DNA from: Saccharicrinis carchari
GTDB taxonomy: Bacteria > Bacteroidota > Bacteroidia > Bacteroidales > Marinilabiliaceae
Direction: 5' to 3'
DNA: 64,000 nt
Assembly (NCBI RefSeq): GCF_900182605.1
Contig: NZ_FXTB01000007.1
Coordinates: 1-64,000 of the forward strand
Shown here in pieces: positions 1 to 64,000 of this stretch. The translations under genes were made by a program, and so were the position numbers. The stretch's first letter is position 1; each line of letters starts with the position of its first letter. The notes below the pieces were generated by a model. It saw only the letters and a program-made list of their open reading frames with translations. It searched no databases and had not been told where the DNA came from.

Positions 1-7
1 GCACTTT

Positions 8-90
8 AAGGGGTCAGCATCCGCCGGAATGTCATGCTAAATTCATGACTTCAACCAACGTTTGCTAAGGGGGTCAGCTTGCTCCGGAAT
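8..90. repeat. Two degenerate GGGGTCAGC...CCGGAAT repeats
   Basis: Two related copies lie at 8-30 and 67-90. Each has the form AAGG(G)GGTCAGC, a few variable bases, then TCCGGAAT or GCCGGAAT. Spaced copies of this type resemble the multiple terminal repeats I associate with IS21-like elements in Bacteroidota, but no transposase gene is visible in the window. A looser copy lies at 58528-58545. The IS21 link is an inference from memory of such ends. Confidence 0.4.
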
Positions 91-219
91 ATCCACATAG
101 ATCCAAAGAAATCCGTTTTTAATACGTCCCAGACAAAGATTCTGAACAAATGGTTTTATCTAATATTTGTTGCTATGGGCATGGCATTTCTATTGGCTTT
201 GATTTACGATGTTATTTAA
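49..219 (+). pseudogene. Short open frame ending in a membrane helix, possible gene remnant
   Basis: The frame is open from just after a stop at 46 to a TAA at 217-219 and has no ATG. It runs through the second GGGGTCAGC repeat and ends in a hydrophobic stretch (WFYLIFVAMGMAFLLALIY) that would form one membrane helix. A terminator follows about 90 bases later. It may be the 3' end of a gene cut by the repeat-bearing element, or chance. I do not recognise a family. Confidence 0.22.
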
Positions 220-307
220 TTAATAATCTGACGAAGAACCCCACCCGCTATCGCACAACCTGCTCCATCAAAACGGAGATTGCATCGCGTGATAAAGAGA
301 TATAAAA

Positions 308-348
308 AAACAAAATGCTGCATTTTAAAAGTGCGGCTTTTGTTTTGT
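308..348 (+). terminator. Rho-independent terminator-like hairpin
   Basis: An imperfect stem (AAAATGCTGCATTTT pairing with AAAAGTGCGGCTTTT, one bulge and G-T pairs) is followed by TGTTTTGT. It would end transcription reading rightward from the start of the window. It sits directly before the RHS remnant. Confidence 0.5.
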
Positions 349-349
349 A

Positions 350-705
350 AGCTCTCCGTCGGGAGCCGGACAAGCTGGTTTGGCTGCTCTGTACATTGAC
401 GATGAATCCACCGATAACGATGGTGGAATGTACTTTACCCATACCGATTATCAAGGAAATTTATTAGCTTTAAGCATTGAATCGGGTAATGTGGTAGAAC
501 GCTACGTCCCGATGAGCGCAGCAATTTCGGGAACACCATGCTATCACGTTTCTTAAGTCCCAACCCGTTTTCTATCGATATCAATTGGATAATGGCAGGG
601 GATGCCGATATTCTTAATTCATTCACTGAAACGGGCCAAATTATTTCAGGGAGTTACTTGTTCCATAATCTGTATTCAGGAAGAGTAGATACTATTTACC
701 CTTAA
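350..705 (+). pseudogene. RHS/YD-repeat protein remnant (deleted and frameshifted)
   Basis: From 350 the frame reads a typical RHS core end: ...GLAALYIDDES..., then HTDYQGNLLALSIESGNVV and ERY. The match breaks just after ERY, near 506; the same frame then runs as unrelated residues to a stop at 545-547. The RHS match resumes in another frame near 520 with NTMLSRFLSPNPF, the conserved segment that precedes the variable tip of RHS proteins, and ends at TAA 703-705. In intact RHS proteins roughly 50-70 residues separate these two blocks, so this copy has an internal deletion plus a frameshift. No start codon or upstream YD repeats are present. RHS proteins are large secreted or contact-dependent toxin carriers; here only the core end and a short tip survive. 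The motif match is clear. The original length and tip activity cannot be told. Confidence 0.7.
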
Positions 706-736
706 TTTGATATATTAACGGTTGCAAGACTTAAAA

Positions 737-1840
737 TTAACCCTCCGTTCCTTTTTTAATTTTTTCAACAGCTTCTTCCTTCTCCTCTGTACTGGGACTA
801 TCTGTTGTATTTTGTGCATATTGAGCTTTAGAACTGTATAACAATTTGCTGTATATGGGAAAATGATCGGAACCAATGTTTTTTTGGCGTTCCATGGCAA
901 TCAGCTTAAAGTCATTGCTATGAAAGATATGATCTAAAGGCCAACGCAACAGCAGATGACCGGCATGAAAAGTATTGAAAAAACCACGTCCTCTTCTCGG
1001 ATCGAGTAGTCCACTCATTTTAAGGAATAAGCTGGTTGTGCGCGACCAGGCCACATCGTTGAGATCGCCCATCACCAAAATGGTTTCGTTGTCGGCATCT
1101 AACTTATTGGCTACCATAAGTAGTTCGGCATCGCGCTCGGCTGACGTTTCGTTTTGCGAAGGGCTGGGGGGTGCGGGATGCAGACAAAACAGCCGGATTG
1201 TTTTTCCCGATTTTAACTTCACCGTTGTTTCAATAGAAGGCACATCCGATTCAACCAAATAGTTCACCTCGGCATCTATCAGCTCCAGGCGCGAATACAA
1301 ATGCATGCCATAAAGGTTATCCAAAGGCACTTTTACCGTATAGGGATAATCCGGCTCTAAAACATTCAACTTGTCTTCCCACCACTTGTCCGATTCGAGC
1401 GTGAGCAGTATATCTGGATTTTTTTTTCGCACCACCTCCAACAGACGATGCGACTGCCTATTGGGGGTTAGCACATTACTCACCAATACCGAAACGGTGT
1501 TATCCTTCTCCGGCTCAATTATCTGGTTTTGAACACTAAGCACCTGTTTAGGCGCTAACAACGTATATGGGTAAATACGGTATGCCTGATAAGCCAAACT
1601 GCACAACAACAGAAACAACAGGAAGAAATGCCATAGTTCGGAGAAATCGTAAACCCACGCTGTTAACATGAGAGTAATAAGCAGCAAGGCACTTATTTGA
1701 ATACGTGGAAAATCGAATGCTCTTATCCACCAATCATCCCATTTTAAGCGGGATGCAAAAGTAGCCGAAATTGTAACTATAGCAAGGATAAAGGTGATAA
1801 TTCGGCTAAGGCTAAACGGATCCTGAAATATAGTCATCAT
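737..1840 (-). CDS. Endonuclease/exonuclease/phosphatase (EEP) family membrane protein
   Basis: This 367-residue protein has three hydrophobic helices in the first 90 residues (about 13-30, 48-64 and 70-86), then an EEP-fold domain presumably facing the periplasm. EEP signatures are visible: SN at 121-122, the metal-binding Glu in LTLES (E149), H221, GDLND (D259, N261), the DH pair at 303-304 and GSDHFP (D325, H326). This layout matches the YafD-like group of membrane-anchored EEP proteins, which cleave phosphodiester or phosphomonoester bonds; the substrate is not predictable. The last 25 residues are a charged Glu/Lys/Thr tail. Two adjacent ATG codons (1840, 1837) can serve as start. It stands alone on the minus strand, and the next minus-strand gene ends 150 bases upstream. 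Confidence 0.8.
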   Translation of the reverse strand: MMTIFQDPFSLSRIITFILAIVTISATFASRLKWDDWWIRAFDFPRIQISALLLITLMLTAWVYDFSELWHFFLLFLLLCSLAYQAYRIYPYTLLAPKQVLSVQNQIIEPEKDNTVSVLVSNVLTPNRQSHRLLEVVRKKNPDILLTLESDKWWEDKLNVLEPDYPYTVKVPLDNLYGMHLYSRLELIDAEVNYLVESDVPSIETTVKLKSGKTIRLFCLHPAPPSPSQNETSAERDAELLMVANKLDADNETILVMGDLNDVAWSRTTSLFLKMSGLLDPRRGRGFFNTFHAGHLLLRWPLDHIFHSNDFKLIAMERQKNIGSDHFPIYSKLLYSSKAQYAQNTTDSPSTEEKEEAVEKIKKGTEG

Positions 1841-1991
1841 AATTATCAGTTAATTACCTGTGTGAACCTATCCTTAACTACAGCAAAAAAATAGCATCGG
1901 AACTTCGATTCACTCGTTATATCATGGTAAAATATTTTTTTTTGTTAGCACTTGTTCATCCCTCAAAATAATACATTAAACCTCTATCCCA

Positions 1992-2651
1992 CTATATAAA
2001 AAATGTGCTTACATCTGTGGCATCGGCATATTTCACCAACAAGGCGGTGGTTTCGGTCAGGGCTTCTTCAAGTTCATCTTTGGCATTAAAGCCAATATAA
2101 ATAAATATAATTTTATTTGTTTTATGGTTTATCATGGTTCGGGTAGAATCGCTTGTGGGTGTACCAAAGGCACCCACGGCATCCCTGAATACAGGCAGCC
2201 GCTCAATGTTCAGCTCACCCCTACCTATTCCCTCATAAGGTTCTTTTGCTTTTCCAATGCCCAGGGATATGTTGCCTACAATTTGACTGGCATCGTATCC
2301 ACAAATCGAAAATCCTGTTTTAATAGAAATGTAATTTAATACATCCACAGCATTCAATATCTCATATAATCCCTTGCCATTGGCAATCCTGCGCATGAGC
2401 GCTTCGGCGGCAGGACGATACCGGTTGGGGTCTTTACCGAGAGCCCGGTAGGCATCTTTGGTGGCCTTTACGTTTGGTGTTTGCCTTATGGTTTCAGGAC
2501 TTAGTTTTACTTGTAGTTTTTCAATCTGTTTTCGGATCCAAACGCCTTGATCTGGTGAAGTGGGCGCTATAGCTACCGAAGCCTCCAATCCGGCCAACTG
2601 TATTTGTGGTAAAATATTTTTTATTTCGGACTGTATGCTTATTATCGCCAT
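1992..2651 (-). CDS. B3/B4 tRNA-binding domain protein
   Basis: A 219-residue soluble protein of the B3/B4 type, the fold found in the beta subunit of phenylalanyl-tRNA synthetase (PheT), where it contributes to editing. Stand-alone copies are common in bacteria and are usually uncharacterised. The typical core is visible, with KATKDAYRALGKDPNRYRPA followed by ALMRRI and VDVLNYISIKTGFSICGYD. The frame extends to an ATG at 2690, but a TAACTTTG box (2679-2686, minus strand) fits the Bacteroidota -7 element and would place the transcript start inside that extension. I therefore prefer the ATG at 2651, which is preceded by AAAGGAACTC. No operon partner is evident. Confidence 0.75.
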   Translation of the reverse strand: MAIISIQSEIKNILPQIQLAGLEASVAIAPTSPDQGVWIRKQIEKLQVKLSPETIRQTPNVKATKDAYRALGKDPNRYRPAAEALMRRIANGKGLYEILNAVDVLNYISIKTGFSICGYDASQIVGNISLGIGKAKEPYEGIGRGELNIERLPVFRDAVGAFGTPTSDSTRTMINHKTNKIIFIYIGFNAKDELEEALTETTALLVKYADATDVSTFFI

Positions 2652-2678
2652 GAGTTCCTTTACTTTTTTATTGTTGGA

Positions 2679-2686
2679 CAAAGTTA
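2679..2686 (-). promoter_or_regulatory. Candidate -7 promoter box for the B3/B4 gene
   Basis: TAACTTTG on the minus strand matches the Bacteroidota TAnnTTTG element, 28 bases upstream of the ATG at 2651. It argues against the longer start at 2690. I see no clear -33 TTG. Confidence 0.45.
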
Positions 2687-2870
2687 ACATTTAAGTCCAA
2701 AAAACAGACCCTATTCCATACCATTTAGTAGGAGTTAGCACTCCTTGCGTTTTCAATAAGTATTATATTGAATACTATGAGTAGGGTTTTGGCATTGCGA
2801 TCTCTGTTTTTTTTACTTTCTTTAGTGTTAAAACAAATTCCCGGTACAATGCCGGTAAAAGGTAAAAAAT

Positions 2871-3563
2871 ATGATAGGTAAAGATATAATTCCCGATGAT
2901 TTAAAATGTGTGATATTTGATATGGATGGCGTTCTGTACGATTCGATGAAAAACCATGAGATAACATGGCGGAAATCGTTTCAGAGCGAGGGTATCGACT
3001 TTCCGGGATACGAGGCCTATATGCATGAGGGCAGACCCGGACACGAAACCATAGCTTATGTGTTTAAAGAATATGTAAAGAAAGAGGCTACGCAGGAGGA
3101 CAAAGATAGGGTGTATAACGAAAAAGTACGCCTGATGTCCAAAATGCCGGCTGCAGAAAAAATGCCCATGGTAAAAGAGCTCATAAATTTGTTACGGGAG
3201 AGGGAAATAAGTATTTGGGTAGTGACCGGCTCAAAGCAGCCTACCTTATTGAACAGGTTGAGTCAGGATTTTGAGATAGCGCCAAGCCATATCGTAAGTG
3301 CCAGGGATGTAACCCAAGGCAAACCACATCCCCAGCCCTATTTAATGGCTATACAGGGTTCAGGTTTTATTGCTTCGCAATGTATGGTGGTGGAGAATGC
3401 GCCTTTGGGAGTGCGATCGTCAAAAGCTGCAGGTATAACTACTATTGCTGTTAATACGGGTGTATTAAAAGATGAGGTATTAAGCAATGAAGGTGCCGAC
3501 ATAGTACTACCCGATACAAGAAGTTTATATGCCTATATGGTGGCTCATTTTAAGACAGGATAA
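2871..3563 (+). CDS. HAD-superfamily hydrolase, beta-phosphoglucomutase-like
   Basis: A 230-residue cytosolic HAD phosphatase. Motif I is FDMDGVLYDS with nucleophile D17 and acid/base D19. Motif II is VVTGSKQ, motif III is GKPHPQPYL, and motif IV is VVENAPLGV. A cap of about 60-70 residues sits between motif I and motif II, as in the beta-phosphoglucomutase / phosphatase (C1 cap) group. Members act on small phosphorylated metabolites such as sugar phosphates; the substrate cannot be named from sequence. The ATG at 2871 begins about 16 residues before the nucleophile, usual for the family. It is a single gene with no clear partners. Confidence 0.8.
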   Translation: MIGKDIIPDDLKCVIFDMDGVLYDSMKNHEITWRKSFQSEGIDFPGYEAYMHEGRPGHETIAYVFKEYVKKEATQEDKDRVYNEKVRLMSKMPAAEKMPMVKELINLLREREISIWVVTGSKQPTLLNRLSQDFEIAPSHIVSARDVTQGKPHPQPYLMAIQGSGFIASQCMVVENAPLGVRSSKAAGITTIAVNTGVLKDEVLSNEGADIVLPDTRSLYAYMVAHFKTG

Positions 3564-3748
3564 TTAACATATAAAGTAGATGGTAGTTAAAAATGCCCAT
3601 AGGAATCTAAAATGGATATAAATTAACAGAATAGAAACTACGTCCCTTTTGAGATGGAATACTTGGTTGGTTTAGGTTCTGCCATTTCAATTGCCTACCA
3701 CAGTCATGCGTAGCGTATGCTTTTAACTGCCAGTGTGGCTTATGCATA

Positions 3749-4156
3749 CTACGAATAAATAGTAGCCAATATATTACGGTGTCCTCCATGATTTCTGAAC
3801 TCACACAAATAAATGCCTTGCCAGGTGCCCATATTTAGTCGTCCTTTGGTGATGGGAATATTCAAGGAGCAGCCCACCAAACTCGATTTTATGTGTGATG
3901 GCATGTCATCGCTCCCCTCGAGCGTATGCGTATATTCCGGTCTGTTTTCGGGTACCATGGTGTTAAGGATGGTTTCAAAATCAACGCGTACCGAGGGGTC
4001 GGCATTTTCGTTAATTGTAAGCCCCGCCGAGGTGTGCTGGACAAAAAGGTTCAATAAGCCGGTTTCGGGCAAGTTCAGGTGCGATTCGATGTAGGAAGTT
4101 ATGAGATGAAAGCCCCTTTGTTTTTCGGGCAACCGAAGTTGTATTTGTTGTATCAT
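3749..4156 (-). CDS. YjbQ/UPF0047 family protein
   Basis: A 135-residue protein closely following the YjbQ family: RGFHLITSYI near the N-terminus, then QHTSAGLTINENADPSV, DDMPSHIKSSL, KGRLNMGTWQGIYLCEFRNH and HGGHR. Members are often called secondary thiamine-phosphate synthases because some rescue thiE mutants weakly; the physiological role is unclear. The frame is open to 4216, but the family normally begins just before this N-terminal strand, so ATG 4156 is preferred (ATG 4174 is possible). It lies 91 bases downstream of the ArsC-like gene on the same strand, so the two may be co-transcribed. Confidence 0.85.
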   Translation of the reverse strand: MIQQIQLRLPEKQRGFHLITSYIESHLNLPETGLLNLFVQHTSAGLTINENADPSVRVDFETILNTMVPENRPEYTHTLEGSDDMPSHIKSSLVGCSLNIPITKGRLNMGTWQGIYLCEFRNHGGHRNILATIYS

Positions 4157-4247
4157 GCGTGTTTTTTTATTCATAGAGTATGGGGTATTGCCATACGATG
4201 CCACTTGCCATTTCAAGTACTTATATAACTACAATTAAACTTGTTAT

Positions 4248-4673
4248 TTATTGCATGATATCAAAATGCTTCATGGCAAAAACCATGGCGTAATCTTCAA
4301 TCTCGTTGCATATCTCCCGGTAGGCCAACAATTTTTCCTGGTCGGTTCCTTCGGCCAAGCGTGGATCTTTAAACGGATGGCAGATTATTTCGCCCGGTTC
4401 GTGCGTCCATACTAAATCATCGGGCGATGAGTGATCGGCAACAATCACATAGTCAAATCTGTGCTGCTTATAATCTGAAATATTGGACGAAGTGTTTTTG
4501 CTGATATCGATAACAGATTCCATCATGGCTTTCTGAGCCAGCATGTGCACGGGTTCGATATTGGTTCCGGCACAGAACACCTTGGCCTGGCCCTTCAAAT
4601 AATAATTCAGCCATCCTTGCAGCATTTGCGAACGTGCTGCGTTTCTTTCGGTGTAGATTAAAATTTTTTTCAT
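4248..4673 (-). CDS. ArsC/low-molecular-weight phosphatase-fold protein lacking the catalytic Cys
   Basis: This 141-residue protein matches the thioredoxin-coupled arsenate reductase / LMW-PTP fold along its length: an N-terminal P-loop followed by RSQMLQGWL, then CAGTNIEPVH, FDYVIVAD, and the C-terminal DPR...GT and AYREICNEIEDYA elements. The P-loop should read C-x5-R. Here it reads TERNAAR (T8 to R14), so the nucleophilic Cys is Thr. The second redox Cys expected after VIVAD is also absent. The codon at position 8 is plainly ACC. Activity as arsenate reductase or phosphatase is therefore unlikely; a binding or regulatory role is inferred. The yjbQ gene follows 91 bases downstream. Confidence 0.7.
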   Translation of the reverse strand: MKKILIYTERNAARSQMLQGWLNYYLKGQAKVFCAGTNIEPVHMLAQKAMMESVIDISKNTSSNISDYKQHRFDYVIVADHSSPDDLVWTHEPGEIICHPFKDPRLAEGTDQEKLLAYREICNEIEDYAMVFAMKHFDIMQ

Positions 4674-4743
4674 ATCGTTCAGGTTATTTCTATCTTATCA
4701 AAGATAGACAAATTGATGATAGGGGCACAATGTTGATTATGTT

Positions 4744-4852
4744 TTTTACCACTAAGGCACAGGGGGCACAGAGAATCTTTGTGTCCTTTGTGTCTCTGTG
4801 GTTATTTTGTTTTTTTACCAATTTCTTTGTGTTCTTTGTGTCTGTGGTTATC
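4744..4852. repeat. CACAAAG-type palindromic intergenic repeat, one full and one partial copy
   Basis: Plus-strand sequence 4748-4803 runs from ACCACTAAGGCACAGGG to CTTTGTGTCTCTGTGGTT and folds on itself. A half copy, TTTCTTTGTGTTCTTTGTG followed by TCTGTGGTT, follows at 4821-4850. Related half copies lie at 19969-20013. This kind of CACAAAG/CTTTGTG element recurs between genes in many Bacteroidota. It carries no gene and lies between two minus-strand genes. Confidence 0.6.
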
Positions 4853-4853
4853 T

Positions 4854-5819
4854 TCAATTCACAATATACTTCTTCAGTGTCCCGAGGAAAAACTGATCAA
4901 TAATATCGCTGATGAATCTGCTCATTTCCTCACGCGTTTCCTGCGTGGCAGTGCCCACATGGGGCGTTAGTACCGCATTGTCCATGGCCAGCAGTTCCTT
5001 GGGGATGTGGGGTTCGTTTTCATACACGTCCAATCCGGCACCAGCTATCTCCTTGTTTTTTAATGCCGCTATAAGTTCGGGCTCGTTGATAACGCTTCCC
5101 CGTGCCGTGTTAATTACGATGGCCGTGTTTTTCATAGCCTTGAATTGCGCAGCGCCCATCAGATGATGGGTTTCCGGTGTCAAGGGGGTGTTCAGCGAAA
5201 CCACATCGGCCGATTTAAGTAATACTTCCAAGGACACTTTAGTAGCCTGATATTCCTCTTCAATATCGGGACTCAGTTGTTTGCGATTGTGATAAACGAT
5301 GTGCATGCCAAAGGCCAATGCCCGCCGAGCCAATGCCTGACCTATGGCCCCCATGCCGATGATGCCCAGCGTTTTTCCATAAAGGGTAGTACTCAGGTTT
5401 TTCATCACCCCGGTTTGCACGCCTTCGGGGCTTCGGAGTTGGTTATTCATCTTACCTATTTGCCGGGCCGCTGCCACCATCAGCCCCATGGCCAGCTCTG
5501 CCGTGGGCTCGGTTACCGGGTCGGGCGTATTGGTAACGGTGATGCCTTTTTTGCGGGCATAATCGATATCGATATTATCATAGCCCACCCCAAAATTGGC
5601 TATCAGCTTCAGTTTTTTCGCCCTGTCGATAAGCTGATTGCTCAGTGCATGCCCGAACACCGAAACGATGGCATCCACTGTTTCAATGTGTTCTTCAATT
5701 TCCTTCTCGCTCATCGCATCCCCTTTGGGAATGATAACCTGGAATTGATCGCTTAGGCTGTCAAAACCATCGCTGGGTATTTGCGCCATTATCAGTATTT
5801 TTTTCTTCATGACATACAA
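4854..5819 (-). CDS. D-2-hydroxyacid dehydrogenase family protein
   Basis: A 321-residue NAD(P)-dependent oxidoreductase of the D-2-hydroxyacid dehydrogenase family, which interconverts 2-oxo acids and D-2-hydroxy acids (glyoxylate/hydroxypyruvate reductase or phosphoglycerate dehydrogenase types). The Rossmann motif is GMGAIG (G155, G157, G160). The catalytic set is present: R240 in NTARGSV, E269 in YENEP and H287 in TPHVGTAT. There is no C-terminal ACT domain, so it is not a long-form SerA. Start choice lies between the ATG at 5819 and the fourth codon, also ATG, which begins MKKKILIMAQIP. The substrate is inferred only to family level. It ends just before the CACAAAG repeat. Confidence 0.85.
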   Translation of the reverse strand: MYVMKKKILIMAQIPSDGFDSLSDQFQVIIPKGDAMSEKEIEEHIETVDAIVSVFGHALSNQLIDRAKKLKLIANFGVGYDNIDIDYARKKGITVTNTPDPVTEPTAELAMGLMVAAARQIGKMNNQLRSPEGVQTGVMKNLSTTLYGKTLGIIGMGAIGQALARRALAFGMHIVYHNRKQLSPDIEEEYQATKVSLEVLLKSADVVSLNTPLTPETHHLMGAAQFKAMKNTAIVINTARGSVINEPELIAALKNKEIAGAGLDVYENEPHIPKELLAMDNAVLTPHVGTATQETREEMSRFISDIIDQFFLGTLKKYIVN

Positions 5820-5893
5820 CGTATTAAAAAAGTAAATCTATCGTTTTTAAGATTATTTTAAAAGTATATTTCTGTTTAATCCGCTTGGATGTT

Positions 5894-5901
5894 TACTTTT
5901 G
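5894..5901 (+). promoter_or_regulatory. Candidate -7 promoter box
   Basis: TACTTTTG fits the TAnnTTTG consensus. It lies about 95 bases upstream of the TonB-dependent receptor at 5995 and could drive it. Confidence 0.35.
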
Positions 5902-5994
5902 TCTATCATCTTTTTACTTTTACCCTTTACCTTGATTCTAAACTTGTACTCTGAACTAGTACTTGTATGGCAAAGCACCTATTAAAAATTTTTC

Positions 5995-8433
5995 ATGCTT
6001 AAAAAGCTTTTACTTCTATCTGTCATTTTGTTTTGTAGCGCAACTTCGTATGCCCAGCAAAACATCCATATCACCGGCACGGTAAAATCTTTCGAGGGGC
6101 TGCCGCTGGACCTTGTCAACGTTTCGGTAAAGGATAATCCCGGCGGGAGCATCACGAACCAGGAAGGGGAGTTTACCCTAAAGATAAAAACGCCATGGCC
6201 TTTGGGCCTTGTTTTCAGCCGCATTGGTTACCAGCAGCAGGAATTGACATTAGATAGCGCAGCGGCCACAAAGCCCCTGGTAATTGTTCTGTCGGCAAAA
6301 TCGGAATCACTGGAAACGGTGGACGTAAAGGCCAGGCGACAGAGCGAGCAGAACTTCACGGCCATCGACTCTAAGCTGTCGACCACACTGCCGGATGCTA
6401 CGGGTGGGGGCATAGAAGCCTTGGTGAAAACGCAGATGGGCGTGAGCTCCAACAACGAGTTGAGTTCGCAATACAGGGTGCGCGGCGGTAACTTCGACGA
6501 GAATCTGGTGTATGTAAACGATATAGAGATTTACCGCCCCATGCTCATACGTGCCGGACAGCAGGAGGGCTTGAGCTTTGTGAACCCCGAAATGGTTTCC
6601 GACGTGCAGTTTTCGGCCGGGGGGTTCGATGCCCGTTATGGCGATAAAATGTCGTCGGTGCTGGACATAACCTACAAGCAGCCTACCCATTTTGCCGGGA
6701 GTGCATCCGCCAGCCTGCTGGGCGCCAACGCCCACGTTGAGGGAACGGACAGGAGCCAGAAGTTTACCCACATTACCGGCTTGCGTTACAAAACCAATAA
6801 ATATTTGGTGAGCAGTACCGATGTGTCGGGCGATTACAGACCCGCCTTTTTCGATTTACAAAGCTATCTGACCTATCAGATAACTGATAAATGGCGTTTA
6901 GGTTTTTTGGGCAACGTGTCCCGGAACCAGTACAATTTTAAACCTGTGGACAGGGAAACCAGCTTTGGTACCATCAATGAGGCCAAAAAATTGAAAATCT
7001 ATTTTGAGGGCCAGGAGAAAGACGAGTTTTTAACCGGCTTTGCCGCCGGAACCATCGACTTTATGCCCAACAGTCTGCACCATTATAAGCTTACCGTTTC
7101 GGGATACCGTACATCGGAAGATGAGAATTATGATATTCTCGGGCAATACTGGTTACAGGAGTTGGAAGGAGAAGATGGACAAATATCGGACGCCGAACGG
7201 ATTGCTACAGGAATAGGGGTAGGATCGTACCTTGAGCATGCGCGCAACTACTTGTTTGGAGCCATTAGCAACGTAGCGCTACGCGGTGCCCATCGTTGGG
7301 GAGATAACAATATGGAGTGGGAAGTGAAATATCAGCACGAGCGCTTTTCGGATATTATCAACGAATGGGAAATGCGCGATTCGGCCGATTTTAATATCCC
7401 CATCAATCCCGATAAACTGGAATTGATATATGCCTACAACGCCGAAAACGATATATCCTCCAATCGCTACACGGCCTTTGTGCAAGAGAAAAGACGCTTT
7501 GAGCTGCCGAGGAGTAGGATGGATGTATCATTAGGAGTGCGGGGCAATTATTGGGATTTCAACGGTGAGCTTTTAATCAGTCCCAGGCTGGGCATAAGTC
7601 TAACGCCCGAGTGGGAGCGGGATTTCAGGTTTCGTTTTTCCACAGGTCTGTATTATCAATCGCCTTTTTACAAGGAGTACCGTTCGCAGGGAGGTGGCAT
7701 CAATTACAACATCAAAGCCCAAGAGTCGATCCATTTTGTTGGGGGTATGGACTATTACTTTACAAGGGGGGAGCGTCCGTTTAAATTATCTACGGAGCTT
7801 TATTATAAAAAGATGAAGAACCTGATTCCCTATCAAATTGATAATGTGCGCATCCGATATTCGGCAAAAAACAATGCCGAGGGCTACGTTGCGGGTATCG
7901 ATATGAAGATAAACGGCGAGTTTGTCAAGGGCGTTGAGTCCTGGGCCACCCTCTCGCTCATGCGCACGGAGGAGGATTTAAAGGACGATTCATATAAAGA
8001 TGGGCAAACGGGCCAAAAGATAAGTCCGGGCTATATCCCACGCCCGTCGGACCAACGTATGAACTTTAGCCTGATGTTTCAGGATTATTTCCGCAACAAC
8101 CCATCCTTTAAGGTGAATCTGAATTTTTTATACGGTACAGGCTTGCCATTCGGCCCGCCACGCAGCGAGCGTTATAAAGCCATAAACCGTATGCCGGCCT
8201 ATCGCAGGGTGGATATTGGGTTCTCCAAGGAGATAACCGGCACTCAGCTTAACCCCAACGTAACAGCGGGCACCTTTAAAAATATATGGATAGGGCTGGA
8301 GGTATTTAACCTTTTTAACATCAACAACACCATATCCTACTTTTGGGTAAGCGATGTAAGTAATCGTCAGTATGCCGTGCCCAATTATTTGACCTCGCGC
8401 AGGATAAACCTTAAGTTGGTAACGCGTTTTTAG
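5995..8433 (+). CDS. TonB-dependent outer-membrane receptor with carboxypeptidase-like domain
   Basis: An 812-residue receptor. Residues 1-20 form a signal peptide ending at SYAQ. Residues about 23-110 are a carboxypeptidase-regulatory-like beta-sandwich (HITGTVKSFEGLPLDLVNVS). A plug domain follows, with QYRVRGGNFDENLVYVNDIE and VSDVQFSAGGFDARYGDKMS, then a long beta-barrel ending in LKLVTRF with a terminal Phe, as expected for Bam-dependent insertion. Such proteins take up substrates across the outer membrane using TonB energy. No SusD partner gene is adjacent, so it is not a SusC/D pair, and the ligand is unknown. The gene is monocistronic, convergent with the dus gene. Confidence 0.85.
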   Translation: MLKKLLLLSVILFCSATSYAQQNIHITGTVKSFEGLPLDLVNVSVKDNPGGSITNQEGEFTLKIKTPWPLGLVFSRIGYQQQELTLDSAAATKPLVIVLSAKSESLETVDVKARRQSEQNFTAIDSKLSTTLPDATGGGIEALVKTQMGVSSNNELSSQYRVRGGNFDENLVYVNDIEIYRPMLIRAGQQEGLSFVNPEMVSDVQFSAGGFDARYGDKMSSVLDITYKQPTHFAGSASASLLGANAHVEGTDRSQKFTHITGLRYKTNKYLVSSTDVSGDYRPAFFDLQSYLTYQITDKWRLGFLGNVSRNQYNFKPVDRETSFGTINEAKKLKIYFEGQEKDEFLTGFAAGTIDFMPNSLHHYKLTVSGYRTSEDENYDILGQYWLQELEGEDGQISDAERIATGIGVGSYLEHARNYLFGAISNVALRGAHRWGDNNMEWEVKYQHERFSDIINEWEMRDSADFNIPINPDKLELIYAYNAENDISSNRYTAFVQEKRRFELPRSRMDVSLGVRGNYWDFNGELLISPRLGISLTPEWERDFRFRFSTGLYYQSPFYKEYRSQGGGINYNIKAQESIHFVGGMDYYFTRGERPFKLSTELYYKKMKNLIPYQIDNVRIRYSAKNNAEGYVAGIDMKINGEFVKGVESWATLSLMRTEEDLKDDSYKDGQTGQKISPGYIPRPSDQRMNFSLMFQDYFRNNPSFKVNLNFLYGTGLPFGPPRSERYKAINRMPAYRRVDIGFSKEITGTQLNPNVTAGTFKNIWIGLEVFNLFNINNTISYFWVSDVSNRQYAVPNYLTSRRINLKLVTRF

Positions 8434-8517
8434 ATTTTACAGCCTCAACTATTTATATCCCATTATTTGAAGCACAACGTGCACAGGAAACTAAATACTG
8501 CGCTCCGATATAACGGA

Positions 8518-9420
8518 CTACCCTGCCAGCAGATTTTTCTTTCTTTCTTCATACTCTGCCCTACTCCCCACTTTCTTTATCTTTCGTAACAACCGCCGTC
8601 CCCCTTCGAGGTGCTGTGCCGGATACTCCCAGAAGCATTTCAGGTGGTTTAGAATCTGATGCTCCGAATAGCCAAATTCCCTGAGATTATTTAAAAACAG
8701 ATCGTGCAAGTGTGACATGGTATTGCGCCATTCCTGTTCGGGACGTAACATGCAGGGATTGGCCAGCAGTCCACGGCCAATCATCCAGGCAGCAACATCC
8801 GGGAATTGTTGCTCCAGATCATCCAGAATCTTACTTGAGGTGATATCGCCATTGCCAACTACCGTATAACGATGACTTAAATCTTTAAATACATCCCAAT
8901 TGGGACGGCTCTTATATTGCTGAATGCCCAGACGGGGGTGTACGATGATTTCTTCCAGCGGAAATTGGCTTAACACTTCCATTACCGGTTTTATTTCGTT
9001 GGAGTCCTCCCAGCCCAGGCGTAGTTTTACGGATAATCTGAGTAAAATGTCGGTATCAAAAAAAGCAGTCATCATATTGAGCAGCATATTTGGGTGGGGC
9101 AACAGGCCGGAACCTAACCTTCGTTTACTCAGCATCGGGAAAGGGCAACCCAGGTTCAGGTTAATTTCAGTAAATCCCCTATCCACCATTGTATAGCCAA
9201 ACCGCAATAATTCTTCGGCTGAGTTGGTAAGCACCTGAGGGATTATATTTATTTGCGGGCGGGCTGTTAATTGTTTTTCGATCCCAAAATTCCCCTCCCT
9301 GTCTGCCCTGTAAAACGGGGTAAAATATTTATCCACACCACCTATCAAATTGTTAAAGGCCAAATAGTACGGCAGAGTGGTATAGCTCTGTAAGGGGGCA
9401 AAATATATCGATGTTTTCAC
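8518..9420 (-). CDS. tRNA-dihydrouridine synthase family protein
   Basis: A 300-residue FMN-dependent TIM-barrel protein that reduces uridine to dihydrouridine in tRNA. The N-terminus (MKTSIYFAPLQSYTTLPYY) matches the Dus start. The catalytic cysteine is C92 in NLNLGCPFP, followed by RRLGSGLLPHP. The lysine/arginine motif VKLRLGW and the His motif IVHPRLGIQQYKSRP follow, and then GNGDI and WMIGRGLLANP. It is closest in style to the DusC-like Bacteroidota branch, with a short C-terminal helical tail. It converges on the receptor gene and diverges from the methyltransferase. Confidence 0.85.
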   Translation of the reverse strand: MKTSIYFAPLQSYTTLPYYLAFNNLIGGVDKYFTPFYRADREGNFGIEKQLTARPQINIIPQVLTNSAEELLRFGYTMVDRGFTEINLNLGCPFPMLSKRRLGSGLLPHPNMLLNMMTAFFDTDILLRLSVKLRLGWEDSNEIKPVMEVLSQFPLEEIIVHPRLGIQQYKSRPNWDVFKDLSHRYTVVGNGDITSSKILDDLEQQFPDVAAWMIGRGLLANPCMLRPEQEWRNTMSHLHDLFLNNLREFGYSEHQILNHLKCFWEYPAQHLEGGRRLLRKIKKVGSRAEYEERKKNLLAG

Positions 9421-9489
9421 AGTGAGAGATGTAAGTGCGGTTAAAATTACAAATTAGTACCTAAGAACAAAATAACGGTTTAAATTTAG

Positions 9490-9497
9490 TATTTTTG
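9490..9497 (+). promoter_or_regulatory. Candidate -7 promoter box
   Basis: TATTTTTG, followed by CCCGC, matches TAnnTTTG 28 bases before the TTG start of the methyltransferase. No good -33 box is seen. Confidence 0.4.
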
Positions 9498-9524
9498 CCC
9501 GCAATCGATTAAAATTTTAGCATA

Positions 9525-10241
9525 TTGAAAACAGAAGCCGATCCTTTAGGCAGCGCTTGTCGCGATTATTTAGCCGGAGAAAAAAATGCAGAGATAATTG
9601 TGGAATCGAACCTGGTGGAAGACGACGTTATTCCGGTGGAATATCTTTTTAGGTCGTTTAACCAAATGCCCGAACTCGAAAAAATGGCACTCACCCTAAG
9701 CACAGGGCGTATACTGGATGTGGGCGCCGGAGCCGGAACGCATGCGCTGCATCTTCAGCAAAGCAATAAACAGGTGTATGCCAACGAAATAAGTGCTGCT
9801 GCATGCGAGGTAATGCGCCAACGCGACGTGAAAAATATATTGCAGCAAGATTTTTACACGCTGCCCGAAGATATAAAGTACGACACCATACTAATGCTGA
9901 TGAACGGGATAGGAATAGCACAGGAAACCGCCAACCTTAAAAAATTCTTTGCCAAAGTAAAAGCATTGTTGGCACCCAATGGCTGTCTGCTTGTTGATAG
10001 CTCCGATTTACGGTATCTTTTTGAAGAGGACGATGGTAGCCTGCTTATCAACCTAAACGAAGATTATTATGGCGAGATACATTACCGCATGAAATACAAG
10101 GACATACAAGGAAATTCATTTAAATGGCTCTTTATTGACGACGCACTGTTGAAGTATTATGCAGCGCAAAATGGTTTTATGATGGAGAAAATAGCCGATG
10201 GACATCATTACGATTACCTGTGCAAGCTTACAGTTAAATAA
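9525..10241 (+). CDS. SAM-dependent methyltransferase
   Basis: A 238-residue class I methyltransferase. Motif I is ILDVGAGAGTHALHLQ, followed by the acidic loop YANEISAAACEVM, then YDTILMLMNGIGIAQ (motif IV region) and LLAPNGCLLVDSSDL (motif V/VI). The substrate is not predictable. The start is TTG at 9525; there is no nearer ATG, and a -7 box 28 bases upstream supports it. The C-terminus ends in HHYDYLCKLTVK. It stands alone between the divergent dus gene and the giant surface protein. Confidence 0.8.
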   Translation: MKTEADPLGSACRDYLAGEKNAEIIVESNLVEDDVIPVEYLFRSFNQMPELEKMALTLSTGRILDVGAGAGTHALHLQQSNKQVYANEISAAACEVMRQRDVKNILQQDFYTLPEDIKYDTILMLMNGIGIAQETANLKKFFAKVKALLAPNGCLLVDSSDLRYLFEEDDGSLLINLNEDYYGEIHYRMKYKDIQGNSFKWLFIDDALLKYYAAQNGFMMEKIADGHHYDYLCKLTVK

Positions 10242-10399
10242 GTACAGTTCAATCAAGTTATTTATACGGTTATCAAACGTATGATGCATTATCGAAACAT
10301 ATGTGTATTTTTAGCGTTAAATATCTTAATCTTACATACGATTATCCGTGCAATACCCGCCCCTTACTTTTATTATTTTGGGCTTAAAAATATTATACT

Positions 10400-13300
10400 A
10401 TGAAGAAGCTTTTTACTTTATTTTTTATTCTTACCATAGCGATTAGTGCCTGGGGACAGGCTTATAATGCTGGTTATCCAAAAATAGAAAACATTGACAC
10501 TGGCACGGCTACTGTCATCACAAACCTTACTGTTGCAGGATACTATACCACCTTTATCATTTTAGAAGACGGAGCGGCCACCCCTAGCATTCAAAATGTT
10601 ATTGACTGGTCTCTGGATGGAAATGCTGGCAGTCTGCCATTAGGAACATGGGGGGAAATCGCTGTTGTTGGTCGAGGTGCGGCCAATAGCGATAAAACTT
10701 TTAATGTAACAGGCCTTACTTCCAACACCAACTATGTTTTATACTGTGTTACAACAGATGATTCTTATAGTGTCGCTAATGCAATTGAAACATCCGGCCC
10801 TACCGCTATACCTTTCACCACCCTAGCAGCTGCGCCTCAATGGGCGGCTAGCTACCCCAATCTGCAAAACCAAAACAAAACAGCCATCGAGGTTATTGGT
10901 CAGGTTGATCTGGGGGGTAATTGCCACGTAGTGGTTACCGATAACGCCACCCCCCCCACCCAGGCGCAAATTGCCGCGGGACAGGATCATACCGGGGCGG
11001 CGGCAAGCATCGCCAACACCAATAATGTTATTATTGCCAATACGGAGTTCAGTGTAAACCTGGATATCTCAACGCTCATTTCCGAAACACAATACTATGT
11101 TTATGCGGTAAGCGAAGAAGGAACAGGCAACTTTTCCGGCGTGGAGCAGATGACCTTTACCACCTTAGACACGCAAGCACCCACTTACAATGCCACGTAC
11201 CCATCGATGAGCGACGTAGCAGGAACAAGTGCGGCGCTGAATGTTTCTATCAATGAGGCCGGGCAGTTTTATTGGGTAGTCTTACCCCAGGGTGACGCTG
11301 CACCTACAGCAGCACAAGTTAAATTGGGGCAAGAAGCCAGTGGCAGTCCTGCCACATTTAGTGGCAACGCAGCACTATTCATTAACACACCCGTACAAGC
11401 AACAATTACAGGTCTTTCGTACGGAACGGCGTACAATACTTATCTTGTTTCTGCCGATAACAACGGAAACGACATTGAAACAGGCGCCGCCACCGTCAGA
11501 GCTTTTACCACCCTGGAAGCACCACCTACCATCACCAACCTTTCACCTGCCGATAACGTTACGGATGTTGCTGTTAGTCAGGACTTGCAAGTTACGTTTA
11601 ACGAGAATATTGTTATTGGGACGTCTGGATATTTCACTATTCACGAGAATGGCTTACCTAATTTAGCCTATCCCTACAATAGTGGTAACGTTAGCATTAC
11701 AGCAAACACCCTTACCATTACCCACCCCGCATTTAACCATGCCACTGACTACCACATCACCATCGATGCCGGCTTTGTGAAGTCGTTGGCTACAGATGTC
11801 GATTTTGAAGGCATCAGCAGCGCTACCGACTGGAACTTTAGCACTATTATTGCCGACCCACAATGGAACTCCGGCTTCCCAACCATCGACCCACCCACAA
11901 AAACAGATGTAGTGGTAAATGGCCAGGTGGACAAAGACGGCACCTATTATCTGGTGCTGACCCAAAGCGGCACCGCTCCTTCCGTGGCCCAAATACAAGC
12001 CGGGCAGGACGAAAATGGAGTCACCATGTCCATTTCGGCAACGGGTGTAGCTACAGCCAACACTACTTTTAGCCCGTCGTTGGATATTACGAGCCTCAGC
12101 TCCGAAACACAGTATTGGGTACATTTAGTTGCCGAGGACGGTGCGGGCAACTTTTCCACTGTTGCATCGCCTAGCTTTGCCACACAGGACACGCAGGCAC
12201 CAACTTACAACACACCTCCCGCCGTTGAAATCTTAGACGGAACATCTATTTATCTCAATGTTGAAATAAACGAAGATGGAGAGTTTTATTATGTCGTGTT
12301 GCCATCTACTGAAACTGCACCGTCCATTACACAGGTTAAATTAGGGCATGGGGCTGACAACATTCCGGTTCCGGCACCTCTTTCAGGTAACTATCCATTG
12401 TTCACGGATGATCTAATCTCTGCCCCGGTTTTTGGCCTTGCATACAGCACGAGCTATATTGTTTACATCGTTTCCACCGACAACAACGAAAACGACATTG
12501 AAGAAACAGATGCCACAGCCGTACCATTTTCCACACCCGGCCCGCCACCGGCCGTCACAAGCTATTTGCCTCTGCAAAACGCCACCGACGTGCCCATTGG
12601 TCAAAGCCTGCAATTGACTTTTGACGAGAACATACAGTTTGTGGCAGGATCCTTGGGCAGGATATCTATTTTGCGTAGTATTGATGATTCCGAATTTGTA
12701 TCTTACAGTATTAATAACCAAAATATTTCCATTTCAGGCCCTACCCTCACCATCAACCACTTGTCTTTCGCCGAAAACACGTCCTACTACGTCACTATCG
12801 ATGATGGTTTTATAGAATCAGTAGCTACGGGGGGCGACTTCGAAGGTTTCTCCGGACCAACGGATTGGACCTTCACCACTGAAATATTGCCTGCACAATG
12901 GGCAGATGGTTTCCCAACTATTGACATACCTACAAAAACATCAGTGATAGTGAATGGTCAGGTAGATAAGTCGGGCACTTATTACATGGTTGTTACGCAA
13001 AGTGCAAATGCTCCTTCGGCAGCGCAAGTAAAGGCGGGCCAAGACGAAACAGGAGCGGCTGCTTTGGTAGTTACAAGCGATGTGTCAACCGCAGACGTAC
13101 CTTTTAACCCGGCATTGGACATATCGGCTTTGGCCACACAAACACCCTACTATGTATATGTAGTGGCGGAAACAACACCCGATAAGTTTTCTACGGTTGA
13201 GCAACTTACTTTTACCACGGTACAAACATCGTGGGCAGATACTTATCCAAATATTCAAAACCAGACCAAAACCGATATGGATGTGCTTGGTCAGGTAGAT

Positions 13301-16123
13301 GCAGCTGGTGCTTACCATTTGGTTGTGACTGAAAGTGCCACAGCGCCAACCGAGGCACAAATTATTGCCGGAGAAAATGAACTTGGAAACCCGGCCCTGC
13401 TGCCAACAACAGCAACAGTTACGGCCTACACCGAATTCATAGCCAACTTGGATTTATCAGGCTTAAGCTCACTGACCGAATATTGGGTACATATTATGGT
13501 GGTGGATGAATTTGGAAACTACACTTCTATTGAAACGCTACCATTTACCCAGGAAGATACGGAAGCTCCCGTTTATGTTGCTCCCACGCCCAACGTAACC
13601 AACATTACCGGTACAGGTGCCACGGTAGAAGTAATTATCAACGAACCGGGCAGGGTGTATTACGTGATTTTGCTGGCATCGGAACAGGCTCCGTCCATTG
13701 ATCAGGTATTGGCCGGCACGGATGCCAGCGGTCAGGCTGTTGTTAATTCTGGCAACAGAAACCTTGCTGCTGATGATGTAGTACAGATAACGTACGACAC
13801 CTACACCTCCGAAACCAGCTATGTAGCCTATATTGTAACCCACGACAACAGCGATAACTATATTGAAACGATTATTCCAACCCCCGTACCCTTTACCACC
13901 GCGGACACTTCCGCTCCTGTGGCCACTTTTGACCCGGCTCACATGTCGGTGGATGTTCTATTGAACAAAACCATTACTGTTACCTTGAGCGAAGAGGTAT
14001 ATAATGCAGCCCAGGAGTTGATTACCAATGGCAACGTGGGCTCTGTTGTGAGCCTGCGCGAAAACAACGCAGCCGGCCTAGAAGTACCGGCAACTATTAC
14101 TTATGATGAAATTAATTTTATCATCACAATAGACCCTACCTCTGATTTAAAAGAGTTGCAATTGTATAATATTAACCTGCTCGCTTTGCGCGATTCAACG
14201 GGAAATACATTAAATGCACAGAATTCCCTATTTACCACGCAAGATGTTACGCCGCCGGTAACAGCGTTTTTAAGTCCGCAAAATACGGAGGAAGATTTCC
14301 CTATTGACGCAACTTTAACCATTGGCTTTAACGAAGCCATCCAAAATTTAGACGGTTCTGCTATTAGCAATTTAGATTTGCAAACGCTAATTAGTTTTTC
14401 GCCAAGCTTTAGCTTTTCGGCCAGTATAAATGCCGAGGCGAATAGTATTACCATAACACCGGACGTGGACTTAGCACAGAACACTGCTTACACGATTACA
14501 GTAAATGAAGTTGAAGATGTGTATGGAAACCAGCAATCGTCACCTGCATCAGCCAACTTTACAACAGATGCATATCAGATTTGGAACGGGTCGGCAGGTT
14601 CGACTTATAGTGACCCTCTTAATTGGACTGGCTCAGGAAATAGTATCATTATCCCTCGCTCAGCAACAAATCAACCTGTTTTAGAGAGTCCTTCCATAAC
14701 AACAGTACACAACGTTTCTGTTGAAGCTGGTGCATCACTCACTATTGCACCAACTGGGAACCTTAACGTCACCAAATCGCTCGTACTCAAATCGTCTGTC
14801 GATCCTGCTATTGGGAATGCCAACCTATTAAACAACGGCACTTTAACAACAACAGGAGCTCAAATTAACGTGGAACAAGCTATACGTGGTAATTTGGAAG
14901 GCGTTTACATTTCGAGCCCGGTTAGCGGGGCAACTCAAGACAACACGGGCATATCCCACAGCATATACCGTAGAAACGCATCTACTGCGTCCTGGGAAAC
15001 ACTTTCCTCGACAGAAGTATTACAAGCGGGCAATGGTTATTTGGCCTATGGAAACGCAGGTGATATCATTAACTTTAACGGTGCCATTAATAATAATGAC
15101 GTTGGACCTGTTATTGCTGTGCGTACCGAATCTCCAAATAATTATGGATGGAATTTAACTGGCAATCCTTTCCCGTGCAGCATTGATTGGGAAGCCATTA
15201 CATTAAATAATATTCGGGATAGGTTTTACATTTTAAATAATGACGATGGTCTTTATGGAGTTTACAATGGTAACAACGGAGGTACGGCGACCTATGTAAA
15301 TGTTAATTCCGATGAACCAAGTCACATTCCATCCTGTCATTCTTTTTGGACTCAGGTTGAGATTGGCCAGACTATTGGCGACATAACTATACCCAAAAGT
15401 GCACGAGTAAATTCTCATTATACCTATTTAAAAAATGCAAAAGCCATTTCCGGTCAGCAGATAAGGTTTGCCGGAATAAACTCGGAAAATATTAAGGATG
15501 AAATTCTAATTTCCTTTGATGCCAATGCAAGCGATGAGGTGGATTCATACGATGCCGAAAAACGTTTCTCGAGCAATAAAAAAGTAGTGCAATTTTACGT
15601 TATGCAGTCATCCGAAAAATTAGCCATCAGTACTTATAGCAACTACGAAGCAGGCCGGTCTATTGAGCTGGGATACAAGGTGGGACAATCAGGCGAGTAT
15701 AATTTGGCATTAATTGAAATGCTCAATACTGAAGAAAATGTTATCGTAAAAGTTGAAGATAAATTCAATGGAACCCTTCAAACCATGGCTTTAAACGATA
15801 CGTATTTATTTACAAGCGAAGCCGGCACTTTTGAAAATAGATTTGTGGTACATATCACGCCAACTATTTCGACAAAGGTAAATCCGGTATCGGATAATTA
15901 TCCAATCAACATATATAGTGCCGGCTCCTATATTTATATTAAAACCCCGGAATTGACAAAGCCCTATTATCAAGCATACAATACCTCGGGCAGATTGGTA
16001 CAATCAGGAATAATACAAGCGGGCAGTAACAATAAAATATACACGGAATACGAAGGTTTGTTATTGATAAAAATTATCTCAAATGAAAAAACGATAAGCC
16101 AAAAAGTTTTTGTAAAAAATTAG
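10400..16123 (+). CDS. Giant modular secreted surface protein with Ig/FnIII-like repeats
   Basis: A 1907-residue protein. Residues 1-19 form a signal peptide (MKKLFTLFFILTIAISAWGQ). Most of the rest is tandem modules of about 110-120 residues. Type A starts WxxxYP and contains GQVD and AGQD: about 148-256, 486-596, 832-942, 943-1052, with a divergent copy at 20-140. Type B starts APTY and contains INExGxFY and DNNxND: 257-373, 597-713, 1053-1168. Type C is an SbsA/Big_5-like Ig domain with TFxENI and TIDxGF: 374-485, 714-831. Two further Big_5-like domains lie at 1169-1281 and 1282-1391. Residues 1392-1907 are non-repetitive and end with a tail (SGRLVQSGIIQAG ... SQKVFVKN) that resembles type IX secretion sorting domains. 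A surface or adhesive role is inferred. A 61-residue peptide gene follows 16 bases downstream. Confidence 0.8.
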   Translation: MKKLFTLFFILTIAISAWGQAYNAGYPKIENIDTGTATVITNLTVAGYYTTFIILEDGAATPSIQNVIDWSLDGNAGSLPLGTWGEIAVVGRGAANSDKTFNVTGLTSNTNYVLYCVTTDDSYSVANAIETSGPTAIPFTTLAAAPQWAASYPNLQNQNKTAIEVIGQVDLGGNCHVVVTDNATPPTQAQIAAGQDHTGAAASIANTNNVIIANTEFSVNLDISTLISETQYYVYAVSEEGTGNFSGVEQMTFTTLDTQAPTYNATYPSMSDVAGTSAALNVSINEAGQFYWVVLPQGDAAPTAAQVKLGQEASGSPATFSGNAALFINTPVQATITGLSYGTAYNTYLVSADNNGNDIETGAATVRAFTTLEAPPTITNLSPADNVTDVAVSQDLQVTFNENIVIGTSGYFTIHENGLPNLAYPYNSGNVSITANTLTITHPAFNHATDYHITIDAGFVKSLATDVDFEGISSATDWNFSTIIADPQWNSGFPTIDPPTKTDVVVNGQVDKDGTYYLVLTQSGTAPSVAQIQAGQDENGVTMSISATGVATANTTFSPSLDITSLSSETQYWVHLVAEDGAGNFSTVASPSFATQDTQAPTYNTPPAVEILDGTSIYLNVEINEDGEFYYVVLPSTETAPSITQVKLGHGADNIPVPAPLSGNYPLFTDDLISAPVFGLAYSTSYIVYIVSTDNNENDIEETDATAVPFSTPGPPPAVTSYLPLQNATDVPIGQSLQLTFDENIQFVAGSLGRISILRSIDDSEFVSYSINNQNISISGPTLTINHLSFAENTSYYVTIDDGFIESVATGGDFEGFSGPTDWTFTTEILPAQWADGFPTIDIPTKTSVIVNGQVDKSGTYYMVVTQSANAPSAAQVKAGQDETGAAALVVTSDVSTADVPFNPALDISALATQTPYYVYVVAETTPDKFSTVEQLTFTTVQTSWADTYPNIQNQTKTDMDVLGQVDAAGAYHLVVTESATAPTEAQIIAGENELGNPALLPTTATVTAYTEFIANLDLSGLSSLTEYWVHIMVVDEFGNYTSIETLPFTQEDTEAPVYVAPTPNVTNITGTGATVEVIINEPGRVYYVILLASEQAPSIDQVLAGTDASGQAVVNSGNRNLAADDVVQITYDTYTSETSYVAYIVTHDNSDNYIETIIPTPVPFTTADTSAPVATFDPAHMSVDVLLNKTITVTLSEEVYNAAQELITNGNVGSVVSLRENNAAGLEVPATITYDEINFIITIDPTSDLKELQLYNINLLALRDSTGNTLNAQNSLFTTQDVTPPVTAFLSPQNTEEDFPIDATLTIGFNEAIQNLDGSAISNLDLQTLISFSPSFSFSASINAEANSITITPDVDLAQNTAYTITVNEVEDVYGNQQSSPASANFTTDAYQIWNGSAGSTYSDPLNWTGSGNSIIIPRSATNQPVLESPSITTVHNVSVEAGASLTIAPTGNLNVTKSLVLKSSVDPAIGNANLLNNGTLTTTGAQINVEQAIRGNLEGVYISSPVSGATQDNTGISHSIYRRNASTASWETLSSTEVLQAGNGYLAYGNAGDIINFNGAINNNDVGPVIAVRTESPNNYGWNLTGNPFPCSIDWEAITLNNIRDRFYILNNDDGLYGVYNGNNGGTATYVNVNSDEPSHIPSCHSFWTQVEIGQTIGDITIPKSARVNSHYTYLKNAKAISGQQIRFAGINSENIKDEILISFDANASDEVDSYDAEKRFSSNKKVVQFYVMQSSEKLAISTYSNYEAGRSIELGYKVGQSGEYNLALIEMLNTEENVIVKVEDKFNGTLQTMALNDTYLFTSEAGTFENRFVVHITPTISTKVNPVSDNYPINIYSAGSYIYIKTPELTKPYYQAYNTSGRLVQSGIIQAGSNNKIYTEYEGLLLIKIISNEKTISQKVFVKN

Positions 16124-16139
16124 TATCTTTGTAAGTGTT

Positions 16140-16325
16140 ATGAAGAAAAAGTTATATACTAAACCTGAACTTTCTGTTACCATTATCGACAATGACATTT
16201 CATTGGTGATGATGACCGATGAAAATAATCCTCCTGATAAACCAGTTCTACCAGCGGCTGGACAGAATCGGGAAGCTAGTCCTTCCCAAAAAAGCAACTT
16301 CAACGAAAACCCTTTTGGGGAGTAA
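16140..16325 (+). CDS. Small 61-residue peptide of unknown function
   Basis: The gene begins with ATG 16 bases after the stop of the giant surface protein and ends directly before a terminator, so the two probably share a transcript. The peptide starts MKKKLYTKPELSV, has a hydrophobic/acidic middle (DISLVMMTDENNPPDKP) and a polar Asn/Ser/Pro-rich end (SNFNENPFGE). It has no signal peptide and no cysteines. Its leader-like layout recalls short Bacteroidota peptides that begin MKK..Y.KPE; some such peptides are candidate secreted or modified-peptide precursors. That comparison is from memory. Function unknown. Confidence 0.6.
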   Translation: MKKKLYTKPELSVTIIDNDISLVMMTDENNPPDKPVLPAAGQNREASPSQKSNFNENPFGE

Positions 16326-16335
16326 AAACAAATAT

Positions 16336-16372
16336 AAAAAAGGCCATCAAGCAATTGACGGCCTTTTTTTTT
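16336..16372 (+). terminator. Rho-independent terminator
   Basis: AAAAAGGCCATCAA and TTGACGGCCTTTTTT form a stem with one A-C mismatch, a GCAA loop, and a run of nine T. It ends the surface protein-small peptide unit. Confidence 0.85.
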
Positions 16373-16379
16373 ATCTTTG
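16372..16379 (+). promoter_or_regulatory. Candidate -7 promoter box for the RlmD-type gene
   Basis: TATCTTTG then CAGG matches TAnnTTTG exactly at the end of the terminator. It gives a leader of about 190 bases before the GTG start at 16579. A 16-codon reading frame (16392-16442) lies in that leader; I see no known riboswitch in it. Confidence 0.4.
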
Positions 16380-16578
16380 CAGGCTGAATTAATGCCTGAG
16401 AGAATTGAACTTTCCAATGGGGCAAAGCTAAAAATCAGATAAGCACCAATAGTCTCTTATCTTGCTCCTCTGCTTCTCAACCGCTAAAGTTTTTGGCGAA
16501 TGCGGTAGCTACCCCATGGAGATGCTGGCAGCGCACAGATTATCTCAATTTCTCTTATCTTATTTTAAAAAAATTATT

Positions 16579-17988
16579 GTGGGAAGATCAAGGAAACGAA
16601 AACCGCTTTTTGAGCAGGTAGAAATTACAGATGTGGCCGCCGAAGGGAAGGCATTGGCCAGGATTGACGAAAAAGTGCTATTTGTGCAACATGCCGTACC
16701 CGGCGACATCGTAGATGTACAAGTAAACAAAAAGCGCAAAAACTATTACGAGGGCTACGTAACCCAATACCATAAAAAGTCGGAGATTAGGATAGCACCT
16801 TTTTGTTCGCATTTTGGTATTTGCGGCGGCTGTAAGTGGCAGCCTCTGCCCTATTCCGAGCAATTAAAATACAAGCAGCGCGAAGTGGCCAGTAACCTGC
16901 AACGCATTGGTAAAGTGGAGCTGCCCGAAATAAGCAGCATTATCCCTTCAAAAAAAACACAGTTTTACCGAAACAAACTGGAATATACTTTCTCGAACAA
17001 ACGCTGGTTAGAATCCGACGAAATGCAGCTCGAAGAAGATTCCCTGGAGCGTAACGGTTTGGGTTTCCATATCCCCCGCATGTTCGATAAGGTGGTTGAT
17101 ATTAAAAAATGTTACCTGCAGGAAGAACCCTCAAATAGCATCCGCCTGGCCATCAGAAAATATGCCTTAGAAAATGGGCTTTCTTTTTTCGACATACGAA
17201 AGCAAGTGGGTTTTTTACGTACCCTCATTATACGTACCACTTCAAGCGGCGAGGTAATGGTTATCGTAGCTTTTTACCACGAAGATGTAGAGAAGAGGGA
17301 AGGCCTGCTGAATCATCTGAAAACGCAGTTTCCGCAGCTAACTTCATTAATGTATGTGATTAACGAAAAAGCCAATGACACCATTGCCGATCAGGATATT
17401 ATCTGTTTTAGTGGTCGCGATTACATTGAGGAAGAAATGGAAGGTTTAAAATTCAGGATAGGCCCTAAGTCCTTTTACCAAACCAACTCGGAACAAGCTC
17501 ATGAGCTGTATAAAATAACGCGCGATTTTGCCGGCCTCACGGGTAACGAAGTAGTGTACGACCTATATACGGGTACCGGAACCATTGCTAACTTTGTGGC
17601 CGGAAAAGCACAAAAAGTAGTGGGCATAGAGTATATTCCTGAGGCCATTGAAGATGCCAAAGTAAACTCGGCCAATAACAACATTGCCAACACCCATTTT
17701 TATGCCGGCGATATGAAGGATATCCTGAACGAGGATTTTATAGCGGAAAATGGACGGCCCGATGTAATTATTGTGGATCCACCACGCGCAGGAATGCACG
17801 AAGACGTGGTGAAAACCATCTTAAAAACTTCAGCTCCAAAAATTGTATATGTGAGTTGTAACCCGGCTACACAGGCACGCGATTTAAATATATTGAACGA
17901 AAAATATAGCGTAACACAAATTCAGCCTGTAGATATGTTTCCGCATACCCACCATGTTGAAAATGTAGTGTGCCTGGAGAGGAAGTAG
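16579..17988 (+). CDS. rlmD: 23S rRNA (uracil-C5)-methyltransferase, RlmD/RumA family
   Basis: This SAM-dependent enzyme methylates C5 of a uridine in 23S rRNA. With the GTG start it has 469 residues. An N-terminal TRAM domain (KPLFEQVEITDVAAEGKALA) comes first. The iron-sulfur cysteines are C76, C82 and C85 (CSHFGICGGC) plus C178 (KKCYLQ). The methyltransferase domain has DLYTGTGTIANF, IIVDPPRAGMH and the catalytic C427 in YVSCNPATQARDL. The open frame extends to 16462, but that extension is not family-like, and homologues begin with a short GR/KRKP segment directly before TRAM. This supports GTG 16579. Bacteroidota copies are often annotated RlmD without proof of position, so U1939 specificity is inferred. 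Confidence 0.85.
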   Translation: MGRSRKRKPLFEQVEITDVAAEGKALARIDEKVLFVQHAVPGDIVDVQVNKKRKNYYEGYVTQYHKKSEIRIAPFCSHFGICGGCKWQPLPYSEQLKYKQREVASNLQRIGKVELPEISSIIPSKKTQFYRNKLEYTFSNKRWLESDEMQLEEDSLERNGLGFHIPRMFDKVVDIKKCYLQEEPSNSIRLAIRKYALENGLSFFDIRKQVGFLRTLIIRTTSSGEVMVIVAFYHEDVEKREGLLNHLKTQFPQLTSLMYVINEKANDTIADQDIICFSGRDYIEEEMEGLKFRIGPKSFYQTNSEQAHELYKITRDFAGLTGNEVVYDLYTGTGTIANFVAGKAQKVVGIEYIPEAIEDAKVNSANNNIANTHFYAGDMKDILNEDFIAENGRPDVIIVDPPRAGMHEDVVKTILKTSAPKIVYVSCNPATQARDLNILNEKYSVTQIQPVDMFPHTHHVENVVCLERK

Positions 17989-18252
17989 GCGAGGTACGAT
18001 TCATCAGATACTGTATAAATTACTTATTCCAATCCGGACTTATTAACAATAAATTATTTCATCCTTATTATAAATATAAGTTACGCAAAACGGTAAAATA
18101 TCAATAACCATGGGTGAAATCCATGGAATAGAAAGATGGAGAATTCGAAGCCGAAAGTGGGTTCAATATTTATTTTAAATTTTTAATTTGATTATTGTTG
18201 ATGTGTTACCCGCGATATTCCTTGTTGGACTAATTAAAACCAAAAATAAACT

Positions 18253-19374
18253 ATGGAAAACTTTAAACAATTAGGTGTTAAAGATAATTTTGTAAAAGCC
18301 ATCAGCGAGCTCAATATTATCCAACCTACCGAAATACAAAATCAGGTCATCCCTTTATTGCTTCAAGGTAACACTGATCTGGTGGCACAAGCACAAACCG
18401 GCACAGGAAAAACCGCCGCCTTCGGCCTGCCTTTATTGCATCGCATCGTAGCTAAAAGCAAAGAGGTACAAGGCCTTATTCTTTGCCCAACACGCGAACT
18501 GGGGCAGCAGATTGCAAAGCAACTGTTCAAGTTTACCAAGTATTCCGATAAGATATTTGTGGAATCCGTTTTTGGTGGAGTACAAATAGAACCGCAGATA
18601 AGTGCTCTTCGTCGTCCAACGCATATTGTGGTAGCTACACCCGGCCGTTTGATTGATTTGGTAAAACGTAAAGCCGTTGACCTGCGTAAGGTAAAAACAG
18701 TTATTCTGGACGAAGCCGATGAGATGCTGAGTATGGGTTTTAAAAAGGAGCTGGACGAAATATTAACTATGCTACCGGCTATTGAGAGCAAATGGTTGTT
18801 TTCGGCCACCATGCCCGATGGCATACAAAAAATAGTAAAACGCCATCTCTCCGGCCAGGCAATTAAAATAGAGATCAACAAAAAACGGCAGGTAAACCGC
18901 AATATCGATCATCAATTTTTAATATGCGAAGAAAAGGAGAAGCTGCACATATTGATTCAGATGCTCAATGCCGATCCCAAAGCGCGTGGCGTAGTGTTTT
19001 GCAAAACCAAATCAGCAGCACAGACCTTAGCCAAACAGCTGCAAGCTAAAAACATTGCAGCAGATGCCATACAGGGCGACCTGAAACAGGTGGAGCGAGA
19101 TAAGGTGATGCGTGCCTTTAAAAAGGAAAATCTCCGTATTTTGGTGGCTACCGATTTAGCTGCCCGCGGCATTGACATCGAAGCCCTCGCCTTTGTAGTG
19201 CATTACCAGTTGCCCGATAAAGACGAGTATTACACGCACCGGAGCGGACGGACAGCACGTGCCGGTAACCGAGGCATATCCCTTGCCCTGATTACTTCGC
19301 CCGAAATAAAACAGATTCGCTGGTTCGAGAAAACACTGGGCATCAGCTTTAAGCAGATAAGAAGATCGAAGTAA
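18253..19374 (+). CDS. DEAD-box ATP-dependent RNA helicase
   Basis: A 373-residue helicase core. In order: Q motif region (TEIQNQVIP), motif I AQTGTGKTAAF, Ia PTRELGQQI, Ib TPGRLID, motif II DEADEM, motif III SAT, then domain 2 with GVVFCKTKS, motif V ATDLAARGIDI and motif VI HRSGRTARAG. It stops shortly after motif VI (FKQIRRSK) and lacks the basic C-terminal extension or RNA-binding domain often found in DeaD/RhlE types. It probably remodels RNA in ribosome assembly or mRNA turnover (family inference). The 264-base region upstream has no gene and could hold a long cold-shock-type leader, but I see no defined element. Confidence 0.9.
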   Translation: MENFKQLGVKDNFVKAISELNIIQPTEIQNQVIPLLLQGNTDLVAQAQTGTGKTAAFGLPLLHRIVAKSKEVQGLILCPTRELGQQIAKQLFKFTKYSDKIFVESVFGGVQIEPQISALRRPTHIVVATPGRLIDLVKRKAVDLRKVKTVILDEADEMLSMGFKKELDEILTMLPAIESKWLFSATMPDGIQKIVKRHLSGQAIKIEINKKRQVNRNIDHQFLICEEKEKLHILIQMLNADPKARGVVFCKTKSAAQTLAKQLQAKNIAADAIQGDLKQVERDKVMRAFKKENLRILVATDLAARGIDIEALAFVVHYQLPDKDEYYTHRSGRTARAGNRGISLALITSPEIKQIRWFEKTLGISFKQIRRSK

Positions 19375-19380
19375 AACGGA

Positions 19381-19424
19381 AATCAGTAATCAGTAATCAG
19401 TATTCAGTAATCAGTAATCAGTGA
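19381..19424. repeat. ATCAGTA tandem repeats
   Basis: Six ATCAGT or ATTCAGT units follow one another just after the helicase stop: AATCAGTAATCAGTAATCAG, then TATTCAGTAATCAGTAATCA. They contain no gene. Copy number in such short repeats can vary by slippage. Confidence 0.65.
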
Positions 19425-19523
19425 TTGGTGTTGGGTGCATGAATGATTGGCAGGTCGATACTGGTTCATCGTTGACAACTGAAAAGATACCTGCCACTAA
19501 CAACGCGAATCAATAAATCAAAT

Positions 19524-19868
19524 GTGGTGAAAACAAAAATTGCAGAACAACTATTCCATGGTGCCGAAGGGTACAATTGTGCTCAGGCTATTCTTAAGAC
19601 TTTTCAAAAGGAATTTGAGGTAGATGAACAGGCTATTGTTGCAGCTGCCCGTAATGGCGGTGGAAGAGCGGAAGGTGGTCTTTGTGGCGCCTTGTATGCG
19701 GCTCATCAGTTGTTAGGCGATAATCCGTTGCAACAAAAAATAGACATGGATTTTATTGCTAAAGGCAGCAGTGTAAGGTGTAGAGAAATACGAACGGAAC
19801 GCCGCTTGAGCTGCAAGCAATGTGTAAGTCTGGCAGCGCAAAATTTGCAGGGTATGCTGGGGACATAA
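19524..19868 (+). CDS. C_GCAxxG_C_C family protein
   Basis: A 114-residue protein with the diagnostic cysteine pattern of this family: C19 in YNCAQA, C54 in GGLCGALYAA, and C86, C97 and C100 (RCREI, LSCKQC). The glycine motif ARNGGGRAEGG precedes C54. Members are thought to bind metal or a redox cofactor and are often found with redox genes; the biochemical role is not established. The start is GTG 19524 or the next codon, GTG 19527; the ATG at 19522 is out of frame. Confidence 0.8.
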   Translation: MVKTKIAEQLFHGAEGYNCAQAILKTFQKEFEVDEQAIVAAARNGGGRAEGGLCGALYAAHQLLGDNPLQQKIDMDFIAKGSSVRCREIRTERRLSCKQCVSLAAQNLQGMLGT

Positions 19869-19968
19869 CAAAAGGCTTCGTATTTAAATACAAAACACAT
19901 CAGGAATGCACAACGAAAACAAAAAGACTTAGTGTTCATGGCGCCTTCTTTGTGAGCATGGTGGTTAA

Positions 19969-20013
19969 AAAATCAACCACAAAGGACACGATGAATGCAC
20001 AACGAACACAAAG
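19969..20013. repeat. CACAAAG-type intergenic repeat (half copies)
   Basis: AACCACAAAGGACACGATG and AACGAACACAAAGTC lie between the C_GCAxxG_C_C gene and the receptor gene. They resemble the arms of the palindromic element at 4744-4852. Confidence 0.5.
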
Positions 20014-20037
20014 TCTAATTATCTAAAATAGAACAGC

Positions 20038-22338
20038 TTACAAACTCATTAATTTAATACCTACAAATACCGTTCGGGGGCGAGCGGGTCCATACACATA
20101 ATTACTGTCCCTGTTTTTACCGGTTTCAAAATCATCCTGATATTCGTTAAAGATATTTTGCACACCTGTAAACATTTCAACAGCAAGCCCTTTTTCTAAC
20201 CAATTGAATTGATACGACACCTTCAGGTTGTTTTCCAGAAACGAAGGAGATTTAATCAATTCGTTACGACCGTAATTTGGTACCAGCATGGGGCCGGTAT
20301 ATACACCCGATAGTGCGGCGTTAATACCCAAACGCGAGTTGTAGGTCAAGGTGTAATAGCCGTACTCGTCGGGTGTTCGCAGATATTTTTTGATGCCCGG
20401 GCTGTTCTCACTCCATTCTACCGCTTTCTCGTGTTCACTATTCTGAAAGGTAAGGCCGGCTTCCAGCTGAACTTTGCGGTTGTAGTTAGCTCTTATTTCT
20501 GTTGTTACACCTTTCACCGTTGAGCCTTCACCGTTTCTTTTTTCCAGGATGGAGTTTCCGTTAGCATCCGTCCCGTTTTCCTCTAAAATAAAGGCGTCTG
20601 TTAGCTTGGTATAAAACCCTTCGAGGGTAAAACCCAAAATAAAATGCTCATTCGGATAATCGTAATTAATAGAAGTACTTATGCTTTTCGATCGTTCTTC
20701 CTTTAAGCTTTCTGCGAGCTCAACGCGCTGTATGCCACCACCGGCAAAGGCAATGTGCATGTCGGCATCAAAAGCCTGGGGTGCCCTAAAACCCGTGGAC
20801 CAGCTTGCGCGGAATTGCCACTGTTTTTGCTTCATCAATGCCGAAATACGAGGACTCCATACCAAGTTATCCACCATGTTGTGTTTGTCGGCTCTTACAC
20901 CGGTAAGCAAGCTTAGCTTGCGATTGATGGACCAGTCGCTTTGCAGGAAGCTGCCAAAGTTTTTTGTTTCCTGATCCAGGTGGTAATTGTAGGCAACAAT
21001 CTCATCATCTACCATGTCGTAGTTGTACTCGGCCCCAAAACTAAATTGGTTACTGCCCGATATAAAATGACTAAGCATATGATTAAGCTGAATACCACCC
21101 AGATAGGTTTTGTTGTCGGTAATGCCATAAGGAGGTTCTTTAAAATGTTCATCGTATTCCGGTGTGCCTTCATCGGGCATAATGCCGGTATAATGATCGC
21201 GGTCGGTAGTTTGTCCGGCCACATAGGCAGCAAACGACGATAGATTATTGTTAAAATTAACGCTGTAATCTGCACCACCCATCAGCACGTTGTGCACGCG
21301 CTCCTCGCTTTGGTCGGCCAAAAATGCAGGACCATCTTCCTTATTGCCTCCATACCTGTACTCATACATCGACGACAGATTAAACTCAATTTTATGGTTG
21401 GGTGCAGGTAACAGGAAGGCATTTAGCCCAAAAGAATTGTTTTTAAGCTGGGGCATCTCACTAAATCCGTCGTTATTGTGATTGTAGGATTCGCGCATAC
21501 GGTGCGAAGCAAAAATACTCATGCCGGCATTTCTCCTGTCGGATACGGTACTGGCATTTGCATTTAATATAAAATCGGAGGCAGCACCATTGATCACCGA
21601 TGTATTGGCATTTACGGCATAGGCATTCCTGTCCGGTGGGCGGGTAATCACGTTAACGGTACCCCCTATGGCACCGGCACCGTACAGGGCAGAGGCACCA
21701 CCCCGGACCACTTCAATACGCTCTATCATATTAGCCGGTATCTGTTCCAGGCCATATAATCCCGTAAGCGGGCTGAACACCGGACGGCTGTTGATAAGTA
21801 TCTGCGAATACCCACCGCCGAGCCCGTTCATGCGCAGCTGGGTATAATTGCAGGTCTGACAATCCGTTTCCATACGTATGCCCGGCTGAAAAACCAAGCC
21901 TTCGGACAGCGTATTGGCTTGTATCATTTCCAGCATTTTACCTTCCATCACATTTACTATAACCGGCGAATCTGTTTGACGTTTAAAGGTTTTGGTGCCG
22001 GTAACTACAATGTCGTCAATGGCCATGATTTGTTCTTCGAGCACAAAGTTTATTTCTATGGTTTTTCCGGCTTCAACCACGATTTCCTTTTCTACGGGTT
22101 TGTAGCCTACGCTATTAGCCACCAAAATATGTTTTCCGGCGGGCAAGTTAGTCAACATATAATGGCCACTTAAGTCAGTTGCCGTACCTTTGTTTGAACC
22201 TTTAATATAAATACTCACAAAGGGAAGGTGTTCACCATCGCACTGTACATGGCCAAAAATATTGGCATCGGTATGTTGCGCATAACTTAAGCTAACTGTT
22301 ATGCACAGCATAAATAAGGATATTATTCTTCTCATCAT
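20038..22338 (-). CDS. TonB-dependent receptor of a metal-related cluster
   Basis: The protein has about 766 residues from the ATG at 22338 (frame open to 22359). The signal peptide is MMRRIISLFMLCITVSLSYA. A carboxypeptidase-like domain follows (NIFGHVQCDGEHLPFVSIYI), then a plug with ETDCQTCNYTQLRMNGLGGG, IPANMIERIEVVRGG and ALYGAGAIGGTVNVIT, and a 22-strand-type barrel ending in VGIKLMSL. The plug carries a CxxC pair (DCQTC) just before the conserved MNGL loop. The style is that of ferrienterochelin/cobalamin-type receptors rather than SusC. A ZIP transporter and a DtxR-type regulator lie upstream on the same strand, so a metal or metal-chelate ligand is inferred. Confidence 0.85.
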   Translation of the reverse strand: MMRRIISLFMLCITVSLSYAQHTDANIFGHVQCDGEHLPFVSIYIKGSNKGTATDLSGHYMLTNLPAGKHILVANSVGYKPVEKEIVVEAGKTIEINFVLEEQIMAIDDIVVTGTKTFKRQTDSPVIVNVMEGKMLEMIQANTLSEGLVFQPGIRMETDCQTCNYTQLRMNGLGGGYSQILINSRPVFSPLTGLYGLEQIPANMIERIEVVRGGASALYGAGAIGGTVNVITRPPDRNAYAVNANTSVINGAASDFILNANASTVSDRRNAGMSIFASHRMRESYNHNNDGFSEMPQLKNNSFGLNAFLLPAPNHKIEFNLSSMYEYRYGGNKEDGPAFLADQSEERVHNVLMGGADYSVNFNNNLSSFAAYVAGQTTDRDHYTGIMPDEGTPEYDEHFKEPPYGITDNKTYLGGIQLNHMLSHFISGSNQFSFGAEYNYDMVDDEIVAYNYHLDQETKNFGSFLQSDWSINRKLSLLTGVRADKHNMVDNLVWSPRISALMKQKQWQFRASWSTGFRAPQAFDADMHIAFAGGGIQRVELAESLKEERSKSISTSINYDYPNEHFILGFTLEGFYTKLTDAFILEENGTDANGNSILEKRNGEGSTVKGVTTEIRANYNRKVQLEAGLTFQNSEHEKAVEWSENSPGIKKYLRTPDEYGYYTLTYNSRLGINAALSGVYTGPMLVPNYGRNELIKSPSFLENNLKVSYQFNWLEKGLAVEMFTGVQNIFNEYQDDFETGKNRDSNYVYGPARPRTVFVGIKLMSL

Positions 22339-22496
22339 TATTAAATATACTTTTATCATTATTATTACATTGTTGCGCTATTTATAAATATTCGGTATTG
22401 GAAATAAAACACGGAGCTTGCACCACAGTAACGGAATAGTGCGTATTTGTTTTTAAATTGCTAAGTGCTGCACGTCTGTCCATCTACTACGCTATC

Positions 22497-23315
22497 TTAC
22501 AAAAACATCAATAAGCTAAAAGCCATTACCAACATACCTACAAACAATCCATAAATTGAAAGGTGATGTTCGCCGTATTTTTGGGCAGCGGGTAAAAGTT
22601 CGTCCAAACTGATAAATACCATGATGCCCGCCACTGCGGCAAATATAATCCCAAACAAGGTTGGCGTTAAAAATGGCATCAGTATCAGATAACCCACTAG
22701 TGCACCTACCGGTTCTGCCAGCCCCGAGAGAAAGCTGAGCTTAAAGGCTTTTCGTTTGCTTCCGGTGGCATAATAAATGGGTACCGAAACGGCTATCCCC
22801 TCGGGTATGTTATGGATAGCGATGGCTACGGCTATGGCAATACCCAGATTGGGATCCGTTAGTGCGGCCGTAAAGGTAGCCAAACCTTCCGGAAAATTAT
22901 GGATGGCTATGGCCAGCGCGGTAAAAAGACCCATTCGCATCAGGTGGGGGCTGTTGCGCCGTTTTTCTTCCGTCATATCCTCAATGCTTTCCATCTCGTG
23001 TGGGTTTTCGGCCGAAGGAATCAGTTTATCGATGATAGCAATAAGCAGCATGCCGCCAAAAAAGGAAACTACCGTTACCCACGTGCCGCTCACCTCGCCG
23101 TACACCTCTGTAAGACTGTCTTTCGCCTTAAAAAAAATCTCTACAAAGGATACATAAATCATTACTCCCGCCGAAAAACCCAATGCGAGTGATAAGAATT
23201 TAGTGTTGGTTCGTTTGGCAAAAAAAGCCATGGCACTCCCAATACCGGTGGCCAAACCTGCAAGGAGAGTTAAGCCAAATGCCATTAATACTTGCGAAAA
23301 TGCTATGTTTTCCAT
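22497..23315 (-). CDS. zupT: ZIP family metal transporter (ZupT-like)
   Basis: A 272-residue inner-membrane protein with about eight helices. The helix IV and V signatures are visible: [16 protein letters not shown] and [19 protein letters not shown], which carry the His, Asn and Glu metal ligands of the ZupT group. A charged loop with Glu/His ([16 protein letters not shown]) separates helices III and IV. ZupT proteins import Zn(II) and also Fe(II) and Mn(II). It lies between the TonB receptor (downstream) and the DtxR-type regulator gene (upstream, 111 bases away), all on the minus strand, consistent with a metal uptake regulon. Confidence 0.88.
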
Positions 23316-23426
23316 TTAGTTGTACATTTTGTTTAGTTTTTTACCCCAATAGGTGTAACACCGAATATTGATTGATCAAATACCGGTATGCTGTTTTTAT
23401 CATCTCAATTACAGATCGGTGCATAC

Positions 23427-24089
23427 TTATTTTAAAACAGTACAGAAAATCCGTTTTTGTAAAGTAGGGGATATCAATATTTTTTGATCATCCATCTGTA
23501 TCTCCATCGATTGGTCCAGTGCAAAAATTTTTTTCACACTAAACTGTTTGTTGGTTCGTATTTCATAATGATCATATAGCCGTTCAATTTCTTCATCCGC
23601 ATATATTAATCGCACAATCTTAGCACTGTCTCCTTCCTGCAACTGATCCATTTTAACAGAATTTTTGTGTCGTTGTATAGTTCCGTCTGCATGGGGTATA
23701 GGGTCGCCATGCGGATCAAACTTTGGATTGCCTAAAAAGTCATCAAGTCGGGCCAATAAACGATCCGATGTTTGATGCTCCAAGCATTCAGCCTCCGTAT
23801 GTACCTCACTTAAATCCATATTGAGTACCTGATGTAAAAACATTTCCCACAATCGATGTCTGCGGATAACCGTGATGGCAATTTCTTTCCCTTTCTCAGT
23901 GAGCTCTATTTCTTTGTAGGGTTGATAGTTTATCAGGCTTTTAGAGGATAGCTTTTTTGCCATATCGGTTATGGCAGGCCCTGAAATACCCAACCTAAGG
24001 GATAGCTTAGAGGCGGACGCTTTTTCACCCTCGTCATACTGTAGGGTGAACACATTTTTTAAAAAATTTTCTACCGATGTTGAATTCAT
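23427..24089 (-). CDS. DtxR/MntR-family metal-dependent transcriptional regulator
   Basis: A 220-residue repressor-type protein. Residues 1-70 form the winged helix (ASKLSLRLGISGPAITDMAK). The dimerisation and metal-binding region carries RRHRLWEMFL, EVHTEAECLEH and FDPHGDPIPHADG, with His/Glu/Cys metal ligands as in DtxR/MntR. Residues about 150-220 form an FeoA/SH3-like domain (LQEGDSAKIVRLI). It should respond to intracellular Fe or Mn and repress import genes; which metal cannot be settled by sequence. The promoter contains a 14-base palindrome that overlaps the -7 box, which suggests autoregulation. Confidence 0.87.
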   Translation of the reverse strand: MNSTSVENFLKNVFTLQYDEGEKASASKLSLRLGISGPAITDMAKKLSSKSLINYQPYKEIELTEKGKEIAITVIRRHRLWEMFLHQVLNMDLSEVHTEAECLEHQTSDRLLARLDDFLGNPKFDPHGDPIPHADGTIQRHKNSVKMDQLQEGDSAKIVRLIYADEEIERLYDHYEIRTNKQFSVKKIFALDQSMEIQMDDQKILISPTLQKRIFCTVLK

Positions 24090-24108
24090 ATTTTAGCTTA
24101 CTTAGCTG

Positions 24109-24127
24109 CAAAGTTAAGCATGCTTAA
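24109..24127 (-). promoter_or_regulatory. Candidate operator palindrome overlapping -7 box
   Basis: TTAAGCATGCTTAA at 24114-24127 is a perfect 14-base palindrome. On the minus strand, TAACTTTG (24109-24116) fits the Bacteroidota -7 box and shares three bases with it. This lies 20 bases before the regulator's start codon. A DtxR-type protein bound here would block its own promoter (inference). Confidence 0.6.
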
Positions 24128-24665
24128 TTAAATGTGAAAATTATTTTAAACTATTATTTGTTAAAATTTAAATAATAATTTTCCCCAGCAGGATAAATGG
24201 TGTTCGGTAAACTTTTTTACATTGACTCCAAATGCAATGCTTTGTTGATGCAAAAAGGTTTTAATTTGATTAGTTGAAGTGTAGCACGTTTCCGGAGTTT
24301 AATCAACCCATCTTACTTTAAGTCCTGAAAAAAGTTTTTGTTGCTATATTTCAAAAAAAACTTATCAAACTATAATTGGCAGGTAGTGCCGGCTTTTTTG
24401 TGCACTTATTGGGGCTGAAGCCATTTATTACGAAACGTGAAGTAAGAACTCAGCTCACTTAAATATGTTGAACGAAGCTATAACCTTAAATATAAGGAAT
24501 TAAGATCCCGTTTAGCTTAAGCACTAAAGTTAAGATACAAATGTTTCACCCGACAATAGGGTGTTTTGATAAACAAATGATTTACTTTATGCTGAGTTAA
24601 TAATTATTTTTAACTTCGGTAGTTACCTTAATTCGATTGTCAACCTAAAAAATCATTTTTATTAC
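24128..24665. other. 538-base intergenic region without a gene
   Basis: AT-rich region between the divergent regulator and editing-domain genes. I find no open frame with coding character, no tRNA and no clear terminator. A short inverted repeat (CCTTAAATATAAGG at 24483-24496) and two TTAAG-rich stretches near 24516-24535 are the only structure seen. Confidence 0.4.
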
Positions 24666-25079
24666 ATGAAGGTTTTAGTGTTTTATGTAAATAGTTTCGG
24701 GTACGAGCCTCGCACAAAGAATTTAGATAATGCTCCTGCGCCAGGAGTGGGAATAGAGATAAAAGATGCGGTTTTGGCATTTATACAGGTAGAAGAATTG
24801 GATGAAGAGAAAGATGTGATAAGCCGGGAGAAAAAGTTGGTAAACCATTTAAAATGGGTGGCCCGAAAAAATAAAACCCAACGTGTAATTTTACATTCAT
24901 TTGCACATCTGTCGGAGTCAAAAGCATCCGTTTTATTTTCGCAGCAAGTATTCGATGCAGCCCAAAAGAGATTAGAAAATGCTGAGTACGAAGTTTGGCA
25001 AACCCCTTTCGGATATTTTTTAGATTTAAAAATTGATGCACCCGGAAAATCGCTTGCCCGCATATGGGCCAGTTTATAA
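24666..25079 (+). CDS. Stand-alone threonyl-tRNA synthetase editing-domain protein
   Basis: A 137-residue protein resembling the archaeal-type N-terminal editing domain of ThrRS (D-aminoacyl-tRNA deacylase fold). Family-like features are MKVLVFYVNSFGYEPRTK at the start, RVILHSFAHLSESKAS in the centre and YEVWQTPFGYFLDLKID followed by a basic end. In archaea this domain hydrolyses Ser-tRNA(Thr) and is fused to ThrRS; here no aminoacylation domain is attached or adjacent. It probably clears mischarged tRNA in trans (inference). It is monocistronic and flanked by long gene-free stretches. Confidence 0.7.
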   Translation: MKVLVFYVNSFGYEPRTKNLDNAPAPGVGIEIKDAVLAFIQVEELDEEKDVISREKKLVNHLKWVARKNKTQRVILHSFAHLSESKASVLFSQQVFDAAQKRLENAEYEVWQTPFGYFLDLKIDAPGKSLARIWASL

Positions 25080-25568
25080 TCACCGTTAAACCGGCTTCCG
25101 GTCTCCGGTAAAATAAACCATGGTTATAATTTTCACTTTGCCCATTTTGTGTAAGTTTTTCCTCCTATGGGCAGATCAAACCCCGATTAGTCTTTTTAAA
25201 AGTACCCTCTGCCGTAATTGGCACAATAAAAAAGAATCCGGTATGAGCCTTCATCAATCCGGTACGCTTGGTTTGTTTCGCCTATTTACTGTGCCCCACC
25301 CATTGCAATATGATGTAAATAAAAGGAGTAGACAGTACACCATGTATTATAGACGAAAATCTATGGGCTAAAACAACGCCACCACCAACCTATACTAACA
25401 TTATCCTCGCGCTAATAAATGCCAAAAGGCAATGTATTTGCAATAGGATTTAGAGCGCAGTTTATTAAATATAAGCTAAAGTATCCGTCATAAATATCTA
25501 ATAGTCAAAATCAAAAACACTATGATTAAACAATTGATGAACAATGAAATGTTTAAAAGGTAAAAAAT
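25080..25568. other. 489-base intergenic region without a convincing gene
   Basis: An 83-codon frame (25120-25371) has no family resemblance and poor coding character. ACCGGCTTCCGGT at 25089-25101 forms a small hairpin, without a T run, just after the editing-domain gene. Nothing else is supported. Confidence 0.4.
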
Positions 25569-27377
25569 ATGAGCATATGGAACGTCATAACTTTTTTGCT
25601 AATTATCCTTAGTCTTTTTACGGATAGATTTGCCGCAGCACAAAACCCAGTAATAAAAAAAGATTCATCAAGGGTTTATGAAAAATTAGATTCTATAGCT
25701 CAGCAAAACAAAACGGTAAAAATACTCCACGATTTATTGATTAAAACAGAGGAGGAGAAAAAAAAAGCCAGGAAAAAAAACACAATAAAATCGTATTTGA
25801 GTTATAGTTCCTATGAGGGGAAAATCATCCGACACATTATCATCGAAACCCTCGACCCCTTCGGCTACTCGCTTGAAGATACTACCGCTGATGGACATAG
25901 TCTGTTGCAAAAAACAGGAAATACGCTGCATATTAAATCGAAAAAACGCACCATAAAAAACCTTTTACTTTTACAAGAAGATCAACCTTTTGACGCCTTT
26001 CGTGCTAAAGAGTCGGAAAGGTTAATCAGAGAAAAAACGCATGTGCGTGATCTTAGTTTTAGCGTACGACCATGCGAAGGCGATAATGAATGTGTGGATA
26101 TTTATATACGTGTTTTGGATATGTGGAGCATCCTACCCGAAACATCGGGGAAGGCACGTATTTTAAGCGATAAAAATTTTCTCGGTCGGGGTCACGAGTT
26201 GAAACACATCTACAACCATACAATAAAATACTACGGTATGGGGTATGTAGTTTCAAACATTGGTGCAAGCTATATTAGTGGTGGAATACACTTGGGGCTT
26301 GATAGGCATGGTCATGTTAACAGACGCTTAAGTTTTGAACGTAACTTTTTTTCACCACTTACTAAATGGGCTGGTGGAATAAGCCTTGCACATCACTCGC
26401 ACAGCGACACCGTAGGTATTGATCCCACCCCCACAGGCGAGCGACAGTTTGTAGTTAAGATACAGGATTTATGGGGAGGTAGTTCAATGCAATTGATCAA
26501 AGGCAAAAGCGAATACGCACGATCTACAAACTTGATTTCGGCAGCCCGTTTTTTGCGTGTGCGCTATCCTAAAAAACCAAATAATACGGATACGCATTTA
26601 ATTTTTGAAAGTGAAGATTTCTATTTGGGAAGCATGGGTGTGTCTACCCAGCGGTTTTTAAAAGAAAAATATATATTTAAATTTGGAACAACCGAGGACT
26701 TACCCATTGGAAAGGTAATTAATTTAACTGTAGGCTATCAGATTAAAGGGGAGAAGGAACGAAAATATCTGGGGGCCCGTTTTGCTTTTGCTAAATATCC
26801 TCCTTGGGGTTACCTTAGTGGGCAACTTGAATATGGCTCATTTTTTACGGCATCCAACTCCGAGCAGGGCGCAGTTTCAATGGGTCTAAATTATTTTACA
26901 CATTTAAAACAGATAGGCCAATGGAGGTTCCGACAGTTAATTAAATCGCATATTACCATTGGCATTAACCCATTTACCACCGATAGCCTCACCATTAACA
27001 ACGATGTAGGGATAATAGGATTTAATAGTAGTAGCTTGATGGGTACCCGCCGTGCGGTAATCACGCTGCAGACACAATCCTACGCTCCTTTCAACATTTT
27101 AGGGTTTCGTTTTGGACCTTACCTTACCTGGTCGGGAGCCTTGTTGGGGAGCGATCAAAATGGTTTTAAAAACAGGAAACTCTACCAACAGTTTGGTTTG
27201 GGCGTTCTAATCCGAAACGAAAACCTGGTTTTAAACACCTTTCAGCTATCGCTGGCATTTTACCCTTCCATGCCCGGAAATGGAAATAATATTTTTAGGC
27301 TTAACTCGCTACGCACCACCGATTTTGGACTTAATTATTTTAATATTGGGAAACCAGCCACCGTACTGTATAAATAA
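25569..27377 (+). CDS. Outer-membrane beta-barrel protein with POTRA-like domain
   Basis: A 602-residue protein with a signal peptide (about 1-24, ending RFAAAQ) and a lysine-rich segment near residues 60-75. Next is a POTRA-like stretch (GKIIRHIIIETLDPFGYSL, then KTHVRDLSFSVRPCEG and VDIYIRVLDMWS). A C-terminal barrel of about 400 residues follows, rich in alternating aromatic strands, with FLGRGHELKHIYNH and SLRTTDFGLNYFNIG. It resembles BamA/TamA-type (Omp85) proteins in layout but has fewer POTRA domains. Its role in outer-membrane insertion or transport is inferred. A YihY-type pseudogene begins 11 bases downstream, so the unit may once have been an operon. Confidence 0.7.
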   Translation: MSIWNVITFLLIILSLFTDRFAAAQNPVIKKDSSRVYEKLDSIAQQNKTVKILHDLLIKTEEEKKKARKKNTIKSYLSYSSYEGKIIRHIIIETLDPFGYSLEDTTADGHSLLQKTGNTLHIKSKKRTIKNLLLLQEDQPFDAFRAKESERLIREKTHVRDLSFSVRPCEGDNECVDIYIRVLDMWSILPETSGKARILSDKNFLGRGHELKHIYNHTIKYYGMGYVVSNIGASYISGGIHLGLDRHGHVNRRLSFERNFFSPLTKWAGGISLAHHSHSDTVGIDPTPTGERQFVVKIQDLWGGSSMQLIKGKSEYARSTNLISAARFLRVRYPKKPNNTDTHLIFESEDFYLGSMGVSTQRFLKEKYIFKFGTTEDLPIGKVINLTVGYQIKGEKERKYLGARFAFAKYPPWGYLSGQLEYGSFFTASNSEQGAVSMGLNYFTHLKQIGQWRFRQLIKSHITIGINPFTTDSLTINNDVGIIGFNSSSLMGTRRAVITLQTQSYAPFNILGFRFGPYLTWSGALLGSDQNGFKNRKLYQQFGLGVLIRNENLVLNTFQLSLAFYPSMPGNGNNIFRLNSLRTTDFGLNYFNIGKPATVLYK

Positions 27378-27388
27378 TTTTTACATAG

Positions 27389-27664
27389 ATGTCAGCCAAA
27401 TTCAACATTATAAAATTAGTTTTGGATCGTACCCGCAGTTTAGGTTTCGTACTGGTTATCGGATTTTTGTTTCCGGGTCTGTAATTTGGCAAGGCCGATC
27501 CGGGCTCAACTTACGGTGCTGCCGGTTCGTGGTACTTACCCGGCTTGTGGGTATCTTATTCCTGTCTCATATTATTTTTTGGTGCCGAGTTTACCTATAT
27601 TTACACCATGCGTTATGGCTTAGCAAATGAACCCAACTCCCATACGGTGCGGGTAGAACAATAA
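27389..27664 (+). pseudogene. YihY/BrkB (virulence factor BrkB family) pseudogene, internally deleted
   Basis: One frame carries two YihY blocks. Block 1 starts at ATG 27389 and reads FNIIKLVLDRTRSLGFVLVI then GFLFPGL, ending in a stop at 27482-27484. Block 2 continues in the same frame with STYGAAGSWYLPGLWVSYS, then CLILFFGAEFTYIYTMRYG, to TAA at 27662. In intact YihY membrane proteins these blocks flank several helices (well over 100 residues). The middle is missing and a stop sits near the junction. The motif GAEFTYIY near the C-terminus is diagnostic. It follows the outer-membrane protein by 11 bases. Confidence 0.75.
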
Positions 27665-27750
27665 GAAATTATCGCAGAAAAGAATTAATGCGCAGAATAA
27701 ACAAAACAGCTGTAATTCATACAATTACAAACTAAAAACAACACAATAAG

Positions 27751-28536
27751 ATGATAAAAGTTTGTGCCCTGGCATCGGGCAGCAACGGCAATTGCTACTA
27801 CATTGGTAATAACCACGAAGGCATTTTAATTGATGCCGGCATAAGCCGAAGGAAAATTGTGGAACGAATGAAGGCCAGAGGTATCAATCCCGCCATTATA
27901 AAAGCCGGATTTATAACCCACGAACACCAGGATCATTATCGGGGAGCACGGGTATTCGGACAAAAGCACGGTATCCCTTTTTATATTTCGGAGCAAACCT
28001 TGCACCGCAGTTATTATACCCTGCGCCCACCTCACATCAAAACATTTACACCAGGCGACGAAATACAGATAGGCCAATTTAAGGTACATTCCTTTTTAAA
28101 AAAGCACGATGCCGCTGAACCATGCAGCTTTAGGGTGCAAACAGGTAATTATAACATTGGCGTGTTCACCGATATTGGCGAACCCTGCGAAAACGTAAAA
28201 TCACATTTAAGCCTATGCGATTTCCTGTTTCTTGAATCCAATTATGATGATGCATTGCTTGCCTCCGGACGATATCCTGCTTTTTTAAAACAACGCGTAG
28301 CCGGCGAGTATGGTCACCTCTCCAATAAGCAAGCAGTTGAACTGATAGAAAATCATGCCTCGGAAAAATTAAAGACCATATTTTTATCGCATATATCAGA
28401 AGATAACAACAGGGGCGATATTGCCCTTTTTGCTTTTGAGCATTTGAATGATAAATATGATATACGCTTAACCTCGAGATACGATGCCACCGAACTAATG
28501 CACCTCGAAGACGACACCATTTCATTATCTTTATAA
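27751..28536 (+). CDS. MBL-fold metallo-hydrolase (YycJ/WalJ-like)
   Basis: A 261-residue cytosolic protein with the metallo-beta-lactamase fold. The metal motif THEHQDHY gives H57, H59, D61 and H62; ALASGSNGNCYYI and ILIDAG precede it, and VFTDIGEPCENV, FLESNYD (Asp ligand) and IFLSHIS (His ligand) follow. This series matches the YycJ/WalJ group, proposed to be nucleases linked to DNA replication and cell-wall control. It lies 19 bases before the isochorismatase-like gene on the same strand, so they are probably co-transcribed. Confidence 0.85.
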   Translation: MIKVCALASGSNGNCYYIGNNHEGILIDAGISRRKIVERMKARGINPAIIKAGFITHEHQDHYRGARVFGQKHGIPFYISEQTLHRSYYTLRPPHIKTFTPGDEIQIGQFKVHSFLKKHDAAEPCSFRVQTGNYNIGVFTDIGEPCENVKSHLSLCDFLFLESNYDDALLASGRYPAFLKQRVAGEYGHLSNKQAVELIENHASEKLKTIFLSHISEDNNRGDIALFAFEHLNDKYDIRLTSRYDATELMHLEDDTISLSL

Positions 28537-28555
28537 AAACAAAAAAAATAATAAA

Positions 28556-29098
28556 ATGAGAATCACAAAAGAAAACACCGTTGCCCTTGTGGTAGATATT
28601 CAGGAAAGATTATTTCCGCACATCCACGACCACCAACAGCTCAAAAAAAATATCGGAATATTGGTGGACGGACTTCAAGCACTGGGAGTGCCTATGATGG
28701 TGACCGAACAGTATAAAAAAGGACTGGGCCCCACTATCAAAGGATTAGCTGAGAAAGTGGCCACTTGCCCTACTTTTGAAAAAATTGCTTTTAGCTGTAT
28801 GGATGACGAAGCATTTATCGAAAAATTTGAAACCGAAGGCTACAAAACGGCTATCCTATTTGGCATTGAGGCACACATTTGTTTGATGCAGACAGCGCTG
28901 GACTTGCAAGCCAAAGGTTATAAGCCGGTTGTGGTAGAAGATTGCGTAGGCTCGCGAAACCCCGAAAACCATAGGATAGCCATCAATCGCATGTTGCAAC
29001 AGGGCATCCTGGTTACCAGCTACGAATCTCTTTTATTTGAACTATGCCGTTTTGCCGGAACTGACACCTTTAAAACTATCTCAAAATTGGTAAAATAA
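28556..29098 (+). CDS. Isochorismatase-family cysteine hydrolase
   Basis: A 180-residue hydrolase of the isochorismatase/nicotinamidase fold. The catalytic triad is D14 (VVDIQERL), K76 (FEKIAFSC) and C109 (GIEAHICLMQTALDL). The GIEAH-x-C signature and the short length place it with the YcaC-like branch, whose substrates are mostly unknown, rather than with true nicotinamidases. It begins 19 bases after the MBL hydrolase gene and is likely in the same transcript. Confidence 0.85.
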   Translation: MRITKENTVALVVDIQERLFPHIHDHQQLKKNIGILVDGLQALGVPMMVTEQYKKGLGPTIKGLAEKVATCPTFEKIAFSCMDDEAFIEKFETEGYKTAILFGIEAHICLMQTALDLQAKGYKPVVVEDCVGSRNPENHRIAINRMLQQGILVTSYESLLFELCRFAGTDTFKTISKLVK

Positions 29099-29434
29099 AA
29101 AACAGGGAGCGGAAAACAATGAGCAGAAGGCGGGGAGCGGAATATCCGCCCCCAGACCTGTCTGCCTTTTTGGATCCCACTACGCCGATGAAAAGCAAAA
29201 ATAACGAAGAGTGGAAATCAAGCGGAGAAGCTATAGCGTATTGCTTAGAACGTAGAGCGGAAATTAAATAAAATAGATATTGGGAAATTGAATATTAGCG
29301 TTGTTCCGGTCAATCCTATTTTTTTATTACCTTAATAAGCCTGTGTTTGTACAAGAGCTTACTCCTTATCAGCTAACAAGCTACTGATTTAACAAGCAAT
29401 CCGTGTAACAACCTATTAGTTAACAACAAACATT
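29099..29434. other. 336-base intergenic region without a gene
   Basis: No coding frame is supported. The motif GAGCGGA occurs three times (29107, 29135 and 29254 approximately), with no obvious structure. TATTAGTTAACAAC lies just before the kinase start. Confidence 0.35.
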
Positions 29435-30343
29435 ATGCGCAGAGTTTTTGGATTAGGCGAAACAGTGCTGGACATTGTTTTTAAAAACGGCCAGCCTATT
29501 GCTGCAAAAGCGGGTGGTTCTGTTTTAAATGCCTTAATTTCACTGGCTCGGATGGGGCATCAATGCCATTTTATCAGTGAGCTGGGGCACGACAAGGCAG
29601 GTGATTTGATTCTCGATTTTATCAAAGAGAATAAAGTTGATACACAATATGTTCAGCGTTATAAGCAAGGACAAACTGCCTTGGCCCTGGCATTTTTAAA
29701 TGAACACAACGATGCCGGATACGAATTCTACAAAAATTATCCTTCCAAAAGATTAACGGGTCCCCTCCCCGATTTTAATTCAGACGACATCCTGCTCTTT
29801 GGCTCGTCGTATGCCATAGCCCCGGCTATACGCCAGCAAATCTATCCGATTATTAAGCATGCGCAGCAAATGGCTTGCCTCATCCTTTACGATCCCAATT
29901 ACCGAAAAAAACATGATGAAAACCAGGTGCAATATCTCAACTATTTAAAAGAAAACATTGCGGCAGCAGACATTATAAGGGGCAGCAACGAAGATTTTGA
30001 CAACATCTATGCGGCTACTTCATCCGATCAGGTGTTTGAGACAATAAAAAACAAGTGTAATAACTTAATTTACACCGCAAGTGCACAGGGTGCTTATTTA
30101 CATAGCAAAGAATTTAAAAAGCATTATCCGGTGCCACGCATCAAGCCGGTGAGTACCATCGGAGCGGGCGACAACTTTAATGCAGGTATTATTCATGCCC
30201 TGCTGGCTAATAATATTACCAAAAAGGCATTACAAAATCTTAGCGAAAACAAGTGGGACATCCTAATGAATAGCGGAATAAAATGTGCTACCGAAGTATG
30301 CTTGAGCCTCGACAACTATGTGCCGGAAGAATTTAGGGTCTAG
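29435..30343 (+). CDS. PfkB-family carbohydrate kinase
   Basis: A 302-residue sugar kinase of the ribokinase/PfkB family. The N-terminus has GETVLDIVF and the first signature KAGGSVLNALISLARMGH. The C-terminal signature VSTIGAGDNFNAGIIHALL carries the anion hole (GAGD) and the catalytic Asp. It transfers phosphate from ATP to a sugar, most often fructose in this subgroup; the substrate is an inference. The gene precedes rocD but is separated from it by about 190 bases that include a candidate small ORF. Confidence 0.85.
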   Translation: MRRVFGLGETVLDIVFKNGQPIAAKAGGSVLNALISLARMGHQCHFISELGHDKAGDLILDFIKENKVDTQYVQRYKQGQTALALAFLNEHNDAGYEFYKNYPSKRLTGPLPDFNSDDILLFGSSYAIAPAIRQQIYPIIKHAQQMACLILYDPNYRKKHDENQVQYLNYLKENIAAADIIRGSNEDFDNIYAATSSDQVFETIKNKCNNLIYTASAQGAYLHSKEFKKHYPVPRIKPVSTIGAGDNFNAGIIHALLANNITKKALQNLSENKWDILMNSGIKCATEVCLSLDNYVPEEFRV

Positions 30344-30388
30344 CTCCTGACTACTGGCGGACGGTGTGGTAGGTATTGGACATATAGC

Positions 30389-30532
30389 ATGAGGATAGCA
30401 TACACTTACCAAAACTTTAAAAAACGCGGCGATAAGATCATTCTATTTCTACTGATTTTTCTCAGCACAATCCAAGGCGCATATTACTATATTAGCACTC
30501 GGCCTTGTTTAATCCCCAAAAAAATAAAATAG
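30389..30532 (+). CDS. Candidate 47-residue small membrane peptide upstream of rocD
   Basis: ATG at 30389 opens 47 codons to TAG 30530-30532, two bases before the rocD start codon. The peptide has a basic N-terminus ([16 protein letters not shown]), a hydrophobic stretch ([19 protein letters not shown]) that would span the membrane once, and a basic tail (IPKKIK). The tight spacing would permit translational coupling. It may be a real small membrane protein, a regulatory leader, or chance; no family is recognised and no strong ribosome-binding site is visible. Confidence 0.35.
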
Positions 30533-30534
30533 GT

Positions 30535-31761
30535 ATGAACAATACAAAAATGACCCCGCAACATTATATAGACAGAGAAGATAAATATGGCGCCCATAAC
30601 TATCATCCACTGCCCGTTGTTTTAAAGCGCGGACAAGGTGTTTATGTTTGGGATGTTGAAGATAAAAAATACTACGATTTCCTGTCGGCCTACTCTGCTG
30701 TAAACCAGGGGCACTGTCATCCTAAAATCATTGAAGCTCTTACCGCACAGGCTGCACAACTCACCCTAACATCCAGGGCATTTTACAACAACGTATTGGG
30801 TGAATTTGAGGAATACATCACCCGATTTTTTGGATACGATAAAGTATTGCCCATGAACACCGGTGCCGAGGCAGACGAAACGGCCATCAAACTTTGCCGA
30901 AAGTGGGCTTACAACAAAAAAGGCATCCCCGATAATCAGGCCAAAATAATTGTTTGCGAGGGTAACTTCCATGGCAGAACCATCACCATCATATCCATGT
31001 CTACCGATCCGGATTCCTATAAAGGTTTTGGGCCCTACACCCCCGGATTTGAGGTAGTGCCGTACAATGATTTGACAGCTTTAGAAGAAGCCTTGCGCGA
31101 TCCCAATGTAGCTGGTTTTTTGGTGGAACCTATCCAGGGCGAGGCCGGAGTATATGTGCCCGACGAAGGGTATTTGAAAAAGGCCTACAATTTATGTAAA
31201 GCCAATAATGTATTGTTTATTGCGGATGAAGTACAAACCGGTATTGCACGTACAGGTAAAATGCTGGCTTGCGACCATGAAGAGGTGCGGCCCGATATCC
31301 TGATTTTAGGGAAAGCCGTTTCCGGCGGGGTATTCCCCGTATCTGCCGTATTGGCCAACGACGACATTATGCTGTGCATACAACCTGGTGAACATGGCTC
31401 TACTTTTGGGGGTAACCCCTTAGCATGTAAAGTGGCTATGGCAGCACTGCAAGTAATCAAAGACGAAAAACTAGAAGAGAATGCCGCCCGCCTTGGTACC
31501 ATATTTCGCAACGAACTACGAAAAATACAATCGGATAGGATAGAACAGGTGCGTGGTAAAGGACTTTTAAACGCTGTTGTTATTCAACCAAAAAACGGAA
31601 AAACGGCTTGGGACGTGTGCCTGGCTCTAAAGCAAAACGGCCTCCTTGCTAAACCTACACATGGACATATCATCCGCTTTGCTCCCCCCTTAATTATTAC
31701 CGAAGATCAGTTGCAAGAGGCTCTGTATATCATAAAAAAGACAATGGCTGGGCTGGAGTAA
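30535..31761 (+). CDS. rocD: Ornithine--oxo-acid aminotransferase
   Basis: A 408-residue PLP enzyme that converts ornithine and 2-oxoglutarate to glutamate semialdehyde and glutamate, linking arginine/ornithine breakdown with proline and glutamate. It follows eukaryotic and bacterial OAT very closely: [20 protein letters not shown] at the start, [32 protein letters not shown], the PLP region [14 protein letters not shown], the Schiff-base Lys in ILGKAVSGG, and [17 protein letters not shown]. The frame extends to 30505, but homologues begin with a few residues before the conserved [12 protein letters not shown] block, favouring ATG 30535. A candidate 47-codon ORF ends two bases upstream. Confidence 0.92.
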
Positions 31762-31815
31762 AATAAATTGTTTATATTTAGTCGGCTCTACAAAAGGGCA
31801 TTATAAATTTGTAGC

Positions 31816-32325
31816 ATGGAAAAAGAATTAGAACTCCTTTACAGCCGGCTTCGTAAGGTGGAAGAACGGAATTTTGACCTGCACAGTTGGAAACAGGGCA
31901 CCATTGCGGTGTTAGATTCTATATTGGGTCCCGGCAATATGAAAACAAAACTTATCGAAGAGGTAGACTTTCATAACAGCAGCTGGTCCTTACGCGATAC
32001 CACGGGCGATGTGGATTCGATAAAAAAAACCTGTGCCGATGTGCTCCAAACGATCATCATGGAGATAGAAACATTTGGCTTGGCCGAAAAAGATATTAGT
32101 GAGAAAAAGAAAGAAAGAAATAAGGAGCATTCAATAATAGAAGAGGCCATACGAAAAGAACTGAGCCAATCGCAACTGGACGAGCTGATTGAATTGATAA
32201 AAAATAAAGAGGTAACTTTTGTAGATGTGGTAGATAAGTTGAAACGCTACGGTTACGAAGTGGCTCCCCGGATTTTAGCTAGTCTGCTTTTATTGCCCGA
32301 ATTTAAAAATAGCGTAGGAAAATAA
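31816..32325 (+). CDS. Hypothetical coiled-coil protein
   Basis: A 169-residue, highly charged protein with no signal peptide. Residues 1-20 (MEKELELLYSRLRKVEERNF) and about 92-140 look helical and could form coiled coils; a central segment (WSLRDTTGDVDSIKKTCADV) is more compact. One Cys is present. I do not recognise a family. It begins 54 bases after rocD in the same direction and could be co-transcribed. Codon use and composition look normal for the window, so I take it as a real gene. Confidence 0.6.
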   Translation: MEKELELLYSRLRKVEERNFDLHSWKQGTIAVLDSILGPGNMKTKLIEEVDFHNSSWSLRDTTGDVDSIKKTCADVLQTIIMEIETFGLAEKDISEKKKERNKEHSIIEEAIRKELSQSQLDELIELIKNKEVTFVDVVDKLKRYGYEVAPRILASLLLLPEFKNSVGK

Positions 32326-32623
32326 GAAAGGGGCGCTGGAGTTCTACCAGGTAGAGGTTTAAAAGTGCTTTCCCAAAAAGTATTATAACGGCATTAGAGC
32401 TTATGATACGCAATTATACGCATCTTACATTTTGATTATAAAAGCAATATGATCAGACAATTATAATAAGCCACGTAAAAGATATTTAAAGCTACTTATC
32501 AGTAATATATCCATTGTGTTTGTTGGAAGGCTGCATATATACTTACCTAATAAAATACGCCAAACACCTCCTTGTGTGGCAATATAGTCCGATGAAATAA
32601 AATAAGCCGATTAACAATTTCTT

Positions 32624-32833
32624 TTAATAATCATCGCCCTGCATTGGTGCGTATTCGTCTAAAACCTGGTTAATAATTACAGGGTATTGATGATAATATT
32701 TTTCGCAAACCCATTTTTTAAATTGAGTTTGTTCATAATCCTGTAACCAGCGTAAGGATTTAACCAGTTCTTTTTTAAATAAATCGGGGTTGTGATCTAC
32801 TTGTTGCAGAATCTGCTTTTGGTGCGTTATCAT
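32624..32833 (-). CDS. Small hypothetical protein (69 residues)
   Basis: The peptide MITHQKQILQQVDHNPDLFK... is rich in Gln, Lys, Tyr and Trp with an amphipathic helical pattern, a single Cys, and an acidic end (YAPMQGDDY). Composition is protein-like and there is no competing ORF. It is isolated on the minus strand between two plus-strand regions and has no recognised family. Expression is unproven. Confidence 0.5.
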   Translation of the reverse strand: MITHQKQILQQVDHNPDLFKKELVKSLRWLQDYEQTQFKKWVCEKYYHQYPVIINQVLDEYAPMQGDDY

Positions 32834-33495
32834 TGCTGTATTTTTATGGTTGCGAAATACATATCAGATACCGTGTTCTATGCGTAATCGGAGCATAATG
32901 GTAGTTTTTTTATTTTGTGTTGCTTCAATTTGCTATTTAGGCAAACTATCCGGTTCGTGAAAATCACAATTAAAATACAAAGGAAACCAGTGTACCTGGG
33001 GTCGTTTCTTTTTATTGCCTGTATCTACTTCTCAACTGTTTTTAGCCATTGTTAATTAATACTTTAAGTTACAAATATTAGGATGATAAATCAAAGATAT
33101 AGCTAAAAATCATTACTTTTCAGTAGCACTTTTAAAAACCTAAACTATGACCGGATAGAGAGATCGAAAATGAGCTTAACTTTTTATTGAATGCCGTAAA
33201 AGATAGCTGCGAAAGAAAAGAGCATGTTGCAAAAAAGACCCGTAGAAGTGTTGCGATATGGCATTGATAGATTTTAAAAATGAATTTAAAATTCACCCTA
33301 TCCCACTTGCCAATTAAACACTAAACATCAATCACTCAGGCTATGATAATTTCAGGATGCCAATAGTCCTAACCGGACGACAACTAACCACCATCCGGAA
33401 CGAAGCGACATTCCGCCATCTAAAATTTACACAGCTGGCTTTTTTCTTACAAACAGGAAACCACCGCAGCAATAAGCCAATCAGTATCCGCCACC
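32834..33495. other. 662-base intergenic region without a supported gene
   Basis: AT-rich. An open stretch from 33151 (REIENELNFLLNAVKDSCER, no ATG) reads like protein for about 37 codons to a stop near 33264 and could be a gene fragment, but I do not recognise it. No tRNA or terminator is seen. Confidence 0.35.
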
Positions 33496-35415
33496 TTACA
33501 TCTTATCCGGCACATCAATTCCCAATAGCCACATGGCATTTTTCAATGTTTTACCTACCGTTTTACACAATAACAAACGCATCATGCGCTTGTCTTGATC
33601 CTCCTCGAACAAGATCGGACAATCGTGATAAAACTGGTTATACTCTTTGGCAAGGTCGTAAGCAAAGTTAGCGATAATAGCAGGCGAAAACACTTTACCT
33701 GCTTCGGCTACCACGTTGGGAAAGTTGGCAATAGTACGAATCAGATTGTTCTCCTTCTCTCCTATTTCTGCATTGGTTGGCGCTACAGTGGCCACTTCAA
33801 TCCCTTTTTCGGCAGCTTTACGAAAGATGGATTGGATACGTGCATGGGTATATTGAATAAAAGGTCCTGTGTTACCATTAAAATCGATAGACTCTTCGGG
33901 ATTAAAAACCATATTCTTTTTGGGATCCACCTTTAGGATAAAATATTTTAGGGCACCCAGCGCTATCATATGATATACTTTTTCGGCCTCTTCCGGAGTA
34001 TAACCGTCCAGTTTACCTAACTCCTGCGACATGGCCCGGGCGGTGCTCACCATCTCGTCAACCAAATCATCGGCATCAACCACGGTACCTTCGCGCGATT
34101 TCATTTTGCCTTGAGGCAGTTCTACCATACCGTACGAAAAATGCACAAGGCCTCTGCCCCATTTAAATCCTATTTTATCTAATAGCAGCGATAACACCTG
34201 AAAATGATAATCCTGCTCGTTGCCCACTACATAAACCATTTTATCAATATCAAAATCGTCGAAGCGCAGCTTGGCCGTACCGATGTCCTGTGTCATGTAC
34301 ACCGAGGTACCATCTTTGCGCAGCAGCAGTTTTTCGTCTAAGCCTTTATCCGACAAATCGCACCAAACACTACCATCCTCTTTACGGTAAAACACGCCTT
34401 TTTCAATACCATCGAGCACCATATCGCGGCCAACGGTATACGTATCCGATTCGTAATAAATCTTGTCAAAATCAACACCCAGTTTTTTATAACTTACGTC
34501 AAAACCATCATACACCCATTGGTTCATCATCTTCCAAACACGATACACCTCTTCGTCCCGGGCTTCCCATTTTAGGAGCATGTCGCGGGCTTCAAGAATT
34601 AACGGGGCATTATTTTCGGCATATTTATTGAGCTCTTCGCACGCATTAAATTGTGCTATTTCCTGCTCGTTGAGGCCTTGCTTGGTTTTCTTTTTGTTTT
34701 TCAAGGCCCTAAAAGTGGCCTTAAAATCATCGACACCCTCCAGAGCCGGATACTCCGAAATTTTTTGTTGGATGATTTTATTCATCTCGGCCTTATATTC
34801 CTGGTCGAATTTAACGTAGAAATCGCCCACTAAATGATCGCCTTTTTTACCTGCCTTTTCAGGGGTAATTCCCCTACCCCATTTTTTCCAGGCCAGCATC
34901 GATTTACAGATATGAATACCCCTATCGTTCACAATATTGGTTTTAACCACTCGCTGACCGTTAGCTTCGGCAATACGCGATAGCGAATAACCCAATAGGT
35001 TATTACGAATATGTCCTAAATGAAGGGGTTTGTTGGTATTGGGCGAGGAATACTCAATCATCATCAAGGGAGCATCGGCATTAGCACGCACGTAACCATG
35101 CTTATCCTGCCCGGCGATAGAATTGATTAATGCAAGCCAAAAATCGGCTGCCAGCTCAATATTTAAAAAGCCTTTTACCACATTAAAATTAACCACGTTA
35201 GGATGGCTGTGCAAAATGTGTTTGCCAATATCGTTGGCGGTATCCTCCGGCGATTTTTTTGATATTTTAAGTAGGGGAAAAACCACAATGGTAAAATCTC
35301 CCGTTAAATCTTTACGGGTGATTTGAACCTGTGCCTGTCCTTCGTTTATATCTTGTCCGTACAATTCTTTTACGGCGGCAATCAACTTGCCTTTGAGCTG
35401 CATTTCTATATCCAT
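33496..35415 (-). CDS. argS: Arginyl-tRNA synthetase
   Basis: A 639-residue class I synthetase that charges tRNA(Arg). The N-terminal Add-1 domain (ELYGQDINEGQAQVQITRKD) is followed by the nucleotide-binding HIGH motif in SPNTNKPLHLGHIRNNLLG, then GTSVYMTQDIGTAKLR and MVYVVGNEQDYHFQVLSLLL. The KMSKS region appears as GKMKSREGTVV. The C-terminal DALR anticodon-binding domain (GPFIQYTHARIQSI) ends in WLLGIDVPDKM. Length is a little above many ArgRS but usual for Bacteroidota. It is transcribed alone from a likely promoter at 35451-35458. Confidence 0.93.
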   Translation of the reverse strand: MDIEMQLKGKLIAAVKELYGQDINEGQAQVQITRKDLTGDFTIVVFPLLKISKKSPEDTANDIGKHILHSHPNVVNFNVVKGFLNIELAADFWLALINSIAGQDKHGYVRANADAPLMMIEYSSPNTNKPLHLGHIRNNLLGYSLSRIAEANGQRVVKTNIVNDRGIHICKSMLAWKKWGRGITPEKAGKKGDHLVGDFYVKFDQEYKAEMNKIIQQKISEYPALEGVDDFKATFRALKNKKKTKQGLNEQEIAQFNACEELNKYAENNAPLILEARDMLLKWEARDEEVYRVWKMMNQWVYDGFDVSYKKLGVDFDKIYYESDTYTVGRDMVLDGIEKGVFYRKEDGSVWCDLSDKGLDEKLLLRKDGTSVYMTQDIGTAKLRFDDFDIDKMVYVVGNEQDYHFQVLSLLLDKIGFKWGRGLVHFSYGMVELPQGKMKSREGTVVDADDLVDEMVSTARAMSQELGKLDGYTPEEAEKVYHMIALGALKYFILKVDPKKNMVFNPEESIDFNGNTGPFIQYTHARIQSIFRKAAEKGIEVATVAPTNAEIGEKENNLIRTIANFPNVVAEAGKVFSPAIIANFAYDLAKEYNQFYHDCPILFEEDQDKRMMRLLLCKTVGKTLKNAMWLLGIDVPDKM

Positions 35416-35450
35416 AGCTGCTGTACTGCGTTAAAATTCGAATGAAAGTG

Positions 35451-35458
35451 CAAAGATA
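35451..35458 (-). promoter_or_regulatory. Candidate -7 promoter box of argS
   Basis: TATCTTTG (minus strand, followed by CACT) matches TAnnTTTG, 36 bases upstream of the argS start codon. Confidence 0.5.
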
Positions 35459-35664
35459 AAAAAGTTATGCTATTACTATTGAGCTTGGGTGAGTGGGATT
35501 ACGTTTTAACAGGGGTGATAATCGAATATTTAATATTCAAAAGCATGTATTCTTTTTAATTCAAGATTTAAACTGTATTTTTTTTAACCACAACATAAAT
35601 TTCAACCATTCAAAATACAAATACCGTATCAGGTAAATCCTAAATGCTTTGTCCGTAAGTTCGC

Positions 35665-36330
35665 TCAGCGCAATCGCCCTTCAGTTAGTTCAAACTCAAT
35701 GTCTATCAGGTATTCACCACTAATGTTTTGCCCGTGATATGTAGCCGGTATCCATTGCCAATGTGCAGGCATTGTTTTGGCCACTTTCATCACTTCTTTA
35801 TCGAGCAAGGGGTGTAGTTTTTCTTTGAGATACAAACTGGTTACTTCTCCCTTTTTATTAATATTGATGGCTAACACCACCTTTCCGCTAATGTTTTTAT
35901 TTTTTGCCTCGGTGGGATAATAAATATTACGCACCATATATAAATACGGAATGATGGGGCTACCATGGAACAAAATTGGCGTTTCCATATATTCCTCAGG
36001 CGTTTGCCGGGTACTAATCTTTATTACCTTATGGGTGTTATAATCGTACTCGAACTCAAATACGCCATCGAGCGAAAAATAAGCCCACCTACCGTATTTC
36101 TGATTATTTTTAAAGGCACCTTGCTCAATAACGTAATCTCTGTATCGTTTCAAGTATCTACCCTCTTTGATGGAGGTGTCTGAAGCAAGCGCAAGATATT
36201 CCTCGTAAAAAGCACCATTGGATTTCCGGATGGTTTTAAGCTGCTGACCATGGACACCTATTGCGATGCTTAGCAATACGATAAAAAACAATCTCTCTTT
36301 CAAATTATTTATTATTAGTGGTTTAAACAA
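35665..36330 (-). CDS. TonB C-terminal-domain protein
   Basis: A 221-residue protein. A single N-terminal hydrophobic segment (RLFFIVLLSIAIGVHG) is a signal peptide or anchor. The middle has a MORN-like or toxin_15-type repeat (KNNQKYGRWAYFSLDGVFEF). The C-terminal 100 residues form a TonB-like domain (YYPTEAKNKNISGKVVLAIN, then KKGEVTSLYLKEKLHPLLDK). Such proteins can energise outer-membrane receptors, but this one lacks the Pro-rich linker of canonical TonB, so a role beyond energy transduction is possible. It lies downstream of the DPP IV gene on the same strand, with a 132-base gap. Confidence 0.7.
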   Translation of the reverse strand: MFKPLIINNLKERLFFIVLLSIAIGVHGQQLKTIRKSNGAFYEEYLALASDTSIKEGRYLKRYRDYVIEQGAFKNNQKYGRWAYFSLDGVFEFEYDYNTHKVIKISTRQTPEEYMETPILFHGSPIIPYLYMVRNIYYPTEAKNKNISGKVVLAININKKGEVTSLYLKEKLHPLLDKEVMKVAKTMPAHWQWIPATYHGQNISGEYLIDIEFELTEGRLR

Positions 36331-36462
36331 CTCCTAAATACCGGCTAAGCATATTCTCGCGTACAAACTAAACATCATTTACTACAATTGGATGCGGTCA
36401 GTCGGGCTTAAGGCCTTGCTAAGTTTTTTGCCTTTTATTTTAAACCAACGTAATTTTTTGCT

Positions 36463-38658
36463 CTACAAATTTCTTTTTAAATAATCGCTCATCATCTGGT
36501 ACAAATGCATTCTGGTGTTTCCTCCAAAAATACTGTGATTACGGTTGGGATAAACGAACATATCAAACTGCTTACCCGACTGCACCAATTGATCCACGTA
36601 TTCCAAGGTGTTTTGGAAATGCACGTTATCATCGGCAGTACCATGTATCAATAACAGTCTTCCTGAAAGATTATCCGTCATGTTTATGGGCGAGTTTTCG
36701 TCGTAACCTTTGGCATTTTCCTGTGGTCTGCGCATGTATCTTTCGGTATAAACCGTATCGTAATAGCGCCAATTGGTTACCGGGGCTACGGCAATACCTA
36801 CTTTAAATATCCCCTTGCCCTTGCTCAAACAGCTCGAACTCATAAAACCACCATAGCTCCATCCCCAAATGGCTATCCGTTCTTTGTCGCAATAGTTAAG
36901 CGAACCTAAATATTTGGCAGCTTCAATCTGGTCGTCCGATTCGAGTTTACCAAGTTGCATATAAGTGCATTTCCTGAATTCCTCGCCGCGCGCACCTGTT
37001 CCTCGTGGATCCACGCAGGCTACCAGATAGCCTTGAGCAGCCAAATACTGCTCCCAACCGATTCCCCATTTGTCCAATACCTGCTGCGAGTTTGGACCAC
37101 TATACTGTGTCATCAGAACCGGATATTTTTTGTTGGGGTCAAAATCCAGGGGTTTTATCATCCAACCGTTCAGCTCAATACCTTCGGATGTTTTAAAGGT
37201 GAAAAATTCTTTGGGTGATAAGCGGTATTCTTTTAAGGTAGCTTTAAGTTGAGCGTTATTCTCAAGTGTACGGATGAGTTTACCACTTTGGTTGTGCAAG
37301 GTTACTTGTTTGGGTGTTGTGCTGTTTTGATAATAATTGATAAAGTATTTAAAGTTACTACTGAACTCAGCTTCGTTAAAACCTACTTTTTCCGACAGCT
37401 TATAGCTTTTTTTTCCATTCAGATTTACCGCATAAACTTCCCTTTGCATGGGCGCGTGTTTCGCGGCCTGGTAGTAAAGCATTTTTTTTTGGGTGTCATA
37501 ACCATAAAACTCCAACACATCCCATTTGCCACTGGTAATCTGGCGCACTTGCAAGCCCGCCATAGTATATAAATAAATGTGGCTGTATCCGTCCATTTCG
37601 CCCACATAAATAAAATGTTTGCCATCATTTAAAAAGGTAAGGTTGTCCAATACTGTTTCCTCCACAAAATATTCGTTTCGGTCGGTAAAAATATTTTTTG
37701 TAAGGGTACTGGCTGTATTGGCAATAAGTAAATCAAACTGATTTTGCAAGCGGTTCATTCTCAATATACCCAGCATGCCTTCGTCGTGCGTCCAGCGGAT
37801 GCGTGGAATATAATACCCCTCCTCACCCTTTATGTTCATGGTTTTGGTGGTGCGATTTTTAATATTGAAAACACGCACGCTCACCTTCGAGTTGGCTTCG
37901 CCCGCCTTGGGATATTTGAACTTATATTCTCCGGGATACAAAGCATACTCCTTGTTCGTGGGGTAACTGGCCTGGTATAAGGGAAACGAAAACTCTTTGA
38001 CCTCAGATTCATCAAAACGTACATAGGCCAGCTCCTTGCTATTAGGCGACCATTCCATCGCCTGGTTGTAGCTAAACTCCTCTTCGTAAACCCAGTCGGG
38101 AATACCATTTAATATTTTATTTTTCTCACCATCGCTGGTGATAGGTGCTACGGTACCAAATTTTAGGTTGCTGATATAAATGTTGTTATCTTTTACAAAG
38201 GCAACCATCTCCCCATTAGGCGAAAAAGTAGCCACCTGTTGTTTGCCACCCTCAAACAGGGGGTTTATTTCTTTATTTTTTAAGTCGTATACATAGTAAT
38301 CGGCTTTGAACGAACGACGGTAAACACTAACCCTGTTGTTATATAGCAATATTTTACTTTCATCGTTGTTTAGCGCATAGCCCTGGATATTTTTAACAGG
38401 ACAATCTTCAATCTTATTCAAATCTATTAATACACCCACCTGCTTTCCAGTAGCATAAGCATACTTGACAATTTGAGAAGCATTATTTTCGATGGTAGTA
38501 TAGTGAATGCCATCGTTCATAGACTCCAAACCACTGACCGATTTGGCACGGAGAGCTAGGGACTTTCTCGTATTGAGCTCCTCGAGTGTAATCGTTTTAT
38601 TTTGAGCCGATAGTGTTAAAGGCAGCAATAGGCCAACAAGTAATAATATCCTGTTCAT
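36463..38658 (-). CDS. S9-family dipeptidyl peptidase IV
   Basis: A 731-residue secreted serine peptidase that releases X-Pro or X-Ala dipeptides from N-termini. The signal peptide is MNRILLLVGLLLPLTLSAQN. An eight-bladed beta-propeller (about 40-480) includes the double-Glu motif in PDWVYEEEFSY, which binds the peptide N-terminus and marks DPP IV. The alpha/beta-hydrolase domain has DPRGTGARGEEFRKCTYMQL, the nucleophile Ser in IAIWGWSYGGFMSS (about residue 602), Asp in HGTADDNVHF and His in YPNRNHSIFGG. It probably feeds peptide catabolism in the periplasm. A terminator and a likely promoter lie just upstream. Confidence 0.92.
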   Translation of the reverse strand: MNRILLLVGLLLPLTLSAQNKTITLEELNTRKSLALRAKSVSGLESMNDGIHYTTIENNASQIVKYAYATGKQVGVLIDLNKIEDCPVKNIQGYALNNDESKILLYNNRVSVYRRSFKADYYVYDLKNKEINPLFEGGKQQVATFSPNGEMVAFVKDNNIYISNLKFGTVAPITSDGEKNKILNGIPDWVYEEEFSYNQAMEWSPNSKELAYVRFDESEVKEFSFPLYQASYPTNKEYALYPGEYKFKYPKAGEANSKVSVRVFNIKNRTTKTMNIKGEEGYYIPRIRWTHDEGMLGILRMNRLQNQFDLLIANTASTLTKNIFTDRNEYFVEETVLDNLTFLNDGKHFIYVGEMDGYSHIYLYTMAGLQVRQITSGKWDVLEFYGYDTQKKMLYYQAAKHAPMQREVYAVNLNGKKSYKLSEKVGFNEAEFSSNFKYFINYYQNSTTPKQVTLHNQSGKLIRTLENNAQLKATLKEYRLSPKEFFTFKTSEGIELNGWMIKPLDFDPNKKYPVLMTQYSGPNSQQVLDKWGIGWEQYLAAQGYLVACVDPRGTGARGEEFRKCTYMQLGKLESDDQIEAAKYLGSLNYCDKERIAIWGWSYGGFMSSSCLSKGKGIFKVGIAVAPVTNWRYYDTVYTERYMRRPQENAKGYDENSPINMTDNLSGRLLLIHGTADDNVHFQNTLEYVDQLVQSGKQFDMFVYPNRNHSIFGGNTRMHLYQMMSDYLKRNL

Positions 38659-38697
38659 AATAGCTGTGTTTGTTGATATATCGTTTTATTCTATAGG

Positions 38698-38705
38698 CAA
38701 AACTA
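38698..38705 (-). promoter_or_regulatory. Candidate -7 promoter box of the DPP IV gene
   Basis: TAGTTTTG on the minus strand (followed by CC) fits TAnnTTTG, 40 bases upstream of the start and directly after the preceding terminator. Confidence 0.45.
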
Positions 38706-38746
38706 TAAAAAAACGCCATAGATGTTTTATCTATGGCGTTTTTTAT
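38706..38746 (-). terminator. Rho-independent terminator of the DUF2795 gene
   Basis: AACGCCATAGAT and ATCTATGGCGTT form a perfect 12-bp stem flanked by A and T runs, so it could work in both directions. Reading leftward it ends the DUF2795 gene. Confidence 0.85.
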
Positions 38747-38764
38747 TTTTTAAAAAATCCCTGG

Positions 38765-38986
38765 CTAATACTCATCTTCATTAAAGAAAAAATCATCTTT
38801 ACTAGGATAATCGGGCCATATATCTTCGATGCTTTCGTAAACATCTCCCTCGTCCTCAATTTCCTGTAGATTTTCTATAACCTCCAACGGTGCACCCGAA
38901 CGAATGGCAAAATCAATTAATTCGTCCTTGGAGGCCGGCCAGGGCGCATCCTCTAATTTTGATGCCAGTTCTAAAGTCCAATACAT
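38765..38986 (-). CDS. DUF2795 acidic protein
   Basis: A 73-residue acidic protein highly conserved across Bacteroidota: MYWTLELASKLEDAPWPASK, DELIDFAIRSGAPLEVIENL, then DEGDVYESIEDIWPDYPS and FFFNEDEY. The DUF2795 helical core is evident. Function is unknown; no catalytic residues are seen. The start at MYWTLEL is fixed by the conserved N-terminus. A strong terminator follows, and the gene is probably monocistronic. Confidence 0.9.
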   Translation of the reverse strand: MYWTLELASKLEDAPWPASKDELIDFAIRSGAPLEVIENLQEIEDEGDVYESIEDIWPDYPSKDDFFFNEDEY

Positions 38987-39060
38987 ACCCTGATTTTTTA
39001 TAAATAAGTTGTTAAATAGATTCTGTTAATTTTGTGCGAATATAAAGAAAAAGTAATAAC

Positions 39061-39621
39061 CTACAAATCCGGAATCCAAGGAATTTCATTTATATTAAAA
39101 TGTTTTGCCAGATAACGGGATAAAACAAATAAATAGTCCGACAGTCTATTTAGATATCTTATTACCCAGGGGTTCACTTCGCTTTGGTCGGCCATAGCCA
39201 GCACACGCCTTTCGGCTCGTCGGCAAATTGTACGCGAAATATGGCAATAACTAACCCCCGGATGTCCGCCGGGCAGCACAAAATGTTTTATGGGTGGCAA
39301 CTCGCTATCCATCCGATCCATTTCCTGCTCAAGGCCTTCGATAACACTTTCGTCGTAGTTGAGTTTATCCCGTAAGTCGGTGGCATTTGAATCGGTAGCC
39401 AAATAAGCCCCAACAACAAAAAGCTTGTCCTGTATGTCGATAAGTTGCTTTTCACTTTTTTCATCCACCTTGTAGGAACGAATCATACCGATAAAAGTGT
39501 TTAACTCATCCACGGTTCCATAGGCCTCCAGCCGATAATGGTTTTTTGCAACCCGGGTACCCCCAATCAAACTGGTTTTACCCTTATCTCCTGTTTTAGT
39601 ATATACTAAACTTTTATTCAT
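39061..39621 (-). CDS. Cob(I)alamin adenosyltransferase, PduO type
   Basis: An ATP:corrinoid adenosyltransferase that makes adenosylcobalamin. With the start at 39621 it has 186 residues. PduO-type signatures: VYTKTGDKGKTSLIGGTRV (ATP-binding), LEAYGTVDELNTFIGMI, then FVLPGGHPGVSYCHISRTIC and RRAERRVLAM, ending LNRLSDYLFVLSRYLAK. The frame extends to 39657, but the family begins a few residues before YTKTGD, supporting ATG 39621. I found no B12 riboswitch nearby. The partners that need the cofactor are outside the window. Confidence 0.9.
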   Translation of the reverse strand: MNKSLVYTKTGDKGKTSLIGGTRVAKNHYRLEAYGTVDELNTFIGMIRSYKVDEKSEKQLIDIQDKLFVVGAYLATDSNATDLRDKLNYDESVIEGLEQEMDRMDSELPPIKHFVLPGGHPGVSYCHISRTICRRAERRVLAMADQSEVNPWVIRYLNRLSDYLFVLSRYLAKHFNINEIPWIPDL

Positions 39622-39752
39622 CTTAATTTTTTGTATTGCGCAGGAAAATTTAAGCATTTACATTCTGTCAATATTTAAATTGACCGACACAACTTAACAA
39701 GATCCCACCATATTTTTTTTGAAGGAACAACTATCCTTTTATAATGTTCTAT

Positions 39753-40466
39753 TTAAAATTGCTCACTCATGGTTACTTTTTCATTAATTGTATCCGATTC
39801 TATCAATCCGTCGCGCAGGCGGATAATTCTATGGGCGTATTGGGCAATATCCTCTTCATGTGTAACCAGTATAATGGTGTTGCCCATGGCGTGTATATCC
39901 CCAAACAAACGCATAATATCTACTGAAGTTTTTGAGTCGAGGTTTCCTGTTGGCTCATCGGCCAGTATGATGGACGGATTATTGACCAGCGCTCGGGCCA
40001 CGGCTACTCTTTGGCGCTGCCCCCCGGATAGTTCATTGGGTTTGTGTGAGGATCGATCTTGTAATCCTACTTTACGAATCACATCGTTACCTTTTTTTAA
40101 TCTTCCCTGTTTTGACACTCCGGCATAAATAAGCGGCAGCATCACATTTTCCAGGGCTGTATAGCGAGGCAGCAGATTAAAGGTCTGAAAAACAAAACCA
40201 ATTTCTTTGTTCCGTATTTCGGCCAGTTCATCGTCGCTCATGCGGCTCACATCGGTTCCGTTTAACACATAGGTACCACCAGTGGGCGTATCAAGGGCTC
40301 CTATAACATTCATAAGTGTTGATTTTCCGGAGCCGGAAGGCCCCATGATGGCAACATACTCACCTTTTTTTATAGCAACATTCACTCCCTGCAATGCTTT
40401 TACCACCTGCACACCCACTTGGTAATGCTTGGTAATACCCCTAATTTCAATGATGTTTTCATTCAT
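39753..40466 (-). CDS. ABC transporter ATP-binding protein (LolD/MacB type)
   Basis: A 237-residue ATPase. Walker A is GPSGSGKST (42-50), then a Q-loop ([10 protein letters not shown]), the signature [15 protein letters not shown], Walker [13 protein letters not shown] and the switch His in [10 protein letters not shown]. The pattern ([26 protein letters not shown]) is typical of the LolD/MacB/FtsE-like group, which works with FtsX/MacB-type permeases in lipoprotein export, drug efflux or cell-division control. No permease gene is adjacent, so the partner must lie elsewhere. Confidence 0.88.
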
Positions 40467-40491
40467 TACATCGCGTTTTATTTACTAGTAA

Positions 40492-40499
40492 CAAAGATA
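40492..40499 (-). promoter_or_regulatory. Candidate -7 promoter box of the ABC ATPase gene
   Basis: TATCTTTG on the minus strand (followed by TTAC) fits TAnnTTTG, 26 bases upstream of the ABC ATPase start codon at 40466. Confidence 0.5.
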
Positions 40500-40705
40500 A
40501 TTTTTTTAGTGTAGGGATAAAGCAGAAGTAGTAATATTTTAGTGGATGAGGCCTTATTCATTATTCTGTATTTCTATTATCAATGCAGCCCGGTGGGTTT
40601 TGAGAACTCAAACAAAATACTTTTTCCTTTAACGCTTAAATAAACCAAATAAGTTAATATTAAAATTTAGCGAATACCCGCTACCCATTCATGTAAATCA
40701 AGTGA

Positions 40706-40740
40706 TAAAAAAAACCCGGCTTAATTTGCCGGGCTTTTAA
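40706..40740 (-). terminator. Rho-independent terminator of the DUF1080-Gfo/Idh/MocA unit
   Basis: AGCCCGGCAAATTAAGCCGGGTT on the minus strand forms a GC-rich stem followed by eight T. It ends the sugar-enzyme genes on the minus strand. Confidence 0.85.
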
Positions 40741-40764
40741 ATTTGCGCTTATTACTAATGCGCT

Positions 40765-41565
40765 TTAATCCATTCTTTTAATTTTAATACTGCGGAACCA
40801 AACGTCGTCGCCATGATCCTGAAGACCAATGTAACCTTGCCTGTTTTCGCCACCGGCATTAATCATCTCCTGCCAGCCCTTAAATTTACTATTTTCAATC
40901 ATTTGCTCCCATTCCGGTGTCCAGAGATGGTACTCCAGCACCACTTCATCATTTTGCATATGAACCACGGTACCTTTATAAACAATGATGGCTCCCGTAT
41001 TCCACTCACCATATGGTTTCGAATTTTGTGGCGTGGCAGGTATCATATCGTACAGTGAAGCCGACATGCGGTTATTGTCCTTTCCCAAACGTGCATCAAC
41101 GTGATTCTCATTGTCGAGTATCTGGTACTCAGGCGAAGAACGCCAAATAGGCTGATTTTCTACTTCCTGTCCCAAATAAAAAACGCCGCTATTGCCTCCT
41201 TTGGATACCTTCCATTCAAAATGCAGCTCAAAATTTTTAAACTGCTGGTCGTAAATAATGTCGCCACCATCTTTGGCACCTGCCTCACCCTCGCCTGAAC
41301 CATTAATCTTAATGGCATCATCTTCGATACTCCAGGCAGCGGGAACATCCTTGCGCCCATAACCTCTCCAACCGTCAAAATTTTTACCGTTAAATAATAG
41401 TATCCAACCTTCGTCCACTTCTTCGGAGCTGAGCATATTGGGTTTCGTTTCTGATTTAAGCATAGCTTCTGAATTGCTGGTGTTTTTTTTGTTGCTTCCG
41501 GTTCCACAGGCTCCCAAAGCCAACAGGCCGGCAAACAACAACGATAATAATAAATTCTGTTTCAT
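40765..41565 (-). CDS. DUF1080 lipoprotein (3-keto-glycoside hydrolase type)
   Basis: A 266-residue lipoprotein: signal peptide with the lipobox in LLALGACGTGS. The DUF1080 concanavalin-like domain is clear: WILLFNGKNFDGWRGYG at the start, FELHFEWKVSKGGNSGVFYL, then EYQILDNENH, GEWNTGAIIVYKGTVVHMQN, and the C-terminal GYIGLQDHGDDVWFRSIKIK. DUF1080 proteins have been shown to cleave 3-keto-disaccharides. The adjacent upstream gene encodes a Gfo/Idh/MocA oxidoreductase, the enzyme type that makes 3-keto sugars, which strengthens the inference. The native substrate is unknown. Confidence 0.85.
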   Translation of the reverse strand: MKQNLLLSLLFAGLLALGACGTGSNKKNTSNSEAMLKSETKPNMLSSEEVDEGWILLFNGKNFDGWRGYGRKDVPAAWSIEDDAIKINGSGEGEAGAKDGGDIIYDQQFKNFELHFEWKVSKGGNSGVFYLGQEVENQPIWRSSPEYQILDNENHVDARLGKDNNRMSASLYDMIPATPQNSKPYGEWNTGAIIVYKGTVVHMQNDEVVLEYHLWTPEWEQMIENSKFKGWQEMINAGGENRQGYIGLQDHGDDVWFRSIKIKRMD

Positions 41566-41605
41566 TGAAAAAAAATTAATGTTATACTTAATTTAAATTA
41601 AAAAC

Positions 41606-43093
41606 CTATAAAGGCATATCCGGTAAATCAAAACCATTATGATAAGTGTGCTTAATCAGCTCATCGGCAAAAGCCCTGGCATTTACCGGGTCGGTCCACT
41701 TTTTAGCAAAGCTGGGGTGACCGTCTGTTATTTTAAAACCATCCTCTATAACTGTGCGGATAGTTTCGTTGTCGCCGATATTGGTAAATTTCATATTCTG
41801 ACCATCCCACTTGAGCTCTTTGTTGAGGCTTTGCAAGCGTACCCCCAACACGCCCATCACAACAATCTCGTTAAAAGGACCTGCTTCGTTAAAGGCCGAA
41901 GTGGGTTCTATACGATTTTCGGGACTTTCCTTACAGGCACGTACCCAGTCCATTTCGTGACTTACCGGTACCCTACGCAGTTTTTTGGGAGCTAAAGGTT
42001 TACGCCCACTCAACAACCAAGGATCCTTACCATAGCATCCGGTCACCAGCACATCTTTACTGCCATAAAAAATAACACCTCCCCCTGCATCGTTCATGTC
42101 TTTACCTGCGGGCCATCCCTCCGGCATTAAAGGTTTTATTCCGCCATCGTACCAGTTCACCTCTACTTCGGGCATTTTCATTTTATCTTTTTTATTTCGC
42201 GCCGGGAAAGTGAGCTTTACACGTTCCGAAACAGGAGCACAATCGGTGAGCAATAAGGTAGAGCTACCTTGCACAGCCGTTGGGTAACCCAAATCCAGAC
42301 CTTTAAATACGGGATGCAGAATATGGCAGGCCATATCACCCAGGGCACCTGTACCAAAGTCCCACCATCCACGCCAGTTCCATGGGGTATAAATTTCGTT
42401 GAAAGGACGCATAGGAGCCGGACCTACAAATAAGTCCCAATCCAGCGTATCGGGTACCCAATGCCCTTGCGATGGCCTGTTGAGTCCCTGTGGCCAGATA
42501 GGTCGGTCAGTAAAAGTATCTACCCGGGTCACTTCTCCAATTTCGTTGTTCCAAAGCCATTCACAGGCTTGAGCCACGCCTTCACCCGACGCACCCTGGT
42601 TACCCATTTGAGTAGCTACCTTATATTTTTTGGCCAGGTTAGTGAGCAGGCGCGATTCATAAACCGAGTGGGTGAGTGGTTTTTGAACATACACATGCTT
42701 GCCCAAGGTAATGGCATGCGCCGTTATAGCAGCATGCGTATGGTCGGCAGTGGCCACAACTACAGCATCAATGGAATCACCCATCTCATCGTACATCTTG
42801 CGCCAGTCCCAATATTTTTTTGCCTTGGGATAATGATCAAATACACGCTGCGAATATTTCCAGTCTACATCGCAAAGGGCAACAATATTTTCTGTTTCCA
42901 GCGCTTTTAGATTGGCAAAACCCATACCGCCTATACCCACACAAGCAATATTGAGCTTATCGCTGGGGGCTTTTCGATTAAGTCGCCCCCCCATAGCTAC
43001 ATTAGGGATAACAGAGATACCGGCAGCAACAGCAGCGACATTTTTAATAAATCGGCGACGGCTTTTCCCGTCAAAATCATGGTTGTTTGTCAT
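41606..43093 (-). CDS. Tat-exported Gfo/Idh/MocA-family oxidoreductase
   Basis: A 495-residue NAD(P)-dependent oxidoreductase with an N-terminal twin-arginine signal (SRRRFIKNVAAVAAGISVIP). The Rossmann motif is ACVGIGGMGFANL, the sugar-binding motif is HVYVQKPLTHS (E/QKP signature), followed by VATQMGNQGASGEG and a C-terminal domain rich in Trp (WNWRGWWDFGTGALGDMACH). Periplasmic enzymes of this group oxidise sugar C3 to a ketone. It lies 40 bases upstream of the DUF1080 gene on the same strand and probably forms an operon ending at the terminator at 40706-40740. Confidence 0.87.
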   Translation of the reverse strand: MTNNHDFDGKSRRRFIKNVAAVAAGISVIPNVAMGGRLNRKAPSDKLNIACVGIGGMGFANLKALETENIVALCDVDWKYSQRVFDHYPKAKKYWDWRKMYDEMGDSIDAVVVATADHTHAAITAHAITLGKHVYVQKPLTHSVYESRLLTNLAKKYKVATQMGNQGASGEGVAQACEWLWNNEIGEVTRVDTFTDRPIWPQGLNRPSQGHWVPDTLDWDLFVGPAPMRPFNEIYTPWNWRGWWDFGTGALGDMACHILHPVFKGLDLGYPTAVQGSSTLLLTDCAPVSERVKLTFPARNKKDKMKMPEVEVNWYDGGIKPLMPEGWPAGKDMNDAGGGVIFYGSKDVLVTGCYGKDPWLLSGRKPLAPKKLRRVPVSHEMDWVRACKESPENRIEPTSAFNEAGPFNEIVVMGVLGVRLQSLNKELKWDGQNMKFTNIGDNETIRTVIEDGFKITDGHPSFAKKWTDPVNARAFADELIKHTYHNGFDLPDMPL

Positions 43094-43234
43094 AATGAAG
43101 ATAGTTATAAATAAACAATCGGTGTTTTTAGGATTCTTCTACCCGCTGCAAGGCGCTTAACCTTGCACTAAATCGCCAACAATATAAGAAAAAAAAGAGT
43201 GTTCCGAATTGAAAAAAAGACAAGATCCTAGGCA

Positions 43235-45721
43235 TTACCTTTCCATAGATTCTGTTCCACCCAAGCTCTCATTTCCTGCCAGACGATTTTTAAATGGCTT
43301 GTAATTGTTAAAACGATACGTTATAACAAAGGTGAGTACAGGGGTATGTATCTTCTGAAAATAATGGTCGCTAAAGCCGTCTCCTCTGTTGCTGTTTTCG
43401 CGATTATTGGTCGAAAAAACATCGCGCAACTCCATTACGGCGGTCACCTTTCTTTTATGAAAGTCTCTGCGCAGCGCCATATCAAAAGTATAAACCGGTT
43501 GGTATATCCCCTGTGAGGTTATCCTTTTGCTGTAATAACGCCAGTTGCCTTGCACTTGTGTTAATAGGTTTATCTTTAGCGTTTGGTTTACCCTATAATT
43601 CCATGTAATCCTTTGCTCATAAAAACTATAATCGCCCCATTGTCCTTTTACCTTATAATTATAAAAGCTGCCCATCAAATCTACCCGCCACCATTTTAAC
43701 AAATCAAAACTGTAGGTGGCATCCATTCCCAAATAATAATCCTTGCCTACATTCTCGGGCGAACGCTGTATGATATTATCCTGGTAAACTCTTCTCACCC
43801 ACTCTATTTTATTATGTGTTATGCTGTAGTAGGTTTCGAGCGATAAATAGGACGACTCCATTTTATTCAAGTAATTCAACTCGTACGAGTCTACATATTC
43901 GGGTAGCAAAGCACTGTTTCCGCGTCTTATATTAAACGCATCTTCCCAGGTATAAAATGGCTCAAAATGATACCCCTGTGGGCGTTCTATCCTTTTGGAG
44001 TAGCTGGCCATCACCTCCTGACTGGATGCTATATTGTACGAAACATGTGCCGAAGGAAATAAATCGTAATTATCCAAACTCTCATGACCCGCATCCACCG
44101 GCCTATCCGTTCCGCTACTCACGAGCTTCACCTGTCGCTTGCTATATTCGCCCCGAAGCCCAACCTGATACCTAAAATCAGATAACTGATTACCCAACAA
44201 GAGGTAAAGCGCATGAACATCCCGTTTATACTTTACCTTATTATTATACGGCAAATTCTCCATAAAAACACCTGTTCCATCCTGGTCTTCCAATAATCTG
44301 GTAACATCTTCGTTACTATCGACTGTACTCTGATAGCCCGCTTCAAATGTAGCCTTACTGCCCATGGGTTTTGTGTAGTCCAACTTTGTTTGCCAACGAT
44401 ACATGGGGCCTTCTTCGGTATTTTCGCGTGCTTCGAAAATCGCCCCACTGTCAAGTTTAAGTAGATTTTTGTTGTATGCCTCCTTTTCCCAGTTTTTATA
44501 CGAAACGTTTGCGCTCAACTGATGCGCATTGACAGCAAACTTATGTAGATAATAAACATTGACCGATAAGCCATCATTACCCACAAAGGCATCTTCGTGG
44601 CTTAAATATTTATATTCATCTATATTTTTATTGTTATACCTGGCATAATTCAGATCGGAAAAGTTATGTCTGTTGCGACCTCCGTAATTAAAGTCCACCG
44701 CGATCGTATTCAGGGTATCGATTTTAAGCTCGGCACCTCCCTTCAGGTTATAATTATGCCATCGTGTTCGGATTCCACCCTCATGTTCCACCGTAAAAGT
44801 ACTGTCTTGGTTAAAGGTCTTTCGGTAACCATTTTTGTCCCCCTTATAATCGGCATAGTTGTAATCGGCTCCAAAAAATCCTTTCCACTTTTTCCCCTGT
44901 AAATTTAACCTAAAATCGGCACCTAAATTATTGGTACCGATCTTTCCATTTGCCACACCACTCAATCCATTCGTGCTATTTTTTTTACTTATCACATTAA
45001 TAATACCGGCGGTTCCTTCGGCACTATATTTTGCCGAAGGGTTGGTAATTATCTCAATAGTTTGGATGGTTGATGCTGGTATTTGCCGCAAGGCTTCGGA
45101 TGGTTCCAACAGCGATGGCACACCATCTAACAATACGGTAAATTGTGTGCTGCCCCGTAACGACACATTGCCCTCTATATCAACGGTAAGTGATGGTACA
45201 TTTTCAAGTACATTGACTGCTGAACCCGAAACGGCCGTGTAATGCTCACTCACGTTCACCACTTTTTTATCTAACTGAAACTCCAGGGCGGCTCTTTCGG
45301 CCAGCACTTCTACCTCACCTAAGTATTTTGTACTTTCGCCAATAACTATAGTCCCCACATCTACTCGCTGCTTTTTTTTGTCGATTACCACACCCTCAAT
45401 TCGTTTATTTTGATAACCCACAAAGCTTAGCTCCAAATAATACTCCCCCGGCAACAAGCCATCAATTTTAAAATGTCCGTTGGAATTACTGATAACACCC
45501 CCCACTAAGGCGTTATCCTTGTTTTGATACAGCGCCACACTTACATACTGTAGCGCAACATTACCCTTTGCCGATACTACGTAGCCGTGTATAGTAGCCT
45601 TAGGAACCGATGGTTCTGCCCCACCATCTATAGCGAACAAGAAAAACAACAGCCCTATAAAACAGACATGCCTGTTGATGCAAAAAAGCTTTTTTTTAGT
45701 GAGCACACATAGCCTATCCAT
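43235..45721 (-). CDS. TonB-dependent/outer-membrane beta-barrel family receptor
   Basis: An 828-residue receptor. The N-terminal signal (about 15-35) is followed by a carboxypeptidase-like domain (ATIHGYVVSAKGNVALQYVS). A plug with AVNVLENVPSLTVDIEGNVS, VLLDGVPSLL, IQTIEIITNPSAKYSAEG and GIINVISKK comes next, then a long barrel (PF14905-like). The NPSAKYSAEGTAGIINVI motif is typical of the 'outer membrane beta-barrel protein' branch rather than SusC. It is transcribed toward the Gfo/Idh/MocA gene, 141 bases from it. A link to the 3-keto-sugar genes is possible but not shown. The ligand is unknown. Confidence 0.83.
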   Translation of the reverse strand: MDRLCVLTKKKLFCINRHVCFIGLLFFLFAIDGGAEPSVPKATIHGYVVSAKGNVALQYVSVALYQNKDNALVGGVISNSNGHFKIDGLLPGEYYLELSFVGYQNKRIEGVVIDKKKQRVDVGTIVIGESTKYLGEVEVLAERAALEFQLDKKVVNVSEHYTAVSGSAVNVLENVPSLTVDIEGNVSLRGSTQFTVLLDGVPSLLEPSEALRQIPASTIQTIEIITNPSAKYSAEGTAGIINVISKKNSTNGLSGVANGKIGTNNLGADFRLNLQGKKWKGFFGADYNYADYKGDKNGYRKTFNQDSTFTVEHEGGIRTRWHNYNLKGGAELKIDTLNTIAVDFNYGGRNRHNFSDLNYARYNNKNIDEYKYLSHEDAFVGNDGLSVNVYYLHKFAVNAHQLSANVSYKNWEKEAYNKNLLKLDSGAIFEARENTEEGPMYRWQTKLDYTKPMGSKATFEAGYQSTVDSNEDVTRLLEDQDGTGVFMENLPYNNKVKYKRDVHALYLLLGNQLSDFRYQVGLRGEYSKRQVKLVSSGTDRPVDAGHESLDNYDLFPSAHVSYNIASSQEVMASYSKRIERPQGYHFEPFYTWEDAFNIRRGNSALLPEYVDSYELNYLNKMESSYLSLETYYSITHNKIEWVRRVYQDNIIQRSPENVGKDYYLGMDATYSFDLLKWWRVDLMGSFYNYKVKGQWGDYSFYEQRITWNYRVNQTLKINLLTQVQGNWRYYSKRITSQGIYQPVYTFDMALRRDFHKRKVTAVMELRDVFSTNNRENSNRGDGFSDHYFQKIHTPVLTFVITYRFNNYKPFKNRLAGNESLGGTESMER

Positions 45722-45926
45722 TCATCAACTTGTATTAATCCTTTTTAAATAATTTCACCAAAAATAAGAGAAACTATTTAATAGTACGAAGAAGAAGAAA
45801 AATAATACTTAAAATGATTTACACTGCACCACTTTCCTTGTCCTAACCTTTATGGGTGATTGTGCAAAACTTAAATTACCGTATTACACATCTCATTTAC
45901 TTTAGTAATGGGATTGGAATTACAGA

Positions 45927-46943
45927 TTAAAGATAGCGTTTTACAGGTCGGTAGTTATGTATTTTTTCCAGTTCTATCTTTTTTTCATTCGTGGCCAACA
46001 CGTATTCCGCACATCTATCCGAACAAGTCATATGGTATTTCTGGCCACAACTTTCACACTGTAAAAACAACAAGTTGCAACGTACATTGGCACAATTCAC
46101 GTGCGTATCGCAGGACGCTCCGCACTGATGACAATGGCTAATCACCTCGTCGCTGATGCGCTCGCCGAGCCTATTGTCAAAAACAAAGTTTTTCCCTCTG
46201 AATTTATTTTCCCGGCCTTTTTGCGTCACCTGACGTTTATAATCGATAATACCACCCAACAATTGGTTCACGTCTTTAAAACCATGGTGCTTAAGGAAGG
46301 CACTTGTTTTTTCGCATCGTACGCCGCCGGTACAATAGAGGAGTACTTTCTCCTCTTCTTTTCCTTTCAGCAAATTCAACACTTCGGGTAATTCTTCGGC
46401 AAAAGTTTCCACCTGTGGAGTTAAGGCACCTTGGAACTTTCCTATTTCGCTTTCGTACCGATTACGCATGTCCACCACAATAGCTCCCCTATCCATCGCC
46501 CTATTCCACTGGTCTGCATCCAGGTGATTTCCTACATTGCTCGTATCAAAAGCATCGTCGGGCAAACCGTCGGCCACAATTTTGTTCCGCACTTTTATTT
46601 GAAGTTTTAAAAAGGATTTACCATCGTCTTCAATCGCCCTTTTAAACGGGATATCTTTTAGGTATTTATTGTTATTGATATTATCGACAAATAAATCCCA
46701 GTAATGTTCGGGCACATTCATTTGCGCATTAATACCCTCCTTGGCCACATATATCCTGCCCAAACAATCCAATTGTTTCCATTGGGTAAAAAGCTCGTTT
46801 CTAAACCCATAGGGATCATCAATACCTATGTACCTGTAAAACGAAATAGTGATACGCCTGAAAGTTTCCTTGTTTAATTTGTTGCGCAACTGTTCCGGCC
46901 CCCATCTGTTTATCAAATCTGTTCTACCTTTATTTGGATCCAT
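45927..46943 (-). CDS. trhO: tRNA uridine(34) hydroxylase, rhodanese-type (TrhO/YceA)
   Basis: It makes 5-hydroxyuridine at position 34 of some tRNAs. With the ATG at 46943 the protein has 338 residues. An N-terminal UPF0176 domain (ISFYRYIGIDDPYGFRNELF, IYVAKEGINAQMNVPEHY) precedes a rhodanese domain (DRGAIVVDMRNRYESEIGKF) with the catalytic Cys in LLYCTGGVRCEKTSAFL. The C-terminal Rhodanase_C segment is a Cys-rich cluster (CHQCGASCDTHVNCANVRC, then CESCGQKYHMTCSDRC) that probably binds zinc. The frame opens at 46994, but a -7 box at 46959-46966 lies inside that extension and supports ATG 46943. Confidence 0.9.
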   Translation of the reverse strand: MDPNKGRTDLINRWGPEQLRNKLNKETFRRITISFYRYIGIDDPYGFRNELFTQWKQLDCLGRIYVAKEGINAQMNVPEHYWDLFVDNINNNKYLKDIPFKRAIEDDGKSFLKLQIKVRNKIVADGLPDDAFDTSNVGNHLDADQWNRAMDRGAIVVDMRNRYESEIGKFQGALTPQVETFAEELPEVLNLLKGKEEEKVLLYCTGGVRCEKTSAFLKHHGFKDVNQLLGGIIDYKRQVTQKGRENKFRGKNFVFDNRLGERISDEVISHCHQCGASCDTHVNCANVRCNLLFLQCESCGQKYHMTCSDRCAEYVLATNEKKIELEKIHNYRPVKRYL

Positions 46944-46958
46944 ATGTATTTTTTTTTG

Positions 46959-46966
46959 CAAAGATA
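46959..46966 (-). promoter_or_regulatory. Candidate -7 promoter box of trhO
   Basis: TATCTTTG (minus strand, followed by CAAA) lies 16 bases upstream of ATG 46943. The leader would be very short. It excludes the in-frame start at 46994. Confidence 0.5.
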
Positions 46967-47162
46967 ATAAAGATATTAAGATGTTAATATACATATATGA
47001 CTTAGAATATGAGCCGAAGCAGAGGGAATGTGCTGTAATGGAGTCAGCATTTCTAAAAAAAAGTATGGTATTTTTATGTTGCGCAAGATAATGCCAGATA
47101 GCTCCCTGCAGGCCATAAGTAAAATCTATTATAACAAAATCTATTATCTATTCTCTTTTTAT

Positions 47163-47170
47163 TACCTTTG
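47163..47170 (+). promoter_or_regulatory. Candidate -7 promoter box
   Basis: TACCTTTG followed by TGCTC fits TAnnTTTG, 26 bases before the ATG at 47196. It favours that start over the ORF opening at 47028. Confidence 0.45.
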
Positions 47171-47195
47171 TGCTCATTACAATTATGGCATAATA

Positions 47196-47600
47196 ATGAA
47201 GAGAGATTTTTCGACGTTTAAGGTATTAGGTATCACGCTATTGGTGACAATGTCGTCGTGCGTGGTTGGATCTATTCAATTGAATGCCGAAACCCTGCGC
47301 ACGTATGGAATGGAGCTTGGTATTAGCACCGGTGAAGAAACACAATATACGTCAAAACAGAAAAAATCAAAAACCACTTCCCCTTCAAAACTCAGGATAA
47401 ATCATATCATCGAATCGGGCAGAACCCATATCCCATTTCCTGTTGTTTCTATCAACCATGCGCCCCTTGTTTTTCATGTATCCTTGGTTTATTACCCCGC
47501 CTACCTGATTAACAAAGCTATTCATACGCGAGCCATTGGCTATTCATCATTGTATCAAGGCATGAACTTCCAAAACAGGGCCGGACCAGGGACCATTTAA
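47196..47600 (+). CDS. Small exported lipoprotein-like protein of unknown function
   Basis: A 134-residue protein beginning MKRDFSTFKVLGITLLVTMS, with a Cys at 22 in TMSSCVVG that could be a lipobox. The mature part is basic (QKKSKTTSPSKLR) and ends with aromatic/His-rich sequence (HVSLVYYPAYLINKAIHTRA). I recognise no family. The reading frame extends upstream to 47028, but the segment before 47196 is AT-rich with no protein character, and a -7 box lies at 47163-47170. It precedes secA by 118 bases. Confidence 0.55.
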   Translation: MKRDFSTFKVLGITLLVTMSSCVVGSIQLNAETLRTYGMELGISTGEETQYTSKQKKSKTTSPSKLRINHIIESGRTHIPFPVVSINHAPLVFHVSLVYYPAYLINKAIHTRAIGYSSLYQGMNFQNRAGPGTI

Positions 47601-47718
47601 TGCAGACAGGCATCATATAATGGCCTATGTGCCCATCTTATTATTATCATTCACTTTAAATTTAACCACAGCGGGATAATCCATACTTTATGTATTTATC
47701 CTCATTGAAAATATTATT

Positions 47719-50700
47719 ATGGCATTTATAAATCAAATGGTTACCAAATTGTTTGGTAGCAAATACGAGAGAGACTTAAAGGAGTTGAACCCTATTGTAG
47801 ATTTAGTGAAGGCACTTACTCCTGAAATTGAAAAACTGAGCAACGACGAGCTGCGCAACAGGAGTAGTAAGCTGAAAGAACGGATTTTGAACCATATTAA
47901 ACCCGAGCAGGATAAAGTGCTTGCATTGAAAGCTAAAACTGAAGATAACTCCGTTAACATTGCAGAAAGAGAAAATATATATAGTGAGATAGATAAAATT
48001 GAAAAAGAGATTGACGACAAGCTCGAGAAATTTTTAGGCGAAGTACTTCCAGAAGCTTTTGCCATATTAAAAGATACGGCCCGCAGGTTTACCCAAAACG
48101 AAACAGTAGAAGTTACGGCCACACAATTCGATAGGGACTTGGCTGCCACCCACGATTTTGTTGAGATTGAAGATGACAAAGCCATATGGTTTAACTCGTG
48201 GGAAGCCGGTGGGAGCACCATCACATGGGAAATGATACATTACGATGTACAATTGTTTGGTGGTGTGGCCCTCCATCAAGGCAAAATTGCCGAAATGGCA
48301 ACAGGTGAAGGTAAAACGTTGGTTGCTACCCTTCCGGTATTCTTAAACGCCCTTACCGGACGTGGCGTTCATCTGGTAACCGTAAACGATTATCTGGCTA
48401 AGCGTGACTCCGAATGGATGGGACCCCTCTACCAATTCCACGGTCTTTCAGTAGATTGTATCGATAAGCATCGCCCTAACTCCAATGAGCGACGTGCAGC
48501 ATATATGAGCGACATCACCTTTGGCACCAACAATGAGTTCGGTTTTGATTACCTGCGCGATAACATGGCCATATCGCCCGAAGACCTGGTGCAACGCAAG
48601 CACAATTATGCTATTGTAGATGAGGTGGACTCGGTATTGATTGACGATGCCCGTACGCCCCTGATAATATCCGGCCCCATTCCCAAAGGCGACGATCAGT
48701 TGTTTGATGAGCTTAAACCCAAAGTGGAAAAACTGGTAGAAACACAGCGCCAGCTGGTAGCAAAGATACTAGTAGATGCCAAAAAGAAACTCAAATCGGA
48801 CGATAAAAAAGTAGCTGAAGAAGGGTCTTTGGAATTACTCCGTGCCTACAAAGGTCTTCCGCGCAATAAGCCCTTAATTAAGTTTTTAAGTGAGCCCGGT
48901 ATAAAAGCCCACATGCTTAAAACAGAAAACTTTTACATGCAGGAGAACAGCAAAAATATGCACATCGTAACCGATACGCTATTTTTTGTGATAGATGAAA
49001 AGCACAACTCCATTGAGCTTACGGAAAAAGGTATTGACCTGATTACCGGCGCTTCGGACGATCCGCAGTTTTTTGTTTTACCTGATATAGGTTCGGAGAT
49101 AGCTGAGCTGGAGAAATCGAACCTGAGCGACGAAGGCAAATTGGAGAAAAAAGATGCACTTTTACAAAGCTATAGCGTAAAATCGGAACGTGTACACACT
49201 ATTAACCAACTTTTAAAAGCCTATACGCTTTTCGAGAAAGACACCGAATATGTGGTAATGGATAACAAGGTAAAGATAGTGGATGAGCAAACAGGCCGTA
49301 TAATGGAGGGACGTCGTTACTCCGACGGGCTCCACCAGGCCATAGAGGCTAAGGAACGCGTTAAGATAGAGGCTGCTACACAAACCTACGCCACCATCAC
49401 CCTTCAGAATTATTTTAGGATGTACAGCAAGCTATCCGGTATGACGGGCACGGCCCAAACCGAAGCTGGTGAGTTGTGGGACATCTACAAGTTAGATGTG
49501 GTGGTAATCCCCACCAATAAACCAATTATACGTAACGACTGGAACGACAAAGTATATAAAACAAACCGCGAAAAATATAATGCTGCTATCGAAGAAATCG
49601 TTGGTCTGGTAAAAGCCGGACGTCCGGTGCTGGTAGGTACTACTTCGGTAGAAATATCGGAGCTATTGAGCCGAATGTTAAAAATAAGAGGCATAAAGCA
49701 TAACGTACTCAACGCCAAACTACACCAGCGTGAGGCCGACATTGTGGCCGAAGCCGGTGCTAAAGGCGTGGTTACTATCGCCACCAACATGGCCGGACGT
49801 GGTACCGACATTAAGCTGAGCGACGAAGTAAAAGCAGCTGGTGGCCTCGCTATCGTAGGCACCGAGCGACACGAATCACGACGAGTGGACAGGCAGTTAC
49901 GCGGTCGTGCCGGTCGCCAGGGCGATCCGGGTAGCTCCCAGTTTTTTGTGTCGTTGGAAGACAACCTGATGCGTCTGTTCGGATCGGACCGCATTGTAAA
50001 ATACATGGATCGTCTGGGCGTAGAGGATGGTGAAGTGATTCAGCACTCTATGATTACCAAATCTATTGAGCGTGCCCAGAAAAAAGTAGAGGAAAACAAC
50101 TTTGGCATCCGTAAACGATTGCTGGAATACGATGATGTGATGAACTCGCAGCGCGAAGTGATTTATAAAAAACGCCGTCATGCATTGTATGGCGAACGTA
50201 TTCAAGTGGATTTATCGAACATGATTTATGATATATGCGACAATATCGTGAACGATTATCATTCCAATGCGGATTACGAAGGTTTTAAGATGGAACTCAT
50301 ACGTGTTTTTTCCGTTTCTTCGCCATTTAGCAGTCAGGAATTTCTGAAAGGAAGCCCCAACGAAATGGCGGATAAGCTTTACGACAATGTATGGAATGCC
50401 TACCAACGAAAAACAGAAGCCATTGCAGCTCAGGCTATGCCCGTTATAAAGGATGTGTATGAAAACAAAGGGCATCAGTATCAAAATATTGTGGTGCCCT
50501 TTACCGATGGGCAAAAAATGATGCAAATTACCACCAACCTCAAAAAGGCCTATGAATCCAACGCTGCCGAGTTGGTTAAGTCTTTTGAAAAGTCGATTAT
50601 TCTTATGACCATCGACAATGCCTGGAAAGAGCATTTGCGCGAATTGGACGATTTACGAACATCGGTACAGAATGCCTCCTACGAGCAAAAAGATCCTTTG

Positions 50701-51024
50701 CTCATTTATAAATTCGAGTCGTTTGAACTGTTTAAAACCATGCTGAACAAAGCCAATAAAGATGTGGTTTCTACCTTGGTAAAGGCCAGCATTCCGGTAC
50801 AGGATCCGCAGGAAATAAAACAAGAAGAAACACGTAAGCGCCAGGATTTAAGTGGGTTGATTTCGAGCAGAGAAGGATACGACGGCAATGGCGACAACAA
50901 CAAACGTGCAAAGAAAAAAGCCCAGCCGGTGCGAGTAGAGAAACGTGTAGGACGAAACGAACCCTGCCCCTGCGGAAGTGGTAAAAAATACAAGCAATGT
51001 CATGGGAAAAATGTAAATGTGTAG
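47719..51024 (+). CDS. secA: Preprotein translocase subunit SecA
   Basis: A 1101-residue ATPase that drives proteins through SecYEG. Walker A is in [16 protein letters not shown]. The DEAD-type motif is [20 protein letters not shown], a large insertion typical of Bacteroidota SecA follows (about 330-400), then the preprotein cross-linking domain and NBD2 with [15 protein letters not shown] and [20 protein letters not shown]. The helical scaffold (about 830-1000) precedes a linker and the C-terminal zinc tail [16 protein letters not shown], which binds SecB or ribosomes. The start is clear. It is followed after 276 bases by lgt. Confidence 0.97.
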
Positions 51025-51187
51025 GGGCTTAAAAGTTAAAAAGTTTATAATTCTGAGTTGAAAGTGTAGAGCTTAAAAGCTTTGGCAACGAGCATGGAGC
51101 AAAGGCACTCTTACGGTGGATGGAGAACAGGCATTTGACTTTTTCTTTTCAACCATTCAAATGTAATTAGGCTCGCAGTAAATCCTA

Positions 51188-51219
51188 TAACCTGAAAAAT
51201 GTGTGCATTTTTCAGGTTA
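51188..51219. repeat. Perfect 14-bp inverted repeat between secA and lgt
   Basis: TAACCTGAAAAATG, a 4-base loop (TGTG) and CATTTTTCAGGTTA form a perfect hairpin. There is no downstream T run, so it is not a classical terminator. It may be an RNA-stability element, a weak terminator or a binding site. Confidence 0.7.
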
Positions 51220-51300
51220 ATAGTAAATAATTACAATAATTGAGAAAGATGGAGGGATGGAAATTTATCTCTTATCTCCGTATCTCAAAATCTAAACAAT

Positions 51301-52131
51301 ATGGTATTTGACTTTATTACCTGGACGGTAAAACCGGAAATTTTTAGTCTGGGGCCTATCTCCGTTCGTTACTACGGATTGTTTTTCGCCATCGGCTTTA
51401 TGCTGAGCTACAACCTGATGGAAAAGATGTTTAAATGGGAAAAAATCCCCCTGCCCTGGTTGGAGAAACTGTTTATTTATGTGGTGGTAGCCACCGTATT
51501 GGGTGCCCGGTTGGGGCATGTATTCTTTTACGGATGGGATTACTACTCGCAGCACCTGGGCGAAATATTAATGGTATGGAAAGGCGGACTGGCCAGCCAT
51601 GGTGGCGCCATAGGAATCGTTATCGCCATTATGATATACTCCAAAAAAGTGTCTAAAAAATCACCTATCTGGGCATTGGATCGCGTGGTAGTACCTACTG
51701 CCATGACGGCTTTTTTTATACGAATGGGCAACCTGATGAACTCCGAGATATACGGCCATGCAACAGATTTACCCTGGGGATTCCGATTTGTAGATAACTT
51801 TTACGAGTGGCTGAACGGGGCCGAGCCCATTTTAACCCAGCCCTCGCACCCAACACAAATATATGAAGCCCTCGCCTATCTGGCCTTGTTTGGGCTATTG
51901 CTATGGATGTACTGGAAAACCAACGCGAAGGATCGCACCGGATTAATTTTTGGGGTGTTCCTTATTGGCACTTTCCTGTCGCGCTTCTTCATCGAATTTG
52001 TAAAACACGACCAGGAAAGCTTTGAAGCCGATATGGCCTTAAACATGGGGCAATGGCTCAGCATCCCCTTTGTTTTGGCGGGCATCTATTTTATATGGAA
52101 AGCACCAAAAGCAATACCGGTTAAGAAATAA
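51301..52131 (+). CDS. lgt: Prolipoprotein diacylglyceryl transferase
   Basis: A 276-residue inner-membrane enzyme that adds diacylglycerol to the lipobox Cys of prolipoproteins. The protein has about seven membrane helices. Family features: ISVRYYGLFFAIGFMLSYNL at the start, GARLGHVFFYGWDYY (with His), KGGLASHGGAIGIVIA, the Lgt signature in FIRMGNLMNSEIYGH, and QPSHPTQIYEALAYL. The ATG at 51301 gives a normal N-terminus. It lies downstream of secA, linking protein export and lipoprotein maturation; the hairpin at 51188-51219 separates them. Confidence 0.95.
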   Translation: MVFDFITWTVKPEIFSLGPISVRYYGLFFAIGFMLSYNLMEKMFKWEKIPLPWLEKLFIYVVVATVLGARLGHVFFYGWDYYSQHLGEILMVWKGGLASHGGAIGIVIAIMIYSKKVSKKSPIWALDRVVVPTAMTAFFIRMGNLMNSEIYGHATDLPWGFRFVDNFYEWLNGAEPILTQPSHPTQIYEALAYLALFGLLLWMYWKTNAKDRTGLIFGVFLIGTFLSRFFIEFVKHDQESFEADMALNMGQWLSIPFVLAGIYFIWKAPKAIPVKK

Positions 52132-52308
52132 CGACCTCTAATGTAACGATTAAAGCGAATAAAAAGGGCTTTGCTACCCACCTGTTTCAAAGAAAAACAC
52201 TTCGACACATTCGTTTTATTCGTGGTTGACATTGGCGAATAGCGCAGCTGTTTTTTTGGACGTTAAAGTTGGATTAACGAAAAGTATCTAATCTGACTGA
52301 TACAAAAA

Positions 52309-52343
52309 GAAAACCCCGTTGGAGATTTATCCAACGGGGTTTT
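52309..52343. terminator. Bidirectional rho-independent terminator
   Basis: AAAACCCCGTTGGA and TCCAACGGGGTTTT form a perfect 14-bp stem with a GATTTA loop between the convergent lgt and C69 peptidase genes. Confidence 0.9.
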
Positions 52344-52363
52344 ATATTAAAAAGTATTATTTA

Positions 52364-54034
52364 TCAATTCCCATCTTCTTCGCCGGGCAGTTTTTTTAAC
52401 TTCAGCCTGTCGCCTGTTTCGTCGGCTATTCTTTTGTAATAATCATTGCTGTAGCCCGGGAACTCTGCAGGAAGCGGGTTGCCGTGCGCATTGCGTAAAA
52501 ACTCACCATCCACTTCGCGGTGCAGGTTACCGTCGAGGTATTTCACCATCAAAAACTCGTCGAGCGCTTTCCATTCGTTCAGGGTCAAGGTACTCTGGGT
52601 GAGCGCATACTCCGTTAAAAACGCTTTAGCTTTTTGCGGATCCTCTTTGTGCAGGGCAAGTGCGGCCTCATCAATAACCGGCATAAAGTCGTTAAACTTG
52701 TCCTCCAGCCTCTTTTGTACCTTTTTTATGTCCTCTATCATATAACTATATCGGGCATAAGCCTGGTTAGATACGCGGTTAAATATCCAGAACGCTGAGG
52801 TGGATGAATACTCCAACAGGCTACCATTACCCACAGCAAACTCATGCGGAATAGCTTGAATGCCGCAATAAATAGGCACGTAAACCGAAGTGGCCGCATC
52901 ATCCACACCAAACCAAAGAATACCTCCGATAGCATCAGGCATCCAACTGCGCAGCTGCGCCACAAACGAAAATCCGGTTTGCTGGGTGGCGATGGCACGC
53001 TCATTAATGTATTTCTCACCTTCAACTTCCCAGGTGAGGGGGCGGAAGCGGTAGGGCTTGCCAAAGGGGCCTGCGCCGGGATCTTTGGTCATATCGAGCG
53101 AAGTACCTTCAAAGTGGTTACGCATGATATTTTGCACATCGCGGTACGATATTTTTTTCGAAGGTTTCATCCACAAGGGCATCCTTTCGCTGTCCTCGCC
53201 TTTTACGTAACCCTCGTATTTATCCATCTCGGGGTTCATCAACCTAAAACCGGCCCACACGCGGGCTTCGCAAAAACGCAATGCACCATAATCCAAGGGT
53301 GCATAGGCATCACAAAAGCTAAAGTCTTTCTTTTTTCCATCAAAATAACCTTTGTCTTTGGCAAAGCTGAATACATCTTCTGAGTAAAGGCAGTTCTCCT
53401 CATCGTTAAGCGGGAAATTGGTGATACGTGCCTGGTTGGCATGACCGGACACCATGCCGTCGGGAATTTTAAGTGCCACCCATACAGCGCCTTTATTGCC
53501 AACGCCCTTCCCTATCATCTCCATAATCCACACTTCGTTTTTGTCGGCTATCGAAAACGACTCGCCGGAGCTATAATAGCCATACTCGGCCACCAGATCC
53601 GTCATTACCTTGATGGCCTCACGGGCAGTTTTACTACGTTGCAAGGCAATATAAATCAGGCTGCCATAATCCATTATACCCGTGGTGTCGCGCAATTCGG
53701 AGCGACCACCAAAAGTTGTTTCGGCAATAGCCACCTGGTGTTCGTTGATATTGCCAATAACGGTATAGGTTTGCTTGGCTTGCTTTATTTTGCCCAGATA
53801 CTTGCCCGTGTCCCATTCATATACCTCCAGCATGGCATTATCGGGCCAGGTTTGTCCGGGCCAGTAATATAGCTCCCCATAAAGATCGTGCGAATCGGCC
53901 GAATACGATATCATAGTGGAGTTATCGGCCGAGGCGCCCCTGGTAATTAAAAAGTTGGTGCAGGCACTACCTAACTGCGGAAATAGTAAGCCAATGCCCA
54001 TCATAAGCGAGAGTAAAAACTTTGCTTTGCTCAT
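52364..54034 (-). CDS. C69-family dipeptidase
   Basis: A 556-residue N-terminal-nucleophile peptidase. The signal peptide (about 1-24, ending QLGSA) would be removed to expose the catalytic C25 in ACTNFLITRGASADNSTMI. The C69 core includes HQVAIAETTFGGR, MDYGSLIYIALQRSKTAREA, GESFSIADKNEVWIMEM and GHANQARITNFP. Such enzymes cleave dipeptides (dipeptidase A in lactobacilli is the type). Together with the DPP IV gene it suggests periplasmic peptide breakdown. It ends at a bidirectional terminator and has a likely promoter at 54075-54082. Confidence 0.9.
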   Translation of the reverse strand: MSKAKFLLSLMMGIGLLFPQLGSACTNFLITRGASADNSTMISYSADSHDLYGELYYWPGQTWPDNAMLEVYEWDTGKYLGKIKQAKQTYTVIGNINEHQVAIAETTFGGRSELRDTTGIMDYGSLIYIALQRSKTAREAIKVMTDLVAEYGYYSSGESFSIADKNEVWIMEMIGKGVGNKGAVWVALKIPDGMVSGHANQARITNFPLNDEENCLYSEDVFSFAKDKGYFDGKKKDFSFCDAYAPLDYGALRFCEARVWAGFRLMNPEMDKYEGYVKGEDSERMPLWMKPSKKISYRDVQNIMRNHFEGTSLDMTKDPGAGPFGKPYRFRPLTWEVEGEKYINERAIATQQTGFSFVAQLRSWMPDAIGGILWFGVDDAATSVYVPIYCGIQAIPHEFAVGNGSLLEYSSTSAFWIFNRVSNQAYARYSYMIEDIKKVQKRLEDKFNDFMPVIDEAALALHKEDPQKAKAFLTEYALTQSTLTLNEWKALDEFLMVKYLDGNLHREVDGEFLRNAHGNPLPAEFPGYSNDYYKRIADETGDRLKLKKLPGEEDGN

Positions 54035-54074
54035 AAGTGATATATTTATATGTTAAAAATCTTAGTGTTCTTCA

Positions 54075-54082
54075 CAAAAATA
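54075..54082 (-). promoter_or_regulatory. Candidate -7 promoter box of the C69 gene
   Basis: TATTTTTG (minus strand, followed by TGAA) fits TAnnTTTG, 41 bases upstream of the start codon at 54034. Confidence 0.5.
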
Positions 54083-54202
54083 ACACTTTTTGGCAGATGC
54101 GAACCGTAATCGAATAATTTGACGTTTTATGTTTTTATATTGTTAAAAGCAGGGGATCAAATTATAGTATGATGTACCATTTAACATATATTCAATTTTT
54201 TT

Positions 54203-54210
54203 TATATTTG
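54203..54210 (+). promoter_or_regulatory. Candidate -7 promoter box of the CPBP-GH16 unit
   Basis: TATATTTG fits TAnnTTTG, 45 bases upstream of the CPBP protease gene. Confidence 0.5.
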
Positions 54211-54254
54211 TTTGGCAGGATATAAAGACTATTAACTAACAAATTTTTTGTTTC

Positions 54255-55043
54255 ATGAAAATATCCAAAGCTTTATTGATTGTATTTTTACTTTTTGTTC
54301 TACAATTACTGATAACGTTATCGTTGAGTTGGTTGGCCGATTTAATTGCATTAGATACTAAATACTTTGAGCATTACTTTGGGATGGTTTACTTACTAGC
54401 TATCTTAATTTCGGGCATGTTAGTTTTGCATTTATTTTTTCCTTTCAAGATAAAGTCGTGGGTAATTGGCCCACATGTCGCACAGCTAAACGGCAGGTTG
54501 CTTTCATTAATTGTAATGTCGGCAATAGGATTGGTATTCATTACCCGGCCATTTTCAGACATAACCCGGATATGGGACATCTATGTTAACGGTGTGTCCG
54601 AACCGTATTTTCACGAGTTTAATTCACATCACTATTACCGTTTAATTACTGCTCTGATTTTAGCCCCAGTTATTGAGGAGTTGATTTTCAGAAAATATAT
54701 TTTCACTTCCCTACTCCAGAGGTATTCATTAAGAGTAGCTTTTCTGGTTTCTTGCATTTTATTTTCATTGATGCACATGCCACAATTAACAAATCTTATT
54801 CCTACGTTTATGTTAGGGGCTGCATGTTGTTTGGTCTATATAAAAACAAAGCGTATTATTTATCCTATACTTTTACATTTTACATACAACCTGGTTATAA
54901 ACCTTTTTGTGTGGATAGGTGCACCCGCCTTAAACTGGATTTATACGCTATCTCCATTCGATTACAGGTATTGGGCAATAGTAATAATGGGCGGCCTTTT
55001 AGGCTTTTTGGCGTTAAAACGAATACCTATTTCCAAACCATAA
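54255..55043 (+). CDS. CPBP-family intramembrane metalloprotease-like protein
   Basis: A 262-residue inner-membrane protein with about seven hydrophobic helices. The CPBP (CAAX protease/bacteriocin-processing, Abi) signature is present: EELIFRKYIF near residue 140 (EExxxR) and the His motif LFSLMHMPQL about 35 residues later, then a third conserved segment (HFTYNLVINL). Members cleave membrane or prenylated substrates, or process bacteriocin peptides. It begins a group of three plus-strand genes (18-base gap to the next), so it is likely in one transcript with the GH16 lipoprotein. The substrate is unknown. Confidence 0.85.
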   Translation: MKISKALLIVFLLFVLQLLITLSLSWLADLIALDTKYFEHYFGMVYLLAILISGMLVLHLFFPFKIKSWVIGPHVAQLNGRLLSLIVMSAIGLVFITRPFSDITRIWDIYVNGVSEPYFHEFNSHHYYRLITALILAPVIEELIFRKYIFTSLLQRYSLRVAFLVSCILFSLMHMPQLTNLIPTFMLGAACCLVYIKTKRIIYPILLHFTYNLVINLFVWIGAPALNWIYTLSPFDYRYWAIVIMGGLLGFLALKRIPISKP

Positions 55044-55061
55044 ATAAAAATTTGTTTAACA

Positions 55062-55481
55062 ATGAAAAATCCCCTTTTACTTATACTTTTATTTTCAAGT
55101 ATTTGTGCCAAGTCGCAAAATATACCCAACCATAAAATCTATCGACTGAATCAACTTGGGATAAGCACACAAAATATTAACTTACACAAGCCTTCTATCC
55201 AAAACGATTTAAACAAGATCCTGAGCTTCGAGAGAAAAAGAAAAACTAATAAAACCTGGGCAGTCGTTTTATCCTCGGTATCGGCAGTTGGCATTATTAC
55301 AGGCAGTGCTATTTTGCTCTCGAACAGACCTAACGCCAAGCCTGATAACACTTTTAATAGTACAATGGGAGGCATTGTGGTGGCAGGCGGTGCTATTTAT
55401 GCAGGTGTATCTCTTCCTTTTTGGGTATCATCGCGCAAATGGAAAAAAAAGAGAAACAAACTTAAACGTATATATCAATGA
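55062..55481 (+). CDS. Hypothetical membrane protein
   Basis: A 139-residue protein with an N-terminal signal-like segment (MKNPLLLILLFSSICAKSQN), a polar part, and two hydrophobic stretches (TWAVVLSSVSAVGIITGSAI and MGGIVVAGGAIYAGVSLPFW) separated by an Asn/Pro-rich loop, followed by a very basic C-terminus (KWKKKRNKLKRI). It looks like a small inner-membrane protein with two helices. No family is recognised. It overlaps the GH16 start by four bases (ATGA), indicating translational coupling. Confidence 0.65.
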   Translation: MKNPLLLILLFSSICAKSQNIPNHKIYRLNQLGISTQNINLHKPSIQNDLNKILSFERKRKTNKTWAVVLSSVSAVGIITGSAILLSNRPNAKPDNTFNSTMGGIVVAGGAIYAGVSLPFWVSSRKWKKKRNKLKRIYQ

Positions 55482-56305
55482 AAAGCTACAACTTACTCTT
55501 CGTATTATTGTTTTTTTCCTTCCTCGGATGTAAACAGGAAGCTTCGGTAATTATCGACTCCTACATCTACTTACAAAAAGAAGGAAGAGAAAAAAAGGAT
55601 TGGGAAATAATTTGGGAAGACCATTTTGAGGGAACCGAGATAGACACAACCAAGTGGACGCGCATACCGCCCAACAATGCCGACTGGGGCAGGCACATGA
55701 CCACCGACGATATGTGTTACGAAATAAAAGAAGGGAACCTTTATTTAAAGGGTATCAACAACCCGGATACGGTGAGCGATCCACGGCCTTTTTTAACGGG
55801 AGGCATCTATACTAAAAACAAATTTGCTTTTCAGTATGGTAAAGTTGAAATACACGCCAGATTAGAGAGTGCTCAAGGCGCATGGCCGGCCATGTGGATG
55901 CTGTCTGAACATAACAAATACGGCGGATGGCCCCATAGTGGCGAGATTGATATCATGGAACATCTGAACTACGACAGTATTATTTATCAGACCACCCACT
56001 CGAACTACACCAATAATCTGGGGCAAAAGCACAATCCTCCGCATGGTGGAACGGCAAAAATAGATGCCGGGCAATTTAACACCTTTGGGCTGGAATGGTA
56101 TCCGGATAGTTTGGTATTTACACTAAACGGTGATAGAACATTTGCCTATCCACGCGTTAAGGATGCTGATAAATCGCAATGGCCCTACGACCAGCCTTTT
56201 TATATTTTAATCGATCAGCAATTAGGCGGATCGTGGGTTGGTAAGGTAAACCCGGAGGATCTGCCGGTGAATATGATTGTGGATTATGTGAAGGTTTATC
56301 AGTAA
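55478..56305 (+). CDS. GH16-family endo-beta-glucanase lipoprotein
   Basis: A 275-residue glycoside hydrolase that cleaves beta-1,3 or beta-1,3-1,4 glucans (laminarin, lichenin) or related galactans. The lipoprotein signal has C18 in FSFLGCKQE. The GH16 fold begins at WEIIWEDHFEGTEIDTTKW. The catalytic motif GEIDIMEH gives nucleophile E156, D158 and acid/base E161, preceded by WPAMWMLSEHNKYGGWP. The domain ends with VDYVKVYQ. Laminarin would fit a marine bacterium, but GH16 specificity varies. It overlaps the preceding membrane protein gene and ends at a bidirectional terminator. Confidence 0.92.
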   Translation: MKSYNLLFVLLFFSFLGCKQEASVIIDSYIYLQKEGREKKDWEIIWEDHFEGTEIDTTKWTRIPPNNADWGRHMTTDDMCYEIKEGNLYLKGINNPDTVSDPRPFLTGGIYTKNKFAFQYGKVEIHARLESAQGAWPAMWMLSEHNKYGGWPHSGEIDIMEHLNYDSIIYQTTHSNYTNNLGQKHNPPHGGTAKIDAGQFNTFGLEWYPDSLVFTLNGDRTFAYPRVKDADKSQWPYDQPFYILIDQQLGGSWVGKVNPEDLPVNMIVDYVKVYQ

Positions 56306-56307
56306 AA

Positions 56308-56352
56308 TTAAAATCCTGTTTAGCATCTGCACGGAGGTAAACAGGATTTTAA
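56308..56352. terminator. Bidirectional rho-independent terminator
   Basis: TTAAAATCCTGTTTA and TAAACAGGATTTTAA form a perfect 15-bp stem between the convergent GH16 and flavin reductase genes. Confidence 0.85.
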
Positions 56353-56353
56353 C

Positions 56354-56950
56354 CTATAGTTTTTTGCTCGTTGGGCGTTTGCGTTTTTTCTTTTCTACAG
56401 TGTAACCAAACTTACCAATGACTTTACCCAACTCAAAATAATGGCCATGCGAATAACATATGGGTTTTGAGGCAATTAAGGAAAAGGCTCCCGTTTTAGG
56501 ATTTATGTATTTTTCATCGGCTTTAACGTTAACCACTTCGGCCATAAACATATCATGGGTGCCCAATTCAATAACCTGCGTTACCTTGCATTCAATATTG
56601 ATAGGCGACTCCTCAATTATAGGTGCCTTGACTACACTTGACTTGCCTGGTGTAAGCTTCATGCGCATAAACTTATCGAACTTTCGCCCCGACCGTACGC
56701 CACACCAGTCGGTTGCATAAGCTAAATCTTTGGTGGTAAGATTAATCACAAACTCTCCGGTATTTTTTAATATCGAATAGGAATGCCGTCCTTTACGCAC
56801 CGATATGTAGCACATGGGTGGGTCGGAGCATATGGTTCCTGTCCAGGCAATGGTAATAATATTAAAATTGTCGGGGCTGTCGCCCACGGTAACCATCAAG
56901 GCCGGCAGAGGATATATCATGTTGCCGGGTTTCCAATCAACTTTTGACAT
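56354..56950 (-). CDS. Flavin reductase-like family protein
   Basis: A 198-residue FMN-binding split-barrel protein. Signatures: NFNIITIAWTGTICSDPPMC, YISVRKGRHSYSILKNTGEF, VINLTTKDL, and THDMFMAEVVNVKADEKYIN. Bacteroidota copies are usually annotated as flavin reductases; the partner and substrate are unknown. The open frame extends to 57097, but that part overlaps pyrI in another frame, and MSKVDWKPG at 56950 is the natural start, four bases after the pyrI stop. It is therefore the third gene of the pyrB-pyrI operon. Confidence 0.85.
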   Translation of the reverse strand: MSKVDWKPGNMIYPLPALMVTVGDSPDNFNIITIAWTGTICSDPPMCYISVRKGRHSYSILKNTGEFVINLTTKDLAYATDWCGVRSGRKFDKFMRMKLTPGKSSVVKAPIIEESPINIECKVTQVIELGTHDMFMAEVVNVKADEKYINPKTGAFSLIASKPICYSHGHYFELGKVIGKFGYTVEKKKRKRPTSKKL

Positions 56951-56954
56951 TAAA

Positions 56955-57413
56955 CTACAATATTTTAAGATGTTCCTCGGTGGTAATTTTTTCGCAGTAA
57001 TGGCACCTGAGGGCCAGTTCGTCAGAATCCACCAGTTTAAACTTGGTGGTGACCGCCTCGTTGTTGGTGATGCATTTAGGATTAAAACATTTGGCAATAC
57101 CTACAATCTCGTCCGAAACGGTTACTAATTGTTTTTCCACCACCTCATAGTCGCGGATAATATTTAAACGGGCATCGGGTGCCACCAGGGCAATACGGTT
57201 GACATCTTCGTTCTCGAAAAACTTATCGGCAACTTTGATAATGGCCTTTTTTCCGTAACGTTCGCTGCCCAGGTTAGTACCAAAAGTTATTAAGTTTTCA
57301 CAATGATCCAAACCTAAAATACCGATTACCTTAAACAGGCTTTTGGCGGGTATGTGATCTATAACAGTGCCTTCTTTAATGGCATTTACGCTTAATTCTT
57401 TCTTCTTACTCAT
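56955..57413 (-). CDS. pyrI: Aspartate carbamoyltransferase regulatory subunit
   Basis: A 152-residue regulatory chain that binds CTP/ATP and zinc and assembles with PyrB catalytic trimers. The allosteric domain has NAIKEGTVIDHIPAKSLFKV and KAIIKVADKFF. The zinc site is C109, C114, C137 and C140 (CFNPKCITNNE and CHYCEK). It lies 118 bases downstream of pyrB on the same strand. The presence of pyrI indicates an ATCase controlled by nucleotides, as in enteric bacteria and many Bacteroidota. Confidence 0.95.
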   Translation of the reverse strand: MSKKKELSVNAIKEGTVIDHIPAKSLFKVIGILGLDHCENLITFGTNLGSERYGKKAIIKVADKFFENEDVNRIALVAPDARLNIIRDYEVVEKQLVTVSDEIVGIAKCFNPKCITNNEAVTTKFKLVDSDELALRCHYCEKITTEEHLKIL

Positions 57414-57531
57414 GGCTGTTTTTTTTAGGTTAGTATCGTTTCGGCGCGTCTCTTATAAAAAAAGCAGACTATTTTATTGTTGATAAAAAATTGTTGCTAT
57501 CCCGAAACTTATTACTGTTGATACTTTTGAA

Positions 57532-58440
57532 TTAGGCTAATCCTAAAATTGAACATATAATGGCCATACGGGCATAAACGCCATTTTCGGCCTGCTGAAA
57601 ATAATATGCCTTAGGGTTGGCATCCACATCACAATCTATCTCGTTTACCCGGGGTAAGGGATGGAGGATGCGCAGGTTGTCCTTGGTGTTATCGAGCATG
57701 GCATTTTTAAGTATATACACGTCTTTCACCTTTGCAAATTCTATAGGATCCACAAAGCGTTCGCGCTGTACCCGGGTCATATATACAATGTCGGCTCGCG
57801 ATATAATGTCGGTAAATTCATCGTGCTCGTAAAACTTAATCCCTTTTGACCTGAGCCATAATCGATATTCCTCAGGTATACGGAGTTCTTCCGGGGCAAT
57901 AAAGTTAAAAACCGGATTAAAGTGGCTCATGGCCTGTACCAGCGAATGTACCGTGCGACCATATTTAAGATCGCCAACCAAAAACACATTCAGATTTTCC
58001 AACGTTCCCTGTGTTTTTTTGATGGAATATAAATCGAGCAAGGTTTGGGTGGGATGCTGGTTGGAACCGTCGCCCGCATTAATAATCGGCACCTGTGACT
58101 GTTCGGCTGCATAGCGGGCACTCCCCTCCATGGGATGACGCAACACAATCAGATCGGTGTAGTTGCTTACCATGCGGATGGTGTCTTTGAGTGTTTCGCC
58201 TTTGGTGGTAGACGACGATGACGAATTGGAAAAACCCACTACCCTGCCCCCCAGCCTGCTAATGGCCGTCTCAAAGCTCAAGCGTGTGCGTGTAGAAGGT
58301 TCAAAAAACAAGCTGCCTATCACTTTGTGTTTTAGCAAATCCCGGTTGGGGTTGGCCTCAAAATCTGCGGCCAGTCGTACGATTTTAAGGATTTCGTCCT
58401 TAGTAAAATCGTTAATAGACACTAAACTACTGTTTCTCAT
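57532..58440 (-). CDS. pyrB: Aspartate carbamoyltransferase catalytic subunit
   Basis: A 302-residue catalytic chain joining carbamoyl phosphate and aspartate, the first committed step of pyrimidine synthesis. The carbamoyl-phosphate site is [12 protein letters not shown] (S49-T50-R51-T52-R53), followed by [40 protein letters not shown] and the aspartate-site [10 protein letters not shown]. It starts the pyrB-pyrI-flavin reductase group. The upstream 512 bases hold no supported gene; the leader may carry pyrimidine control, but I see no clear attenuator. Confidence 0.95.
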
Positions 58441-58952
58441 GATTTGGTATTTAAGGTTATCAGTTCCCTAATTCTCACAACAGGGCACAGCATATACATA
58501 CCCGATACTGTTCCTTTTGCAGGTATAGGGGTCAAATTCCGGAATAGACAAATAAATACATGCAATACTTTAAGGATAAGGGACAATTTAACACACCGAA
58601 TTATGGGCCAGCGATGCTGCTGTTTTTGGGCTAAATTGTTTTTAATAAGGCAAAAAAAAGACCGACACAAATAGGTCAGCCATCGAAGCATAGATAATAA
58701 GTAATTACAAAAAAGCCTGTTGTAATCATCTGATTGATGCGATGATAAAAAGATAGACTTTGCCCTGGATATTGTTTTTACGCTGTTCATTCCAAAGTTC
58801 AAAGTTAATATAAAAATAACAATGTGCTGAATTTACGCCTCAGAATTTTTGTAAGATTATTTATAAGCTTAAACAATGATTACAGGAGGAGAGACAAAGA
58901 GAATAGATATTTAAATACTTTTATATAATTTTGAGCATCAAAACAAAGAAAC
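58441..58952. other. 512-base intergenic region without a supported gene
   Basis: This divergent region between pyrB and the Cys-cluster gene contains one loose GGGGTCA...CCGGAAT copy (58528-58545). A minus-strand frame of 121 codons (58437-58802) has no protein-like composition and overlaps the pyrB start. A -7 box for the plus-strand gene lies at 58926-58933. Confidence 0.45.
58926..58933 (+). promoter_or_regulatory. Candidate -7 promoter box
   Basis: TAATTTTG fits TAnnTTTG, 20 bases before the YkgJ-like gene start. Confidence 0.5.
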
Positions 58953-59192
58953 ATGGAATGTAGAATTGGATGTGCGGCCTGTTGCATTGCTCCGTCGATA
59001 TCATCGGCGATGCCAAAAATGCCCTATGGTAAACCTGCCGGTGTTCCCTGCGCCCATTTGACGGCGGAATTTAAGTGTGAGCTTTTTGGGAAAGAAGAAC
59101 GTCCGGCTGTGTGTGCCGGATTTAAAGCAGAACCGGACTTTTGCGGTAACAACCGTGCAGAAGCCATCCATATTTTAACCCAATTAGAATAA
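58953..59192 (+). CDS. YkgJ-family zinc/iron-chelating cysteine-cluster protein
   Basis: A 79-residue protein with an N-terminal Cys cluster (MECRIGCAACCIAPSISS), then PAGVPCAHLTAEFKCELFG, RPAVCAGFKAE and DFCGNNRAEA: the CxxxCxxCC and later Cys pattern of the YkgJ family. It probably binds an iron-sulfur cluster or zinc; the role is unknown. It begins 12 bases upstream of the plsC-like gene and is likely co-transcribed. Confidence 0.85.
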   Translation: MECRIGCAACCIAPSISSAMPKMPYGKPAGVPCAHLTAEFKCELFGKEERPAVCAGFKAEPDFCGNNRAEAIHILTQLE

Positions 59193-59204
59193 CCTATTTA
59201 AACT

Positions 59205-59927
59205 ATGGGAAAGTTATTTTACCAAATTTACAAGTGGATTGTTGTTATCCCTGTTTTTGCCATTGCCAGCATTGTTTTTTCACTTGGTGCAGCACTATTG
59301 GCTGTTTTAATATCGCCTCGAGCCGGCAGCATGAGTGGGGTAATGTGGGCCAAAACCGTTGCTTTTATTACACCCATGAGGGTAAAAGTATATGGTAAAG
59401 AAAACATCAAAAAAGGACAGTCGTACGTTATCGTGGCAAACCACCAAAGTGCCTACGACATTTTTGCCTTGTATGGCTTTTTGGGTATTGACTTTAGGTG
59501 GATGATGAAAAAAGAACTTCGTAACGCTTTTGGCATAGGCCCCGCCAGCGCTTTGGTAGGCCATATATTCATTGACCGCTCATCGCCCAAAGCAGCCTAT
59601 GAATCCATTAAGGAAGCCAAAGAAAAGCTGATCAAAGGTACTTCGGTTGTTATTTTCCCGGAAGGTACCCGAAGTGGATCCAACACCTTACGTAAATTCA
59701 AAACAGGTGCCTTTAAGTTAGCCGAGGAACTTGAATTGCCCTTATTGCCGGTTACCATTAAAGACACACATAAAATTTATTGGGGCGGCGCCTTTAACGT
59801 TAAGCCGGGAACGGTGAACCTTACTATTAACCCCGGTATCGATACTGCAAAATACAAGGGCGATACGCGTAAACTGATGGAAATAACCCGTGAGGTTTTG
59901 ATTCAACCCATAAAGGAATATAATTAA
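59205..59927 (+). CDS. plsC: 1-acyl-sn-glycerol-3-phosphate acyltransferase
   Basis: A 240-residue membrane acyltransferase that makes phosphatidic acid. An N-terminal hydrophobic region (about 8-40) precedes the HX4D motif in VANHQSAYDIF (about residue 80), an FIDRSSP motif, and the FPEGTRS motif near 152. LPLLPVTIKDTHKI follows. Length and motif spacing are normal for PlsC. It follows the YkgJ-like gene by 12 bases. Confidence 0.9.
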   Translation: MGKLFYQIYKWIVVIPVFAIASIVFSLGAALLAVLISPRAGSMSGVMWAKTVAFITPMRVKVYGKENIKKGQSYVIVANHQSAYDIFALYGFLGIDFRWMMKKELRNAFGIGPASALVGHIFIDRSSPKAAYESIKEAKEKLIKGTSVVIFPEGTRSGSNTLRKFKTGAFKLAEELELPLLPVTIKDTHKIYWGGAFNVKPGTVNLTINPGIDTAKYKGDTRKLMEITREVLIQPIKEYN

Positions 59928-60055
59928 AGCACCTGTAACAATTCCTCTGCTTTTTTAGTGCAGCACGATGCCAAAACACCAAACTAAAAATAGCCGACCG
60001 CTTGTATTTACTTTTTTCGTAGCAAACTAAATGAGTTAAAAATTTGCTCACACAC

Positions 60056-60480
60056 CTATTCTGCTGGTAAAAAAACCTCCGTAATTGTTAGGAGCAGCTC
60101 CGTGGAACCGATACTGCCCAAGCATGTTAAATATTCAATTAACTCCAGCTTTCCTCCCTTTTCTTTCAGCAGAGAATCTTTATTTTTGATTCCAGCACAT
60201 CGGGAGCTGCCCGAAAAACATCATCTATCTCTTTACGCCACTTAGCTGCGGCAGGGTAACCTACTAACCAATTCGGAACTTCCCGCAACTAACAAGGTGG
60301 CGATTCGGGCCAAATAATATTTTTCAGACGGTCGGATGCATACGCATCAAAAACCTGTTGGGGAATTAAAGCAATAACAACCAATTATCGTCAACAAAAC
60401 CTGGTCTGCCTAAGCGAGACTCCCGCGGTGCTGCGGGACAAGGTGTGCTATTTTTTGTGGCAATGGCATTAATTGGTTTA
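60056..60480 (-). pseudogene. Frameshifted remnant of an unrecognised protein-coding gene
   Basis: On the minus strand, several short frames read like one decayed protein. Starting near 60480: RESRLGRPGFVDDNWLLLL, then after a shift IPQQVFDAYASDRLKNIIWP, then after another REVPNWLVGYPAAAKWRKEI and DDVFRAAPDVLES, then KDSLLKEKGGKLELIEYLTC and a final STELLLTITEVFLPAE ending at a stop (60056-60058). Each break is a frameshift or stop, so no intact product is possible. The composition is that of a soluble alpha-helical protein. I do not recognise the family. An alternative is coincidence, which I think unlikely given the run of protein-like blocks. Confidence 0.5.
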
Positions 60481-60601
60481 AGAGCCTAAGAATTGCTGTT
60501 CGTTGACAACAAAAAAAACCGGTAAGGCCAAAAATTTTAGCCCATCTCCCATTCATAAAAAATCCCTACAAATAGTGATTACCTATTTCTATTTTATCCG
60601 G

Positions 60602-60609
60602 TATATTTG
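60602..60609 (+). promoter_or_regulatory. Candidate -7 promoter box of the hemerythrin-LuxR operon
   Basis: TATATTTG fits TAnnTTTG, 88 bases upstream of the hemerythrin gene. Confidence 0.4.
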
Positions 60610-60696
60610 ATGTCAAATAAGCTAGCCTTTATATATACAATACAATTAGCTTAAAACCATACACTTGAATTATTAAGAGCATTAAAAGGTGAAGAC

Positions 60697-61449
60697 ATGA
60701 ACAAAAACTTACCGTTTACCTCGCAAACCAAAATGGCGGATGTAATACATATGGATTACAGACTTATCCCTATTATCGGGAGGTTTGGCATCGATTATGG
60801 TTTCAGCAATAAAACCGTTTTTGAAGTTTGTAAACAACACGACATCAATGTTTGGTTTTTTTTGGCCATTATCAACTCCTATCATAATCACAAGTACTTC
60901 CCCGAAAAACAACTTCAGAATTTTAATGTGCAACTCATCATCCATTATTTATCGCGGACACATGCATATTATTTAAATAGTAAGGTGCCCGATATAGAGG
61001 GCTGTATTGAGGAAATGAAAAAGCAATCAACAGACGCTAATTTTCAAAACGTAAACCTGTTGAGTAATTTTTTCGAACAATACAAAGTGGAGCTCAAAAA
61101 GCACTTAGACAAAGAGGATTACGTGGTATTCCCTTATGTTATTTCACTGGAACAGGCTTTGGAATCGAAACAAATAGACGCAGAATTGATACAGCGGGTT
61201 AAAGAACAACCGATTGAAGAGTACGAGCGAAGCCACGAGAATATGGAAGTGAAATTGAGCGATCTTAAAAATTTAATTATCCGCCACCTCCCTCCTGTAT
61301 TATGCAAGGATTCGTGCCAAAAACTCCTTACCGAATTATTTAGACTGGAAGCCGATTTGGAAAACCACTCACGAATAGAAGACAACGTTTTGATACCAAA
61401 AGTAAAACTGTTAGAACAAAAAATACTTGATGCAAGTGGAACCAAATGA
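60697..61449 (+). CDS. Hemerythrin-domain protein with DUF542 (RIC/YtfE-like)
   Basis: A 250-residue protein. Residues about 1-60 form a DUF542/ScdA_N-like domain (TSQTKMADVIHMDYRLIPII and FEVCKQHDIN with the conserved Cys). Residues about 75-240 form a hemerythrin-like four-helix bundle with candidate diiron ligands in QLIIHYLSRTHAYYLN, ELKKHLDKEDYVVFPYV, SHENMEVKL and NHSRIEDNVLIPK (His and Glu). YtfE/ScdA/RIC proteins repair iron-sulfur clusters after nitrosative or oxidative damage, and related proteins sense O2 or NO. Its 3' end overlaps the next gene by 20 bases, so the two are translated together and probably work together. Confidence 0.85.
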   Translation: MNKNLPFTSQTKMADVIHMDYRLIPIIGRFGIDYGFSNKTVFEVCKQHDINVWFFLAIINSYHNHKYFPEKQLQNFNVQLIIHYLSRTHAYYLNSKVPDIEGCIEEMKKQSTDANFQNVNLLSNFFEQYKVELKKHLDKEDYVVFPYVISLEQALESKQIDAELIQRVKEQPIEEYERSHENMEVKLSDLKNLIIRHLPPVLCKDSCQKLLTELFRLEADLENHSRIEDNVLIPKVKLLEQKILDASGTK

Positions 61450-62050
61450 AGCCAAAAAAATAAAAATAGCCATTGCAGCGAAACAATTTTTATATCGGCT
61501 GGGCATAAAAACCATTATTAGCGTAATCGGTGTTGAACCTGAGCTATACGAAACAAACGATTACGATAATATCACACAATGCTTAAAACATCATCCCGAT
61601 ATTGAATACCTAATTATAAATCAAGATATTTTACCACTCGCCAAAGAGAAATCTCTGCAATCACTTAAAGAATTATGTCCTTGCGGAAAATTAATGGTGA
61701 TAGGGGATGCGTCGATGAAACACTGTTCGTGCGCCAGCTTTATGCATAATATCGACAACCAAAAAGATGTACTCGAAAAATTTCAGGAATTCTTTTTTGA
61801 ACCGGACAAAAACCCAATTGAACATGAAAACACCACACTCTTAAGCGACCGGGAGATAGAAGTATTAACAGCAGTAGCTATGGGGTACTCAAACAAAGAA
61901 ATTGCCGAAAAATTGTTTATAAGCTCCAATACTGTTATCACCCACCGAAAAAATATAACAGAAAAATTAGGGATTAAAACCATTGCCGGCCTAACCGTGT
62001 ATGCCATTATAAATAATCTTATTGATCCGGAGACTGTTAAAAGCAAATAG
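61430..62050 (+). CDS. LuxR-family regulator with cysteine-containing pseudo-receiver domain
   Basis: A 206-residue DNA-binding protein. Residues about 140-200 are a GerE/LuxR helix-turn-helix (LSDREIEVLTAVAMGYSNKE then IAEKLFISSNTVITHRKNIT). Residues 10-125 align with a response-regulator receiver, but the acidic pocket is gone (IAAK in place of VDD) and the phosphoacceptor Asp position reads IIN (N64). Instead there are C83 and C85 (CPC) and C99 and C101 (CSC), with H98. I infer a redox, metal or iron-sulfur/NO sensor rather than a kinase target. The start is ATG 61430 (a TTG precedes it); the gene overlaps the hemerythrin gene. Confidence 0.8.
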   Translation: MQVEPNEAKKIKIAIAAKQFLYRLGIKTIISVIGVEPELYETNDYDNITQCLKHHPDIEYLIINQDILPLAKEKSLQSLKELCPCGKLMVIGDASMKHCSCASFMHNIDNQKDVLEKFQEFFFEPDKNPIEHENTTLLSDREIEVLTAVAMGYSNKEIAEKLFISSNTVITHRKNITEKLGIKTIAGLTVYAIINNLIDPETVKSK

Positions 62051-62070
62051 TGTTTGCTATATTTGCGTTG

Positions 62071-62343
62071 ATGAAAAAAATTGACCTCAACGAATACTGC
62101 CCCTGCTGCGGATACAACTCTTTTGATCCGAAAAAAAGACTTGAATTGGAAATATGTCCCATTTGCTTTTGGGAGGACGATCCCCTGCAATTTAACGATC
62201 CCCATCTCGAATTCAGTGGCAATCTGGTATCGCTTAGCCAGGCACAACAAAATTATACTCACTCTGGTGCTAGCCACGAAGATATGAAGCGTTACTGCCA
62301 AAAACCGGGCGAAAATGCAAAACGAAATCCGGAGTGGTCCTAA
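62071..62343 (+). CDS. CPCC-family cysteine-rich protein
   Basis: A 90-residue protein with the CPCC motif (C10-P-C12-C13 in EYCPCCGYNSF) and a second pair C29/C32 (ICPICFWEDDPLQF), the arrangement of the PF14206 'cysteine-rich CPCC' family, probably zinc-binding. The typical SLSQAQQNYTHSGASHED segment follows. The function is unknown. The frame is open from 62050, but ATG 62071 immediately precedes the family core. It begins 20 bases after the LuxR gene and may be co-transcribed. Confidence 0.85.
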   Translation: MKKIDLNEYCPCCGYNSFDPKKRLELEICPICFWEDDPLQFNDPHLEFSGNLVSLSQAQQNYTHSGASHEDMKRYCQKPGENAKRNPEWS

Positions 62344-62681
62344 ACACCCCCGTACTGATCATCCTACCCTTATATTATTTCTTGCTTCAAAAAAACTAAT
62401 TATCTGCTCGGTCCAATAAAATAAATTACAATAGAGCTAAAGCTCAATACACTCTGGGCACTGTATTCAATAATTCTTATAAGTACAATAACTTAAAATC
62501 TCAATCCGTATTTTATTTTACTACGCATACGCATAGTACTAACACGCGATACCTGCGCTGCTCACTCCCCCACCCTGTACAATTCTCCAGAAAAATCATC
62601 AAAAAATCAGGTGAAACCAATATTTATAGTTGCACGCGATCATATTTTTAACTAATTTGGCAGAATAGCTAAACGAGAATG
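62344..62681. other. Gene-free region upstream of the PerR-like gene
   Basis: AT-rich with no coding frame, tRNA or clear terminator. It ends in the palindromic operator candidate that begins at 62682. Confidence 0.45.
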
Positions 62682-62697
62682 ATTCTTATATAAGAAT
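62682..62697 (+). promoter_or_regulatory. Candidate Per/Fur-box palindrome
   Basis: ATTCTTATATAAGAAT is a perfect 16-base palindrome ending 7 bases before the ATG of the Fur-family gene. It is AT-rich like known Per and Fur boxes and is well placed for autoregulation. Confidence 0.6.
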
Positions 62698-62704
62698 TAG
62701 AAGC

Positions 62705-63130
62705 ATGAGTTATAAACAAAGCGAAATAAGAAATTTGTTATCGGAGGCCGGATTAAAGGTAACCCCCCAAAGGGTGGAAATTTTAAATGCCATATACACT
62801 TTAAAAAACCATCCTACCGCCGAAAAAATTATAGAACATATCCGTAAATCGAATCCCAATATTGCCACAGGTACGGTTTATAAAGTGCTGGATACGCTGG
62901 TACAAAAAAACCTTGTTAAAAGAGTTAAGACCGATCGCGACATCATGCGCTATGATGGAATAACTGAAAACCATCACCATTTATATTGCAGCAAATGCGA
63001 TACAATAGAAGATTATAACGATCCTGAACTGGATCAGTTGCTAAGCGAATATTTTAACAAAAAAAATTTGAAGCACTTTGCAATAGAAGATGTTGTACTT
63101 CAGATACGAGGTACATTTCATAAATGCTAA
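62705..63130 (+). CDS. Fur-family transcriptional regulator, PerR-like
   Basis: A 141-residue regulator. The winged helix (KVTPQRVEILNAIYTLKNHP, TGTVYKVLDTLVQKNLV) precedes the metal sites. Residues matching the regulatory site of B. subtilis PerR are H36, D84, H90, H92 and D103 (RYDGITENHHHLYCSKCDTI, ED), with Asp at the position that is Asp in PerR. The structural zinc site has C95 and C98, but the expected C-terminal CxxC reads FHKC (C141 only). The next gene encodes a peroxiredoxin, supporting a peroxide-sensing role. A palindrome lies just upstream. Confidence 0.85.
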   Translation: MSYKQSEIRNLLSEAGLKVTPQRVEILNAIYTLKNHPTAEKIIEHIRKSNPNIATGTVYKVLDTLVQKNLVKRVKTDRDIMRYDGITENHHHLYCSKCDTIEDYNDPELDQLLSEYFNKKNLKHFAIEDVVLQIRGTFHKC

Positions 63131-63181
63131 TATAAATTCAAACAATAAATTTTTACAACTAACTATTTAACACTATTTGAA

Positions 63182-63898
63182 ATGGAAGAACAAAAATTAG
63201 AACAAGAAGTAATAAGTATGCCACGCATTGGCGACCCGGCACCGGAATTTACTGCAGTAACTACGCAGGGCGATATTAATTTTCCAAAAGATTATGCAGG
63301 CGAATGGGTAATCCTATTTAGCCATCCGGCCGACTTTACACCGGTATGCACCTCAGAGTTTATGACCTTTGCCACCATGGAAGAAAAATTTGCAAAAGCC
63401 AACTGCAAATTGGTGGGGCTTTCTATTGACGGACTTTACAGCCACATTGCCTGGTTGCGTACCATTAAAGAGAAAATTGAATACAAGGGCATGAAAAATG
63501 TTGAAGTGAAATTCCCCTTGATTGAAGATATTTCGATGAACGTAGCCAAAAAGTACGGTATGATTCAACCTAATGAGGATAGCACAAAAGCCGTTAGAGC
63601 GGTATTTTTTATCGATCCCAAAGGAATTATCCGTACCATTATTTATTACCCGCTAAGCTTAGGCCGTAACTTTGAGGAATTGTATCGCGTTGTAATAGCA
63701 CTACAGGCCGCCGATGAATTTGGTGTGGCCACACCAGCCGACTGGCAGCCTGGCGACGATGTAATCGTTAGTCCGGCCGGATCGTGCGGATCGGCTCAGG
63801 AACGCATGGAAGACAGTGCAATTGATTGTAAGGATTGGTTTTTCTGCACCAAAAAACTGGACAAAAATCTTGTGTTAGACAAGATACTTAAGAAGTAA
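63182..63898 (+). CDS. Peroxiredoxin, Prx6/archaeal-type
   Basis: A 238-residue thiol peroxidase. The peroxidatic Cys is C56 in SHPADFTPVCTSEF. The domain continues with VGLSIDGLYSHIAWLRTI, FPLIEDISMNVAKKYGMI and RAVFFIDPKGIIRTIIYYPL. Near the C-terminus, C216 and C222 (DCKDWFFC) match the resolving-Cys spacing (C-x5-C) of archaeal thioredoxin peroxidases such as that of Aeropyrum, so a two-Cys mechanism is likely. It reduces H2O2 and organic peroxides. It lies 51 bases after the PerR-like gene and ends at a terminator. Confidence 0.93.
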   Translation: MEEQKLEQEVISMPRIGDPAPEFTAVTTQGDINFPKDYAGEWVILFSHPADFTPVCTSEFMTFATMEEKFAKANCKLVGLSIDGLYSHIAWLRTIKEKIEYKGMKNVEVKFPLIEDISMNVAKKYGMIQPNEDSTKAVRAVFFIDPKGIIRTIIYYPLSLGRNFEELYRVVIALQAADEFGVATPADWQPGDDVIVSPAGSCGSAQERMEDSAIDCKDWFFCTKKLDKNLVLDKILKK

Positions 63899-63923
63899 GA
63901 CCTACGTACCATCTGTACAATTA

Positions 63924-63972
63924 TAAAAAAACTGCGTCTCCGTTATTACTTTCGGAGACACAGTTTTTTTTA
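63924..63972 (+). terminator. Rho-independent terminator of the peroxiredoxin gene
   Basis: AAAAAACTGCGTCTCCG and CGGAGACACAGTTTTTTTT form a long stem with one mismatch and a T run. Confidence 0.88.
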
Positions 63973-64000
63973 TACATAAAACAATGTTCTACATTATTAT

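Follow-up and report, generated by a model that had tools for sequence, protein, structure and literature searches.

A hemerythrin gene coupled to a NarL-type regulator gene in Saccharicrinis carchari and its relatives: a putative iron-linked control system of the CdhR kind

Near the end of the window, as we call the whole 64,000-nucleotide stretch of Saccharicrinis carchari DNA analysed here, a gene for a RIC-like hemerythrin is followed by a gene for a LuxR/NarL-type regulator (Table 1). The two reading frames share 20 bp (61430-61449), the overlap already given in a preliminary description of this DNA. The regulator is read from the ATG at 61430, with a TTG 3 bases upstream as a possible alternative start, and its stop codon ends at 62050. 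The genes downstream of the pair (62071-63898) perhaps form an oxidative-stress neighbourhood.

Table 1. Features of the hemerythrin/regulator locus, with positions in the window.
Feature	Position	Strand	Basis or remark
20-bp NarL-like dyad AATCCCTACAAATAGTGATT, candidate operator, putative autoregulation	60561..60580	+	window-clade conservation, matrix match
TATATTTG, Bacteroidota-type -7 box TAnnTTTG	60602..60609	+	starts 21 bp past the dyad
RIC-like hemerythrin gene, 250 aa, proposed sensor	60697..61449	+	ORF call, profile search, alignment
LuxR/NarL-type regulator gene, 206 aa, pseudo-receiver and GerE HTH	61430..62050	+	ORF call, Pfam, predicted fold
Pseudo-receiver, residues 11-123	61460..61798	+	alignment, predicted fold
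Asn64, at the position of the phospho-accepting Asp	61619-61621	+	alignment of 94 regulators
Cysteines 83/85	61676-61684	+	no conserved set with 99/101
Cysteines 99/101	61724-61732	+	no conserved set with 83/85
GerE helix-turn-helix, residues 137-192	61838..62005	+	PF00196, E 8e-19
Cys_rich_CPCC protein, downstream of the pair	62071-62343		Pfam
Fur-family regulator (PerR-like by position), downstream of the pair	62705-63130		Pfam
Peroxiredoxin, downstream of the pair	63182-63898		Pfam

The window hemerythrin aligns with RIC proteins along almost its full length, and the six di-iron ligands listed for YtfE in a passage of PMC9268430 (H84, H129, E133, H160, H204 and E208) are all present in it, as H89, H136, E140, H180, H224 and E228. 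With YtfE and ScdA it thus shares the N-terminal domain, the hemerythrin fold and the six ligands; unlike them it has no Cys-Cys motif and belongs to a family in which the hemerythrin is linked or fused to an HTH. The columns of the RIC Cys-Cys hold Gly35-Phe36, with G35 found in 85 of 91 aligned hemerythrins and C45 conserved in 89 of them. Its match to the RIC model TIGR03652 (residues 15-236, E 1e-21) scores 77.8 bits, below the cut-off of 204.7, so that neither the motif nor the model places it among RIC proteins proper. The earlier label DUF542 stands in part: the N-terminal portion does align with RIC proteins and ScdA (residues 13-236 for ScdA, E 5e-4), while Pfam ScdA_N/DUF542 gave no match at E values up to 1. 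Of 102 distinct paired hemerythrins 100 retain the complete set of ligands, as do 15 of 17 fused ones (L062, which ends at a contig edge, was excluded, and L167, the same as L017, was counted once). The exceptions are two Parabacteroides pairs (L067 and L087) with five of the six ligands changed, in which the linked regulator persists nonetheless, and two fused proteins that have lost one ligand each and whose genes are still retained.

The regulator carries the GerE HTH ascribed to it, and this domain, together with the fold matches, assigns it to the NarL/FixJ family. Its N-terminal part had no Pfam Response_reg match at E values up to 1. An AlphaFold2 model (mean pLDDT 87.2, pTM 0.60) predicts a receiver-like beta-alpha fold in which helix 4 is unclear, and the top Foldseek matches of the model are VraR, LiaR, VpsT, EvgA and other NarL-type regulators. 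N64 sits at the end of strand 3 in this model, and A16-A17 occupy the place of the acidic pair, which bears out the Asn and the absent acidic pocket noted before; the domain therefore lacks both marks of a phosphorylated two-component receiver. Of the 94 regulators aligned, 11 have Asp at position 64 and 83 another residue (Asn in 47, Ser in 14), suggesting that the system probably works without a histidine kinase, as had been supposed. The family thus has the receiver-like fold, the GerE HTH and a 7-2-7-like dyad in common with NarL, VraR and the atypical-receiver protein VpsT, and differs from NarL/VraR-type regulators in the rarity of Asp64 and in a hemerythrin partner that would replace the kinase. 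Median pairwise identity over 88 pairs was 38% for the hemerythrin, 16% for the receiver and 60% for the HTH, so that conservation is lowest in the receiver; within the HTH, the recognition region hardly varies across the family.

Could the regulator itself sense redox state, NO or an iron-sulfur cluster through C83, C85, C99 and C101, as first proposed? The four cysteines and H98 are present as described (C51 is there too, counting from M1 at 61430), and both CxC pairs precede strands of the predicted fold that we took as neighbours, so that the cysteines may lie close together in the model. Among the window regulator and its 13 nearest relatives (hereafter the window clade, n=14), C83 occurs in nine, C99 in nine, C101 in four and C85 in one, with C83 and C99 together in seven; the regulators of L002, L003 and L004 carry the three cysteines other than C85. 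The full set, however, is confined to the window regulator (1 of 94 aligned rows), since C85 recurs in no other row, while L005, L024 and L028 of the window clade have none of the four and 31 of the 94 regulators have no Cys at all before residue 130. This distribution led us to reject a four-Cys metal or Fe-S site as a conserved mechanism, and given that natural fusions (see below) drop the whole receiver domain, cysteine-based sensing by the regulator appears very unlikely.

We gathered regulators from a scan of 61 genomes and from the contigs of named genomes (the best 80 of 594), obtaining 97 distinct proteins. A hemerythrin gene lies directly upstream of 88 of them (gaps of -107 to +17 bp), three are fused to a hemerythrin, and six have none, one of which (L030) is preceded by the end of a truncated hemerythrin. 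Starting from the hemerythrin instead, a regulator was directly downstream in 29 of the 30 best loci, partly the same loci as in the regulator search, the remaining one being close to the end of its contig. Of 295 genomes from the order, 205 gave a hemerythrin match at E 1e-10, and members of the family were placed in Bacteroidota, Chlorobiota and Ignavibacteriota. The two genes are neighbours in many Bacteroidales of gut and sea, and the window pair, with its adjacent genes, is a hemerythrin/LuxR operon of this kind. The association is thus conserved across genera and families; the preliminary description had named its presence across genera as support for its reading, and a pair peculiar to one strain as refutation. 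Three family regulators without a hemerythrin neighbour (L019, L063 and L064) either adjoin an apparent thyA or follow a dehydrogenase-like gene, in which case a gene for a TonB-like receptor comes one or two places further along.

The 13 regulators closest to that of the window belong to the same 13 loci as the closest hemerythrins. Hemerythrin and receiver also co-vary (Spearman 0.22, reached by none of 300 permutations), but this statistic ignores species relatedness and was for that reason set aside as evidence. Of the sequence sets, A2 omits seven of the 94 regulators and A3 omits 11 of the 88 hemerythrins.

Seventeen proteins are natural fusions in which the hemerythrin is joined straight to the HTH with no receiver between them. 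On the hemerythrin tree the fused state requires at least three changes (gains or losses), three being forced by well-supported branches. These receiver-less fusions suggest that the hemerythrin provides the input and the HTH the output, and that the receiver is dispensable. Coupling and fusions together best fit the alternative that had been offered to cysteine sensing, namely that the regulator receives its signal from the hemerythrin protein, presumably by contact between the two. The RIC-like fold would also suit an ordinary repair enzyme that shares an operon with an unrelated regulator by chance; with the linkage at 88 of 97 regulators, the 17 HTH fusions and the missing RIC Cys-Cys, we regard the probability of such a coincidence as negligible.

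The genus of the window organism has a second, paralogous pair, usually beside a gene read as der. It is complete in six genus mates; G004 has both pairs complete, whereas G001, G003, G005, G007 and G008 have the paralogous pair only, with no window-type ortholog among the matches listed. In the window's genome (G000) and in G002 and G006 the paralogous copy (L022, L103 and L104) has lost its hemerythrin and kept its regulator, a weak hint, from three close relatives and perhaps a single event, that both regulators can make use of the window-type hemerythrin.

We then turned to the promoter of the pair. TAnnTTTG is the -7 promoter consensus of Bacteroidota, and the dyad ahead of the window hemerythrin stands at a fixed distance from such a box. 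Dyad and spacing were first spotted by eye in these same promoters, and the dyad was then tested by pattern: an AATC-type dyad was present in 11 of the 13 window-clade hemerythrin promoters, compared with a chance mean of 0.06 of 13 and a maximum of 2 in 200 shuffle trials. In 8 of 10 window-clade promoters the TAnnTTTG box begins 21 bp from the dyad. The der-type pairs at L008, L009, L010 and L014 have no dyad ahead of their hemerythrin. A perfect 7-2-7 palindrome, TATTTGATGTCAAATA (60604-60619), was also considered as operator and rejected, as it overlaps the -7 box and is not conserved in relatives.

A search for the dyad elsewhere led, in the window's genome and in G004, to the promoters of feoAB, which encodes the principal importer of ferrous iron. 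The pattern AATMMYWANNNNTWRKKATT, shaped on the hemerythrin and feoAB sites, has three perfect places in the whole genome, among them 60561-60580 and the feoAB promoter. A matrix built from the window-clade sites and the first feoAB sites was then applied to feoAB loci. In hemerythrin-bearing genomes it found the dyad at 13 of 15 loci (in part training data) and, outside the training data, at 19 of 29 and 14 of 27, that is, 46 of 71 overall, compared with 0 of 12 scored loci from genomes lacking the family (Fisher 1.9e-5). Removing 13 positives and one miss, nearly all from the window's own family, leaves 33 of 57 versus 0 of 12 (Fisher 1.8e-4). The lacking set comprises 12 of 17 loci, from 20 of 90 lacking genomes: L251, L254, L256, L257 and L259 were left unscored because the feoAB start was missing or partial, L253 has only 69 bp of upstream sequence, and some loci have a guessed gene start. 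On the bearing side G261 was included on a weak hemerythrin match (2e-17), 25 of the 71 loci have no dyad, and several of the 46 positives are weak. When bearing and lacking genomes were compared within the same family (f28, f32 and f58), no feoAB dyad was found in either group and hence no difference, so that taxonomy partly confounds this co-occurrence.

A second matrix, made from 30 feoAB sites alone, was scanned over 72 pair loci (493,110 bases). It gave 33 matches, of which 18 lie behind the regulator (at 1-213 bp), 11 in the hemerythrin promoter and four elsewhere; 29 of 33 thus fall in the promoters that flank the pair. One shuffled set of loci gave 2 matches in all. Not all of these matches are independent, because near-identical relatives are among them (L025/L026; L035, L037, L040 and L054). 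Within the 64-kb window the site at 60561-60580 is the sole match of the feoAB-trained matrix at a score of 12 or more. At a score of 10 the hemerythrin promoter was positive in the window clade for 8 of 13 cases, among fused forms for 7 of 17 and among the rest for 17 of 115. Neighbouring genes had been meant as a control (19 of 236 positive) and were discarded as such, since they contained the pair's own downstream promoters.

The genes behind dyad matches include those for FeoB (L057, L069), a TonB receptor (L087) and OprB-family porins (L058, L100), and the dyad was also found at DUF2023-type loci. At six loci (L039, L043, L051, L052, L059 and L080) it precedes a conserved porin-like gene (IGGYGxVHYNQ) behind the pair, for which the two members checked, L039 and L043, had no Pfam match. 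The Parabacteroides pairs with altered ligands, L067 and L087, keep the dyad just behind the regulator, in L087 ahead of the TonB receptor. Among the neighbours scanned (66 of 71 downstream, 63 of 65 upstream), flavodoxin-type genes account for 8 of 66 downstream genes, and FeoB for 2 of 66 downstream and 2 of 63 upstream.

The 21-bp spacing recurs at these other sites, and it played no part in the matrix. It was found in 32 of 40 feoAB promoters (T[AT]nnTTTG; 40 of the 46 positives were used, omitting L280, L295, L298, L300, L311 and L314) and, with TAnnTTTG, in 9 of the 17 promoters that follow the pair. Counting dyad-to-TAnnTTTG composites on both strands of loci L023-L102 and L217 onwards, some of them overlapping or duplicated, gave 64 at 21 bp and at most seven at each of the other 59 spacings. 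In its 7-2-7 form the core of the dyad, TACCWAN-NN-NTWGGTA, resembles an engineered NarL site, TACCCCTAAAGGGGTA, with the same TACC...GGTA at 16 bp. According to passages of PMC4549865, NarL binds 7-2-7 sites such as that engineered one and occupies -40 to -49 at napF and -38 to -47 at yeaR. The dyad would lie at about the same distance (its centre precedes the first base of the TAnnTTTG box by ~31 bp, which puts it near -43), suggesting the position of an activator.

The dyad could nevertheless be the site of another iron regulator, of which the pair is merely one target. The feoAB dyad does occur in genus mates without the window-type pair (which have a der-type pair), the matched families gave no difference, and effects of PgFur have reportedly been described in P. 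gingivalis. Yet the matrix matches cluster at both promoters flanking the pair, the site has a NarL-like architecture, and none of the 12 scored loci in family-lacking genomes had it. Moreover, passages of two P. gingivalis studies report that a mutant of the Fur orthologue (Har) showed no change in any known iron homeostasis or storage gene and a ~2-fold decrease in hmuY (PMC4222909), and that the feoB1 promoter was not bound by PgMntR (PMC4805248). Taken together, control by a different regulator seems quite unlikely to us.

Operons of the same make-up are already known: the CdhR operon (PG1236-PG1237) of Porphyromonas gingivalis and BT0519-BT0520 of Bacteroides thetaiotaomicron consist, like the window pair, of a hemerythrin-domain gene followed by a gene for a response-regulator-type DNA-binding protein. 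Passages of PMC10434189 report that on iron depletion such operons rise ~7-fold in P. gingivalis and 16- to 20-fold in B. thetaiotaomicron, and mention a fused form, PIN17_RS10465, in Prevotella intermedia; there and in PMC10101095, CdhR is cited as activating the hmu genes for heme uptake. The published induction is that of those operons, to which the window pair is likened by gene make-up and not by sequence identity. Homologous pairs in our set include those of a MAG labelled Bacteroides fragilis (L039) and of Parabacteroides (L067, L087), and the window pair differs from the CdhR-type systems above in its clade, which has 14 members and a half-site of the TMMYWA type. As far as these passages tell, what is new here is the operator, its link to feoAB and the absence of a receiver from the fusions. 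The passages describe neither an operator nor a connection with feoAB and do not prove that the hemerythrin is the sensor, though a binding site could be described in the primary CdhR papers.

Iron induction of like operons, the neighbours at pair loci and the feoAB operator favour iron as the signal, with O2 or NO also conceivable. One might instead suppose that the pair senses NO or nitrosative stress via its hemerythrin, iron genes being secondary targets. A 2023 paper is said to treat CdhR in NO stress. In addition, RIC proteins function in nitrosative stress (passages of PMC9268430). The dyad, however, turned up at loci of feoAB, TonB receptors, porins and the DUF2023 type, and the window's genome holds a separate Cys-Cys RIC beside an Rrf2-type regulator and a NorB-like protein, suggesting that NO defence has its own place; we consider NO as the primary signal unlikely. 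The separate cluster (L137 and L139, on contig C7 of G000 at ~91-94 kb, ~30 kb from the pair) comprises, as read from sequence, an FCCGG-type RIC, the Rrf2-type regulator, a second hemerythrin and the NorB-like protein.

What the computation shows is coupled genes, conserved ligands, fusions, a dyad at fixed spacing and its target genes. From these we lean toward the view that the pair is of the CdhR kind and activates transcription for iron acquisition, gated by the hemerythrin and independently of phosphorylation. The sensor would be the di-iron hemerythrin, its metal state, set by iron availability and perhaps modulated by O2 or NO, determining the activity of the partner regulator, in which the receiver-like domain would serve, unphosphorylated, as a connector or a platform for dimerization. 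The HTH, of the NarL type, would bind the 7-2-7-like inverted repeat, approximately AATMCCWA-N4-TWGGKATT, and under iron shortage the regulator would drive its own operon, feoAB and neighbouring genes for outer-membrane transport.

A broader picture, for which we see roughly even chances, is that in Bacteroidota and neighbouring phyla a di-iron hemerythrin serves as intracellular sensor of iron (or of iron and O2) and gates a kinase-free NarL-type activator that takes the part played by Fur or DtxR. It would do so by binding a single conserved dyad, held 21 bp from the -7 box, ahead of feoAB, its own operon and neighbouring transporter genes, and the system would have been fused more than once into a one-component form, dropping the receiver. 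With a candidate operator, a list of targets and a candidate di-iron sensor at hand, the question of iron control becomes testable by a few experiments.

Genome-wide counts of the dyad pattern are suggestive and were not used as proof. In the window's genome a relaxed pattern was only weakly enriched (46 versus 34 for the control, per strand), a stricter one gave 7+11 matches versus 3+2, and several matches with one mismatch fall inside ORFs. Across six genomes with a window-type pair the stricter pattern gave 18/5, 27/15, 52/16, 31/12, 53/30 and 54/46 (both strands/control), and across five genus mates without it 44/52, 36/21, 43/44, 39/43 and 71/50. The weak enrichment suggests that the regulon in the window's genome may comprise only the pair and feoAB.
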